NCBI GenBank assembly: GCA_016875195.1
Contig: VGRY01000032.1
Span: forward strand, 1-43,023
DNA from: Deltaproteobacteria bacterium
Lineage (GTDB): Bacteria > Desulfobacterota > BSN033 > UBA1163
DNA length: 43,023 nt
Direction: 5' to 3'
A program made the position numbers and the translations under genes. Position 1 is the stretch's first letter. Every line of letters begins with the position of its first letter. This document shows positions 1 to 43,023 of this stretch, in pieces. The notes beneath the pieces were generated by a model. That model worked only from the letters and a program-made list of their open reading frames with translations, made no database searches and was not told the DNA's origin.

Positions 1-90
1 AGGGTTCGATTGGTAATTATGATTCTCAAGGAATGGTTATAAGAATATTAAGAGTCTCAAAATAGTCCATACATGAGAAGCCAGCGGCTC

Positions 91-335
91 AAAGGCTCAT
101 AACCCCACCTATCCTCCCCTTATTTTAGAGACTGTGTCACAATTATTATTTTGTCACCCTGAATTTATTTCAGGGTCTCGTAATTAGTTGAATTCATTAG
201 ATCCTGAACCAAGTTCAGGATGACATTTTTATGAATTCCCCTATTACGACACAGCCTCTTAAGGGGAGGATAGATCCCCTCTTAAATTAAGTCGAATAGA
301 CCCGACCACGGGAGGGGGGAAGGGGGAGTTATTTA
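91..335. repeat. Dispersed palindromic repeat, copy 1 (interrupted)
   Basis: This copy reads CCTATCCTCCCCTTA, then TAAGGGGAGGATAG, then a unit containing GTCGAATAGACCCGACCACG and a G-rich tail. The two halves of the stem are separated by the 131-bp MITE at 128-258. An inverted copy lies at 1152-1254 and a related core at 6998-7044. Copies share the CCCCTTAA/TTAAGGGG stem. No coding function is seen. Confidence 0.75.
128..258. mobile_element. MITE-like element with terminal inverted repeats
   Basis: The ends are GAGACTGTGTC on the left and, on the opposite strand, GAGGCTGTGTC on the right. TTA flanks both sides (125-127 and 259-261) as a possible target duplication. The interior holds two hairpins, CCCTGAATTTATTTCAGGG and TCCTGAACCAAGTTCAGGA, of a kind common in dispersed bacterial repeats. 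It encodes no protein. Removing it restores an uninterrupted palindrome in the host repeat, which supports a genuine insertion. Confidence 0.7.
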
Positions 336-444
336 ATCGATGGAACCCTTTAAGTTCATGACAAAGAATGTCTATTCTATTATGAGGCTGTTAATAAGTG
401 AGGGCGTTCTTATATTTTTTAATTTTGTTTGATAAGAACTCGCC

Positions 445-824
445 TTGGGACGAGTTGAAAATATCCCCAAAGGGAGTTGTATGTCAAGGGAAAAAACCGC
501 AGGTAAAAAAACGCATGATACGAGACAGGAAGGAGGGCGAGAAGGACCGCTCAAGGGAAAAGAGGGATCTGCCGATATAAATGAAAGAGGAATTTCCCAT
601 CCGGCTACGGCCCTTGAGGACCTCTTACGATGAACCCCCATTCCATAGAGGCCGACGGGATAACGACATCCATGTACCTGACCTCCTTCATCCACCGGGA
701 AAACCTTTTTCAACTGACAGGACGCTGGCTGTGCAATCGGCTGGAGCCGAAGGATGGTCTTCATTTGACGAAAATACTCAGAGGAAGGTTTCCATGCCGT
801 ATTTCTTCTGGACTTCCTCGATAA
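445..824 (+). other. Overlapping short reading frames of doubtful coding status
   Basis: Two short frames (445-633 and 630-824) overlap as ATGA. The second contains a stretch beginning FIHRENLFQLTGRWLC. The arrangement would fit translational coupling, but there is no clear ribosome binding site and I recognise neither product. The opposite strand carries fragments that look at least as coding (778-1087). This is most likely decayed DNA between two inverted repeat copies. Confidence 0.15.
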
Positions 825-1087
825 AATCAAGGCCCCCAAAATTGATCGCCCTTTCAATGACCACCTCCGGGGATGCGCTATCGATTTTCCTGTCCCAAAA
901 GAGTTCTTCCCTTATCTTACGAATTCCTTAAAAAAACCTTGGTATAATCCCATTCTTTGGCCGTAAAAAGGCGTTTTTCTTCGCCCCTCTCAAGCATGAC
1001 GATCTGATCAAATTCCCTATTCTGGGGAGAGGGGGCCAGCCTGATTTCCACACATAGTTCAAATATAGCACAAATATCCAGATCAAC
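778..1087 (-). pseudogene. Remnants of one or two small genes, possibly antitoxin-like
   Basis: On the minus strand, frame 917-1087 translates to a protein-like stretch containing FDQIVMLERGEEKRLF and ending WDYTKVFLRNS before a stop. Overlapping it in another frame, 778-926 gives IREELFWDRKIDSASPEVV, then IERAINFGGLDFIEEVQKKY and a stop. The second stretch resembles small proteins that begin LRELFW and are often encoded beside nucleotidyltransferase toxins; this is recalled similarity, not a search. Neither fragment has a convincing start, and no toxin gene follows. Confidence 0.35.
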
Positions 1088-1151
1088 TCAAACGTAAATT
1101 TTTAGCCTCCGTAACGCCTCATCTATCGGAGATAAACGGTTAGTTGGATAG

Positions 1152-1254
1152 GTAACTCCCCCTTTCCTCCTCCCGTGGTCGGGTCTATTCGACTTAACCT
1201 GAGAGGGGAGATTCCTCCCCTTAAGTTAAGGGGAGGAGAGGAGGGGTTATGAGG
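1152..1254. repeat. Dispersed palindromic repeat, copy 2 (inverted relative to copy 1)
   Basis: The reverse complement of this segment aligns with 91-335 once the MITE is removed. They share the CATAACCCC start, the CCCCTTAA hairpin, the block GTCGAATAGACCCGACCACG and the GGGGGAGTTA end. The two copies thus form long inverted repeats around 336-1151, a region containing only decayed reading frames. Confidence 0.75.
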
Positions 1255-1348
1255 CGTTGTAGGAATTATCTTAGGGGTTTATTTAAGCTTACAAACTTAA
1301 AATTCACAATTTTCCCCTTTTCCCCCGCTTTTTCCATTTAATCTTTTC

Positions 1349-1376
1349 TAAAGGTTTTAGTCTAAAATGCCGAAAA
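1349..1376 (+). promoter_or_regulatory. Putative sigma-28 (FliA-type) promoter
   Basis: TAAAG (1349-1353) and GCCGAAAA (1369-1376) match the flagellar sigma-28 pattern TAAAG/GCCGATAA. The spacer is one base longer than the enteric consensus. The same spacing recurs at 5430 and 7406, also upstream of chemotaxis or motility genes. It would drive the Cys-rich gene, HTH gene, cheW and mcp. Confidence 0.5.
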
Positions 1377-1441
1377 TTTAATTGAAACGTCTTGGGGAAG
1401 GGAAATCCAATATAGAGACGGGGATGAAGGAGGTGACTGAT

Positions 1442-1648
1442 ATGACGAACCTAAGAGGGTGTCGATTCTTTCGAGACTTAGATGGCCTTCACTTTGGCCG
1501 GGGGATTGGGTATTGCGATCTCGGTGTCATCTGGTCGATCTGTGACGGGGACGTCAGGTTCTGTGAAAGCCCTGATGTCATGGTCAGGTCTCTTTGTGAA
1601 GAATGGAGGAGAGGGGCGGAGAGGTCAGTTGCATCCTTCCGGCCTTAA
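1442..1648 (+). CDS. Small cysteine-rich protein, copy A
   Basis: Predicted 68 aa. I do not recognise a named family. The start ATG at 1442 is preceded by AAGGAGGTGA; an upstream in-frame start at 1382 lacks such a site. The protein has the block GIGYCDLGVIWSICDGD with flanking cysteines (C near residue 7 and C in RFCESP), giving four cysteines, and ends with a conserved EEW. A paralogue at 7065-7295 keeps the same block and the same neighbour, an excisionase-like HTH gene. The four cysteines could bind a metal or form disulfides; this is inference. Its place at the head of a cheW-mcp unit behind a sigma-28-like promoter suggests a role in chemotaxis control. Confidence 0.8.
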   Translation: MTNLRGCRFFRDLDGLHFGRGIGYCDLGVIWSICDGDVRFCESPDVMVRSLCEEWRRGAERSVASFRP

Positions 1649-1667
1649 ATGAGAAGGAGGGAGTCTT

Positions 1668-1859
1668 ATGCCAAATATCGTAACTGCAAAAGAACTGGGT
1701 AAGTACCTCAAGCTCTCCGAATCGACGATCTACAAGTTAGTTTCGGGCGGAGATCTACCGGGGTTTAAGATCGGAGACTCATGGCGTTTTGACATGGAGG
1801 AGATCATCCATATTATTAAAAAATCGAAGCACCGAAACAATCAACAGAAGGAAGTATAA
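1668..1859 (+). CDS. Excisionase/MerR-like helix-turn-helix protein, copy A
   Basis: 63 aa, a single HTH_17 (AlpA/excisionase-like) DNA-binding domain. The sequence TAKELGKYLKLSESTIYKLV is the helix-turn-helix, followed by GDLPGFKIGDSWRF, the wing typical of this fold. The start ATG follows GAAGGAGGGAG. It lies 19 bp after the Cys-rich gene and 14 bp before cheW, so it is probably in the same operon. No integrase is nearby, so a role as phage excisionase is unlikely; a small transcription regulator of the chemotaxis unit is more plausible. Its paralogue is at 7497-7679. Confidence 0.88.
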   Translation: MPNIVTAKELGKYLKLSESTIYKLVSGGDLPGFKIGDSWRFDMEEIIHIIKKSKHRNNQQKEV

Positions 1860-1873
1860 GAAAGGAGAAAAGT

Positions 1874-2386
1874 ATGGCTGAACTTACCAAAACGATGGAT
1901 CAAGCAGTGAAAAGCATGGTTGATCGAGAAGGCAAATATCTAACCTTCTCCTTATCGGGCGAGGAGTATGGGATCGGGATTTTGAAGGTAAAAGAGATCA
2001 TCGGGATGATGCCCATCACGCCCGTTCCAAGGACGCCTTCGTATGTTAAGGGTGTGATCAACCTTCGGGGCAAGGTGATCCCGGTGATGGATTTAAGGTT
2101 GAAGTTCGGGATGGAGGAGGCAGGGTATACGGAGCGGACGTGCATCATCGTGGTGGAGATCGGGGGTCAGGTCGGCTCCGTGTTGATCGGGATCGTGGTG
2201 GATTCGGTTTCGGAGGTGTTGAATATCAAAGCTACGGACATTGAGGAGACGCCGACGTTTGGAGCGAAGCTGGATACCGAGTATATCCTGGGGATGGCGA
2301 AGATGAACGGGGGGGTGAAGATTCTGCTCGACATTGACAAAGTGCTCAGCGCAGAAGAAGTAACCTTTTTGGACAAGGCGGCATAA
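1874..2386 (+). CDS. cheW: Chemotaxis coupling protein CheW
   Basis: 170 aa, one CheW domain spanning most of the protein. After a short N-terminal extension come YLTFSLSGEEYGIGILKVKE, then ITPVPRTPSYVKGVINLRGK and VIPVMDLR, the hallmark CheW blocks. CheW bridges methyl-accepting receptors and the kinase CheA at the cytoplasmic face of the membrane. The gene has an AAAGGAG site before its ATG and is followed 73 bp later by a receptor gene, its natural partner. No cheA is present in this window, so the kinase must be encoded elsewhere. Confidence 0.97.
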   Translation: MAELTKTMDQAVKSMVDREGKYLTFSLSGEEYGIGILKVKEIIGMMPITPVPRTPSYVKGVINLRGKVIPVMDLRLKFGMEEAGYTERTCIIVVEIGGQVGSVLIGIVVDSVSEVLNIKATDIEETPTFGAKLDTEYILGMAKMNGGVKILLDIDKVLSAEEVTFLDKAA

Positions 2387-2459
2387 ATCGATTCTTCCGC
2401 CAATTTCAGGTAAGGAGGGGTTGAAAGAAAAAAAGAAAGAAGAAAGGGGGAATTAGGAA

Positions 2460-4100
2460 ATGAAGAACATGTCGGTTGGGAAGAAGATTACGTTTGGTTT
2501 CGGGATTGTCTTGATTTTATTGGTCTCAATTGGGGTGGTAAGTTTTACAGGGGTGATCGATATAGTAAAGGATGCTCATGAAGTGATCATAGGCAATGAG
2601 TTGGACAGAGAACTGGCCCAAAAAGAGGTGGATCACCTTAATTGGGTCAACAAGGTGAATGCGTTCCTGAATAATGAAAGTATCGCCAAGCTTGAGGTGG
2701 AAGTGGATGACCATAAATGTGCTTTTGGCAAGTGGCTCTATGGAGAGGAGCGTAAAGAGACGGAGAAACTTTTCGCTGATATTGCCCCGCTGCTGAAGGA
2801 AATTGAGGAACCCCATCATCAACTTCACAAGTCAGCCGTTGACCTTGGCAAAGCGAAGTCCAAGGCAGAGGCTCGGACGATCTATGTAAACCAGACCGGC
2901 CAAAGCCTTGAGAAGGTTCAGGGGCTATTGAAGAAAATTCGAGAGACAGCCAAGAAACACGTCATGACCGAAGATGCAATGCTGAAAGACGCCGCGAGTA
3001 CAAAGCGTAATGTAACTATAGTGGGTATTATCGCCATTGTGATAGGTACATTCTTCGCCTGGACGATTGCTCGTGGAATTACGAAAGTTCTAAAGGGGGT
3101 ATCGACTCAATTGGGGGATGCTGCTGAGCAGGTGGCCTCTGCTTCGACCCAGGTCACTTCGGCGAGCCAGAGCTTGGCCGAGGGGGCCTCTGAGCAGGCC
3201 GCGGGGATAGAGGAGACATCCTCCTCGATCGAGGAGATGTCGTCGATGACCAAGCAGAATGCGGACAATGCCAATCAGGCCAAGACCCTGATGGCAGAGA
3301 CGAGCCGAGTAGTGGATGAGGCCAATCGCTCCATGAGTGAACTGACCCAATCGATGAAAGAGATCTCCGCAGCAAGTGAGGAGACGGCCAAGATCATCAA
3401 GACGATCGATGAGATTGCATTTCAGACCAACCTTCTGGCTTTGAACGCAGCCGTGGAGGCGGCCCGTGCAGGCGAGGCGGGGGCTGGGTTTGCAGTAGTG
3501 GCCGATGAGGTGAGAAACCTGGCGATGCGTGCGGCGGATGCGGCCAAGAACACGGCCAACTTGATTGAGGGCACGGTCAAGAAGATCAAGAACGGATCTG
3601 ACACGGTCGGTAAGACGAACGAGGCCTTTGCGAAGGTGGCCACGGGCGCCAAGAAAGTCGGGGAGCTGGTCGGAGAGATCTCGGCGGCATCCAATGAGCA
3701 GGCGCAGGGGATCGATCAGATCAACAAGGCGGTATCTGAGATGGACAAGGTGGTACAGAAGAATGCGGCCTCAGCGGAGGAGTCGGCATCGGCTTCGGAG
3801 GAGATGAACGCCCAGGCGGAGACGATGAAGGGTTTTGTGGCAGAGTTGGTGGCGCTGGTAGGAGGCCGGAACGGCAACGGAATGGCCTCTGTAGGGGCGA
3901 TTCATGAATCGCCCGTTCGGGGTTCGGAGGCAAGAAAACCGGGTGGCAACGGGAATGGCAAGAAGTATGTGGGGCAGTTTGTGAACAAGGTGGCCCAGGG
4001 AGTGAGGAAGAAAGAGATCAAGGCTCCCATGCCGATTTCGAAAGAACCCAAACCCGAGCAGGTCATCCCCATGGAAGAAGGCAGCTTCAAAGAGTTCTAA
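2460..4100 (+). CDS. Methyl-accepting chemotaxis protein with CZB zinc-binding sensor domain
   Basis: 546 aa. Transmembrane segments lie near residues 9-31 and 184-204. Between them, presumably periplasmic, is a CZB-like domain: H59 in DHLNW, the signature HKCAFGKW (85-92), and HH at 119-120 with H123, consistent with zinc coordination. After TM2 comes a short HAMP-like stretch and a long coiled coil with the conserved tip [20 protein letters not shown] that contacts CheW and CheA. The C terminus is a flexible linker ending SFKEF, which fits the x-aromatic-x-x-aromatic tether that binds CheR. The linker carries an in-frame palindrome encoding GAIHESPV (3894-3914). Zinc, redox or hypochlorite sensing is known for CZB proteins; the ligand here is not determined. 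Confidence 0.95.
3894..3914. repeat. REP-like palindrome inside the mcp coding sequence
   Basis: The palindrome GGGCGATTCATGAATCGCCC lies in the gene's low-complexity C-terminal linker and is translated as GAIHESP. This short palindrome is common as a dispersed repeat in many bacterial genomes (recalled). Here it has entered a gene without breaking the frame. Confidence 0.7.
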
Positions 4101-4120
4101 CAGAGAAAATAGGAAGGATA

Positions 4121-5198
4121 GGGACGTAGCTCAATTATTTAAATAACTTCTCAGCGATCGTTCAAAATCAGCGTTTTCTTTCATAAATGTTTCTCCTCGA
4201 TCGGATGCTGTGTGCACGCCACCGGAACTCATTTGTAGCATCTCCACCAGTTGTGTCCCTGTCATTCCCAATCTCCTCAAGCACACGTAACACAATACGG
4301 ATCGGGCCTCGCTGATTTCGCGCCTCCGTGATCTCCCAAGGATCTCCTCTCGCGTTACCTCCATCTCCTGTGTGATGAATTTGAGTAAGCCGTCCACATC
4401 GGCGGGTCTCCCCCTTGATAGTACCCGCTCCCGAGCATACCGGTCTGCTTCCACCAACACCTCTTCGATAAACGGAGCTTGCCCCAATATCCGGGGATCC
4501 CCCCTAGGTCCTTTTTCTTTACCCACCTTTGCTCCCTTGAGCCCCGCATTCCCTATGCTGAGATCACTCCTCCTTCCTAAGCCGATCCCCTCCGAAACGA
4601 AACGCCGATACCTGCTCCGGGCCACTTTCTCCGTTGTCCCAAAGTAAGACAAAACCTCATCCTTTGCTTGCCAAGGCCCATGTCCTCTTCCCATCAACAC
4701 CGAATGTCCGCTCCACCGATATCGATCCAATCCATCTATGTCTTTCACCAAATTGGCACGGAACGGATTGAGATGAATATATCGTACGAGTTCCAACAAA
4801 TAGGCATCCTCCTCGCACACGATCGACCGATAACGGTTCTGAAAAAGGTGGCCCGACCTCTGATGTCGAAGGTTAAAACTGACCGCATAGCCCGTTAACA
4901 ATCTCCTCATCATTCGAGCAAGAGGAGTCGGGCCCGTCCGAAGGAGCACATGGGCATGATTCGGCATGAGAGCCCAGGCGAAACACTTTCCATGTCCTTC
5001 TTGGATAATCTGTCCGAGTCGGTCTATGAAATCTTCTCGGTCCCGATCGTTCTTAAAAATCAGCCTCTTCTCGATCCCCCGTACCATGACATGATGAAGG
5101 GTTCCGGGAGCATCCAAGCGTGGTCCTCTGGGCATGTCTTGACATTACCACAATCAATCAGGGGGGTCAAGTTATTTAAATAACTAAGCTACGTCCCC
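4121..5198 (-). mobile_element. REP-associated transposase element bounded by inverted repeats
   Basis: The ends match in opposite orientation: GGGACGTAGCTCAATTATTT on the left and, on the other strand, GGGACGTAGCTTAGTTATTT on the right. Both continue into the palindrome TTATTTAAATAA. They enclose one transposase gene. The pattern fits a RAYT gene flanked by its own REP-type hairpins. It sits between mcp and a receiver-domain pseudogene that begins right after the right end. Confidence 0.8.
4131..5135 (-). CDS. REP-associated tyrosine transposase (Y1_Tnp, IS200-like)
   Basis: 334 aa. The N-terminal ~190 residues form a Y1_Tnp domain: start PRGPRLDAPGTLHHVMVRG, the metal-binding HUH motif H60-A-H62 in MPNHAHVLL, and the probable catalytic tyrosine Y83 in TGYAVSFN, followed by GHLFQNRYRS. 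The C-terminal ~90 residues resemble a DnaA-type helix-turn-helix, seen in many members of this family. Such single-strand transposases nick and mobilise REP hairpins; matching hairpins bound this gene. No frameshift is visible, so it may be active. The gene ends inside the left inverted repeat region. Confidence 0.92.
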   Translation of the reverse strand: MPRGPRLDAPGTLHHVMVRGIEKRLIFKNDRDREDFIDRLGQIIQEGHGKCFAWALMPNHAHVLLRTGPTPLARMMRRLLTGYAVSFNLRHQRSGHLFQNRYRSIVCEEDAYLLELVRYIHLNPFRANLVKDIDGLDRYRWSGHSVLMGRGHGPWQAKDEVLSYFGTTEKVARSRYRRFVSEGIGLGRRSDLSIGNAGLKGAKVGKEKGPRGDPRILGQAPFIEEVLVEADRYARERVLSRGRPADVDGLLKFITQEMEVTREEILGRSRRREISEARSVLCYVCLRRLGMTGTQLVEMLQMSSGGVHTASDRGETFMKENADFERSLRSYLNN

Positions 5199-5200
5199 TT

Positions 5201-5382
5201 TGTCCTGATACGGAGATGAACGGCCGGGAACTGCTGGAGTGGATGCGAGTTCTGAAGCCGGAGTTGAAATGTCTCTATATGTCAGGCTACATGGCATCCT
5301 GGAGCAGGGCATCCACTTCGTCCAGAAGCCATTCTCAGTGAAAAACTTGGCCACCAAAGTGCGGGAAGCGTTAGGAACATGA
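5201..5382 (+). pseudogene. Receiver-domain fragment of a hybrid sensor kinase
   Basis: The frame beginning at 5207 reads DTEMNGRELLEWM, continues to LYMSGYMAS and then fails. A second frame resumes with LEQGIHFVQKPFSVKNLA and ends VREALGT at 5382. Together these are the second half of a receiver domain, including the MSGY and QKPFS blocks typical of hybrid histidine kinases. The conserved residues between GY and LE are missing, so a deletion plus frameshift is likely. The fragment starts directly at the right end of the transposase element; that element or an associated deletion may have removed the rest. Confidence 0.8.
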
Positions 5383-5429
5383 GGGAATAGGGCAGCGGGA
5401 TAAGCAAGACTGGTGAGCTTCACCCCGAT

Positions 5430-5457
5430 TAAAGATTTTTCTCGAATCTACCGATGA
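5430..5457 (+). promoter_or_regulatory. Putative sigma-28 (FliA-type) promoter
   Basis: TAAAG at 5430-5434 and ACCGATGA at 5450-5457 have the same spacing as the candidate sites at 1349 and 7406. The site lies about 110 bp upstream of the frameshifted response regulator and the PilZ gene. Confidence 0.4.
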
Positions 5458-5569
5458 AATGCTAAAGGAGAGGAGGGGATGAGCACCACTCTATTTTAGA
5501 GAGAGGAAAAGCGATGGGTGAGATGAGAATATCGAAAAAATGTCCAACCTCAGGATATAATGATTTAAA

Positions 5570-6090
5570 ATGGCCTACCCCAGATATAAAATCCTAATCG
5601 TTGATGATGAAAAACCTATCCGAGAACTCCTTGTGAGCTTCCTTTCCTCATCTGGACACCAATGCGAGACAGCAAACACCGGAAAGGAGGCATAGATCGG
5701 TTGGGCCAGAACACATTTGATGCTGTGATCACGGATGTGATGATGCCCGAAATGGACGGGATGACGCTCACACGGGAGATTTCAAAAAATTATCCTGACC
5801 TTCCGGTGACGGTGATGACCGGGTTTAGCGATCAATATTCCGCTCGGAAGGCGATTGCAGATGGAGCCCGAGAGTTCATCAAAAAGCCGTTCTCCATGGT
5901 AGACTTTTCCCTGAGGCTGAATAAGATGATGCGTGGCCATGAGATCCTCTGTGAGATCAATGCCAAAAAGAAGGAGATTGAAGAGATCAGCAACCCGATG
6001 ATCTTCCAACTACCGATCGAATCAAGGGAAAGAGTCAAAAACCTCCGGAAAGAGATAAGGGATCTAAAGAAAAAGCTGAAAGGGGAATAA
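5570..6090 (+). pseudogene. CheY-like response regulator, frameshifted
   Basis: The frame from ATG 5570 reads MAYPRYKILIVDDEKPIREL through TANTGKEA and then meets TAG at 5693. The next frame continues at once with IDRLGQNTFDAVITDVMMPE, TVMTGFSDQY and FIKKPFS, the rest of a receiver domain, followed by a coiled-coil tail to 6090. One missing base in the codon before IDRL explains the break; the expected reading is TGKEALDRL. All receiver landmarks (DD, phospho-Asp in ITDVMMP, Thr, Lys in KKPF) are present across the two frames. It is either a recent mutation or an assembly error. A PilZ gene follows 9 bp later. Confidence 0.85.
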
Positions 6091-6099
6091 AAGATAGGA

Positions 6100-6804
6100 A
6101 TGGACCAATCTTCGGAACCGATTGACGGCAATCGGATGCTTGAAATGATTCAAGGCTGGATCGATTCGCGAAAGCTATGCAAGATGGCCATTCCGAACAC
6201 CGATTATGCATGGATCACAATGATTCTGGGCATTGAAACAACAGGTCCCTCACCCACTCTGATGGTTGATCAGGTGAAAGGAATTGAGGGACTCCTTTCT
6301 CGTTATGTAAAGAATGGGCTCCATTTTGATTTTTTAGAGAAGGACGGGATTTTATGCTGGTTTGAAACCCGATTGATCCGGTCTTGGCCCCGAACCCTCC
6401 AGACTGAACTGCCAGAGTATATCTATCGGATGCAGAGGAGGAAATATGTTCGGATCGGTGCGCGGTCGGGAACAGAGGTTCTTTTCCAGAAAAACAACGG
6501 AACAATGGTGAGCGCAAATGTAAAGGATTATGGGTTGGGAGGGATTTCGTTCTTCACTCCTCCTTTTTTTAATCTAAACGTGGATGAGTTAGTCAGCGAG
6601 ATCGAATTAAGAATCCCTCACGAAAAAGGGTTGGATCATTTCCGTATTCCTCTATCACGAGTAAAGCGGTTCGAAAAAACGGGAGAGGGGTTAGGGATCT
6701 GTGTCATGGAATTTGTCGAACTTCCTGAAACAGAAAAGGAACAGTTGTGGCATTATATCTTTAAAGAACAACGGTCATTGCTCAGAAGAACCGGAAAAAT
6801 ATGA
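6100..6804 (+). CDS. PilZ-domain protein, YcgR-like (c-di-GMP flagellar brake)
   Basis: 234 aa. Residues ~1-105 look like the YcgR N-terminal domain (YcgR_2 type). The PilZ domain follows with RRKYVR (113-118) and D143-YGLGG, fitting the RxxxR and (D/N)xSxxG c-di-GMP-binding motifs, though the Ser position is Gly here. In enteric bacteria YcgR binds c-di-GMP and slows the flagellar motor. Location between chemotaxis units supports a motility role. It sits just behind the frameshifted response regulator, probably in the same transcript. Confidence 0.88.
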   Translation: MDQSSEPIDGNRMLEMIQGWIDSRKLCKMAIPNTDYAWITMILGIETTGPSPTLMVDQVKGIEGLLSRYVKNGLHFDFLEKDGILCWFETRLIRSWPRTLQTELPEYIYRMQRRKYVRIGARSGTEVLFQKNNGTMVSANVKDYGLGGISFFTPPFFNLNVDELVSEIELRIPHEKGLDHFRIPLSRVKRFEKTGEGLGICVMEFVELPETEKEQLWHYIFKEQRSLLRRTGKI

Positions 6805-6938
6805 CCGAAACCATTGTCAAACCTCCAACACTCCCTATAATAGAACGACAGATATTTGACGATTTATTCCATTCGTTGTTATCCTCTTTTTTTAAAATTA
6901 TCTCATAAAATCAAATAATTAACGATAATTTGTCACAA

Positions 6939-6955
6939 TTGGCATTAGATTTGCT
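6939..6955 (+). promoter_or_regulatory. Putative sigma-54 promoter
   Basis: TTGGCAT and TTGCT are arranged with GG at 6941-6942 and GC at 6953-6954, exactly ten bases between, as required for sigma-54. It lies 110 bp upstream of the second Cys-rich gene and is a near-consensus site. Confidence 0.65.
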
Positions 6956-6997
6956 CTATTAATCTTTAAAATTCCGGTTCATCCGGGTTTTGTGTAG

Positions 6998-7044
6998 ATA
7001 ATTCCTCCGTCCCCTTTAATTAAGGGGAGGATGGGCGGAGTTAT
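6998..7044. repeat. Related palindromic repeat core
   Basis: TCCCCTTTAATTAAGGGGAGG repeats the CCCCTTAA/TTAAGGGG stem of the copies at 91-335 and 1152-1254, and GGCGGAGTTA follows. It lies between the sigma-54 site and the Cys-rich gene it would serve, so it would be transcribed in the leader. Confidence 0.6.
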
Positions 7045-7064
7045 TATAGGGAGAAAGGGGGGGA

Positions 7065-7295
7065 ATGATTGAGATGGGGACCGAGAAAAAGTGTTCATTT
7101 TATCGCAAATCAGACAACTCCAACTTGGGGCATGGCATTGGATATTGCGACCTTGGGGTAGTTTGGGCAATCTGTGATGGAGACATGAAACTCTGTGAAG
7201 AACCTTCTGCCCTCATCAAAAATATTTACGTTGAGTGGAATAGAAGCAAGGCCAGTACGATGAGAGAAAATGTTCATTCTGATGGGAGTCTTTAA
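7065..7295 (+). CDS. Small cysteine-rich protein, copy B
   Basis: 76 aa, paralogue of the gene at 1442-1648. It shares CSFYRK, then GHGIGYCDLGVVWAICDGD, then KLCEEPSAL and a late EW, with the four cysteines in register. The family is not recognised. ATG 7065 follows a G-rich site; ATG 7074 is an alternative. A sigma-54 site lies upstream and an excisionase-like HTH gene follows after about 200 bp, repeating the gene order of the first copy. The unusual conservation of the GYCDLGV-W-ICDGD block suggests a structural metal site or a binding surface; this is inference. Confidence 0.78.
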   Translation: MIEMGTEKKCSFYRKSDNSNLGHGIGYCDLGVVWAICDGDMKLCEEPSALIKNIYVEWNRSKASTMRENVHSDGSL

Positions 7296-7405
7296 ATCGG
7301 TAACGAAATCAAACGTCCCTTCTCGATAGGGAAAGCGCCCGAACCAAAGCCGGAAGAACCTTATTATCTCCCCCCCTCATTCCTGCCCAGTCATCCCATT
7401 TTGAT

Positions 7406-7433
7406 TAAAGTCTGAATTCATTTGTGACGATAT
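7406..7433 (+). promoter_or_regulatory. Putative sigma-28 (FliA-type) promoter
   Basis: TAAAG at 7406-7410 and GACGATAT at 7426-7433 show the same spacing as the sites at 1349 and 5430. It would start transcription of the HTH gene and the cheX-cheR-cheD unit about 65 bp downstream. Confidence 0.45.
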
Positions 7434-7496
7434 AGCAATTGAGAATAAGAGGGAGTAACCGAGACCATTAACAAAGATTGACGAAAGAACCAAAGA

Positions 7497-7679
7497 ATGG
7501 ACCCTGATGAGATTTTAAACATCAAAGATGTCTCCAATTATTTAAAAATACCGATATCAACGGTTTATAAACTGGTTCAGGATGGGAAGGTCCCTGCCGT
7601 AAAGTTTGGAAAACACTGGAGATTCTTAAAAAAAGACCTTGACCACCTCTTTGAGCAGAAGAAGTTTGAAGATTTCTGA
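7497..7679 (+). CDS. Excisionase/MerR-like helix-turn-helix protein, copy B
   Basis: 60 aa, an HTH_17 domain: LNIKDVSNYLKIPISTVYKL, then GKVPAVKFGKHWRF as the wing. It is a paralogue of the gene at 1668-1859 and occupies the same position, between a Cys-rich gene and chemotaxis genes. The spacing to cheX is 27 bp, with GAGAAAGGA before the next start. It is probably a small DNA-binding regulator of this operon rather than a phage excisionase, as no recombinase is nearby. Confidence 0.86.
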   Translation: MDPDEILNIKDVSNYLKIPISTVYKLVQDGKVPAVKFGKHWRFLKKDLDHLFEQKKFEDF

Positions 7680-7706
7680 TGTTTTCATGGAGAAAGGAAC
7701 GTTCAT

Positions 7707-8165
7707 ATGAAAGCTGAGATGATCAACCCTTTTTTGGAGGCGACGGTTTCCGTTTTGAAGACGATGGCCTTTATAGAACCTACTCCTGGAAAGCCCTATA
7801 TCAAAAACGGGGCTTCCGCCACAGGTGATGTTTCCGGAATCGTGGGCATTGTCGGGGATGCAGAGGGAACCTTATGTCTTTCTTTCGCCAAGACGTGTAT
7901 TCTCCACATCATCGGTAAGATGTTCGGGGAAGAGAAGACGGAGATCAATGACGAAGTGAAAGACGCGGTAGGTGAGTTGACCAACGTGATTTCCGGTGAC
8001 TCGAGGAGGCGACTTGAGGAGATTGGATACCATTTCTTAGGGGCGGTCCCATCAGTCATCTCCGGCATGGGACATGAGGTGAGGCATGTCACAAAAGGCC
8101 CCATTCTTTGTATTCCTTTCAAGACCGAGGCCGGATCCTTCACAGTTGAGGTCTGTTTTAAATGA
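7707..8165 (+). CDS. cheX: Chemotaxis phosphatase CheX-like protein
   Basis: 152 aa, CheC/CheX family. The single ExxN phosphatase motif is E90-L-T-N93 in AVGELTNVISG; CheC proteins usually have two, so CheX is the better match. Members dephosphorylate CheY-P in the cytoplasm. Its stop overlaps the cheR start as ATGA, implying translational coupling. A second CheX-like gene is at 10780-11259, so this operon encodes two candidate CheY phosphatases and no CheZ. Confidence 0.88.
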   Translation: MKAEMINPFLEATVSVLKTMAFIEPTPGKPYIKNGASATGDVSGIVGIVGDAEGTLCLSFAKTCILHIIGKMFGEEKTEINDEVKDAVGELTNVISGDSRRRLEEIGYHFLGAVPSVISGMGHEVRHVTKGPILCIPFKTEAGSFTVEVCFK

Positions 8166-9004
8166 ACCTTCCCCTTTCCCAATCCATAGAGTTGACCGAT
8201 GGGGAGTTTCAGAGGATCAGCCGTCTGGTTTATGATCAGTGCGGGATCAACCTCAGCGACGGAAAGAAAGAACTGGTCAAAGCCCGGTTGGGGAAGAGGA
8301 TCAGAACAGGCGGTTTTCGATCATTCAAGGAATATTATCAATACATTCTGAGTGACGAATCCGGACAGGAGTTGATCCATCTGCTTGATTCGATCGCCAC
8401 CAATTATACCTTCTTTTTCAGAGAGCAGAACCACTTTGATTGCCTCCGGCTGGAGATTTTACCTGAATTGATCGGCAAAAAGAAGAATGACCGGAGGCAA
8501 TTCCGATTCTGGAGCGCAGCCTGTTCGTCAGGGGAAGAGCTCTATTCCATTGCCATAACCCTGCTGGAGGCGATAGAAAATCCATTTGTCTGGGATATCT
8601 CGGTTCTGGGAACCGATATATCGACCAAAGTGCTCAAGGTGGCGAAATCGGGCGTCTTCCCCAAGGAACGCATTCAATCCATTCCGGCCTCTTTTGTAAA
8701 AAAGTATTTTTTAAGGGGTGAGAACGAGTGGAAGGATTATGTGAAGTTGAAGGATGAGGTGAAAAGGCTGGTTCAACTGAGACGGTTAAATCTCATGGAG
8801 TCTTTCAGTTTCTCAGAGCCTTTCGATTGCATTTTTTGCAGGAACGTGATGATCTATTTTGACAAAAAGACTCAGGCCAATCTCGTGAATCGCCTTTATG
8901 AATGTTTAAGGGAAGGGGGGTTCCTTCTGATCGGGCATTCTGAAAGCCTGACAGGCATCGAGCATCCATTTCGATATGTCAAGCCTTCGATCTATAAAAA
9001 GTAA
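8162..9004 (+). CDS. cheR: Chemoreceptor methyltransferase CheR
   Basis: 280 aa, usual length. The N-terminal all-helical domain (FQRISRLVYDQCGINLSDGK) is followed by the S-adenosylmethionine-binding domain with FRFWSAACSSGEELYSIAI, TDIS, and FDCIFCRNVMIYFD. CheR methylates glutamates in receptor coiled coils. The mcp at 2460-4100 ends with SFKEF, a plausible CheR tether. It overlaps cheX by four bases and is followed by cheD. Confidence 0.97.
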   Translation: MNLPLSQSIELTDGEFQRISRLVYDQCGINLSDGKKELVKARLGKRIRTGGFRSFKEYYQYILSDESGQELIHLLDSIATNYTFFFREQNHFDCLRLEILPELIGKKKNDRRQFRFWSAACSSGEELYSIAITLLEAIENPFVWDISVLGTDISTKVLKVAKSGVFPKERIQSIPASFVKKYFLRGENEWKDYVKLKDEVKRLVQLRRLNLMESFSFSEPFDCIFCRNVMIYFDKKTQANLVNRLYECLREGGFLLIGHSESLTGIEHPFRYVKPSIYKK

Positions 9005-9055
9005 AGTGAAAGGAGACAAGTCAGGGGAAATCCTCTGATCTTAAGCATAGGGACA

Positions 9056-9538
9056 GTGGAGAAAATCATCGTTGGGATTGCTGATATGAAGGTTTCTAAC
9101 AAACCTGATGCTACACTCATTACCTATTCCTTAGGCTCCTGTATCGGTGTGAGCATTTATGACCCCACTGTCAGGGTGGGAGGGCTTCTCCATTTCATGT
9201 TGCCCGATTCAACGATCGATCCTCAAAAAGCGTTAAAGAATCCCTGGATGTTCGCTGATTCGGGGATCCCCCTTTTTTTCAAAGAAGCCTATCAATTGGG
9301 GGCGGAAAAGAGAAGGTTGGATGTTAAAGTGGTAGGAGGGGCTCAGATTCTGGACGATTCGCAGTTTTTCAACATCGGTAAGAGGAATTACATGACCCTC
9401 AGAAAGATTTTCTGGGCGAATAACGTTTTGATCCGCGCAGAAAAGGTCGGCGGTAATGTCAATCGGACGCTATCGCTTGAATTGCTATCCGGAAAAGTCT
9501 GGGTGAAGACCTCCGGAGACGGAGTCGTAGAGATATGA
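9056..9538 (+). CDS. cheD: Chemoreceptor glutamine deamidase CheD
   Basis: 160 aa starting at GTG. The catalytic triad can be placed by spacing: T23, C29 in SLGSCIGV, and H46 in LLHFMLP, matching the 6- and 17-residue spacing of the Thermotoga CheD triad. CheD deamidates glutamines on receptors, and in many bacteria it binds CheC/CheX-type phosphatases; a CheX-like gene sits two genes upstream. No strong ribosome site precedes the GTG, but the family's usual beginning (KIIVGIADMKVS) supports it. Its end overlaps the HDOD gene. Confidence 0.95.
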   Translation: MEKIIVGIADMKVSNKPDATLITYSLGSCIGVSIYDPTVRVGGLLHFMLPDSTIDPQKALKNPWMFADSGIPLFFKEAYQLGAEKRRLDVKVVGGAQILDDSQFFNIGKRNYMTLRKIFWANNVLIRAEKVGGNVNRTLSLELLSGKVWVKTSGDGVVEI

Positions 9539-10419
9539 ACCTTGTTGATCAGATTCTCAACTCCACCGACAGGTTGCCTTCTTTCCCGATGGTGATCCAG
9601 CGGGCGCTTCAATTGATAGAAGATCCCCGATCATCAGCCCAGAATCTGGTCGATGTTCTTCAGTTCGACCAGTCGATCACCGCCAATATCCTCAAGCTCT
9701 GCAACTCCGCCTATTTCGGACTCAGAAAAACGGTTTCCTCCTTAAGAGAGGCCCTCGTCATGGTCGGATTCGATCAGTTGATGGAGATCATTCTCAGCCA
9801 GGAGAGCGCTTCATTCCTGCAGGACTCCTGCAAGGGATATGACCTCGGGCAGGCGGACCTCTGGAAGCATTCGGTCGCCTGCGGGCTGCTCTCAGGGATC
9901 ATATCAAAACGGCTAAAGAGAGAGGCGTCGCTTACCCTTTTCACCGCCGCACTTCTCCACGATATCGGAAAGATGGTGTTGGGCCACTATGTCCAGGACT
10001 ATTTCCGGCAGATCAAGAATTTAGCAGGAGAAAAGCAGATCTCTTTTACCGAAGCCGAAAAAGAGATCCTGGGCATTGATCATGCCGAACTTGGAGGAAA
10101 GGTGGCAGAGAAGTGGAAATTTCCAAAATCGATTATTTCAGCCATCCAATACCATCATGCTCCCTCCCTGGCATCGGAGGAAAGTGAGGTTGTAGAGCTG
10201 GTCTCCCTGTGTGATATCGTGGCCATGATCACGGGCATCGGCGGAGGAGCGGACGGCCTTGCCTACCACGGAAACCGTGAAGTGATGAAGCGGTACCATC
10301 TTGGCGAAAAGGATATTGAACAGTTTATCGTGAAATTAGAAGACCGGTTTCAACTGGTCAATGAAACCCTGGACACAAAGAGAGGAGGGGAGGGGAGATT
10401 GTGGCTTACAATGTCTTGA
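9535..10419 (+). CDS. HDOD domain protein
   Basis: 294 aa. It begins LPSFPMVIQRALQLIEDP, typical of HDOD domains, and carries HDIGK in AALLHDIGKMVLG plus IIKY-like H residues in AIQYHHAP, so metal-binding HD residues are largely kept. HDOD proteins are often signalling or assembly factors tied to c-di-GMP and motility; the substrate is unknown. It overlaps cheD (ATGA) and cheY, so it is an integral part of the chemotaxis operon. A second, frameshifted HDOD gene lies at 30544-31424. Confidence 0.9.
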   Translation: MNLVDQILNSTDRLPSFPMVIQRALQLIEDPRSSAQNLVDVLQFDQSITANILKLCNSAYFGLRKTVSSLREALVMVGFDQLMEIILSQESASFLQDSCKGYDLGQADLWKHSVACGLLSGIISKRLKREASLTLFTAALLHDIGKMVLGHYVQDYFRQIKNLAGEKQISFTEAEKEILGIDHAELGGKVAEKWKFPKSIISAIQYHHAPSLASEESEVVELVSLCDIVAMITGIGGGADGLAYHGNREVMKRYHLGEKDIEQFIVKLEDRFQLVNETLDTKRGGEGRLWLTMS

Positions 10420-10796
10420 TCGTAGATGATTCCCAGACGATGCGAAAAGTCATCCGGAAAACGGTGACGATTTCCGGCTTTGAGGTGGGGGAATGTTGGG
10501 AAGCGGGCAATGGCCAGGAGGCCCTGGACATCCTCCACTCCTGCTGGGTTGATCTGATTTTAGCCGATCTCAATATGCCGGTCATGAATGGGCTGGAGAT
10601 GCTCAGAGAGCTGAAAAAAGATGAAATACGCGGTCATATTCCGGTCATCTTGATTACCACCGAAGGCAGTGAAAAGCGCCTCGAAGAGGCTTATGCCCTC
10701 GGGATCAAGGGTTATATTCAGAAGCCTTTTCATCCGGAAGCCATACGGGATGTTCTGACGCGTATCATGGAGGGAACCCATGATGGACGAAATTGA
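10401..10796 (+). CDS. cheY: Chemotaxis response regulator CheY
   Basis: 131 aa, single receiver domain starting at GTG inside the HDOD gene end. Acidic pair D9-D10 (LIVDDSQTMRK), phosphorylation site D56 (LILADLNMPVMNG), switch Thr in LITTEGS and K108 in IQKPF are all present. Phosphorylated CheY binds the flagellar switch (FliM, with FliG encoded here). The two CheX-like phosphatases in this operon are probable partners. It overlaps the next gene by 17 bases. Confidence 0.93.
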   Translation: MAYNVLIVDDSQTMRKVIRKTVTISGFEVGECWEAGNGQEALDILHSCWVDLILADLNMPVMNGLEMLRELKKDEIRGHIPVILITTEGSEKRLEEAYALGIKGYIQKPFHPEAIRDVLTRIMEGTHDGRN

Positions 10797-11259
10797 GAAG
10801 AAGGCCATTTCCGTCACCGGCCAGGTATTCGAGACCATGTTCTTTACGCCCGTGGCGGTCCAAGAGAAGGAAAACGAAGACTTTTATGGTCCCATCAAAA
10901 CATACTCCGCCTTTTTAAGAGGAGAGATTGGATTCGACGGGACACGTTCCGGAACGCTGATTCTCTCGGTTCCTGTGGACCTGGCGAAGACGATGGCTTC
11001 CAATTTTATGGGGCTGGAAGAAGAGTCCGCTTCCGATTCTCAGGCAATCGATATGGTCAACGAGTTATGCAACATGATCTGCGGAAACCTTTTCTCACAA
11101 CTTGATAAGAAAACGGTCTGGCACCTCACCGTGCCGCAAACCCGGGAGATTTCCGGGCAGGCCATGGGCACCGACGGCGGAGACCGGACGCTAACGGTCC
11201 ATTTCAATGCAGAAGGTTATCCGGTTCAACTGCAGATTCAATTGGCCTCGACATCATGA
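10780..11259 (+). CDS. CheX-like chemotaxis phosphatase, second copy
   Basis: 159 aa, CheC/CheX family. It has the single ExxN motif E95-L-C-N98 in DMVNELCNMICGNLFS. It differs clearly from the first CheX (7707-8165), so this is not a recent duplication. GGAGGG precedes the ATG. The position directly after cheY, with overlapping reading frames, suggests that CheY-P is its substrate. The two CheX proteins might act on different CheY-like regulators; this is inference. Confidence 0.85.
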   Translation: MMDEIEKKAISVTGQVFETMFFTPVAVQEKENEDFYGPIKTYSAFLRGEIGFDGTRSGTLILSVPVDLAKTMASNFMGLEEESASDSQAIDMVNELCNMICGNLFSQLDKKTVWHLTVPQTREISGQAMGTDGGDRTLTVHFNAEGYPVQLQIQLASTS

Positions 11260-12321
<1,062 letters not shown>

Positions 12322-12322
12322 G

Positions 12323-12913
12323 ATGAACAATCTTATGGCAAAAAAAGAGACAAAAATCGATCTGATGGAATCCACCCCTGAAAAAAATCTCAAGGGGGGG
12401 CCTTCCGCACAAACAACGAAAGATTCTCCTCCGGAGGTCATTGTCAAGGGTGCAGGAAAAAAATCGAAAAAGTTTTTTTTAATCATTGTGCTGACCGGGT
12501 TTGTTTTTATCGCAGGAGCCATTGGAGTCGCAGGATATCTGGGCTATCTTTCCATTCCCGGTATTTCGGCGGCCAAACCACCCGAACCGACTCCTTCACA
12601 AAAGCCCCAAATGGGTGAGACTTTAAAGGTAAGTCCCCTTATTATCAATCTGAACGAAGAGAATGGAAGGCATTATCTGAAGGTGACCATTGTCCTGGAA
12701 TTGGATGAGAAGAAGTGGGCCGAACCGATTCAGTCAAGGATGCCCGTGTTTACGGACGCGGTCATATCGATCGTCAGCGAGAAGAGGCTTGAAGATTTGA
12801 AAACGAACCATTTCAAGGAGCGCTTGAAAGAAGAACTTCTAAAGAGTTTTAACGGACATTTAGGCCAGAAGGGAGTCCGTGGAATCTATTTTGATGAATT
12901 CCTCTTTCAGTGA
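12323..12913 (+). CDS. fliL: Flagellar basal body-associated protein FliL
   Basis: 196 aa. A positively charged, disordered N terminus is followed by one transmembrane segment (FFLIIVLTGFVFIAGAIGVA) and a periplasmic domain with LKVSPLIINLNEENGRHYLK and VSEKRLEDLK, near the C-terminal TFRFQ-like ending FDEFLFQ. FliL surrounds the MotA/MotB stator in characterised bacteria. ATG 12323 is nearly fused to cheB; ATG 12335 (MAKKETK) is equally plausible. A TPR gene follows 6 bp later. Confidence 0.88.
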   Translation: MNNLMAKKETKIDLMESTPEKNLKGGPSAQTTKDSPPEVIVKGAGKKSKKFFLIIVLTGFVFIAGAIGVAGYLGYLSIPGISAAKPPEPTPSQKPQMGETLKVSPLIINLNEENGRHYLKVTIVLELDEKKWAEPIQSRMPVFTDAVISIVSEKRLEDLKTNHFKERLKEELLKSFNGHLGQKGVRGIYFDEFLFQ

Positions 12914-12919
12914 AAGGTC

Positions 12920-13630
12920 ATGATGAATGTAAAAATCTATCTCAAACAGGAAGAGATTAAGTTGGGCTGCGGCTCGACGGCAAAAAGCACAAAGGTGGAC
13001 AACTACTTTCAGGCCATCGAAGTGGACGAAGAACATGTCGAAATCCGTCTGCTCGATTGCTTTGATCAGCCCGTTGGAAAGGGTTCGGTCATTCACAAGG
13101 ATGAGCTGAAGGACTTTAGCCCCTGTCCGGATTACTTTAAGACCAAAAAAAACTCCAAGGAATTTTTGATTGAGAAGCACATTCATTCCGGAGACCGACA
13201 CATGGCCCAGAAAGAGTTTTTCAGCGCGGAGCACGAATACAATCGAGCTCTTTCCCTGGATGACAACCATTTAAAAGCCAATCTGGGAATGGGCAAGGCG
13301 CTATTCGCCCGGGGAAAGAAGGATGCCTCAAAAAAGATATTTTCGAAACTTTCGAGCCTCGATGCTTTATACGAAAAAGAGAACAAGCATATTTTCAACG
13401 AAGTCGGGATCGAGCTCCGGAAGAGGAAGATGTTCGAAGAGGCCATATCGAATTACCTCAAGGCCATTTCAATCGATCCAAAGGATGAGGTCCTCTATTA
13501 TAATCTGGGAAGGGCCTTCTATGAAGAAGGGAAGCGGGAAGAGGCGATTCAACATCTGAAGCAAGCCCTGACTCTTAAATCTGATTTTCGAGAAGCCAGT
13601 GAATTTCTGTCGAAGATTCAACCCTCCTGA
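12920..13630 (+). CDS. Tetratricopeptide repeat protein of the flagellar cluster
   Basis: 236 aa, no signal peptide. Residues ~1-75 are a small N-terminal domain (VKIYLKQEEIKLGCG...KVDNYFQAIEVDEEHVEI) I do not recognise. Residues ~90-236 form about four TPR helix pairs, for example HMAQKEFFSAEHEYNRAL and AISNYLKAISIDPKDEVLYY. TPR proteins mediate protein-protein contacts; the partner is unknown. It follows fliL by 6 bp with AAAGG before the ATG and is probably the last gene of the chemotaxis-fliL transcript. Confidence 0.8.
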   Translation: MMNVKIYLKQEEIKLGCGSTAKSTKVDNYFQAIEVDEEHVEIRLLDCFDQPVGKGSVIHKDELKDFSPCPDYFKTKKNSKEFLIEKHIHSGDRHMAQKEFFSAEHEYNRALSLDDNHLKANLGMGKALFARGKKDASKKIFSKLSSLDALYEKENKHIFNEVGIELRKRKMFEEAISNYLKAISIDPKDEVLYYNLGRAFYEEGKREEAIQHLKQALTLKSDFREASEFLSKIQPS

Positions 13631-13793
13631 TGTCCCAGGAGTGAAGCTCCCCGCGCTTCCACACGCTCCATGCTGCGAAGGCAAGGAAAATGATCCCTCA
13701 TCCACCCGGAAAATATTGCCGGTTAGAGGCTAAAAGTTCCCCATAACACTTCCGTTCAATAATAGAATCTCGCCAATTCCTTAGCTTTTCTTC

Positions 13794-13811
13794 TTGGCAT
13801 AGGAGTTGCAT
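13794..13811 (+). promoter_or_regulatory. Putative sigma-54 promoter
   Basis: TTGGCATAGGAGTTGCAT has GG at 13795-13796 plus one shift of the -24 TTGGCA box and GC ten bases later, matching TTGGCA-N5-TTGCA. The next gene starts about 390 bp downstream, so the transcript would begin with the long structured leader at 13829-14156. Confidence 0.65.
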
Positions 13812-13828
13812 AATTTATTTTACCCCGT

Positions 13829-14156
13829 TAGAAAGCCCCGCTGGTTGCAGCGGGGATGAGTTTACCTTAACGTTGTAAAAAATTGAGTTAAACGGACATG
13901 GGTGAACCGTTCGGAAAGGCTTCGGGGCGAACCTTCAGGCCTATGGGCACCCACGTCTCTAACCCATACTGGATGTCACCTTTGGTGAAGTCCAGCGATT
14001 CCCTTAAGACATCCGGTTAACCGCCATTCGAAGCCTTGAAGAGCGGTTTACCCATGGCCGGTTATGCAACTATCAGGTTTATTTCCTTTTGAGCGAACAC
14101 GGGTTTAAAGCCCCGTGTGAGTCATCCCGTTGGAAAGTCGAAGACTTTCTAACGGG
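13829..14156 (+). repeat. Nested inverted-repeat region in an untranslated leader
   Basis: The outer arms are CCCGTTAGAAAG near 13825-13835 and CTTTCTAACGGGG at 14144-14156. Inside are hairpins CCCCGCTGGTTGCAGCGGGG and ACACGGGTTTAAAGCCCCGTGT. The inner arms of about 36 bp (13888-13925 and 14029-14064) share CATGGGT-AACCG and AAGGCTTCG in opposite orientation. They enclose a further stem, GGATGTC...GACATCC. The second outer arm is itself a hairpin (CCCGTTGGAAAGTC/GACTTTCTAACGGG). There is no coding frame of note. It could be a MITE-like repeat or a structured leader RNA; it does not match the c-di-GMP riboswitch consensus. Confidence 0.6.
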
Positions 14157-14196
14157 GTTAACTGGCTTATTTGCCTTATCATGGAGGAACCTATTT

Positions 14197-14688
14197 ATGA
14201 AAATAAAAGAGCTCAATCCGTCTATCCAGCCTATCGTCCAGCCTGGAAAAGGAAAGTCGGAGTCGCCCAATGGTCTCGATTTTCAGAAATTACTTGGAGA
14301 GGCCAGCGACCAATTGAAGGCATCGGCCCAGGGTCCTTCTCCCTCCGGTCCTGGAGAGATGGCAAGGGCCTCGGCGCCCTCTATCGCACCCGCCTCTCTT
14401 TTAGGTTTCAAGGATCAAGAGGACATTCCCAGGATTCGATCTCAAAGCCTCAACGCAGTTGAAGACACATTAACGGTCTTAAGCAAATATCAGGAAGCTC
14501 TTTCCAACCCTGAGACCTCCTTAAAGGAAATCGATCCATTTATCAAGGCATTGACGAAGGAGGCGGACGGATTGAATCGACTCTATGATAAGCTTCCCTC
14601 CACTGACCCTCTGCACAGCATTTTGAATGAGATCGGCATCCTCGCCGCGGTGGAAATCGAGAAGTTCCGCAGAGGGGATTATCTCTAA
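14197..14688 (+). CDS. Unknown protein of the flagellar cluster
   Basis: 163 aa starting at ATG 14197, with GGAGG nine bases upstream; an upstream in-frame ATG at 14089 lies within the repeat region and lacks a ribosome site. The N-terminal ~75 residues are Ser/Pro/Gly-rich and probably disordered. The C-terminal ~90 residues are helical (VLSKYQEALSNPETSLKEID ... AVEIEKFRRGDYL). There is no signal peptide. I do not recognise it. The long disordered start followed by a helical domain is seen in proteins exported by, or chaperoning for, the flagellar type III system, and it precedes a similarly built LysM-RlpA gene by 20 bp. Confidence 0.75.
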   Translation: MKIKELNPSIQPIVQPGKGKSESPNGLDFQKLLGEASDQLKASAQGPSPSGPGEMARASAPSIAPASLLGFKDQEDIPRIRSQSLNAVEDTLTVLSKYQEALSNPETSLKEIDPFIKALTKEADGLNRLYDKLPSTDPLHSILNEIGILAAVEIEKFRRGDYL

Positions 14689-14708
14689 CAGATCATTCAG
14701 GCGCCTCA

Positions 14709-15320
14709 ATGGGAATCGATTTATCCGGTCTAAGCAACGAGATCATTGACAGTACCCGTTTGCAGGAACAGAAAAAGAAGTCTGTCCAGGAGACAAGCAA
14801 GGATAAATTTTCAGATGTCTTAAGGTTAAGTCTTGAAAAGGAAGGGAAGAAGGGAGATCCACCTGATACGACCTTCAAGGAGTATACGGTAAAACCGGGT
14901 GACACCCTGTGGAAGATCGGGGTAAAATTGTTTCAGGAAGACCCGTATAAAATTGCAAAAGACAACGGCATAGCCAATCCGGACCTGATCTTTCCCGGGC
15001 AAAAAATAAAGATTTATAAGTCAAGTCATCCGGCCGTTCAGAATGTGACGGCAAGCTGGTACGGAAATGAGTATCACCGCAGGCCTACGGCAAGCGGCGA
15101 GAGATTCGACATGTATCAAAACACCTTAGCCCATAAGACCCTTCCTTTTGGCACGGTGGTTCGGCTTTACAACCCTGAAAATGGCAGGAGCATCATAGGA
15201 AAGGTCAATGACAGGGGGCCCTTTATTCAGGGGAGAGATGTCGATCTCTCCTTTGGCATGGCGGACCGACTGGGACTGATAAAAAAGGGTATCGGAAAAT
15301 TGGTCATGGAGATTTTATAA
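14709..15320 (+). CDS. LysM and RlpA-like (septal/lytic transglycosylase type) wall protein, flagella-associated
   Basis: 203 aa. Residues 1-50 are charged and lack a Sec signal or lipobox. Residues 57-104 are a LysM peptidoglycan-binding domain (YTVKPGDTLWKIG ... LIFPGQKIKIYK). Residues 111-203 are an RlpA double-psi beta-barrel: ASWYGNEYHRRPTASGERFD, LAHKTLPFGT and NDRGPFIQGRDVDLS with its conserved Asp. RlpA proteins cleave or bind glycan strands lacking stem peptides. Normal RlpA is a lipoprotein; the missing signal together with a start resembling rod/hook proteins suggests export by the flagellar type III apparatus, perhaps to open the wall for the rod as FlgJ does elsewhere. That role is inferred. 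Confidence 0.85.
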   Translation: MGIDLSGLSNEIIDSTRLQEQKKKSVQETSKDKFSDVLRLSLEKEGKKGDPPDTTFKEYTVKPGDTLWKIGVKLFQEDPYKIAKDNGIANPDLIFPGQKIKIYKSSHPAVQNVTASWYGNEYHRRPTASGERFDMYQNTLAHKTLPFGTVVRLYNPENGRSIIGKVNDRGPFIQGRDVDLSFGMADRLGLIKKGIGKLVMEIL

Positions 15321-15368
15321 TAGTCAATTATTTGACAATTGGAAAAGATTGTAGTAGCATTCCTTTAT

Positions 15369-15403
15369 CCCGTTAGAAAGCAGAGGATATTCTAACGGGG
15401 TGA
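15369..15403. repeat. REP-like palindrome (CCCGTTAGAA family)
   Basis: CCCGTTAGAA and TTCTAACGGG form a stem with an 11-base loop. The same arms occur at 13825 and 14125-14156, so this is a small dispersed hairpin family confined here to the intergenic regions of the flagellar cluster. Confidence 0.65.
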
Positions 15404-15425
15404 ACCCCAAAAGAAGGAATGCTTC

Positions 15426-16811
15426 ATGGGAAACGAGAAGATCCTCCTCATCGACGACTCACCGGAGATACTGGAAAACCTTTCCGAATACCTGGCATTA
15501 GAAGGCTACGATATAACGACCACCTCCAACGGCGGTTCCGGCATATCCATGATCGAAAAGGGGTTTTATGACATCATCCTGACGGACATGAAAATGCCCG
15601 GGGTTGATGGAATGGATGTCTTAAAGTATGTGAAGGATCAATCCCCCGAATCGATCTGCATCATTCTGACCGGCTACGGAACCATTCAGAATGCTGTGGA
15701 AGCGATCAAAAGCGGAGCCTTCGACTATCTCACCAAACCCGTTAAGATGGACGAAATCACCATCGCCCTGAATAGGGCGCTCGAATACCGGGATCTGAAA
15801 AGAGAAAACATCAATCTGCGAAATCAATTGAAGAAGAAGTATCAATTCAAGAATATCATCGGCGACAGCCCTGCCATGCAGGGTGTCTTTGAGAAGGTTG
15901 AAAAGGTGGCCGACACGGATAGCACCGTGCTCATTCTGGGGGAGAGTGGAACGGGCAAGGAGCTGATCGCCAGGGCGCTACACTACAATAGTTATCGGAA
16001 GGAAGGGCCTTTTGTTCCTGTCAATTGCGCAGCCATTCCAAGCGAGCTCCTGGAAAGCGAGCTTTTCGGACACGAAAAGGGGGCATTTACCAACGCCATC
16101 CGCACCCGGATCGGTCGTTTTGAGCTGGCTCATGGAGGAACCCTCTTTCTGGATGAGATCGGAGATATGAATTCTAATTTGCAGAGCAAACTATTGCGGG
16201 TTCTTCAGGAAAGGCAGTTTGAGCGTATCGGCGGAGTGAAACCCATTCATGTGGACATCAGGATCATCTCAGCCACACACCAGGACTTGAAAAAGGCGGT
16301 ATCGAAAAGGAAGTTCAGAGAGGACCTCTATTATCGTCTGAATGTGATCCCCATCGAGATCCCCCCCCTGAGGGAACGCATATCGGACATCCCCCTTCTC
16401 GCCCACCACTTTATCCACCATTTCAACAAGAGCAAGAAGAAAAAGGTGACGGGAATATCGGATGAGGCCATGGAGGGTTTGATGGAATACGACTGGCCGG
16501 GCAATGTTCGAGAACTTGAAAATATGATCGAAAGATTGATTATCCTCGCCAGCGGCGAAACGATTGATTTAGTGGACCTACCCGAGAGAGTGATGCCCGC
16601 TTCCTCAAAAGAGTTTGGGGGATCAATCGATATCCCGGAAGAAGGGGTATCACTCGAATCCGCTATGAATCAGTTGGAGAAACAGTTGATCCTTCATGCA
16701 CTTAATAAGAGCGGATGGGTCAAAAACAAAGCGGCCCAGATGCTGCGTATGAATAGGACCACACTGATTGAGAAGATCAAACGCCAGAACCTCCAACGTC
16801 CCACCTCTTGA
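15426..16811 (+). CDS. Sigma-54-dependent response regulator (NtrC family), GAFTNA variant
   Basis: 461 aa: receiver (phospho-Asp D54 in IILTDMKMPGVDG), AAA+ sigma-54 interaction domain (Walker A GESGTGKE near 172-179, Walker B TLFLDEIGDM), and a C-terminal Fis-type helix-turn-helix (KNKAAQMLRMNRTTLIEKIK). The loop that contacts sigma-54 reads GAFTNA at 219-224 instead of the usual GAFTGA; the critical FT is kept. The location in the flagellar cluster and the nearby sigma-54 sites suggest a FleQ/FlrC-type role in flagellar gene activation. It has no sensor kinase partner here. Confidence 0.92.
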   Translation: MGNEKILLIDDSPEILENLSEYLALEGYDITTTSNGGSGISMIEKGFYDIILTDMKMPGVDGMDVLKYVKDQSPESICIILTGYGTIQNAVEAIKSGAFDYLTKPVKMDEITIALNRALEYRDLKRENINLRNQLKKKYQFKNIIGDSPAMQGVFEKVEKVADTDSTVLILGESGTGKELIARALHYNSYRKEGPFVPVNCAAIPSELLESELFGHEKGAFTNAIRTRIGRFELAHGGTLFLDEIGDMNSNLQSKLLRVLQERQFERIGGVKPIHVDIRIISATHQDLKKAVSKRKFREDLYYRLNVIPIEIPPLRERISDIPLLAHHFIHHFNKSKKKKVTGISDEAMEGLMEYDWPGNVRELENMIERLIILASGETIDLVDLPERVMPASSKEFGGSIDIPEEGVSLESAMNQLEKQLILHALNKSGWVKNKAAQMLRMNRTTLIEKIKRQNLQRPTS

Positions 16812-17008
16812 TGTATTTGCCTTTGATTTTATTTGCCTTTGGGAACTCCTTGACCCACTTCAACCCTTGAAGCAATCGATGATGGATTAATCAGTTTAAT
16901 AGTCAAAAGGATGACATCCATCTGAGAATTTGACATTTCCAGAGCTGGGGTTGTCAGGAGCTATTTCTATAATTACTTGTATTAATTGGGCTTATTCCAA
17001 AGACATGA

Positions 17009-17024
17009 TGGCATAGTAATTGCT
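17009..17024 (+). promoter_or_regulatory. Putative sigma-54 promoter
   Basis: TGGCATAGTAATTGCT: GG at 17010-17011 and GC at 17022-17023 with ten bases between, close to TGGCA-N5-TTGC. It lies 36 bp upstream of the second sigma-54 activator gene. The rest of the 16812-17059 gap shows no gene. Confidence 0.65.
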
Positions 17025-17059
17025 TTAATCATACCTGAATCTTTCTTCGTGATTTCAAA

Positions 17060-18427
17060 ATGGCCAAGAAACGATTGTTAATTGTGGAAGATGGAGCCGA
17101 TATGACAGGGGGCCTTTACAAAGGGCTCTCCCATAATGGCTACCTTGTGGTTGGGACAGACGACGGAGGAAAGGGGCTCTCCCTTTTCAACGAGAGCCCC
17201 TTCGATCTTGTCATTTTAGACATGAAATTACCCGACCAGGATGGACTTCCATTGCTTGAGGCGATCAAGCGCAAATCACCTCAGACGCCTGTAATTTTTA
17301 TCACCAGGGGAGGCTCGGTTAAGAATGCTGTGGATGCCATGAGAAACGGGGCTTTTGATTATCTCCTCAAGCCCGTAGCGATGGAGGCATTGGAGGAGCG
17401 AATTCGTATAGCTCTCAGAGAAGACCCTTCTCCTTCGAAGAGCATCCCTCCCGACCGAACGGATCCTTCGGCATCGATCCTCACCAGAGACAAGAGGATG
17501 ATAGAGATCATCGATTTATGTAATCGCATTGCTATCAGCAACGCTCCGGTGCTCATCCAGGGAGAGAGCGGTACCGGGAAGGAGCTGTTTGCACGACATA
17601 TCCATATGAAAAGCCCCCGTCGGCAAGGGCCCTTTGTGGCGGTCAACTGCGCTTCCCTTCCGGAATCTTTGTTTGAAAGCGAGCTGTTCGGTCATGAAAA
17701 AGGGGCTTTTACAGGGGCCCTATGCAGAAAGGTCGGGAAGTTCGAACTGGCCCACCGGGGAACCATTTTGCTCGATGAGATTACAGAGATGAGTCCGTTC
17801 CTTCAGGCGAAAATCCTGAGAGTGATCCAGGAGAATGAGCTGGATCGCATCGGAGGACGGGAGCCTGTCCCGATCGATGTGCGGGTCATTGCCACCACCA
17901 ACCGAAAGATAGAGACCTCTATCGAAAAGGGCGAGTTCAGAGAGGACCTCTATTTCAGGCTGAATGTGATATCGATTCAACTTCTTCCTCTGAGGGAACG
18001 GACGGATGATATCGAGCTTCTCACGCGGTTCTTCCTGAAAAAATATTCTGACCATTACGGGAAACCTGATGCCGCCGTTTCTGACGTGACCCTGCACTGG
18101 CTGAGCCAACAGCCCTGGCGTGGAAATGTGAGGGAATTGAAGAATGCCATTGAGCGCGCAGTTCTGACGGCTTCCGAGCCTGCGCTTGGTCTAAAAGATT
18201 TTTTCCAGCAGGAGGGAGATGGCCCCCCGAAGGTAAAGGAATCCATGCCCTTCTCCTTTTCATTGAAGGAGATGGAAAAAGATCTCATCGCCAGAGCACT
18301 CGAGAAGACCAACGGAAACCGGACTCATGCAGCGAGGATCCTTGGAATCAGCATCCGGACATTGAGAAACAAACTGCATGAATATAAGACGGCCGTTTCC
18401 GGTTTAGACATGTCAGATTCCCCATGA
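17060..18427 (+). CDS. Sigma-54-dependent response regulator, FlrC/FleR-like
   Basis: 455 aa: receiver (E10-D11, phospho-Asp D54 in LVILDMKLP, KPVA lysine), AAA+ domain with GESGTGKELFARH, canonical GAFTGA (215-220), Walker B TILLDEITEM, and a Fis-type HTH ending NRTHAARILGISIRTLRNKL, which closely resembles FlrC/FleR. FlrC-type proteins switch on class III basal body and hook genes. It directly precedes flgB and has its own sigma-54 site. The HTH ending and the gene order make flagellar regulation the best call; the exact name is not certain. Confidence 0.9.
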   Translation: MAKKRLLIVEDGADMTGGLYKGLSHNGYLVVGTDDGGKGLSLFNESPFDLVILDMKLPDQDGLPLLEAIKRKSPQTPVIFITRGGSVKNAVDAMRNGAFDYLLKPVAMEALEERIRIALREDPSPSKSIPPDRTDPSASILTRDKRMIEIIDLCNRIAISNAPVLIQGESGTGKELFARHIHMKSPRRQGPFVAVNCASLPESLFESELFGHEKGAFTGALCRKVGKFELAHRGTILLDEITEMSPFLQAKILRVIQENELDRIGGREPVPIDVRVIATTNRKIETSIEKGEFREDLYFRLNVISIQLLPLRERTDDIELLTRFFLKKYSDHYGKPDAAVSDVTLHWLSQQPWRGNVRELKNAIERAVLTASEPALGLKDFFQQEGDGPPKVKESMPFSFSLKEMEKDLIARALEKTNGNRTHAARILGISIRTLRNKLHEYKTAVSGLDMSDSP

Positions 18428-18453
18428 TAAGGGGAAGAAAGTGAGAGTGGTCA

Positions 18454-18471
18454 TTGGCCTAAGGACGGCCT
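18454..18471 (+). promoter_or_regulatory. Weak sigma-54-like site before flgB
   Basis: TTGGCCTAAGGACGGCCT has GG and GC ten bases apart (18456-18457 and 18468-18469), but the -12 box is GGCC instead of TTGCA. It lies just upstream of flgB. The site is also a GGCC palindrome, so chance is possible. Confidence 0.3.
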
Positions 18472-18492
18472 GTAGAAAGTGAGGGTCAGAGG

Positions 18493-18888
18493 ATGGATAA
18501 CATTCAAATTAAAAGATCATTGTTCGACCATACGATCGGATTGCTCCAGCGGTCTTTGGACCTCCGGACGTTTCGGCACAGAATCCTCTCGGATAATGTC
18601 GCGAACTCCGAAAACCCGGACTTCACCCCCAAAGAGGTCTCCTTTCAAAAAGTCTTACAGGAGACGATGCAGGGCCGGTCTGCGGGCTTTATCAGGACGA
18701 CTCATTCCCATCATCTCTCCGGAGATGTCCCAGGGACGGTGGAGGTGGCTTCTTCGGCCGAAGGAATCCAGCTTGACCAGGAGATGGCGAAATTGGCCGA
18801 GAACAACCTGATGTTTCAGGCCGGAGTTCAGGCCTTATTGAAAAAATTTGAAGGGATCAAAACAGTCATTCAGGAAGGAGGGAGATAG
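18493..18888 (+). CDS. flgB: Flagellar proximal rod protein FlgB
   Basis: 131 aa, usual length. The N-terminal rod signature is present: LDLRTFRHRILSDNVANSEN followed by PDFTPKEVSF, and the C-terminal helix contains NNLMFQAGVQALLKKFEGIK. FlgB is exported by the flagellar type III system and builds the proximal rod with FlgC, FlgF and FliE. It is the first gene of an eight-gene block with tight spacing; flgC starts 6 bp after its stop. Confidence 0.97.
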   Translation: MDNIQIKRSLFDHTIGLLQRSLDLRTFRHRILSDNVANSENPDFTPKEVSFQKVLQETMQGRSAGFIRTTHSHHLSGDVPGTVEVASSAEGIQLDQEMAKLAENNLMFQAGVQALLKKFEGIKTVIQEGGR

Positions 18889-18894
18889 ACCCGT

Positions 18895-19401
18895 ATGAAT
18901 ATATTTAGATCGATGGGAATCAGCTCCGGGGGACTTCAGGTCCAGAGAAGGGTCATGGATGCCATCTCCCTGAACCTCGCCAATGTTCAAACGACGAGAG
19001 GAAGCGGAGGCGAACCCTATCGCCGGAAGAGGGTGGTTTTTTCGAACGGCCCTGTGGACCTGCACTTCTCCGAAATGCTTTCCGGCAGACTCCGGATGGC
19101 AGGCCATCTTTACAGGACGCATCCGGACCATTTTGGCCGGATGGAAATCGGAGGGAGAGGCCTCCCCGCAGAGGAGGCAACCATTCAGGCGGCCACGCTC
19201 GATGACCTGAGGCCTTTCCAGATGGTCTACGATCCTTCCCATCCCGATGCAGACAAGGATGGATATGTATTTTTGCCGAACATCAACATCGTTGAAGAAA
19301 TGGTCGATATGATGAGGGCGGTGCGAAGCTATGAAGCCAATATCACCGCCTTTAACGCAGCCAAGAATATGGCCTTAAGGGCCTTAGAGATCGGCCGGTA
19401 A
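18895..19401 (+). CDS. flgC: Flagellar proximal rod protein FlgC
   Basis: 168 aa. The N-terminal SSGGLQVQRRVMDAISLNLA followed by NVQTTRG is the rod/hook signature. VYDPSHPDADKDGYVFLPNI and NIVEEMVDMMRAVRSYEANI near the end are characteristic of FlgC. It is somewhat longer than the common ~140-150 aa because of a middle insertion (about residues 50-90). It is co-transcribed with flgB and fliE. Confidence 0.97.
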   Translation: MNIFRSMGISSGGLQVQRRVMDAISLNLANVQTTRGSGGEPYRRKRVVFSNGPVDLHFSEMLSGRLRMAGHLYRTHPDHFGRMEIGGRGLPAEEATIQAATLDDLRPFQMVYDPSHPDADKDGYVFLPNINIVEEMVDMMRAVRSYEANITAFNAAKNMALRALEIGR

Positions 19402-19427
19402 TCCGGCCGTCGAGTTGAGGAGCAAAC

Positions 19428-19718
19428 ATGAAGATCCATGATGTGCTTTCCATTCCGTTGATGAATCAGGAGATCGAACGCAAGGAGAATCCTGACCCTC
19501 TCTCGGACTTCAAGAAAGCCTTGAGCCAATCGATCGACGAGCTGAATCGACTTTCCGGCGAGGCAAATAGGAAAGTCCAGGGGATGGTCATGGGCGAAAC
19601 AGATATCCATGAAGCCATGATTGCCATGGAAAAAGCCGGGATCTCCCTGAAGCTGATGATCCAGGTCCGGAATAAGATCATCGCGGCCTATGAAGAGATC
19701 ATGCGAATGCAATTCTAA
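19428..19718 (+). CDS. fliE: Flagellar hook-basal body complex protein FliE
   Basis: 96 aa. It has the conserved C-terminal half: DIHEAMIAMEKAGISLKLMI followed by QVRNKIIAAYEEIMRMQF. FliE is the first rod component, linking the MS ring (FliF, next gene) to FlgB. GAGGAG precedes its ATG. Confidence 0.96.
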   Translation: MKIHDVLSIPLMNQEIERKENPDPLSDFKKALSQSIDELNRLSGEANRKVQGMVMGETDIHEAMIAMEKAGISLKLMIQVRNKIIAAYEEIMRMQF

Positions 19719-19761
19719 TTGATCATTCTTGAATCCTAACGCGTCGGGTGAAGGAGATGAT

Positions 19762-21351
19762 ATGGCGGATAAAATAAACGACAGGCTCTTGCCTTTTTTG
19801 AACCTCTTCTCAAAGGGGCGGGCGTTGATGATTTTTTTCGTCTTCCTCCTCTCTGTCCTTCTTTTCGGATCGCTCATCTTCTGGAACACCCAGCCCGATC
19901 ACCAGGTCCTCTTCACCGGCCTCTCGACCGAGGATGCCGGAGAGATGGTCAATAAGCTGAAAGAGAAGAAGATCCCATTCCGTCTGTCTCACAACGGGAC
20001 AACCCTCCTGGTGCCCAGCGAACAGGTCTACGACCTTCGGCTCGCTCTCGCTGCCGAGGGGTTGCCCAGGGGAGGAGGCATTGGGTTTGAGGTTTTTGAC
20101 CGAAACAGCATCGGGGTCACCGACTTCGTACAGAGGCTCAATTATCAGAGAGCCCTTCAGGGCGAGTTGAGCCGGACCATCAAACAGATCAAAGAAGTGG
20201 ATCAGGTGCGCGTACACATCGCCACTCCCCGAGAGTCTCTCTTCGTGGAGGAACAGAAGAAGCCCACTGCATCGGTCTTCATCAAAACCCGGACCGGGAT
20301 GACCCTCCATCCATCTCAGGTCGAAGGAATCGTTCATCTGGTGGCCAGCGCCGTAGAGGGGTTGGAACCGGCGAATATTTCTATTGTCGATATGTCGGGG
20401 AAGGTTCTCTCCAAAAGGGTCAGCAATACTCCGATCGGACAATTGACCACCACCCAGCTGGAATATCAACAGAGCATCGAAGAGAGTCTCCGGAAGAAAG
20501 TTCAAAGCATGCTGGAGGAAGTGTTAGGGCCGGGAAAGGCTATTGCGAGAATATCGGCAGAGATCGATTTTCAACAGGTGGTTGTGACCGAGGAGAAGTT
20601 CGATCCCAACACGGTTCTCCGGAGCGAACAGAGAAATATGGAAAAGCCCTATACCGGAGCCAGGCCCGCAGGAGGCAAGCAGGAGGCAGGCTCAGAGTCA
20701 AAGGCGGTCGCTCCAGTTCCTTCCTCCCAGCCATTGGCAGCGAGTCCGATGGAGCGACAGAATGAGATCAAGAATTATGAAGTTTCAAAAATCAACAAGC
20801 AGATCAGAAGTCCTGTGGGAGACATCAAGAAGGTCTCAGCCGCCGTTGTCATTGACGGGATCTATAAAGAAGAAGCAGGAAACAAAGGAAATAAGGAGAA
20901 GAAATATGCGCCCCGCTCTCAGGACGAGATGAAGCATCTGGAGAATATCGTCAAGAAGGCGATCGGATACAATGAAGGAAGAGGAGACCAGGTGGAAGTG
21001 ATCAACCTTCCCTTTTACTGGTCAACAGCGGATGAAGAGATCAAAACCGAGAAAGGGACCTCCTATAAAGATTACCTGCCGATGATTTACAAGCCGGCGA
21101 TCAGCCTGGCCCTTGCGCTCCTGTTCATCTTTTTTGTCCTCCGGCCCATTCTGAAAAAGAGGTCAATGGACCAACCGCAGGTCTCCCCGGTTCTGCAGGT
21201 TGCGGCTCCGGGAGCGATTCCCCCTGAATTTCAACCCGAGCGGACGACTTTGACATCCTTAAATCCGCGGGATCATGCGATGCAACTCGTTCAAAAAGAC
21301 CCTTCAAAGGCGGTTGATGTTGTTCGCTCGTGGCTCCGTGAGAAAGAGTGA
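19762..21351 (+). CDS. fliF: Flagellar MS-ring protein FliF
   Basis: 529 aa from ATG 19762, chosen because AAGGAG lies six bases upstream; a TTG at 19729 is in frame but poorly supported. An N-terminal membrane segment (FFVFLLSVLLFGSLIFW) is followed by the YscJ/FliF ring-building domains (VLFTGLSTEDAGEMVNKLKE; GIGFEVFDRNSIGVTDFVQR) and a second membrane segment near residue 440 (LALALLFIFFVLRPIL). The cytoplasmic C-terminal tail ends DPSKAVDVVRSWLREKE, the FliG-binding end. It forms the MS ring, the assembly base of the flagellum. It overlaps the beginning of the fliG region. Confidence 0.97.
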   Translation: MADKINDRLLPFLNLFSKGRALMIFFVFLLSVLLFGSLIFWNTQPDHQVLFTGLSTEDAGEMVNKLKEKKIPFRLSHNGTTLLVPSEQVYDLRLALAAEGLPRGGGIGFEVFDRNSIGVTDFVQRLNYQRALQGELSRTIKQIKEVDQVRVHIATPRESLFVEEQKKPTASVFIKTRTGMTLHPSQVEGIVHLVASAVEGLEPANISIVDMSGKVLSKRVSNTPIGQLTTTQLEYQQSIEESLRKKVQSMLEEVLGPGKAIARISAEIDFQQVVVTEEKFDPNTVLRSEQRNMEKPYTGARPAGGKQEAGSESKAVAPVPSSQPLAASPMERQNEIKNYEVSKINKQIRSPVGDIKKVSAAVVIDGIYKEEAGNKGNKEKKYAPRSQDEMKHLENIVKKAIGYNEGRGDQVEVINLPFYWSTADEEIKTEKGTSYKDYLPMIYKPAISLALALLFIFFVLRPILKKRSMDQPQVSPVLQVAAPGAIPPEFQPERTTLTSLNPRDHAMQLVQKDPSKAVDVVRSWLREKE

Positions 21352-21359
21352 GGTTAACG

Positions 21360-22376
21360 ATGCCCACTGAAAGGTTATCCGGCCCGCAAAAAGCCGCCAT
21401 CTTGCTCTTTAGCCTCGGAGAAGATATGGCCTCGACGATAGTCAAGCAACTCGGGGAGGAAGAGATTAAGAAGATCGGAGGGTCGATATCAAAGCTTTCT
21501 TCTGTTTCTCCGAAGATCGTCGAGACGATCCTGTCAGAATTTCAAGAGGCTTCCTCCACCCAACTCCCGATCCAGATCGGACAGGAGGGGGGGAGCAAGT
21601 TCATGAAGACCGTTGTCTCGAAGGCGATCGACGGGCAGAAAGCCCAGAATCTATTAGAGGAGATTCAGGAAGAGGGGAAGTGGAACCTCTTTCAGAAAAT
21701 CCGAAAACTTGATCATAAAACCGTTTCCAATTTCATACGGTCCGAGCACCCCCAAACTATCGCCATTATTCTCATCCATCTCGATTCCAGCCAGAGCTCG
21801 GCGATTCTTGAGGAGTTTCCTCCGGCTTTACAGACAGAGGTGATCCGCCGGATTGCAGAACTGGAAAATATTCCTCCTGGCATTGTGGAGGAGATCGACC
21901 AGGTTCTTCAAGAGGAGATTGTCACGATCAAAGGGTTTGAGGGACAGAAAAAAGGAGGGGTTCGCCTGGCCGCCGAGATCTTGAATCAGATGGAAGGCGC
22001 TGCGGAGGGGAATATTTTAAAGGAGATTGAGGATCAGAAACAGGGATTGGCCGAGGAGATCCGAAAGCTGATGTTTATCTTTGAAGACCTGCTTCAGGTA
22101 AATGACCAGAGCGTCGTGGCCATTCTGAAGGAGGTCAACAATGAGACATTGATGATGGCCATGAAGACCGCCTCTGAGGAATTGAAGGAGAAGATCTTCA
22201 AGAATATGTCGGAAAGGGCGGCCCAAATGTTGAAAGAAGATCTGGATGTGATGGGGCCTGCGCGTCTGAAAGATGTGGAAGCGGCTCAACAATCCATCCT
22301 GAAGGTGGCCAAGAAACTTGAAAGCGAAGGGAAGATCGTTCTGATGGGCACGGGGAAGGAGGAGGTTTTTGTCTAA
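21360..22376 (+). CDS. fliG: Flagellar motor switch protein FliG
   Basis: 338 aa. ATG 21360 has GTGAGG at a good distance; a GTG at 21348 overlapping fliF is possible. Typical blocks: LSGPQKAAILLFSLGED at the start, SEHPQTIAIILIHLDSSQSS (the EHPQ motif of the middle domain) and a C-terminal motor domain with FIFEDLLQVNDQSVVAILKE. FliG couples rotor to stator and binds FliF, FliM and indirectly CheY-P signalling. The end overlaps the start of fliH by 8 bp. Confidence 0.97.
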   Translation: MPTERLSGPQKAAILLFSLGEDMASTIVKQLGEEEIKKIGGSISKLSSVSPKIVETILSEFQEASSTQLPIQIGQEGGSKFMKTVVSKAIDGQKAQNLLEEIQEEGKWNLFQKIRKLDHKTVSNFIRSEHPQTIAIILIHLDSSQSSAILEEFPPALQTEVIRRIAELENIPPGIVEEIDQVLQEEIVTIKGFEGQKKGGVRLAAEILNQMEGAAEGNILKEIEDQKQGLAEEIRKLMFIFEDLLQVNDQSVVAILKEVNNETLMMAMKTASEELKEKIFKNMSERAAQMLKEDLDVMGPARLKDVEAAQQSILKVAKKLESEGKIVLMGTGKEEVFV

Positions 22377-23061
22377 AAAGTTTATCTCGAACCTATTCCA
22401 TCAGGGAGGGAGTCAGGAAAGTATATTCGAGGCAACCTGGCCGGCCCTTTCTCCCGGAAAGGATCATCTTTCATCCCTTCCAGGTTTGAAGGAAGCAGAG
22501 ACGAAGATGCTCAAGGAGGCCAGGGAGAAGGCCTTCTTGATCGAAAAAGAGGCCTATGAGAAAGGTTTCGAACAGGGAGAAAAGGACGGACGGGAGTTGG
22601 GCCAGAAACGACAGGAAGTCGTCATTCAGCAAATGAGAAATGTGCTTCTGGAGATCGAGCGTCAGAGAAAGGACTTTCGCCAGGTTTACGAGAACGAGGT
22701 GCTGACGCTTCTGCTCGGCATCGGGAAAAGAATTTTTCGTCAGGAAGTGTTGGTTTGCGAGGGATTGATCACGACCGTCCTCCAGGAAGCCCTTCAATAT
22801 GTGACAGACCGGGGAAGGGTCATCGTCCGCCTCCACCCGGGAGATTATCAAAACCTGTTAGCCCATCCCGGCCAAATTCCTTTTTCTCTCGACGAAAAAG
22901 ACGGGATAAAGATGGTTGAAGACCCATCGATTACCCGGGGGGGATGCCTGCTGGAGACCTCCTTCGGAGATGTGGATGCCACCTTTGAAGGCCAGTTCGA
23001 CGAGATTGTTTCTCAAATCCGGCAACAGATGAAAGGGGCAGAAAGGGACCCTGGACGGTGA
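22369..23061 (+). CDS. fliH: Flagellar assembly protein FliH
   Basis: 230 aa beginning at TTG within the end of fliG, with GGAGGAGG upstream. The N-terminal part is followed by a long coiled coil (ETKMLKEAREKAFLIEKEAY ... GFEQGEKDGRELGQKRQEV) and a globular C terminus with VIVRLHPGDYQNLL and FGDVDATFEGQFDEI, as in FliH/YscL. It regulates the export ATPase FliI, encoded next with a four-base overlap. Confidence 0.93.
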   Translation: MSKKFISNLFHQGGSQESIFEATWPALSPGKDHLSSLPGLKEAETKMLKEAREKAFLIEKEAYEKGFEQGEKDGRELGQKRQEVVIQQMRNVLLEIERQRKDFRQVYENEVLTLLLGIGKRIFRQEVLVCEGLITTVLQEALQYVTDRGRVIVRLHPGDYQNLLAHPGQIPFSLDEKDGIKMVEDPSITRGGCLLETSFGDVDATFEGQFDEIVSQIRQQMKGAERDPGR

Positions 23062-24392
23062 CCCCGATAGATTCAACCGATATTTCCAATTGGGCGGCCT
23101 ATCATCAACAGACCCGAGAGGCCAGGATGATCCGGTGCTATGGACGTGTGCTCCAGGTAGTGGGTCTGGTCATCGAAGGGGCGGGACCCCATCTGGCCAT
23201 CGGAGAGGTGTGCCATATTGAGCGGGGAAAGGACGAAGAGCCGATTTTAGCAGAGGTCGTTGGTTTCAGAGAGAAGAGGATGTTGATCATGCCTCTTGGA
23301 GAGACCCGGGGGATTCAACCCGGGAACCGGATCATCCCCATGGGAAGTCCAGCACGGGTTCAGACTGGAATGGGTCTGCTGGGCCGGGTTCTCAATGCCA
23401 TGGGAGACCCAATCGACCGAAAAGGGCCTTTCCCATCGGAAATGGAGTATCCTATCTATCGACCTTCTCCTCCCGCATTGTTCAGGCAGAGAATCTCCGC
23501 TCCCATAGATGTGGGCATTAAAGCCATCAATGGTTTGATGACCATCGGGAAAGGTCAGAGGATGGCCATCTTCTCTGGCTCCGGAGTGGGGAAGAGCACG
23601 TTGTTAGGAATGATCGCCAGACATACGACGGCACAGGTCAATGTAGTTGGATTGATCGGGGAGCGGGGGAGGGAGGTGAGGGAATTTATTGAGAAAGACC
23701 TCGGAGAGGAAGGGCTGAAACGATCCGTCGTCGTTGTGGCCACCTCGGATCATCCCCCCCTCATCAGAATGAGAGGAGCTTACCTGGCGACAACCCTCGC
23801 TGAATACTTCAGAGACCAGGGAATGGATGTGCTTCTGATGATGGATTCCATGACCCGCTTTGCCATGGCCGCGCGCGAAGTTGGATTGGCCATCGGCGAG
23901 CCTCCGACATCAAAGGGGTATACGCCAAGCGTATTTTTCCAGCTTCCCAAATTGCTTGAGAGGGCAGGCACCACGCCGGATCGTGGCAGTATCACGGGCA
24001 TCTATAATGTCCTGGCCGAAGGAGACGATATCCATGATCCGATCGTCGATGCGATACGGTCCATCGTAGACGGCCACATCGTTCTGACGCGGGACCTGGC
24101 CGCCCAGAACCATTACCCGGCCATCGATGTGTTGGGGAGCATTAGCCGGGTGATGAACGATATCGTTGATAAAAATCATCTGTCGGTCCGGGAAAGGGTC
24201 GTTTCTATGCTGGCCGCTTATAAAAGGGCAGAAGATCTGATTCAAGTCGGGGCCTATGTCGAAGGGAGCAACCCCTCTATCGATCGGGCGATAAAAACGA
24301 TGCCGGCGATCAATGAGTTTCTCCGACAGGGGATCTACGAGAAAGTCAATTTCGAAGAGAGCCTTCACAGGCTGATGTCACTTTCCCATTAA
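23058..24392 (+). CDS. fliI: Flagellum-specific export ATPase FliI
   Basis: 444 aa, GTG start overlapping the fliH stop. Walker A is in FSGSGVGKSTLLGMIARH; the Walker B region is DVLLMMDSMTRFAMAAREVG; the GEPPTSKGYTPSVFFQLPKL block is diagnostic of the type III ATPase family, related to F1 beta. It energises unfolding and export of rod, hook and filament subunits. Position between fliH and fliJ confirms the flagellar rather than virulence type. Confidence 0.98.
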   Translation: MTPIDSTDISNWAAYHQQTREARMIRCYGRVLQVVGLVIEGAGPHLAIGEVCHIERGKDEEPILAEVVGFREKRMLIMPLGETRGIQPGNRIIPMGSPARVQTGMGLLGRVLNAMGDPIDRKGPFPSEMEYPIYRPSPPALFRQRISAPIDVGIKAINGLMTIGKGQRMAIFSGSGVGKSTLLGMIARHTTAQVNVVGLIGERGREVREFIEKDLGEEGLKRSVVVVATSDHPPLIRMRGAYLATTLAEYFRDQGMDVLLMMDSMTRFAMAAREVGLAIGEPPTSKGYTPSVFFQLPKLLERAGTTPDRGSITGIYNVLAEGDDIHDPIVDAIRSIVDGHIVLTRDLAAQNHYPAIDVLGSISRVMNDIVDKNHLSVRERVVSMLAAYKRAEDLIQVGAYVEGSNPSIDRAIKTMPAINEFLRQGIYEKVNFEESLHRLMSLSH

Positions 24393-24399
24393 ACAATCC

Positions 24400-24852
24400 A
24401 TGCGCTTCTTTTTTAGAATACAGCTCCTTCTCAACTGGAAAAGAAACTTGGAAGAGTCATCCCAGATCAGGCTGGCTGAAAAGATCAGCCTAGTCAAGGC
24501 GCAAGAAGAGAAGATCCAACAATTGAGAGAGCAGAGGCTCGGGATCGACCGAGAACTTACGGAGAAAATAGTGAACGGGATGAAGGCCGATGAATACTTC
24601 CTCTATCAGCAGTTCGTGGAAGAGAGTTACATCGACCTCCTGCAAAAAGAAAGTGAGAAAAGACAGACGGAGGGAGAGGTTGAGAAAGAGCGTGAGCAGT
24701 TGATCGCCTTGATGAAAGAGAGGAAGGTGCTGGAAAGGTTAAAAGAAAAAAGGTATAAAACGTTTATCCATCAGATGGAAAAGTTGGACCAGAAGAACAT
24801 GGATGAACTGATCATCAGCCGGCGCTCATCTGTTGGCAAAGAAACTCTTTGA
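24400..24852 (+). CDS. fliJ: Flagellar export protein FliJ
   Basis: 150 aa, almost entirely coiled coil: RIQLLLNWKRNLEESSQIRL, then EKIQQLREQRLGIDREL, and a helical hairpin ending with EKLDQKNMDELIISRRS. Length and build match FliJ, the stalk that inserts into the FliI hexamer and binds FlhA. It is the last gene of the flagellar block; 24853-25030 has no gene and the next genes are convergent. Confidence 0.9.
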   Translation: MRFFFRIQLLLNWKRNLEESSQIRLAEKISLVKAQEEKIQQLREQRLGIDRELTEKIVNGMKADEYFLYQQFVEESYIDLLQKESEKRQTEGEVEKEREQLIALMKERKVLERLKEKRYKTFIHQMEKLDQKNMDELIISRRSSVGKETL

Positions 24853-25030
24853 TGAGCAGGACCGGCCCAAATTGCATCGGCCGGAAACGGGCATCCCATA
24901 CCTGAGTTGCCCTGAACGGAACTTCAGGTTGTAAGAAAACGGACTTCAGTTGACCGTGGCCGTTCCTCACCATTCCATCCGAGCCCCTTTGCCTCGCCTG
25001 CCCAGGCTTGTTGGCGAATCACGCTTGATC

Positions 25031-25453
25031 TCAGAGGGGGCTCATTGACTTTTCTATATTCCACTCGATCCGAAACGAGTTATTATCGATTTTGAATGTC
25101 TTCACCTTGATCCTCTCCTCTTTTACCGACTTTTCATGAGCCCTCTGCTCCGCTTTTTCTGCGGATGTCTCTTCACATGAGGAGAATATTTTTTCGCCCT
25201 GGGCCGCTTTTTCTATCGGTTGGGTTTTGAGCGGGGAAGGGGCATCCGCTTTTTTTTGATCCGGTGGGATCGGCGCGTCGTGGCATGGAACAATGGGTTG
25301 GACATCCTCCCGCCCTTCTTCTTTGGCCAGTGTAGGAGGCATGATCAAAAAGACGCACTGACAACGCGAGCACCGAACCTTTGTTCCCTTTGTTGAAATT
25401 TTGCAGTCATCTAAATGAAACTTGGTTAAACATGAGCCACAGGTGACAATCAT
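25031..25453 (-). CDS. Zinc-ribbon domain protein
   Basis: 140 aa. The N-terminal ~40 residues form an MJ0042-type zinc ribbon: CGSCLTKFHLDD ... KVRCSRCQCVFLI, four cysteines in two CxxC pairs. The middle is charged and low in complexity, and the final ~35 residues (KVKTFKIDNNSFRIEWNIEK) are more ordered. It has no membrane segment, unlike many proteins with this ribbon. It follows the M23 gene on the same strand and may belong to the cytoskeleton/wall group. Function unknown. Confidence 0.75.
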   Translation of the reverse strand: MIVTCGSCLTKFHLDDCKISTKGTKVRCSRCQCVFLIMPPTLAKEEGREDVQPIVPCHDAPIPPDQKKADAPSPLKTQPIEKAAQGEKIFSSCEETSAEKAEQRAHEKSVKEERIKVKTFKIDNNSFRIEWNIEKSMSPL

Positions 25454-25643
25454 GAACGGCCCCTTTAAAATAATTAATGGCAGGTCCGTATCCTCTCATC
25501 CCAGGTCCGTATCCTCTCATCCAATGATGTCCGTGGATACCAAACTCTTGTCTCATTTTTGGCCTGGAATCTATCTCCTCATTAGCGCTTGCCTTCATCT
25601 CTGTCGGCGATTCAAGTTTTTCAACAGTTTTACGAAACATCAT
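25407..25643 (-). CDS. Possible small coupled gene between M23 peptidase and zinc-ribbon gene
   Basis: 78 aa. The ATG overlaps the M23 stop (TCATGATG), and the end overlaps the zinc-ribbon gene by 47 bp in another frame. It contains a direct repeat MRGYGP-GMRGYGP encoded by two near-identical 20-bp units. No family is recognised. Coupling favours translation, but the composition is not clearly protein-like. Confidence 0.3.
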   Translation of the reverse strand: MMFRKTVEKLESPTEMKASANEEIDSRPKMRQEFGIHGHHWMRGYGPGMRGYGPAINYFKGAVHDCHLWLMFNQVSFR

Positions 25644-26518
25644 GACTTTCCCTCAATATAACTCGTGGGGTTTATCGGACGGCCTTCATGCCATATCTCG
25701 TAGTGAAGGTGAGGCCCTGTTGAATTGCCAGTTGAACCTGTATAGCTAACAATATCTCCCCTTTTCACCTTTTGCCCTACCTTGACCATCACCGTCTTAT
25801 TGTGGGCATAAAAAGTAGAAAACCTGAACCCATGCTCAATCACCACGAGATTTCCATTCCCTCCACTCCATCCGGAAAAACTTACAATCCCGTCTGCAGT
25901 GGCCTTGACAGGCAGGCCGGGTGCCGTGGCAATATCCACCCCGCTATGGAAGTTATCATTGCCTGATTTGGGATGTTCACGGTGTCCGTAGGATGATGTG
26001 ATATGGCCCTCGACAGGCCATCCCCGCGGGGTGGCCCTGTAGAGATCCCTTTGTTGGCTTAAATAATCTCTTATTTCGCCGACCGTTTCCATTGTTATTT
26101 TAATCTGCTGCTTTAAATTTTCCACGTCGATTGAGCCGCTGTCTGCAGTATCAAGATTTTTAAGAACATCTTCCTTGGACTTCAATGAGAAGAGTTTTTT
26201 AAATTCTTGCTCGGCCTTCTTAAGTGACGTGATCGTCGACTTCAGTTCCCGAAACTGGCCCGAATAATAATATAGCTTCGCTTTCATTCTTTTATATTCC
26301 ACCGTCTCAATCCCAACCGACAAGACATAGACGGTACCCGTGGTCCAGAATATGACAGAGGCGAGAACCCCGATCGAGGGTATTTTAACCCGAATGGACC
26401 TTGCGTTACTGTGTGGTACGAACATGACGGTTATCGGTGTGAAGGCCCTTTTTAGCCAGCCCCTCATTTTTTTCATATTGAATTCTTTTGATTCTTCTTT
26501 CATTCCAGCGAATGGCAT
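25640..26518 (-). CDS. M23 (LytM-type) membrane-anchored peptidase
   Basis: 292 aa from ATG 26518, chosen for the GAGG before it; a TTG at 26533 and an ATG at 26476 also exist. A basic N terminus and one membrane segment (IGVLASVIFWTTGTVYVLSV) precede a coiled coil and the M23 domain: GHITSSYGHREHPKSG, NDNFHSGVDIA with the zinc His and Asp, and GPHLHYEIWHEGRPINP with HxH. The zinc ligands are complete, so endopeptidase activity on cross-links is likely. M23 genes next to bactofilins are a known pairing in cell-shape control; bactofilin is encoded about 1.7 kb upstream. Confidence 0.92.
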   Translation of the reverse strand: MPFAGMKEESKEFNMKKMRGWLKRAFTPITVMFVPHSNARSIRVKIPSIGVLASVIFWTTGTVYVLSVGIETVEYKRMKAKLYYYSGQFRELKSTITSLKKAEQEFKKLFSLKSKEDVLKNLDTADSGSIDVENLKQQIKITMETVGEIRDYLSQQRDLYRATPRGWPVEGHITSSYGHREHPKSGNDNFHSGVDIATAPGLPVKATADGIVSFSGWSGGNGNLVVIEHGFRFSTFYAHNKTVMVKVGQKVKRGDIVSYTGSTGNSTGPHLHYEIWHEGRPINPTSYIEGKS

Positions 26519-26720
26519 TGAACCTCGATCCAAACGCCTTCACCGGATTTCACTCTAAACAATGACCGGGCGACAAATAAGCATGCCGTTTTCCCCCTCC
26601 CCCAAAATTCCTTCGGTCGGTTTACGGGAAGGGTAATCGGGAGCGCCATCCCAGACCAGAGACAAGGTATATCGAGAAATGTCTGAATGGCCATCGATTA
26701 AGTATTATATCTATGTCTTT

Positions 26721-27611
26721 TCAGGTTATATATTTTGTATATCCGAAACCTAAATCCAATGCAGGTTTGAAACCGGCATGCATCGATGCGCCGAGGACGT
26801 TCAGGTATTCAGGATATTCAGCCGGAATGACCAATGTCTTGGAGGTCTCGATCATGTCAGGCGAGACAAAATAAGCCAGCCCCCCGACGATGATCGCCTG
26901 ATCAAAATCCATCAGCTCGTTGGAGATACCGCTTTTGATCTGGCGGAAGACCTCTCTAATATATCTGTCGATGGCCTGCTTTTTTTCATCTTCGAAATAT
27001 ATTCTTTCAAAATTATAATCGACGTATCCATTCTTTAAAACTTCATCCAGCCGGATGGAATTATGGCTGACATCGGGAATTCTATTGCGTACTAACGGCC
27101 TGAAATATTTTTCGATCAAGTCCCTCACTCCAACCTGATTGTAATACGTCTCATAATAAACCACTTCATCGCCTTTGATGATCTCTACGTTGACGGAATT
27201 AAAGCCTCCATCTATCAAGAGGGTCGTTTTATTTTCTGCATTATTCGTTTTGATGAGATATTCGAGCGCGGATACCCCCTGTCCGACCACTGTCTCGACG
27301 CTCAATTTTTTTGCCAATTTTTCAGCGATTCCATCCGAATCGTACACGGAGTAAGGGAGCGTGATGGCGTCAAACTTAACCTCGTACTTCCTCTCGTACC
27401 ACCTCAAAAACAGCTCATAATAATTTAGCAGGTCATCGACGTTATAGATGCCCGTGCAATACCGGCTTCGCTTATTAGCGTCATTGCCAACAAGATAATG
27501 GGATTCATTCCACCCGATCGCTCTCTTGATTTCATTATGGGTAGAGACACTTCGAATCACTGTCGGTTCTTTTGAAAATTGCATGGCATTTTCTCCCTTC
27601 TCATTTTTCAT
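26721..27611 (-). CDS. Actin-like (ParM/StbA-type) ATPase, apparently circularly permuted
   Basis: 296 aa. The order of actin-fold motifs is unusual. Phosphate-2 (LLIDGGFNSVNVEIIKGD) is near 131-147, the adenosine motif (AIIVGGLAYFV) near 239-249, and the connect-2 helix (EYLNVLGASMHAG) near 268-280. Only then comes the phosphate-1 hairpin LDLGFGYTKYIT (285-296), at the very C terminus; in ParM, MreB and actin this motif opens the protein. The N terminus (MQFSKEPTVIRSVS) looks like what normally follows phosphate-1. Strand order is therefore rotated by one hairpin. The upstream protein does not contain a phosphate-1 motif. The ATG overlaps the preceding stop (ATGA); ATG 27584 has a better ribosome site. 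It probably forms filaments; partner and cargo are unknown. Confidence 0.88.
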   Translation of the reverse strand: MKNEKGENAMQFSKEPTVIRSVSTHNEIKRAIGWNESHYLVGNDANKRSRYCTGIYNVDDLLNYYELFLRWYERKYEVKFDAITLPYSVYDSDGIAEKLAKKLSVETVVGQGVSALEYLIKTNNAENKTTLLIDGGFNSVNVEIIKGDEVVYYETYYNQVGVRDLIEKYFRPLVRNRIPDVSHNSIRLDEVLKNGYVDYNFERIYFEDEKKQAIDRYIREVFRQIKSGISNELMDFDQAIIVGGLAYFVSPDMIETSKTLVIPAEYPEYLNVLGASMHAGFKPALDLGFGYTKYIT

Positions 27612-27919
27612 AATTTAATTTTTTTATCGACCGGATAAAGCTCCTTGACGGTTTTAGGCTCATTCAGCACCATTTCGACGTCGTCTTCCAGTATCGGGAT
27701 CGGCACATGCTCCCTGTCCAGCTTGCTCCATAATGAGATGGTTGCAATCATGGCGTTAAGATTAGGGAACATCTCGACCACCCGAAGAAGATAGTGATTA
27801 AACGGCATCAATTGGTAGAGCGTGACCAGCCTGGCGATGAACTCTCCGGTATCTAACGCTGCATCGTCAGCTAAATTCTTTATGAGTTGAGAATCAATTT
27901 TTTTCTTCTTCGTTTCCAT
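27608..27919 (-). CDS. Unknown small partner of the actin-like gene
   Basis: 103 aa, not recognised. It is helical and acidic/basic mixed, with no membrane segment: LIKNLADDAALDTGEFIARL, NLNAMIATISLWSKLD, and an acidic patch ILEDDVEMVLNEPKTV near the end. GAGGAGG precedes the ATG and a near-consensus sigma-54 site lies just upstream. Its stop overlaps the start of the actin-like gene, so the two are translationally coupled. A filament adaptor, by analogy with ParR beside ParM, is possible but there is no visible DNA-binding motif. Confidence 0.82.
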   Translation of the reverse strand: METKKKKIDSQLIKNLADDAALDTGEFIARLVTLYQLMPFNHYLLRVVEMFPNLNAMIATISLWSKLDREHVPIPILEDDVEMVLNEPKTVKELYPVDKKIKL

Positions 27920-27945
27920 CCGTTTGCCTCCTCGGTATTTAATTA

Positions 27946-27962
27946 AGCAATTTCAGTGCCAA
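27946..27962 (-). promoter_or_regulatory. Putative sigma-54 promoter of the 103-aa/actin pair
   Basis: On the minus strand TTTGGCACTGAAATTGCTT matches TTGGCAC-N5-TTGCT, with GG and GC ten bases apart. It is 27 bp from the ATG at 27919 and is the best match of all sigma-54 sites in the window. Confidence 0.72.
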
Positions 27963-28175
27963 ATCTAAAAAACCAGAGCCATCCTGACCCATCCGGCCCT
28001 TTTCAGTCGGTTTCCCATTGCCAGATATGCGATTTTCCCAGAATGTGATGTCAGCAGGACACCTCTCGGCCCCTTATCCAGGCGGATATCCGGGAGTTAA
28101 CCAGGAAAAAATATCCGGCAGAAGGAATTTATTTCCCACAATACAGCATGTCGTCCCATGGCAAACGATGTCGCT

Positions 28176-28637
28176 CTATAACGACTTAACTTCCTCGAAC
28201 TTAATCTCACCCAATTTGATATTCTTAATCTTATCCGCTCTGTTCTTGTCATTCTTCAGCTCCACGACCTTTAAACTGTCATCCTTCCGGCCTATCTCAG
28301 AATGGTCTGTCCCACTCATGATCATCATGCCGTCTAAAACAGCCCCTTCATCAACACTAAGTTTTGCTGTTCTGATATTCCCTTTCACATGGCCTTTGCT
28401 TTTAATGGAGACAATCTCTTTCGCTTCAATATTTCCTCTGATCTTTCCAGCGACGACCACTCCGCAGGCCTTCACATCCCCCTCTAAGAATGCCTTTTCG
28501 CCGAGGATGAGCCAGTCCACGTCAATATTGCCAGAAACATTGCCATCCACCCTGATGGTCCCCTTGATTACTAAATCGCCATTAAATTTAGCATCCTCTC
28601 CAACAAGCGACTCAATTTTATTGCTTCGAGAGAACAT
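28176..28637 (-). CDS. Bactofilin (polymer-forming cytoskeletal protein)
   Basis: 153 aa. The bactofilin beta-helix core is clear: ESLVGEDAKFNGDLVIKGTI, RVDGNVSGNIDVDWLILGEK and AKGKIRGNIEAKEIV-like turns, with hydrophobic residues at regular spacing from ~8 to ~115. The C-terminal tail is charged and disordered. Bactofilins polymerise without nucleotide, bind the inner membrane and recruit wall enzymes such as M23 peptidases. AAGGAGG lies nine bases before the ATG, with a sigma-54 site upstream. The long open frame on the opposite strand is a shadow. Confidence 0.95.
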   Translation of the reverse strand: MFSRSNKIESLVGEDAKFNGDLVIKGTIRVDGNVSGNIDVDWLILGEKAFLEGDVKACGVVVAGKIRGNIEAKEIVSIKSKGHVKGNIRTAKLSVDEGAVLDGMMIMSGTDHSEIGRKDDSLKVVELKNDKNRADKIKNIKLGEIKFEEVKSL

Positions 28638-28667
28638 AATTTCATTCCTCCTTAGAAAAGGAATTAA

Positions 28668-28684
28668 TGCAATTTATTTGCCAT
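28668..28684 (-). promoter_or_regulatory. Putative sigma-54 promoter of bactofilin
   Basis: Minus-strand ATGGCAAATAAATTGCAT: GG and GC separated by ten bases, matching TGGCA-N5-TTGCA. It ends about 31 bp before the bactofilin ATG. Confidence 0.65.
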
Positions 28685-28944
28685 TTCCCCAGCCTGAAAC
28701 CAGCGCTGACCGGCCGGGCTGGGGGTGAATCAGCCTTGCCCCCGGGAAACATGAGATGATCAGTCACAAGACGCAAGGCCCGAAAAGAAGTTGAAATCGT
28801 TCCTCTAAGGGCCGAAGAGTCGAAGGTCTCTCCTGATTCTCGATCCCCGGTCTTCAATCGAGCCATTCTATTTGATAGGTTCCGGGCTACAATTTTTTTC
28901 CCTTGACAGCGGGCTCCTCTCAAGAGCAGGCCCCGTGGGCGTCT
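28685..28944. other. Intergenic region between bactofilin promoter and J-MinD gene
   Basis: No gene is supported. Near 28908-28935 the minus strand can form a GGGCCTGCTC/GAGGAGCCC stem just after the J-MinD stop. It has no T-run, so it is at best a weak terminator. Confidence 0.5.
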
Positions 28945-30156
28945 TCAGGCGATGTTAGCGATCAGTTGTGTTATGAACGTCGAAAGATATCCTCCCGGGG
29001 ATTTCACAACGACGGGCATCAGGTCCCTCGCGCTCCATTTGATCTCAGGCTGGTACAGAAGAGTTCCCGAATGCTCCACATGGATTGAAAGCATCTTCCT
29101 CGCCACTTCTTGAATGCGTTTGGCTGGCGCGATGGCATCCGAAATCGACTCAACCATGTTGATTAAGAGCAAAGGACGAAATTTTGAAACGACGTCACGG
29201 ATGAAAGATTGATGCCGGGGACATTCCCTTCCTACCCTCTCGATTAACTGGTCGATAGTCTTCACTCTTTTTCCGTTTTTCGACAGGGTGATTTCTTCGA
29301 TCAATTCCTTCAGTAAGGGATCTTTTTCAACTCCAAGGGTTGATTCCACCCCAAAGAGCCGGTTTAATTTTCGAAGCAAACTCACCTTTATAAAATTGTA
29401 TGCCTCCAGATAGGAAGTGGGGTCGCATGTCGTCAATACAAACCCGTGATCGGCTAACAGAAAGAAATCAATAACGTTGTAGGAGGTATCCCCTCCGAGG
29501 TCAAGGATGACAAAATCGGCATCGATCATCCTAATCGAGCGCAGCAATTTCAGCTTCAAGACGAAGTCGATATTGGCCGCTCCTAAGCGGGAGCTATCCC
29601 CCCCGATCAGCTTTGGACCGTACTTTGTCGTCACCATGATTTCTTCGAGTTTGGCGGTCCGCTGGGATAAGAAGTCGCTAAGTGTGTATGGAAGAGTCGT
29701 TTCACCGAGGTAGAGGTGGAGGTTCGCTCCGCCAAGGTCCAGATCGATGAGAACCGTCCTGTATCCTACCTGGGAGAGGGAGACTGCGAGATTGGCAGAG
29801 AGGATGCTCTTGCCAATGCCCCCTTTTGCCCCTCCGACGGCGATGATAGTATGCCTGGGCTTGCCCCCGACCGAGGGCGCCTTTGCTTCAGGAAGCATAT
29901 AATTTTTCAGGATTTCGTAAGACTCCCTTACCATGATGAAGCGGTCCTTGCGCCTCTCGACCATTTCCGGAGACTCTTGGCTATGGAGGTCCGGATGGTA
30001 CCGTTTAGCCTTCTCTGCAAACGCCGCTTTTACCGTATCAAATCTTAAATTCATCAGGAATTGTTTGTCTTTGGTATGTTCGGGAGAAAAGAGATAGGCG
30101 CAGGCGATCCGGATCTTATTTGCCTCTGGAGATGGAAGATCGTTAATCGGCAGCAT
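28945..30156 (-). CDS. J-domain/MinD-ParA fusion ATPase
   Basis: 403 aa. Residues ~10-88 form a DnaJ-type J domain with the HPD triad at 54-56 (AKRYHPDLHSQ). Residues ~102-400 form a MinD/ParA ATPase: deviant Walker A GGAKGGIGKS (108-117) with the signature lysine, VLIDLDLGGANLHLYLG (Walker A'), and FVILDLGGDTSYNVIDFFLL (Walker B region). Similar ATPases (FlhG, MinD, MipZ) place flagella, division sites or polar complexes. The J domain implies that an Hsp70 partner is recruited. AAGGA precedes the ATG and a sigma-54 site lies 40 bp upstream. Confidence 0.9.
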   Translation of the reverse strand: MLPINDLPSPEANKIRIACAYLFSPEHTKDKQFLMNLRFDTVKAAFAEKAKRYHPDLHSQESPEMVERRKDRFIMVRESYEILKNYMLPEAKAPSVGGKPRHTIIAVGGAKGGIGKSILSANLAVSLSQVGYRTVLIDLDLGGANLHLYLGETTLPYTLSDFLSQRTAKLEEIMVTTKYGPKLIGGDSSRLGAANIDFVLKLKLLRSIRMIDADFVILDLGGDTSYNVIDFFLLADHGFVLTTCDPTSYLEAYNFIKVSLLRKLNRLFGVESTLGVEKDPLLKELIEEITLSKNGKRVKTIDQLIERVGRECPRHQSFIRDVVSKFRPLLLINMVESISDAIAPAKRIQEVARKMLSIHVEHSGTLLYQPEIKWSARDLMPVVVKSPGGYLSTFITQLIANIA

Positions 30157-30194
30157 CAGAAATCCTTGTTGACTTAAAAGGGTAAAGTCATATT

Positions 30195-30211
30195 AGCAAG
30201 GTTTGTGCCGT
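30195..30211 (-). promoter_or_regulatory. Putative sigma-54 promoter of the J-MinD gene
   Basis: Minus-strand ACGGCACAAACCTTGCTAA: GG and GC ten bases apart, matching TGGCAC-N5-TTGCT at all but one core base. Spacing to the ATG at 30156 suits a short leader with AAGGA. Confidence 0.65.
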
Positions 30212-30543
30212 TAGAGCGATTGAATCGGTATTTTGGGAAGATCCGTTTTCACGTAAGTGGATAATCGTTTAAAAATCATTAGTTAGGTAGATAGTAGTGA
30301 AGCAAGCCATCAGACAGACGAAGGCTATCCGGATAGCTCTTTCGTTAAAATAGGAAAAAACTTCCCCTCCCCAGGGTAATAATTACACCGCTGATAGGAC
30401 CCTCCTTAAATCCTTGTTAAATCCTTGTTGACTCCTCTTCAGAGAATCTGGTAGGCTACTTGGAGTAGTGGGGATATCCATTTTATACCCTTTAGTATCC
30501 AGCTGGGAGAGTTCTTCCAATAGACAGGCAAGGGGAGATGACA
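30212..30543. other. Divergent intergenic region with a palindrome and direct repeats
   Basis: A perfect 14-bp palindrome GCTATCCGGATAGC lies at 30325-30338, a candidate operator. AAATCCTTGTTGACT occurs at 30419-30433 and also at 30160-30174 just before the J-MinD ATG, with a further partial copy (AAATCCTTGTT) at 30408-30418. No gene is seen. Confidence 0.45.
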
Positions 30544-31424
30544 ATGGGAGAAGGGGACATCATCATTGAAAATCAAAAAGATTTGGAGCTTTTTAATGAT
30601 ATTGAAGAGAAAGTGTTAAAAGAGGTCCATTTAGGAGTCGATCTCAACTTCTTGAAAGTTCTTGACGGTGAGGAAGCTACGCCCGATCAGATCGAATTTC
30701 TTAAGAAAAAGCTAAACCAAGAAATTTTAGTTCGCTTATTCGGTATCGCCAATTCTGTTTACTATGGGAAATCGCGTAAGAGAGAGATTTCAACCTTTCT
30801 CGAGGTTGTCTTACGGCTGGGCATGGTCTATACCAAAACCTTCATCATCGCCTCCTCTCTGTTTTCTTTGGTTCCCGGTAAGAGTGCAGATCTCTTCGCC
30901 GCACGAAGTTTTGCTACCTCGATTCTGGCGAGAATTCTGGGACAAAATTAGGTTTGAGAAGCGAGGAGGTTCAGAAAGCAGAATTAGGCGGGTTATTCAT
31001 CGATGTCGGGAAGATCGCGGTTTATATCTACCAAACCTTTCACATCAAGCAACCCCTGGAAGAGCGGTTTGTCGAGGCATACCATCCTTATCTGGGAGTT
31101 GAAATCGTCCGAAAGTTGGAATTGCCTGAATTTTTTGAGGAGATCATTTCTCCCCATCCCTTTTCGTTACATGACGAAAGTTTCTCTATCTCTGCCATCG
31201 TGGATTTGGCTTATGCCCTTGTCATGCGAAGCTTTATCAAAAACGGCAAACTCATCATTCGATCCCCTCTGCCGGACAAAGAAGGCCTGACGATTCATAC
31301 CCTCGGCTCGATGATTTCTGATGAATTCAGTGCCATAGGGTTGGGACGCTACCTGGAGCTGATTCCGTCCTTCTCAGATAGAGAACTGCGTCTACAGGCG
31401 GGAGCCAAATCGGACGAAAAGTAA
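30544..31424 (+). pseudogene. HDOD domain protein, frameshifted
   Basis: The first frame (ATG 30544, with GGGGAG upstream) reads through QEILVRLFGIANSVYYGKSR to SILARILGQN and stops at 30949-30951. The next frame continues at once with LGLRSEEVQKAELGGLFIDV and runs to 31424. Joined, the protein is a normal ~290-aa HDOD protein. A single missing base in the A-run around 30945 (ACAAAATTAGG) explains the shift, so a homopolymer sequencing error is as likely as a mutation. The HD position reads ID (FIDVGK), so metal-dependent catalysis is not expected. It is divergent from the J-MinD gene. Confidence 0.8.
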
Positions 31425-31449
31425 TCCCAATCTGCATCGCCACCTTTAA

Positions 31450-31614
31450 AGACCACACCTCCAGTACCATTATGAATTGGAGGAAGACGGGACCTTTCTC
31501 GATGAGGGAAAGGATAAGGCCCGACTCAATGGGAAGAGGGGGGGCAAGAAAAAATTAAAGGTTCAAATCTCACGCATAAACATCAAGGGTACGCCGTTTA
31601 ATATTTTTCCCTGA
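31450..31614 (+). pseudogene. C-terminal fragment of an unknown gene
   Basis: After an in-frame stop at 31447, an open frame gives HLQYHYELEEDGTFLDEGK, then ARLNGKRGGKKKLKVQIS and ends GTPFNIFP. It reads like a genuine protein C terminus but has no start codon or ribosome site. The family is not recognised. Confidence 0.35.
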
Positions 31615-31976
31615 GGTTCGAGATTGAGCGGTTTCTGTGTAGATGGCAATTCCCTTGTTTCGTTGATACCGAGAGGCCCAGGAGGAGCTCGACTGAAAGG
31701 GATCGAAACGAGTAATAAAAATTAAAAAAGCTCTTAAATGATCACTCAAAACGCTGGGGCAAGGTTTATCTGACTCATCCCACAAGCCCTGACACCGCCC
31801 CTCGGCAATCTCGCATGAAGGATGGATGACACTGGGCTCTGGATCATTACTGGTGTCAAAGCCAGCGGATTGCGTGAGGGGGCGGGTGGAGGGGACAGAT
31901 CTTTTTCTCACGCCTGGATAATCGTATAAAATCGGTATAAAAAGGTTTCTGTGGGAAATAGGGTCAGATAAGAGTT
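31615..31976. other. Gap without a supported gene
   Basis: An open minus-strand frame of 136 codons overlaps the upstream stop as ATGA, but its Ser/Pro/Arg-rich composition with no recognisable domain looks non-coding. I see no RNA gene or clear repeat. Confidence 0.4.
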
Positions 31977-32252
31977 TCATGCCGTTGGCATCTTTTTTCT
32001 GTAATTTCTAAGATAAATTTTTAATACCATATCTCCGATCTTGTTGGCCTCTTCCCTAAATTTATGTGAGTTGTAGGAGAGGGAGATTAGCGATTCGGTG
32101 AGCTTGCCCAAGTTCTCTTCAGATCGTTTTGAGTATTCTATTAATTTTTTCTCTCTCTCCCGGCATTCCTCAATGAGGTCCTTAAGCCGTTCTTTTTCCT
32201 CTCCGCTCCATTCTGACAAAACCTGATCTACCGTCTTCATATACGTCTTCAT
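31977..32252 (-). CDS. Small coiled-coil protein behind a sigma-54 site
   Basis: About 91 aa from ATG 32252 (ATG 32240 is an alternative). The sequence is highly charged and helical: VDQVLSEWSGEEKERLKDLI, EECREREKKLIEYSKRSEE, LGKLTESLISLSYNSHKF, ending LRNYRKKMPTA. No named family is recognised. An in-frame ATG further upstream (32324) would place the start before the predicted sigma-54 promoter at 32267-32283, so I prefer the shorter form. The promoter type hints at co-expression with the flagellar/cytoskeletal genes. Confidence 0.65.
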   Translation of the reverse strand: MKTYMKTVDQVLSEWSGEEKERLKDLIEECREREKKLIEYSKRSEENLGKLTESLISLSYNSHKFREEANKIGDMVLKIYLRNYRKKMPTA

Positions 32253-32266
32253 AAGTATAATTATAA

Positions 32267-32283
32267 CGCAAGAATCATGCCCC
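32267..32283 (-). promoter_or_regulatory. Putative sigma-54 promoter
   Basis: Minus-strand GGGGCATGATTCTTGCGT: GG and GC with ten bases between, matching GGCA-N6-TTGC. The -24 box begins GG instead of TT. It sits about 15 bp before the first likely ATG (32252) of the coiled-coil gene, so ATG 32240 may fit better. Confidence 0.5.
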
Positions 32284-32653
32284 CTCCTCTTTTTCTTAAA
32301 AAAACATGTAAAATTACTTTCCATTCAATAAGTTAGAGATTCCAAAAACTCTTTAGCTTAAAATCAATAATCTAAAAAAGTGGAAACAGATTACCATTTT
32401 GTGGAATTTGTTTTCATTTTTTGGAGACAGAATATTCCTCTTATGGTTCGGCAAATAAAGAAGGAAATCAGGGACAGGTTCATCAGGTTCGAATAGGGAT
32501 AATCACTATGCGATAATAAATACTTTGACCACGAAAACATAAAAGAGGAGGCCATAATCAATCAATTGATGAAGTTGATGAAGATTCATCGAAACACAAA
32601 AATACGAAGGATTAAATAGTTGGACATATTCGGGACCTGCTGAGGTGATCTAC
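32284..32653. other. Intergenic region, A/T-rich
   Basis: No gene, repeat or RNA is supported here. The segment is rich in A and T and carries stop codons in all frames. Confidence 0.5.
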
Positions 32654-32926
32654 ATGCCAAAACCCGACAAAAAATTTCAGGTAGGAACAATTGAGGCCTC
32701 CATCTTTGAAAATGAGATCCAACAGAACGGAAAAACAATCAAGATCAAAAAGGTGGCATTTCAAAAGAGGTACAAAAGTCCCCAGGGATGGAAAACGACT
32801 TACTCTCTGGACATCAATGACATCCCTAAAGCTGTATTGGCCCTTTCAAAAGCTTATGAGTTTCTTGTCATGGGCTTAGAGACTCCATCAATTCTCGAGA
32901 AAGATCACCCGGATGAGACGCTTTGA
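32654..32926 (+). CDS. Small conserved-looking protein of unknown function
   Basis: 90 aa from ATG 32654, with GAGGTG six bases upstream. The sequence (KKFQVGTIEASIFENEIQQN, VAFQKRYKSPQGWKTTYSLD, INDIPKAVLALSKAYEFLVM) reads as a compact beta domain followed by a helix. I recall similar short proteins with a FQKRYK...SL..NDIPKA pattern in other prokaryotes but cannot name a function. It stands alone between convergent or opposing genes. Confidence 0.7.
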   Translation: MPKPDKKFQVGTIEASIFENEIQQNGKTIKIKKVAFQKRYKSPQGWKTTYSLDINDIPKAVLALSKAYEFLVMGLETPSILEKDHPDETL

Positions 32927-33001
32927 AACTAATCTCCGTTCGTGCGGCATTTAGGCTGGCTCAATGATTCAATATGGTTGGGTTTTATCTCAATGTGTGT
33001 T

Positions 33002-33256
33002 TCAGCGAAAGATTTTCTCTGGGCATAGGGCTTCCTTCTCCCTCCGTTGGATTTCCTTGTTAGTGCCTCTAACTATTGCTCGTTCCAACTCAATTGATGT
33101 ACTGTCCCGGGCAGGTGCCTTTTTCAATTTTTCTAACCTTTGCTGGGACGATTTTAGTAATATCCTGAGATCCCAAATCATGTTGAAATTTGGTAAAAAT
33201 GGCTCCATTGCTGACAAACGGTTTTCCAGGTTACTATCTGCGACGTTGCCGTCCAT
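33002..33256 (-). CDS. Small coiled-coil protein paired with a zinc-ribbon gene
   Basis: 84 aa. GAGGAG lies five bases before the ATG, a strong ribosome site. The start lies inside the end of the zinc-ribbon gene (23-bp overlap), so the two are coupled. The protein is charged and helical (ENRLSAMEPFLPNFNMIWDL, SSQQRLEKLKKAPARDS, ELERAIVRGTNKEIQRREKE). Family not recognised. Confidence 0.6.
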   Translation of the reverse strand: MDGNVADSNLENRLSAMEPFLPNFNMIWDLRILLKSSQQRLEKLKKAPARDSTSIELERAIVRGTNKEIQRREKEALCPEKIFR

Positions 33257-33398
33257 GGTTTCTCCTCATCCTCGGGGTAAATTTCCTTTGGCAATTCTTA
33301 CACACCCTCATCCTGACCCTTCCCCGTGCAAGGAGGCGATATCCTTTCCAGGTGGTATCCGTATTGCGGCAATAAGGACACTTGAACGGTCTTCCCAT
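33234..33398 (-). CDS. Short zinc-ribbon protein (InsA/transposase-like)
   Basis: 54 aa: MGRPFKCPYCRNTDTTWKGY, then RLLARGRVRMRVCKNCQRKF and a basic tail. The two CxxC pairs form a zinc ribbon like those at the N terminus of IS1/IS1595-type transposases. It stands without a catalytic domain, so it is either a transposase remnant or an independent DNA-binding protein. There is no strong ribosome site, but a coupled gene follows. Confidence 0.6.
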   Translation of the reverse strand: MGRPFKCPYCRNTDTTWKGYRLLARGRVRMRVCKNCQRKFTPRMRRNHGRQRRR

Positions 33399-33511
33399 AA
33401 TCGTTAATATGGCCACCCAGTATTTAAATATTTTGTGGTGTCCCGGTAGGAATCGCGGGTTTATAGCGAAATCTTTATAAAGACGTGGGTAATAAGGGTA
33501 CTGTGATCCAA

Positions 33512-33692
33512 ATGAACGACCCTCCCGATATCGGATTAGTTCCATCCCCTTGGTCCATTCTTGAGGAGATTACCCTCGTTCACAACCTTGTCGCTGATTT
33601 CAAAGCCAGGGCCAAGGAGTATTACTTCGAGGTCATCCTGAGTCAGTATCAATGTCCGGAGTGTAAAGGGGCTTTGAGAATGGTCGAGGCTA
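33512..33692 (+). pseudogene. N-terminal part of a zinc-ribbon protein interrupted by IS630-type element
   Basis: The frame reads MNDPPDIGLVPSPWSILEEI, VHNLVADFKARAKEYYFEV and QYQCPECKGALRMVEA, and then runs into the insertion sequence at CTAG. The CPEC pair would be half of a zinc ribbon whose second half is missing. No continuation is visible after the element, so the gene is truncated. Confidence 0.6.
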
Positions 33693-34938
33693 GTATAAAG
33701 TTTCATTAATATATTTACATACAAACCTCTTTGTGGTATAAAGGTTCCTAAAAACAAAGGAGGAAACCAATATGCCACGAAAGAGCCAGAAAGCCAAGTT
33801 GATTTTAACCAAAGAGCAAAAAGAAGAGTTACAAAAGACTGTACAATCACGAAAGGCTCCCATAAGAGAAGCCCAACGGGCCAATATTCTGTTGAGGTAT
33901 TCAGAAGGCATACCCATCACCGAGATTGAAAAGATGACTCATGTCAGTAGGCCGACGATTTACAAATGGGTGGAGAAAGCCTTGGCCATGGGAATGGAGG
34001 AAGGCCTGAAGGACAAGTATCATCGGCCTAAAGAGCCTGTGATTACAGAGGAAGCCAAGGCCTGGGTCATTCATCTTGCTTGCCAGAAACCGAAGGATTT
34101 GGGTTATGCCGCTGAAGTATGGAGCCGTAGGGCTTTGGCGGAACACGCAAGAAAACACGGGCCTGGGTTTGGACATGAGTGTTTGAAGAAAGCCTGTAAG
34201 GCTACGATTCAGAGGATTCTGAGCGAGCATCCGATACGCCCTCATAAGGTGGCCTATTATTTGGAGCGGCGTGATCCAGAGTTTGATCATAAAATGGAGG
34301 AGGTGCTGTGTGTATATAAAGAGGTTCACCTCCAAAACGAAACCATCAAATCTGGGCACAGCCCATCTGTGATTAGTGTCAGTGTGGATGAAAAACCGGG
34401 GGTCCAGGCCATTCAGAATATTGCGCCTGATATCATGCCAGATCCGGTGAAACAATCCCGAATCATGAGGGATCACGAATACAAGCGGTTGGGAACCCTG
34501 TCGATCCTGGCAGCTCTGGACTTGCATGACGGTCATGTGATTGGCCAGATTCATGATAGACATCGAAGCTCTGAGTTTATCTCCTTACTTAAGGAAATGG
34601 ATGATTACTATCCAGCAGGCTCTACCATTCGCATCATTCTGGATAATCATTCGGCTCACATCTCCAAGGAGACGATGAAATATTTAGCTGCCCGTCCGGG
34701 GAGATTTGTGTATGTGCATACCCCCAAGCACGGTTCCTGGCTCAATTTGGTTGAAACACTTTTTGGTAAAATGTCCAGGACCTTTTTGAAACATATCCGA
34801 GTCACTTCCAAACAGGAGCTCAAAGAGAGAATTCTTCTGGGCATTAAAGAGATCAACGAACATCCTGTCGTGCATCGGTGGAAAAAATTCAATTTGGCAC
34901 CTAACTTTTAATGTCAATGTTTTATTGTTACTTTATAC
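33693..34938 (+). mobile_element. IS630-family insertion sequence
   Basis: The ends GTATAAAGT (33693-33701) and ACTTTATAC (34930-34938) are perfect inverted repeats. TA flanks both sides (33691-33692 and 34939-34940), and the rebuilt target is CTAG, the preferred site of IS630. One intact transposase gene lies inside. The right junction abuts a tRNA-Asn-derived fragment. Confidence 0.9.
33772..34911 (+). CDS. IS630-family transposase
   Basis: 379 aa, full length. An N-terminal helix-turn-helix (ITEIEKMTHVSRPTIYKWVE) binds the ends. The DDE catalytic triad is D206 (ISVSVDEKPG), D291 (IRIILDNHSAH) and E328 (GSWLNLVETLFG). GGAGG precedes the ATG. Such enzymes cut and paste DNA into TA dinucleotides, in agreement with the flanks. 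No internal stop or shift, so it is probably active or recently so. Confidence 0.96.
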   Translation: MPRKSQKAKLILTKEQKEELQKTVQSRKAPIREAQRANILLRYSEGIPITEIEKMTHVSRPTIYKWVEKALAMGMEEGLKDKYHRPKEPVITEEAKAWVIHLACQKPKDLGYAAEVWSRRALAEHARKHGPGFGHECLKKACKATIQRILSEHPIRPHKVAYYLERRDPEFDHKMEEVLCVYKEVHLQNETIKSGHSPSVISVSVDEKPGVQAIQNIAPDIMPDPVKQSRIMRDHEYKRLGTLSILAALDLHDGHVIGQIHDRHRSSEFISLLKEMDDYYPAGSTIRIILDNHSAHISKETMKYLAARPGRFVYVHTPKHGSWLNLVETLFGKMSRTFLKHIRVTSKQELKERILLGIKEINEHPVVHRWKKFNLAPNF

Positions 34939-35222
34939 TAGTGGTTAATCCCGCCATCGGCGGGACTCTGCCGGTTGAGTTTATTTAAAAAACGCCCCAT
35001 CCCTCTTTGCTTGATCCTTCTTTCTAACCGGGTTGCTTCAATACGATCTGAGCATTCTTGGAACCAAACAAGTTTCCAGGGGCCTTCGAAATATTTAGTA
35101 GTTTTGGAGAGATGATAGGCTGGGTCGTTATGTTGTGTAACTCTTCTTCCCAGATTGCTTGTTTGACCGCAATAATATCGGTTCGTTGCTTCGCTCTGAA
35201 GGATGTAGACCCAAATCTGCAT
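34938..35222 (-). CDS. GIY-YIG nuclease-domain protein
   Basis: 94 aa, the short single-domain type (YhbQ/UPF0213-like). Motifs: VYILQS for GIY, YYCGQTSNLGRRVTQH for YIG with the catalytic Arg, and a helix ATRLERRIKQ with the conserved Glu and Lys. The last ten codons (QSPADGGINH) are supplied by a palindrome shared with the tRNA-derived repeats, and the stop TAG lies at the edge of the IS630 element. The natural C terminus may therefore have been replaced. Confidence 0.88.
   Translation of the reverse strand: MQIWVYILQSEATNRYYCGQTSNLGRRVTQHNDPAYHLSKTTKYFEGPWKLVWFQECSDRIEATRLERRIKQRGMGRFLNKLNRQSPADGGINH
34941..34980. repeat. Truncated tRNA-Asn-derived repeat unit
   Basis: The segment is identical to the first part of the unit at 35383: GTGGTTAATCCCGCCATCGG followed by CGGGACTCTGCCGGTTGAG. 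It then breaks off before CTATCGGGG. It lies between the IS630 end and the GIY-YIG gene, and it codes for that gene's last residues. Confidence 0.85.
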
Positions 35223-35251
35223 AATAAAAAGGCCGGATAGCTCCGGCCTGT
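35223..35251 (-). terminator. Rho-independent terminator after tRNA-Asn
   Basis: On the minus strand GGCCGGAGCTATCCGGCC is followed directly by TTTTT, a GC-rich hairpin with a T-run 7 bases after the tRNA 3' end. Confidence 0.85.
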
Positions 35252-35257
35252 TATTGC

Positions 35258-35333
35258 TGGCTCCCCGAGGAGGACTCGAACCTCCAACCTAGTGGTTAAC
35301 AGCCACCCGCTCTGCCGGTTGAGCTATCGGGGA
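35258..35333 (-). tRNA. tRNA-Asn (GTT)
   Basis: 76 nt with encoded CCA. Acceptor TCCCCGA pairs with TCGGGGA; D arm GCTCAACCGGCAGAG; anticodon stem-loop GGTGGCTGTTAACCACT with anticodon GTT; T arm GGAGGTTCGAGTCCTCC; discriminator G as expected for Asn. It is the only intact copy; degenerate copies of its 5' half lie upstream in the direction of transcription. Confidence 0.97.
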
Positions 35334-36034
35334 ATCATTCTAAACCAATAAAAACCCTTGAGTCAAAAACTCTCTCAACCGAGTGGTTAATCCCGCCATC
35401 GGCGGGACTCTGCCGGTTGAGCTATCGGGGAATCATTCTAAACCAATAAAAACCCTTGAGTCAAAAACTCTCTCAACCGAGTGGTTAATCCCGCCATCGG
35501 CGGGACTCTGCCAGGCTTGCCCCGCCCCAGGCGGGGTTGAGCTATCGGGGAATCATTCTAAACCAATAAAAACCCTTGAGTCAAAAACTCTCTCAACCGA
35601 GTGGTTAATCCCGCCATCGGCGGGACTCTGCCGGGCTTGCCCCGCCCCAGGCGGGGTTGAGCTATCGGGGAATCATTCTAAACCAATAAAAACCCTTGAG
35701 TCAAAAACTCTCTCAACCGAGTGGTTAATCCCGCCATCGGCGGGACTCTGCCAGGCTTGCCCCGCCCCAGGCGGGGTTGAGCTATCGGGGAATCATTCTA
35801 AACCAATAAAAACCCTTGAGTCAAAAACTCTCTCAACCGAGTGGTTAATCCCGCCATCGGCGGGACTCTGCCGGGCTTGCCCCGCCCCAGGCGGGGTTGA
35901 GCTATCGGGGAATCATTCTAAACCAATAAAAACCCTTGAGTCAAAAACTCTCTCAACCGAGTGGTTAATCCCGCCATCGGCGGGACTCTGCCAGGCTTGC
36001 CCCGCCCCAGGCGGGGTTGAGCTATCGGGGAATT
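35334..36034 (-). repeat. Tandem array of tRNA-Asn-derived degenerate units with nested palindromes
   Basis: Six units begin at 35383, 35481, 35601, 35721, 35841 and 35961. The first period is 98 bp and the others 120 bp. On the minus strand each unit has the tRNA start TCCCCGATAGCTCAACC and GGCAGAG, then the palindrome TCCCGCCGATGGCGGGA in place of the anticodon stem, then TTAACCACT and a spacer with TTGACT and TAGAAT. Five units carry a further 22-bp insert with CCCCGCCTGGGGCGGGG in the D loop. Units alternate CCAGG/CCGGG at its edge, pointing to amplification as 240-bp dimers. No unit can fold as a functional tRNA. The long open frame across the array is a by-product of the repeats. Confidence 0.9.
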
Positions 36035-36035
36035 A

Positions 36036-36130
36036 GGATGATTCAATCTCCAATAACCAAATTCCAAATACCAAATAAATTCCGATTACCCAATGTCACA
36101 ATGTGCCAAAACAAATTCGAAAGACTAAAC
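36036..36130. repeat. Degenerate CCAATAACCAAATTCCAA-type intergenic repeat
   Basis: Short A/C-rich words (CCAATAACCAAATTCCAAAT) repeat with a period near seven bases. The same type occurs at 42073-42205, and CCGAAAT variants occur at 40931-41075. Confidence 0.6.
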
Positions 36131-36193
36131 AAATAAACCGATAATTTGTGTTTAGTTTAAAAGAAAATCTCAGAGATGGCAAGGGGTAATTTA

Positions 36194-36973
36194 TCACCCG
36201 CGGACAGTCGCATCATCTTCGAGGGTTGGTTCCAGTTTCCTCATTGCCCGCTTCTTCTGCCAGAGCCTGACCATATTGACCGGACCTGAGAAGGTGTAAG
36301 AGAAAATGAAGAAGAAGAGGACGATCACCGGTTCCATGACGATGACGACCATGGAAAGGACGATGAAGATGAAGAGGCTGAAGGGTTTTCTCCGGGCCAG
36401 ATCGAATTCCTTAAAACTGAAATAACGAATGCTTGAAACCATGAGAAATGCGAGGGCATAGATCATGAACAGGATGACGATGTCTTTAATCCACCCCGTC
36501 TCGATCAAACGAAGGTAGAGAAGAATCGTCAAGGCGATCATGGTGGCAGCCGCGGGAATAGGGAGACCTTTGAAGTATTTCGTGTCGCCGGAAGCAGCCA
36601 TCACATTGAAACGAGCCAGCCTTAACGCGCCACAGACAACAAAGAGGAAGGCAGCCAACCACCCAAATCGTCCATAAGGCCGTAAGGCCCAGCTAAAAGC
36701 CAGAATAGCCGGCGCCACTCCAAAGGAGATGAGGTCAGCGAGGGAATCATACTGAACGCCAAATTTGGAGGTGGCTCCAGAGAGTCGGGCGACCTTTCCA
36801 TCGAGGATATCAAAGGCCGCAGCCAGGAGGATGGCGATTGCTGCAAGGTAATATTTTTCCTGGAATACAGAGATGATGGCCCAGAAGCCGCAGAAGAGGT
36901 TTCCTGTGGTGAACAGGTTAGGGAGGATGTACACTCCTTTTCGCATCTTAATTCGAGTTCTTCTCTTCTTCAT
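36194..36973 (-). CDS. pssA: CDP-diacylglycerol-serine O-phosphatidyltransferase
   Basis: 259 aa, polytopic membrane enzyme. The CDP-alcohol phosphotransferase signature DG-xx-AR-x8-G-xxx-D-xxx-D is visible in LDGKVARLSG and KFGVQYDSLAD. It makes phosphatidylserine from CDP-diacylglycerol and serine, the substrate of the next enzyme, Psd. It overlaps psd by 26 bp. The C-terminal ~35 residues (VRLWQKKRAMRKLEPTLEDD) are soluble. Last gene of the ilvB-ilvN-ilvC-psd-pssA unit. Confidence 0.95.
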   Translation of the reverse strand: MKKRRTRIKMRKGVYILPNLFTTGNLFCGFWAIISVFQEKYYLAAIAILLAAAFDILDGKVARLSGATSKFGVQYDSLADLISFGVAPAILAFSWALRPYGRFGWLAAFLFVVCGALRLARFNVMAASGDTKYFKGLPIPAAATMIALTILLYLRLIETGWIKDIVILFMIYALAFLMVSSIRYFSFKEFDLARRKPFSLFIFIVLSMVVIVMEPVIVLFFFIFSYTFSGPVNMVRLWQKKRAMRKLEPTLEDDATVRG

Positions 36974-37613
36974 GGCAATACCCGATGATGGATTCTCCTC
37001 CCTTGATATGCTGTCCCACCCTCACAATCGGCCGGATATCAAGGGGAAGGTAAAGATCAACCCTCGACCCAAATCGAATCATACCAAATATTTCTCCACT
37101 CTTCAAGAGGTCGCCTGTTTTTGCATAACAGACAATCCTCCGGGCGACAAAACCCGCAATCTGAACAAGCAGGATCTTGAAATGGTCCTCTGTCTCCATG
37201 ATAAAGGCATTCTGTTCATTGAGAAGGGATGCCTTGTCACGGCTTGCCACTAAAAACTTGCCCGGATGATAACTCGTTTGAAGTATCTTCCCTGAGGACG
37301 GGGCACGATTGATGTGGACATCGAAGGGAGACATGAAGATGGATATTTTTAAGACTTTCTCCTTTAAGAAACGATCTTCCTCGGATTCTCCCACATAGAT
37401 GACCTTGCCATCGGCTGGAGAGAGGATGATATTCCTGAGAGAAGGAATTTTTCTCTTTGGATTTCTAAAGAAGTAGGCGATGAAGAGGGTGATAAGGATT
37501 CCCAGAATCGTAAGGATCGTCCATCCCATTCCCGCGACAAGGATCGTGAGGATGGCTGAAGGGAGGAGAAAGGGGAATCCTTCTCTAGCGATAGGCCATC
37601 GATTTTGTGGCAT
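36948..37613 (-). CDS. psd: Phosphatidylserine decarboxylase proenzyme
   Basis: 221 aa, the short 'PSD-A' type. It has one or two N-terminal hydrophobic segments, then LSPADGKVIYVGE, FMSPFDVHINRAP, and the self-cleavage site in IRFGSRVDLYLP, where the Ser becomes the pyruvoyl cofactor. It converts phosphatidylserine to phosphatidylethanolamine. The ATG overlaps the ilvC stop (TGATG), so lipid and branched-chain amino acid genes are coupled here. Confidence 0.95.
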   Translation of the reverse strand: MPQNRWPIAREGFPFLLPSAILTILVAGMGWTILTILGILITLFIAYFFRNPKRKIPSLRNIILSPADGKVIYVGESEEDRFLKEKVLKISIFMSPFDVHINRAPSSGKILQTSYHPGKFLVASRDKASLLNEQNAFIMETEDHFKILLVQIAGFVARRIVCYAKTGDLLKSGEIFGMIRFGSRVDLYLPLDIRPIVRVGQHIKGGESIIGYCHEEEKNSN

Positions 37614-38611
37614 CAGCGTTTCTTCTCTTTGAGCCAGCCCATCATGGAGCGCAACTTCTTGCCCACAGCCTCAATAGGATGTTCAGCTTCTTTCTTTCTC
37701 AAGGCAGTGAAGACCGGCCGGCCCACCCGGTTTTCAATGATCCATTCCCGGGCAAAATTTCCATTCTGAACCTCTTGGAGAATTCGCTTCATCTCCTGCC
37801 TTGTTTCCTGCGTAATGATCCGTTTACCCCGGGTCAGGTCTCCATATTCAGCCGTGTCGGAGACTGAATAACGCATATAGGAGAGACCACCTTCATACAT
37901 TAAGTCCACGATCAGCTTCAATTCATGAAGGCATTCAAAATAGGCGATCTCAGGATGGTAGCCTGCTTCCACCAGGGTGTCGAATCCGGCCTTGATCAGT
38001 TCGGTCACCCCTCCACAGAGGACGGATTGTTCTCCAAAAAGGTCGGTCTCGGTCTCTTCTCTGAACGAAGTTTCAATCACACCAGCACGGGTGGCCCCCA
38101 GACCTTTGGCATAGGCGAGGGCGGTCTTCTTAGCCTTCTTCGTGAAATCCTGGTAGATGGCAAGAAGGGATGGAACTCCAGCTCCTTTTTCGAATTCCCT
38201 TCGCACCAGGTGGCCCGGTCCTTTTGGAGCAATCATGACCACGTCGATCTCTTTCGGTGGGACGATCTGGCCGTAATGGATGTTGAATCCGTGAGAAAAT
38301 AGAAGGGTCTTTCCTTTCCGGAGATTTGGCTTTACATCCTCTTCATAGAGTTTGGTCTGAATGTGATCCTGAGTTAAGATTTGAATGAGATCAGCTTCCT
38401 TGGCAGCTTCATTCGCAGACACTGGTCTAAAGCCGTGCTTAATGGCGAGTTCATAATTTTCGCCGCCCTTTCGTTGAGAGACGACGACATCGAGGCCGCT
38501 GTCGCGCAGGTTCTGCGCCTGGGCATGGCCCTGGCTTCCGTAACCGATGATGGCGATCTTCTTTCCTTTCAGGTCTTTAAGGTCCGCATCCTTGTCATAA
38601 TAGATTCTCAT
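37613..38611 (-). CDS. ilvC: Ketol-acid reductoisomerase
   Basis: 332 aa, class I. The NADPH loop is in [20 protein letters not shown]; the metal-binding Asp/Glu residues lie in [20 protein letters not shown] and the C-terminal knotted domain ([20 protein letters not shown]). Second step of valine/isoleucine synthesis, acting on the IlvBN product. AAGGAG precedes the ATG; ilvN is 26 bp upstream. Confidence 0.98.
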
Positions 38612-38637
38612 TTAGACGCTCCTTTTTAAAAATCTCT

Positions 38638-39135
38638 TTAAGTCAGTTCGGTCATGGCTTTGCTTCCTCTTGAGATAGCGACACGACCGGTTCTGACTAT
38701 TTCCTTTATTCCAAGGGGCTTCAAAAGAGCCAGAATAGCGTTAATCTTCTTCTCGTCCCCTGTCACTTCGATCGTATAGGTTTTGGAGCCCACATCAATG
38801 ACCTTTCCTCTGAAAATATCCGTGACCCTGAGGATCTCCTCACGGGTTTTTTCGGTAGCAGAAACTTTTACCAGAACCATCTCTCTTTCGACAAAATCCT
38901 TGTCAATCAGGTCAACGACTTTGATGACGGGGATCAGTTTGTTCAGTTGTTTGAGCACCTGCTCAATGATCTGGTCATCCCCGCGGGTGACAATGGTCAT
39001 GGTGGAGACCGTGGGGTCAAGTGTTTCGGCCACAGAGAGGCATTCGATGTTAAAACCTCTGCCGCTGAAGAGGCTGGCAACCCTGGCCAGGACCCCGAAT
39101 TCGTTTTCAACTAAAAGAGTAATGACATGACGCAT
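38638..39135 (-). CDS. ilvN: Acetolactate synthase small (regulatory) subunit
   Basis: 165 aa. The N-terminal ACT domain ([20 protein letters not shown] then [12 protein letters not shown]) binds valine for feedback inhibition; the C-terminal domain ([20 protein letters not shown]) activates the large subunit. It lies between ilvB and ilvC as usual, although 105 bp of repeat-like DNA separates it from ilvB. Confidence 0.97.
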
Positions 39136-39136
39136 A

Positions 39137-39240
39137 TTTTTTTAAAAACGTGATTCGTGGTCCGTGATTCGTGACCGTTTAAAAAACAAAACATCAATTC
39201 TTTTAATAACGAGTCACCAATCATCAGCACGATTCACCTT
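39137..39240. repeat. Short degenerate repeat between ilvB and ilvN
   Basis: CGTGATTCGTGGTCCGTGAT and CGTGACC follow one another on the left, and CGAGTCACCAATCATCAGCA and CGATTCACC on the right. It is a loose inverted arrangement of the CGTGATT/AATCACG word, the same architecture as the other intergenic repeats in this part of the window. Confidence 0.5.
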
Positions 39241-40929
39241 TTATACCAGTCTCATCTGGTTCAGGGGCTCTCCCGCCGGAACCATGGGATAGACATTTTC
39301 TTCAGGATCGATGGCAAAATCGACCACCACTAGTTCGGGAATCGAAAAAGCCTTTTTCAACACAGGAACGACCTCTTCGGGCTTGGACGCTCGCAAGCCT
39401 ACAGCGCCATATGCCTCTGCGAGCTTCACGAAGTCAGGCGAGACCCCTTCGAGTGAAGAAGAGGCATATCGTTTTCCATAGAAGAATTCCTGCCACTGCC
39501 TGATCATCCCGAGGTAGCCATTGTTCAGTATAATCACTTTAATCGGCAACCGATACTGGACAGCGGTTGCCAGCTCCTGCGAATTCATCTGAAAACTTCC
39601 GTCTCCGGAGACACCGATGACCAGCCTGTTTGGAAAAGCCGCCTGGGCTCCGATGGCAGCCGGCAGGCCATAACCCATCGTTCCCAGTCCACCGGAGGTG
39701 AGAAGGGTTCTCGGCTTTCGATATTTGTAATACTGGGCGGCCCACATCTGATTCTGTCCCACTTCGGTGGTGATAATGGCCTCTCCTCCGGTCAACTCAT
39801 CCATCTTCTCGATGACATACTGGGGCTTGATCAACTCCTCCTGCTGATAATTCATATCATAGATGGCCTTCCAGTTCTCGATCTGGCGGTGCCATTTGTG
39901 AAGCCCCTCTTTGAACGAATGGGCATCTTCCTTTTCGATCAAAGAGATTATTTTTGAAAGGATTCGTTTACAGTCGCCCACAATCGGAAGATCCACCCTC
40001 ACATTTTTGCTGATGGAGGTGGGGTCGATGTCAATATGGATGACCTTGGCCTGAGGAGCGAAGGATTCGATCTTCCCGGTCACACGGTCATCGAATCGGG
40101 CTCCAACAGCAATGAGAAGGTCGGATTCCATGACCGCCATGTTGGCGTGGTAAGTCCCATGCATTCCGAGCATTCCAAGGGATAGAGCATGATTTCCCGG
40201 AAAGCCTCCCAGTCCCATAAGCGTCATGGTCACAGGAATGGTGAGTTTCTCTGCCAGATGGAAGAGTTCTTTTGAGGCGTTGGAGGAGATGATCCCACCT
40301 CCTGCGTAGAAGAGCGGCCTTTTCGATTTGAGGATCAGATGGATCGCCCTCTGAATCTGGCCGGGATGGCCCTCGATCGTAGGGTGGTACCCACGGATGG
40401 AGACCTTTTCAGGATATTTGAATTCTGCTGAGTCAAGGAGAATGTCTTTGGGAAGATCAACGAGAACCGGTCCAGGCCTCCCGGTCCGGGCAATATAAAA
40501 TGCTTCCTTGATGATCCGGTTTAAGTCTTTGAGATCCTTAACGAGGTAGTTATGTTTGGTGCATGGCCGGGTGATCCCCACGATATCGGCCTCCTGAAAA
40601 GCATCGTTTCCAATCAGCGTCGTTGGGATCTGACCGGTGAGGATGACAATAGGGATCGAGTCCATGTAGGCCGTGGCAATTCCGGTCACCGTGTTAGTGG
40701 CCCCCGGCCCGGAGGTGACCATTACGACGCCCACCTTTCCAGAGGCGCGGGCATAGCCATCGGCAGCATGGACCGCGGCCTGTTCATGACGGACAAGAAT
40801 CTGATTGAATGGGGCGTTTACCAGTTCATCGAAGAGAGGAAGGACGGCTCCTCCGGGGTAGTTGAAGAGGGTCTCCACCCCTTCCTTCTTCAAACACTCA
40901 ACAATCATCTGGGAACCAGTCTTTTTCAT
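39241..40929 (-). CDS. ilvB: Acetolactate synthase large (catalytic) subunit
   Basis: 562 aa. Start with [20 protein letters not shown] and [15 protein letters not shown]; catalytic Glu in [20 protein letters not shown]; ThDP-binding motif [20 protein letters not shown] through NN. It condenses two pyruvates to acetolactate, or pyruvate with 2-oxobutyrate. First gene of the ilvBNC-psd-pssA unit. No T-box or leader peptide is visible upstream, where a degenerate repeat lies. Confidence 0.98.
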
Positions 40930-40930
40930 A

Positions 40931-41075
40931 ATTTAAATCCGAAATCCGAATATCGAAATCCGAAACAAATTCAAAATCCGAATGTCAAAATTTAAAACTA
41001 TTGTTTAAAACATGTGTATTTTGAACATTAGTGCCTGTTTCGAATTTCGTGCTTCGGATTTAGAATTTCTCCGAT
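40931..41075. repeat. AAATCCGAAATCCG-type intergenic repeat forming two complementary arms
   Basis: The left arm holds repeated AATCCGAAATCCGAATATCG words; the right arm (41035-41070) holds the complementary TTTCGAATTTCG and CTTCGGATTTAGAATTTC. With a period near seven bases, the arms can pair as a long imperfect hairpin. Confidence 0.6.
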
Positions 41076-41081
41076 AGGAGT

Positions 41082-41297
41082 TTATCGGTGTTTTCTTAAG
41101 ATTTTTTCCATTTCGTCCTTGTAAGCCAATTTTTTCTTCTTGATAATCTTTATCTCCATCTCATCCTGAGGAGTGAGATAGGGCTTCTTCTCCAGCTCAT
41201 CGAGTTGGCTGGAGAGTTCTGCATGAGCCTTTTTGATTTTTTTAAATTCTTCATCTTCCACCATCAGCCTTGCAATCAATTCTTCCTCTCTGGTCAC
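41082..41297 (-). CDS. DUF465/YdcH-like small protein
   Basis: 71 aa from GTG 41297, with AGGGGGG upstream; a longer TTG start at 41315 is less likely. Highly charged antiparallel coiled coil: EEFKKIKKAHAELSSQLDEL followed by KKPYLTPQDEMEIKIIKKKK, matching the YdcH/SlyX-like family whose function is unknown. It sits between ilvB and tsaB. Confidence 0.82.
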   Translation of the reverse strand: MTREEELIARLMVEDEEFKKIKKAHAELSSQLDELEKKPYLTPQDEMEIKIIKKKKLAYKDEMEKILRKHR

Positions 41298-41371
41298 GAT
41301 AAGCCCCCCTTGCAAAGAATTGAAACGTTAACTGGTTTATTTAAAACGGTAATATATAAAGCGGCGGTTTG

Positions 41372-42070
41372 TCAAATTGGGTACTTTTCCTGCCATTTGA
41401 TCTCTGCTTCGGATGGCCGGACGTAGATGGGGGTGAAAAACTTCAAATCCAGAGATACTCCCTTACGAAGGAGATCACCTCCCAATCTGGCGACAGTCGA
41501 ACCATGGGGAAGATGGAGGGAAGGGCTGGGGAGGAGGGCGAATGAGGAAAGAGAATCTCTAAAAAAACTGTCATAAGTTTTTGTTGCATCACCGATGAGG
41601 ATAATCTTTTCCTTTACATTTTTAACAAGGGCTTCAGGCTTCATCGCCAGGTAGTCAGATTGTCTTTGAAGAAGGTTTGTTTCATCATAGCGATAGAATG
41701 CAGTATAGACCTCTCCCTTGCGTGCGTCAAGAACAGGGCAGATGAGATAGGGAGTAGGGGAGATCTGCGACGCAAGGACATCAAGCGAGGATACCCCTGC
41801 TACGGGTTTTTGGGTGGCATAAGCCAATCCTTTGATGGTGCTCACGCCGATTCTCAATCCCGTAAACGAACCCGGCCCCAGTGAAATGGCCCACCCATCG
41901 AGTTTATCCATCGAGCAATGGGCTTCTTTGAGGAGATATTCGATGGTTTCAAGGAGGCTTTCGGAATGGGTCACCGGTATGTTGAGAAGGTACTCTGAGA
42001 TGACCTTTTCTTCATCCATCAGGCCGACACTACCACAGCGGGTTGAGGTATCGATTCCGAGAACCTTCAT
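41372..42070 (-). CDS. tsaB: tRNA threonylcarbamoyladenosine biosynthesis protein TsaB
   Basis: 232 aa from ATG 42070 (MKVLGIDTSTRCGSVGL). The longer open frame upstream is encoded by the CCAAT-type repeat and is unlikely to be translated. ASKH-fold motifs: VTHSESLLETIEYLL, AISLGPGSFTGLRIGVSTIK. TsaB scaffolds TsaD and TsaE in forming t6A37 on ANN-decoding tRNAs, a set that includes tRNA-Asn. It lies between rseP and the DUF465 gene. Confidence 0.95.
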   Translation of the reverse strand: MKVLGIDTSTRCGSVGLMDEEKVISEYLLNIPVTHSESLLETIEYLLKEAHCSMDKLDGWAISLGPGSFTGLRIGVSTIKGLAYATQKPVAGVSSLDVLASQISPTPYLICPVLDARKGEVYTAFYRYDETNLLQRQSDYLAMKPEALVKNVKEKIILIGDATKTYDSFFRDSLSSFALLPSPSLHLPHGSTVARLGGDLLRKGVSLDLKFFTPIYVRPSEAEIKWQEKYPI

Positions 42071-42072
42071 TT

Positions 42073-42205
42073 TAAAATCCCAATAACCAAATTCCAAGCT
42101 CCAAATAAATTCCAATTACCAATTTTCAAATAACTAAAACACAGATTTTAAAGGTTTCGGTCATTGGATATTGGTTATTGTTTGGTTATTGGTGCTTGGG
42201 ATTTG
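42073..42205. repeat. CCAATAACCAAATTCCAA-type intergenic repeat with complementary arms
   Basis: The left arm (42077-42125) has CCAATAACCAAATTCCAAGC and CCAATTACCAA; the right arm (42160-42203) has TTGGATATTGGTTATTG and TTGGTTATTGGTGCTTGG. The arms are complementary over most of their length, with a spacer of about 35 bp between them, and could pair in the transcript from rseP to tsaB. Confidence 0.65.
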
Positions 42206-42209
42206 ATGA

Positions 42210-43023
42210 TTAAAAGCCAAGTCCTCCTTCTGGAGTGATGATGCGGATCAAGTCGTTGTAAAAAGCGAAGAGCATCAGGAGAATGATGAGCACGAGACCA
42301 ATCTGTTGGGCGATCTCCATCTTCTTGATGCTGATGGGCCTCTTCAGAATTGCCTCCAAGGCCAGAAATATAAAGTGGCCTCCATCGAGGATAGGGATGG
42401 GGAAAAGGTTGATCACTCCGAGATTGATGCTGAGGATCGCCATAAAAAGCACCAAGCTCAACATCCCTCTCCTTGCTTGTTCACCGGCCATCTGGGCGAT
42501 CAGGATAGGCCCTCCGATCGTTTTGGCTGGAATGACTCTCTGGATCAGTTTGATGATTCCTACCACAGTCAATTCAATTCCCTGATAGGTCTGAATAAAA
42601 CCCTTTCCAATGGCTACCAGAGGGTTGACCTTCTCAACGAGAAATTCCCCTGAATGGGCGATCCCGATGACATAGGTTGATACTTCTTCTCCGAAAAGGT
42701 TTTTGACTGAAGAAGATTTTGGCGTGACCTTAACATCGAGAGTTTCGTCATCTCGTTTCACCTTGAGCGTCAATTCCTTTCCCTGGCTATTCCGTATGAT
42801 GCGCGAGAGGTCCTCCCATTTCTTAACCTCTTTCCCGTCGATGGAAAGTATAAGATCTCCCTTTTTAAGGCCTGCCGCCTCAGCAGGAAGACCGGGGTTG
42901 ACCTCTCCAACCTTAGGGAGAGAGTAGGGGATACCAAAGAGGTTGATCGTTGAGAAGAGCACGATGGCAAGAAAGAAGTTGAAAAAGGGACCAGCTCCAA
43001 TGATCAATGCCCGTTTCCATACG
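42210..43023 (-). CDS. rseP: Site-2 protease RseP/EcfE family, C-terminal part (runs off the window)
   Basis: At least 270 aa; the N terminus with HExxH lies beyond the right edge, and the frame is open to 43023 (VWKRALIIGAGPFFNFFLA). It contains the PDZ domain (VGEVNPGLPAEAAGLKKGDL), membrane segments, and the second active-site motif NLFPIPILDGGHF with the LDG Asp that binds zinc. RseP cleaves membrane-anchored regulators such as anti-sigma factors. The family order rseP-tsaB is common in related bacteria (recalled). Confidence 0.95.
   Translation of the reverse strand, partial: VWKRALIIGAGPFFNFFLAIVLFSTINLFGIPYSLPKVGEVNPGLPAEAAGLKKGDLILSIDGKEVKKWEDLSRIIRNSQGKELTLKVKRDDETLDVKVTPKSSSVKNLFGEEVSTYVIGIAHSGEFLVEKVNPLVAIGKGFIQTYQGIELTVVGIIKLIQRVIPAKTIGGPILIAQMAGEQARRGMLSLVLFMAILSINLGVINLFPIPILDGGHFIFLALEAILKRPISIKKMEIAQQIGLVLIILLMLFAFYNDLIRIITPEGGLGF

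Follow-up and report, generated by a model that had tools for sequence, protein, structure and literature searches.

The window, that is, the whole 43,023-nucleotide stretch of DNA analysed here, carries on its minus strand a gene for a ParM/StbA-like actin that is very probably circularly permuted and that we refer to as cp-actin. The gene (26721..27584, minus strand) encodes 287 aa from its likely start. The original prediction had described an open reading frame at 26721-27611; this frame is present as the longest one, and its coding strand is the minus strand. The likely start codon is an internal ATG at 27584, which is preceded by AAGGGAG, and the orthologue L001, described below, has GGAGG at the equivalent site. 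Read along the minus strand, the genes follow one another as a DnaJ/MinD-like ATPase, a bactofilin (28176..28637; PF04519, E 4e-25), a 103-aa protein (27608..27919), the permuted actin, an M23 peptidase (25640..26533; PF01551, E 6.2e-35) and a zinc-ribbon protein. The stop of the 103-aa gene overlaps the start of the longest actin frame, the bactofilin gene lies upstream of the cassette and the peptidase gene downstream of the actin, and a fliF-fliJ flagellar cluster adjoins the cassette. The ATPase gene (28945-30156, minus strand, upstream of the bactofilin) encodes a MinD/ParA-type protein (CbiA, E 1.6e-11) with an N-terminal DnaJ-like stretch that stays below the Pfam cut-off (DnaJ, E 4.3e-5).

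In the actin/Hsp70/sugar-kinase superfamily, an old and widespread nucleotide-binding fold, the chain normally opens with the phosphate-1 hairpin. The order originally predicted for this protein was phosphate-2, adenosine, connect-2 and only then phosphate-1, and the motif positions read off the protein show it to be correct. Going from the N terminus, cp-actin has LVGNDA (residues 31-36); phosphate-2 LLIDGGFNSV (27192..27221, minus strand; residues 122-131), which aligns with canonical IDIGFNT; the adenosine motif AIIVGGLAY (26871..26897, minus strand; residues 230-238), with GGL in place of the canonical GGG; PEYLNVLG (residues 258-265); and phosphate-1 LDLGFGYTK (residues 276-284). Only YIT follows before the stop, i.e., three residues and not the four first counted. 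The C-terminal phosphate-1 hairpin, PALDLGFGYTKYIT, spans residues 274-287 (26724..26765, minus strand) and is reached through an 11-residue joint, ASMHAGFKPAL (26757..26789, minus strand; residues 266-276), the last residue of which is the L of LDLGFGYTK. The new N terminus, MQFSKEPTVIRSVS (27543..27584, minus strand), corresponds to the strand that comes after the canonical phosphate-1 hairpin, according to alignments and model superpositions. The three superfamily motifs are described in PMC1079889, and their assignment in cp-actin represents our own reading of the alignments.

Judged by sequence, cp-actin belongs with the ParM/StbA actins of bacteria. Its residues 98-265 are matched by PHROG 691 (partition protein; E 4.7e-14), tblastn pairs cp-actin with a ParM from a Persephonella marina plasmid (L003; E 2e-8), and a Geobacter plasmid protein matches at E 4e-5. 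The unrotated protein scores 131.3 bits against the canonical profile, which indicates homology across the two-domain core, and a profile built from rotated cp-actin plus ten canonical relatives, which dominate it, finds pCBH ParM (E 7.9e-21). cp-actin thus has homology, fold, the three motifs and a length of ~290 aa in common with the ParM/StbA plasmid actins (L003; pCBH ParM, PDB 6izr). Unlike them, it has a C-terminal phosphate-1 hairpin and another partner and other neighbours, and no adjacent adaptor-like gene was found. Once the sequence is rotated, the D, G, F and K of phosphate-1 and the D, G and N of phosphate-2 are invariant in all 11 rows of the alignment. Both permuted proteins depart from the family twice, with GGL for GGG in the adenosine motif and GQG for PQG, and these changes may lower affinity for the nucleotide.

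General databases placed the protein less precisely. Rotated cp-actin scored 15.9 bits with Pfam ALP_N (PF17989; cut-off 26.3, not reached) and matches to MreB-like_C (PF21522) ranged from 15.0 to 20.6 bits, short of the cut-off of 27.8. A PDB search with the single cp-actin sequence, native and rotated, returned unrelated matches only, with no gain on rotation. Three weak family matches we attribute to chance or to general superfamily likeness: one to RnlB_antitoxin (E 0.076), seen with the rotated sequence only, and two in NCBIfam, to allose kinase (E 4.3e-4) and to RamA (E 0.007), which are alike for rotated and native sequences and lie far below the cut-offs.

If the protein is permuted, moving its tail to the front should improve a profile search, as the original prediction proposed, and it does. 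With a profile of nine canonical relatives, native cp-actin gives a core match (profile 23-287) and, separately, a match of the C-terminal phosphate-1 that by itself is worth -1.2 bits. Of the 287 possible rotations, those beginning at residues 272 and 273 score highest (139.4 bits) and give a single continuous match (profile 5-287 of 292); the highest value for L001 is 131.6 bits. Placing the last 15 residues in front raises cp-actin from 131.3 to 139.4 bits, and L001 from 121.9 to 131.5 bits. The gain of 8-10 bits is modest. With shuffled 15-residue tails, cp-actin scores 130.6 bits on average (maximum 134.1) and L001 121.6 (maximum 127.9), and the real value was reached in none of 1000 shuffles for either protein. 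Against leave-one-out profiles, all nine canonical proteins gain 0.2 bits or less by any rotation. Rotation of cp-actin also brings a match to Pfam ALP_N that spans the joint (residues 2-56; E 0.016, under the cut-off) and is absent in native order, and it lifts the NCBIfam PRTRC_D score from 18.0 to 19.8 bits.

At the joint, 11 residues separate the conserved Gly of PEYLNVLG from the Asp of phosphate-1. Two of the nine canonical relatives, L007 and L009, have a tail of 6 residues after this Gly and a head of 5 before the phosphate-1 Asp, which likewise add up to 11; for six more of the nine the total ranges from 10 to 18, and the tail of L006 is 40 residues long. This joint length would fit a head-to-tail fusion, such as a tandem duplication with trimming. 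A canonical N-terminal phosphate-1 in an upstream segment, separated by a frameshift or mis-assembly, had been named as one finding that would speak against permutation. No D-x-G-[FYWS] motif occurs within 1200 nt upstream of the window gene start in the three forward frames. L001 has one such upstream match, in a frame interrupted by a stop. Downstream of the window gene, this loose pattern matches four times within 600 nt, and none of the matches is phosphate-1-like in context.

Canonical relatives have the usual chain order. Among 26 bacterial and plasmid relatives, 25 carry phosphate-1 at the N terminus, the frame of the other one (L017) running off the end of its stretch; among 80 viral relatives, 72 do so and seven more are cut at a contig start. 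The remaining viral locus, L140, is a 488-residue open frame with a match to the latter half of the ParM profile alone (50.6 bits) and no recognised phosphate-1. The 80 distinct viral relatives correspond to 102 loci minus 22 duplicates and were tallied by profile search, since a regular expression recognised the phosphate-1 motif in no more than 61 distinct viral proteins, passing over 19 loci. The tallies exclude L014 (Hsp70-like) and L019-L021 (other proteins), which are not ParM-like; L005, a plasmid ParM with N-terminal phosphate-1, stands outside the profile, the tree and the tallies. Phosphate-1 is C-terminal in both permuted proteins, cp-actin and L001. A tree was built from the two rotated sequences together with 11 bacterial or plasmid and 12 viral relatives. 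In it, the permuted pair is sister to canonical L004, L006, L007 and L009-L012, and the group that holds the pair and this canonical clade has support of 97/94. Canonical genes lie both beside and outside the pair, and so the permutation is most simply read as derived.

The original prediction also suggested a search for orthologues with the same order, and one was found. L001, from a Nitrospirota MAG (genome G400), is 72% identical to cp-actin over 289 residues, ends in KPALDLGFGYAKYIK and has the same motif order. G400 appears to belong to a phylum other than that of the window, with no overlap between their relatives among the matches listed, and the window has a G+C content of 48%, against 57% for the G400 contig. 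The two genes share 77 identical codons and differ at 129 synonymous and 81 non-synonymous ones; dN is ~0.19 and dS is incomputable, as at saturation. The last 16 codons comprise 2 identical, 11 synonymous and 3 non-synonymous ones, i.e., 13 of the 16 terminal residues are the same, 11 of them by different codons. These synonymous changes indicate that the tail has been kept as protein, and this constraint, together with the shared architecture, strongly disfavours an assembly error. L001 was found by scanning 84,980 species genomes with six short exact peptides, an approach that reaches close relatives only, so absence from that scan is weak evidence. No further orthologue besides those in G000 and G400 occurred in overlapping sets of 59, 17, 395, 298, 395, 198 and 195 genomes. 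Phage records gave no match, and neither did viral contigs scanned with the two orthologues or with seven canonical proteins. The permuted gene has thus been seen in two genomes only, both of them drafts.

The AlphaFold2 model of cp-actin, computed from 43 rows (the window protein, L001 and 41 viral relatives trimmed after phosphate-1), has an actin fold (pLDDT 84.9, pTM 0.82). By Z score, the best structure match is the archaeal actin homologue Ta0583 (PDB 2fsj; Z 22.0, rmsd 3.4, 262 aligned), which is 17% identical to cp-actin and has the canonical chain order, and the next are Dh-cParM1 (21.5), CorM (21.3), pCBH ParM (20.6) and R1 ParM (19.9). When Foldseek E-values are used instead, DnaK domains lead, with pCBH ParM in fourth and Ta0583 in sixth place; the match in fold thus does not by itself point to ParM in particular. 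All 50 matches listed begin at model residue 1, paired with chain residues 18-63: residue 20 in Ta0583, residue 23 in R1 ParM and residue 63 in CorM, a filament protein from Anabaena sp. PCC 7120 (PDB 9rmi). Among these 50, none extends beyond model residue 279; in the rows with trimming on, the low-confidence tail had been removed beforehand, and the rows with trimming off likewise end at or before 279. The model therefore lacks the canonical first hairpin and has an extra C-terminal stretch. It agrees with the sequence alignments that the N terminus begins after the phosphate-1 hairpin, as originally claimed.

The placement of the hairpin itself is less secure. The proposed structure prediction bore out the start of the fold, and the hairpin was left at low confidence: residues 279-287 have a pLDDT below 50, with a DSSP strand at 284-286, and are covered by 2 of the 43 rows. 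Only two rows cover the tail because viral phosphate-1 fragments, tried as added rows, were aligned by MAFFT onto phosphate-2 and left out. A model from the two orthologues alone (pLDDT 40.5) was discarded. The structure aligner keeps chain order and is consequently blind to closure by the tail. The known strand order of the fold sets the first hairpin beside the equivalent of strand 9-13 in the domain-I sheet, and we would place the cp-actin hairpin there, next to its first strand (9-13). With actin strands numbered as is customary, the whole moved unit is the beta1-beta2 hairpin. The termini had been predicted to move to the loop next to the nucleotide; the break falls in the beta2-beta3 turn, which is next to the nucleotide hairpin but not inside it. 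The new termini may, as the original prediction suggested, be exposed there for contacts in a filament or for regulation.

At the L001 locus, genes for a bactofilin (E 7.9e-21) and the 103-aa protein likewise precede the actin. The 103-aa proteins of the two loci are 72% identical and the bactofilins 32%, and no M23 gene was seen adjoining the actin at the L001/G400 locus. The 103-aa protein has no Pfam, NCBIfam or plasmid match and reaches E 0.057 at best in PHROG, and plasmids and 395 genomes from the phylum of the window yielded no further relative of it. One match among these genomes, in G234 (E 0.003), is a GGDEF protein by eye and was set aside as chance. In G006, a genome of the same genus in which an empty site was sought, an orthologue of the M23 peptidase is present (84% over 174 aa) and the contig ends there. 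A second M23 peptidase (G000:C21:52219-53028) is 46% identical to the neighbour of the permuted actin. The flagellar genes of the window, and near L001 a pheA-like gene whose product was read from sequence alone, suggest that both loci are chromosomal. Genes for bactofilins and M23 peptidases frequently sit side by side, and the two work together in shape control (PMC10945521); one such module is BacA-LmdC of Hyphomonas neptunium. In the window a bactofilin and an M23 gene are on the same strand with the 103-aa gene and the actin between them; no actin is mentioned in the passages on BacA-LmdC (PMC10945521).

The order in the orthologue and in the canonical relatives, the rotation gain with its shuffled and canonical controls, the joint length and the start of the model together support the circular permutation put forward in the original prediction. 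We assign a probability of roughly 0.8 to this explanation as a whole, in which a permuted ParM may have been recruited to an envelope cytoskeleton. That cp-actin is a natural circular permutant of a ParM/StbA-like actin is very likely; that it forms an ATP-dependent polymer is somewhat more likely than not; and an envelope role with the bactofilin and M23 peptidase, suggested by gene neighbourhood, is tentative. The envelope link may be coincidental, given that no M23 gene is adjacent in G400 and the bactofilins are just 32% identical. A canonical parM ancestor would have been duplicated in tandem and then trimmed, so that the C-terminal tail was joined to the N-terminal head and new ends arose in the beta2-beta3 turn. 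Folded back into the domain-I sheet, the hairpin at the C terminus would supply the phosphate-1 Asp and Lys and restore an ATP-binding actin fold. With less certainty, cp-actin may then have left the parMR segregation setting to be co-made with a new 103-aa partner, and its nucleotide-dependent filaments may act with the bactofilin, and in the window the M23 peptidase, in the cell envelope. The most specific version, in which a first natural permuted actin is a working filament ATPase moved from segregation to a bactofilin/M23 envelope cytoskeleton with the 103-aa partner, and in which the hairpin, being made last, gates nucleotide binding and polymerisation, with hairpin exchange possible, is speculative.

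An ordinary DNA-segregation ParM, with a neutral permutation and the 103-aa protein as its DNA-binding adaptor, is unlikely; because the permutation is part of this alternative too, its probability is not exclusive of that of the main explanation. PHROG 691 is named a partition protein, and the nearest canonical relatives are parM-like with a small adaptor-like neighbour gene. This gene lies directly downstream in 22 of 26 canonical relatives (L004, L006, L007, L009-L012, L017 and L161-L174), as judged with a profile built from four members, 18 of the 22 positives being outside it. The four members are 84-110 aa long and have no Pfam match; we take the family to resemble ParR-type DNA-binding proteins. 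Its profile finds no match in the window, the orthologous G400 contig or L022-L023 (best E 1.2-1.7), though an adaptor of an unrelated type is possible. The 103-aa protein is itself without a family match, the flagellar and pheA-like genes suggest chromosomal loci, and no iterated repeat array of the parC kind occurs at 25.4-28.9 kb (25400-28900), the repeats found there being limited to one of 2 x 21 nt and some short two-copy pairs. The former is an exact tandem duplication of CAGGTCCGTATCCTCTCATCC at 25481-25522, between the M23 and zinc-ribbon genes.

The remaining alternatives concern the tail itself. The hairpin could instead complete a neighbouring subunit, so that filaments form by donor-strand exchange; the low-confidence tail (pLDDT <50) and the gap that a domain-I sheet would have without it are compatible with this, but the joint length permits simple intramolecular closure and the two covering rows explain the low pLDDT, making exchange improbable. 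Still less credible is that LDLGFGYTK resembles phosphate-1 by chance in an actin-like fold that lacks the N-terminal hairpin and has lost its ATPase. The tail is short, adds only 8-10 bits and is placed by AlphaFold2 without confidence, yet D, G, F and K are all present, no shuffled tail in 1000 did as well in either protein, and 11 of the 13 kept tail residues use different codons in the orthologue. Equally far-fetched is a degenerate, inactive remnant or an assembly error that merely looks permuted. Both genomes are drafts and two family motif positions are altered, but a separate assembly of other G+C has the same architecture, start, stop and partner gene, synonymous change is saturated at a dN of ~0.19 with the phosphate-1 tail kept through it, and the window has no upstream phosphate-1 remnant. 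This alternative is largely refuted by the orthologue already.

The original prediction knew of no described natural permutant of this kind, and there is no natural permuted actin among the matches listed in the open-access literature (titles and abstract openings). If a conserved natural permutant is confirmed, an old and widespread fold, probably including its ATP site, would be shown to tolerate a new start point, and the protein would lend itself to testing what influence termini close to the nucleotide have on polymerisation. It may also be a further example of an actin that gave up DNA segregation for a different role in the cell. In CorM/CorR, a segregation system has become a cytoskeleton that acts in cell shape. 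Two minor observations concern the surroundings of the gene. At 26700-27900, the actin and 103-aa genes have a G+C content of 42-44%, and their flanks 45-50%. A DDE_3 transposase gene (33772-34911, plus strand) lies ~3.6 kb past the ATPase gene and is a possible trace of mobility.
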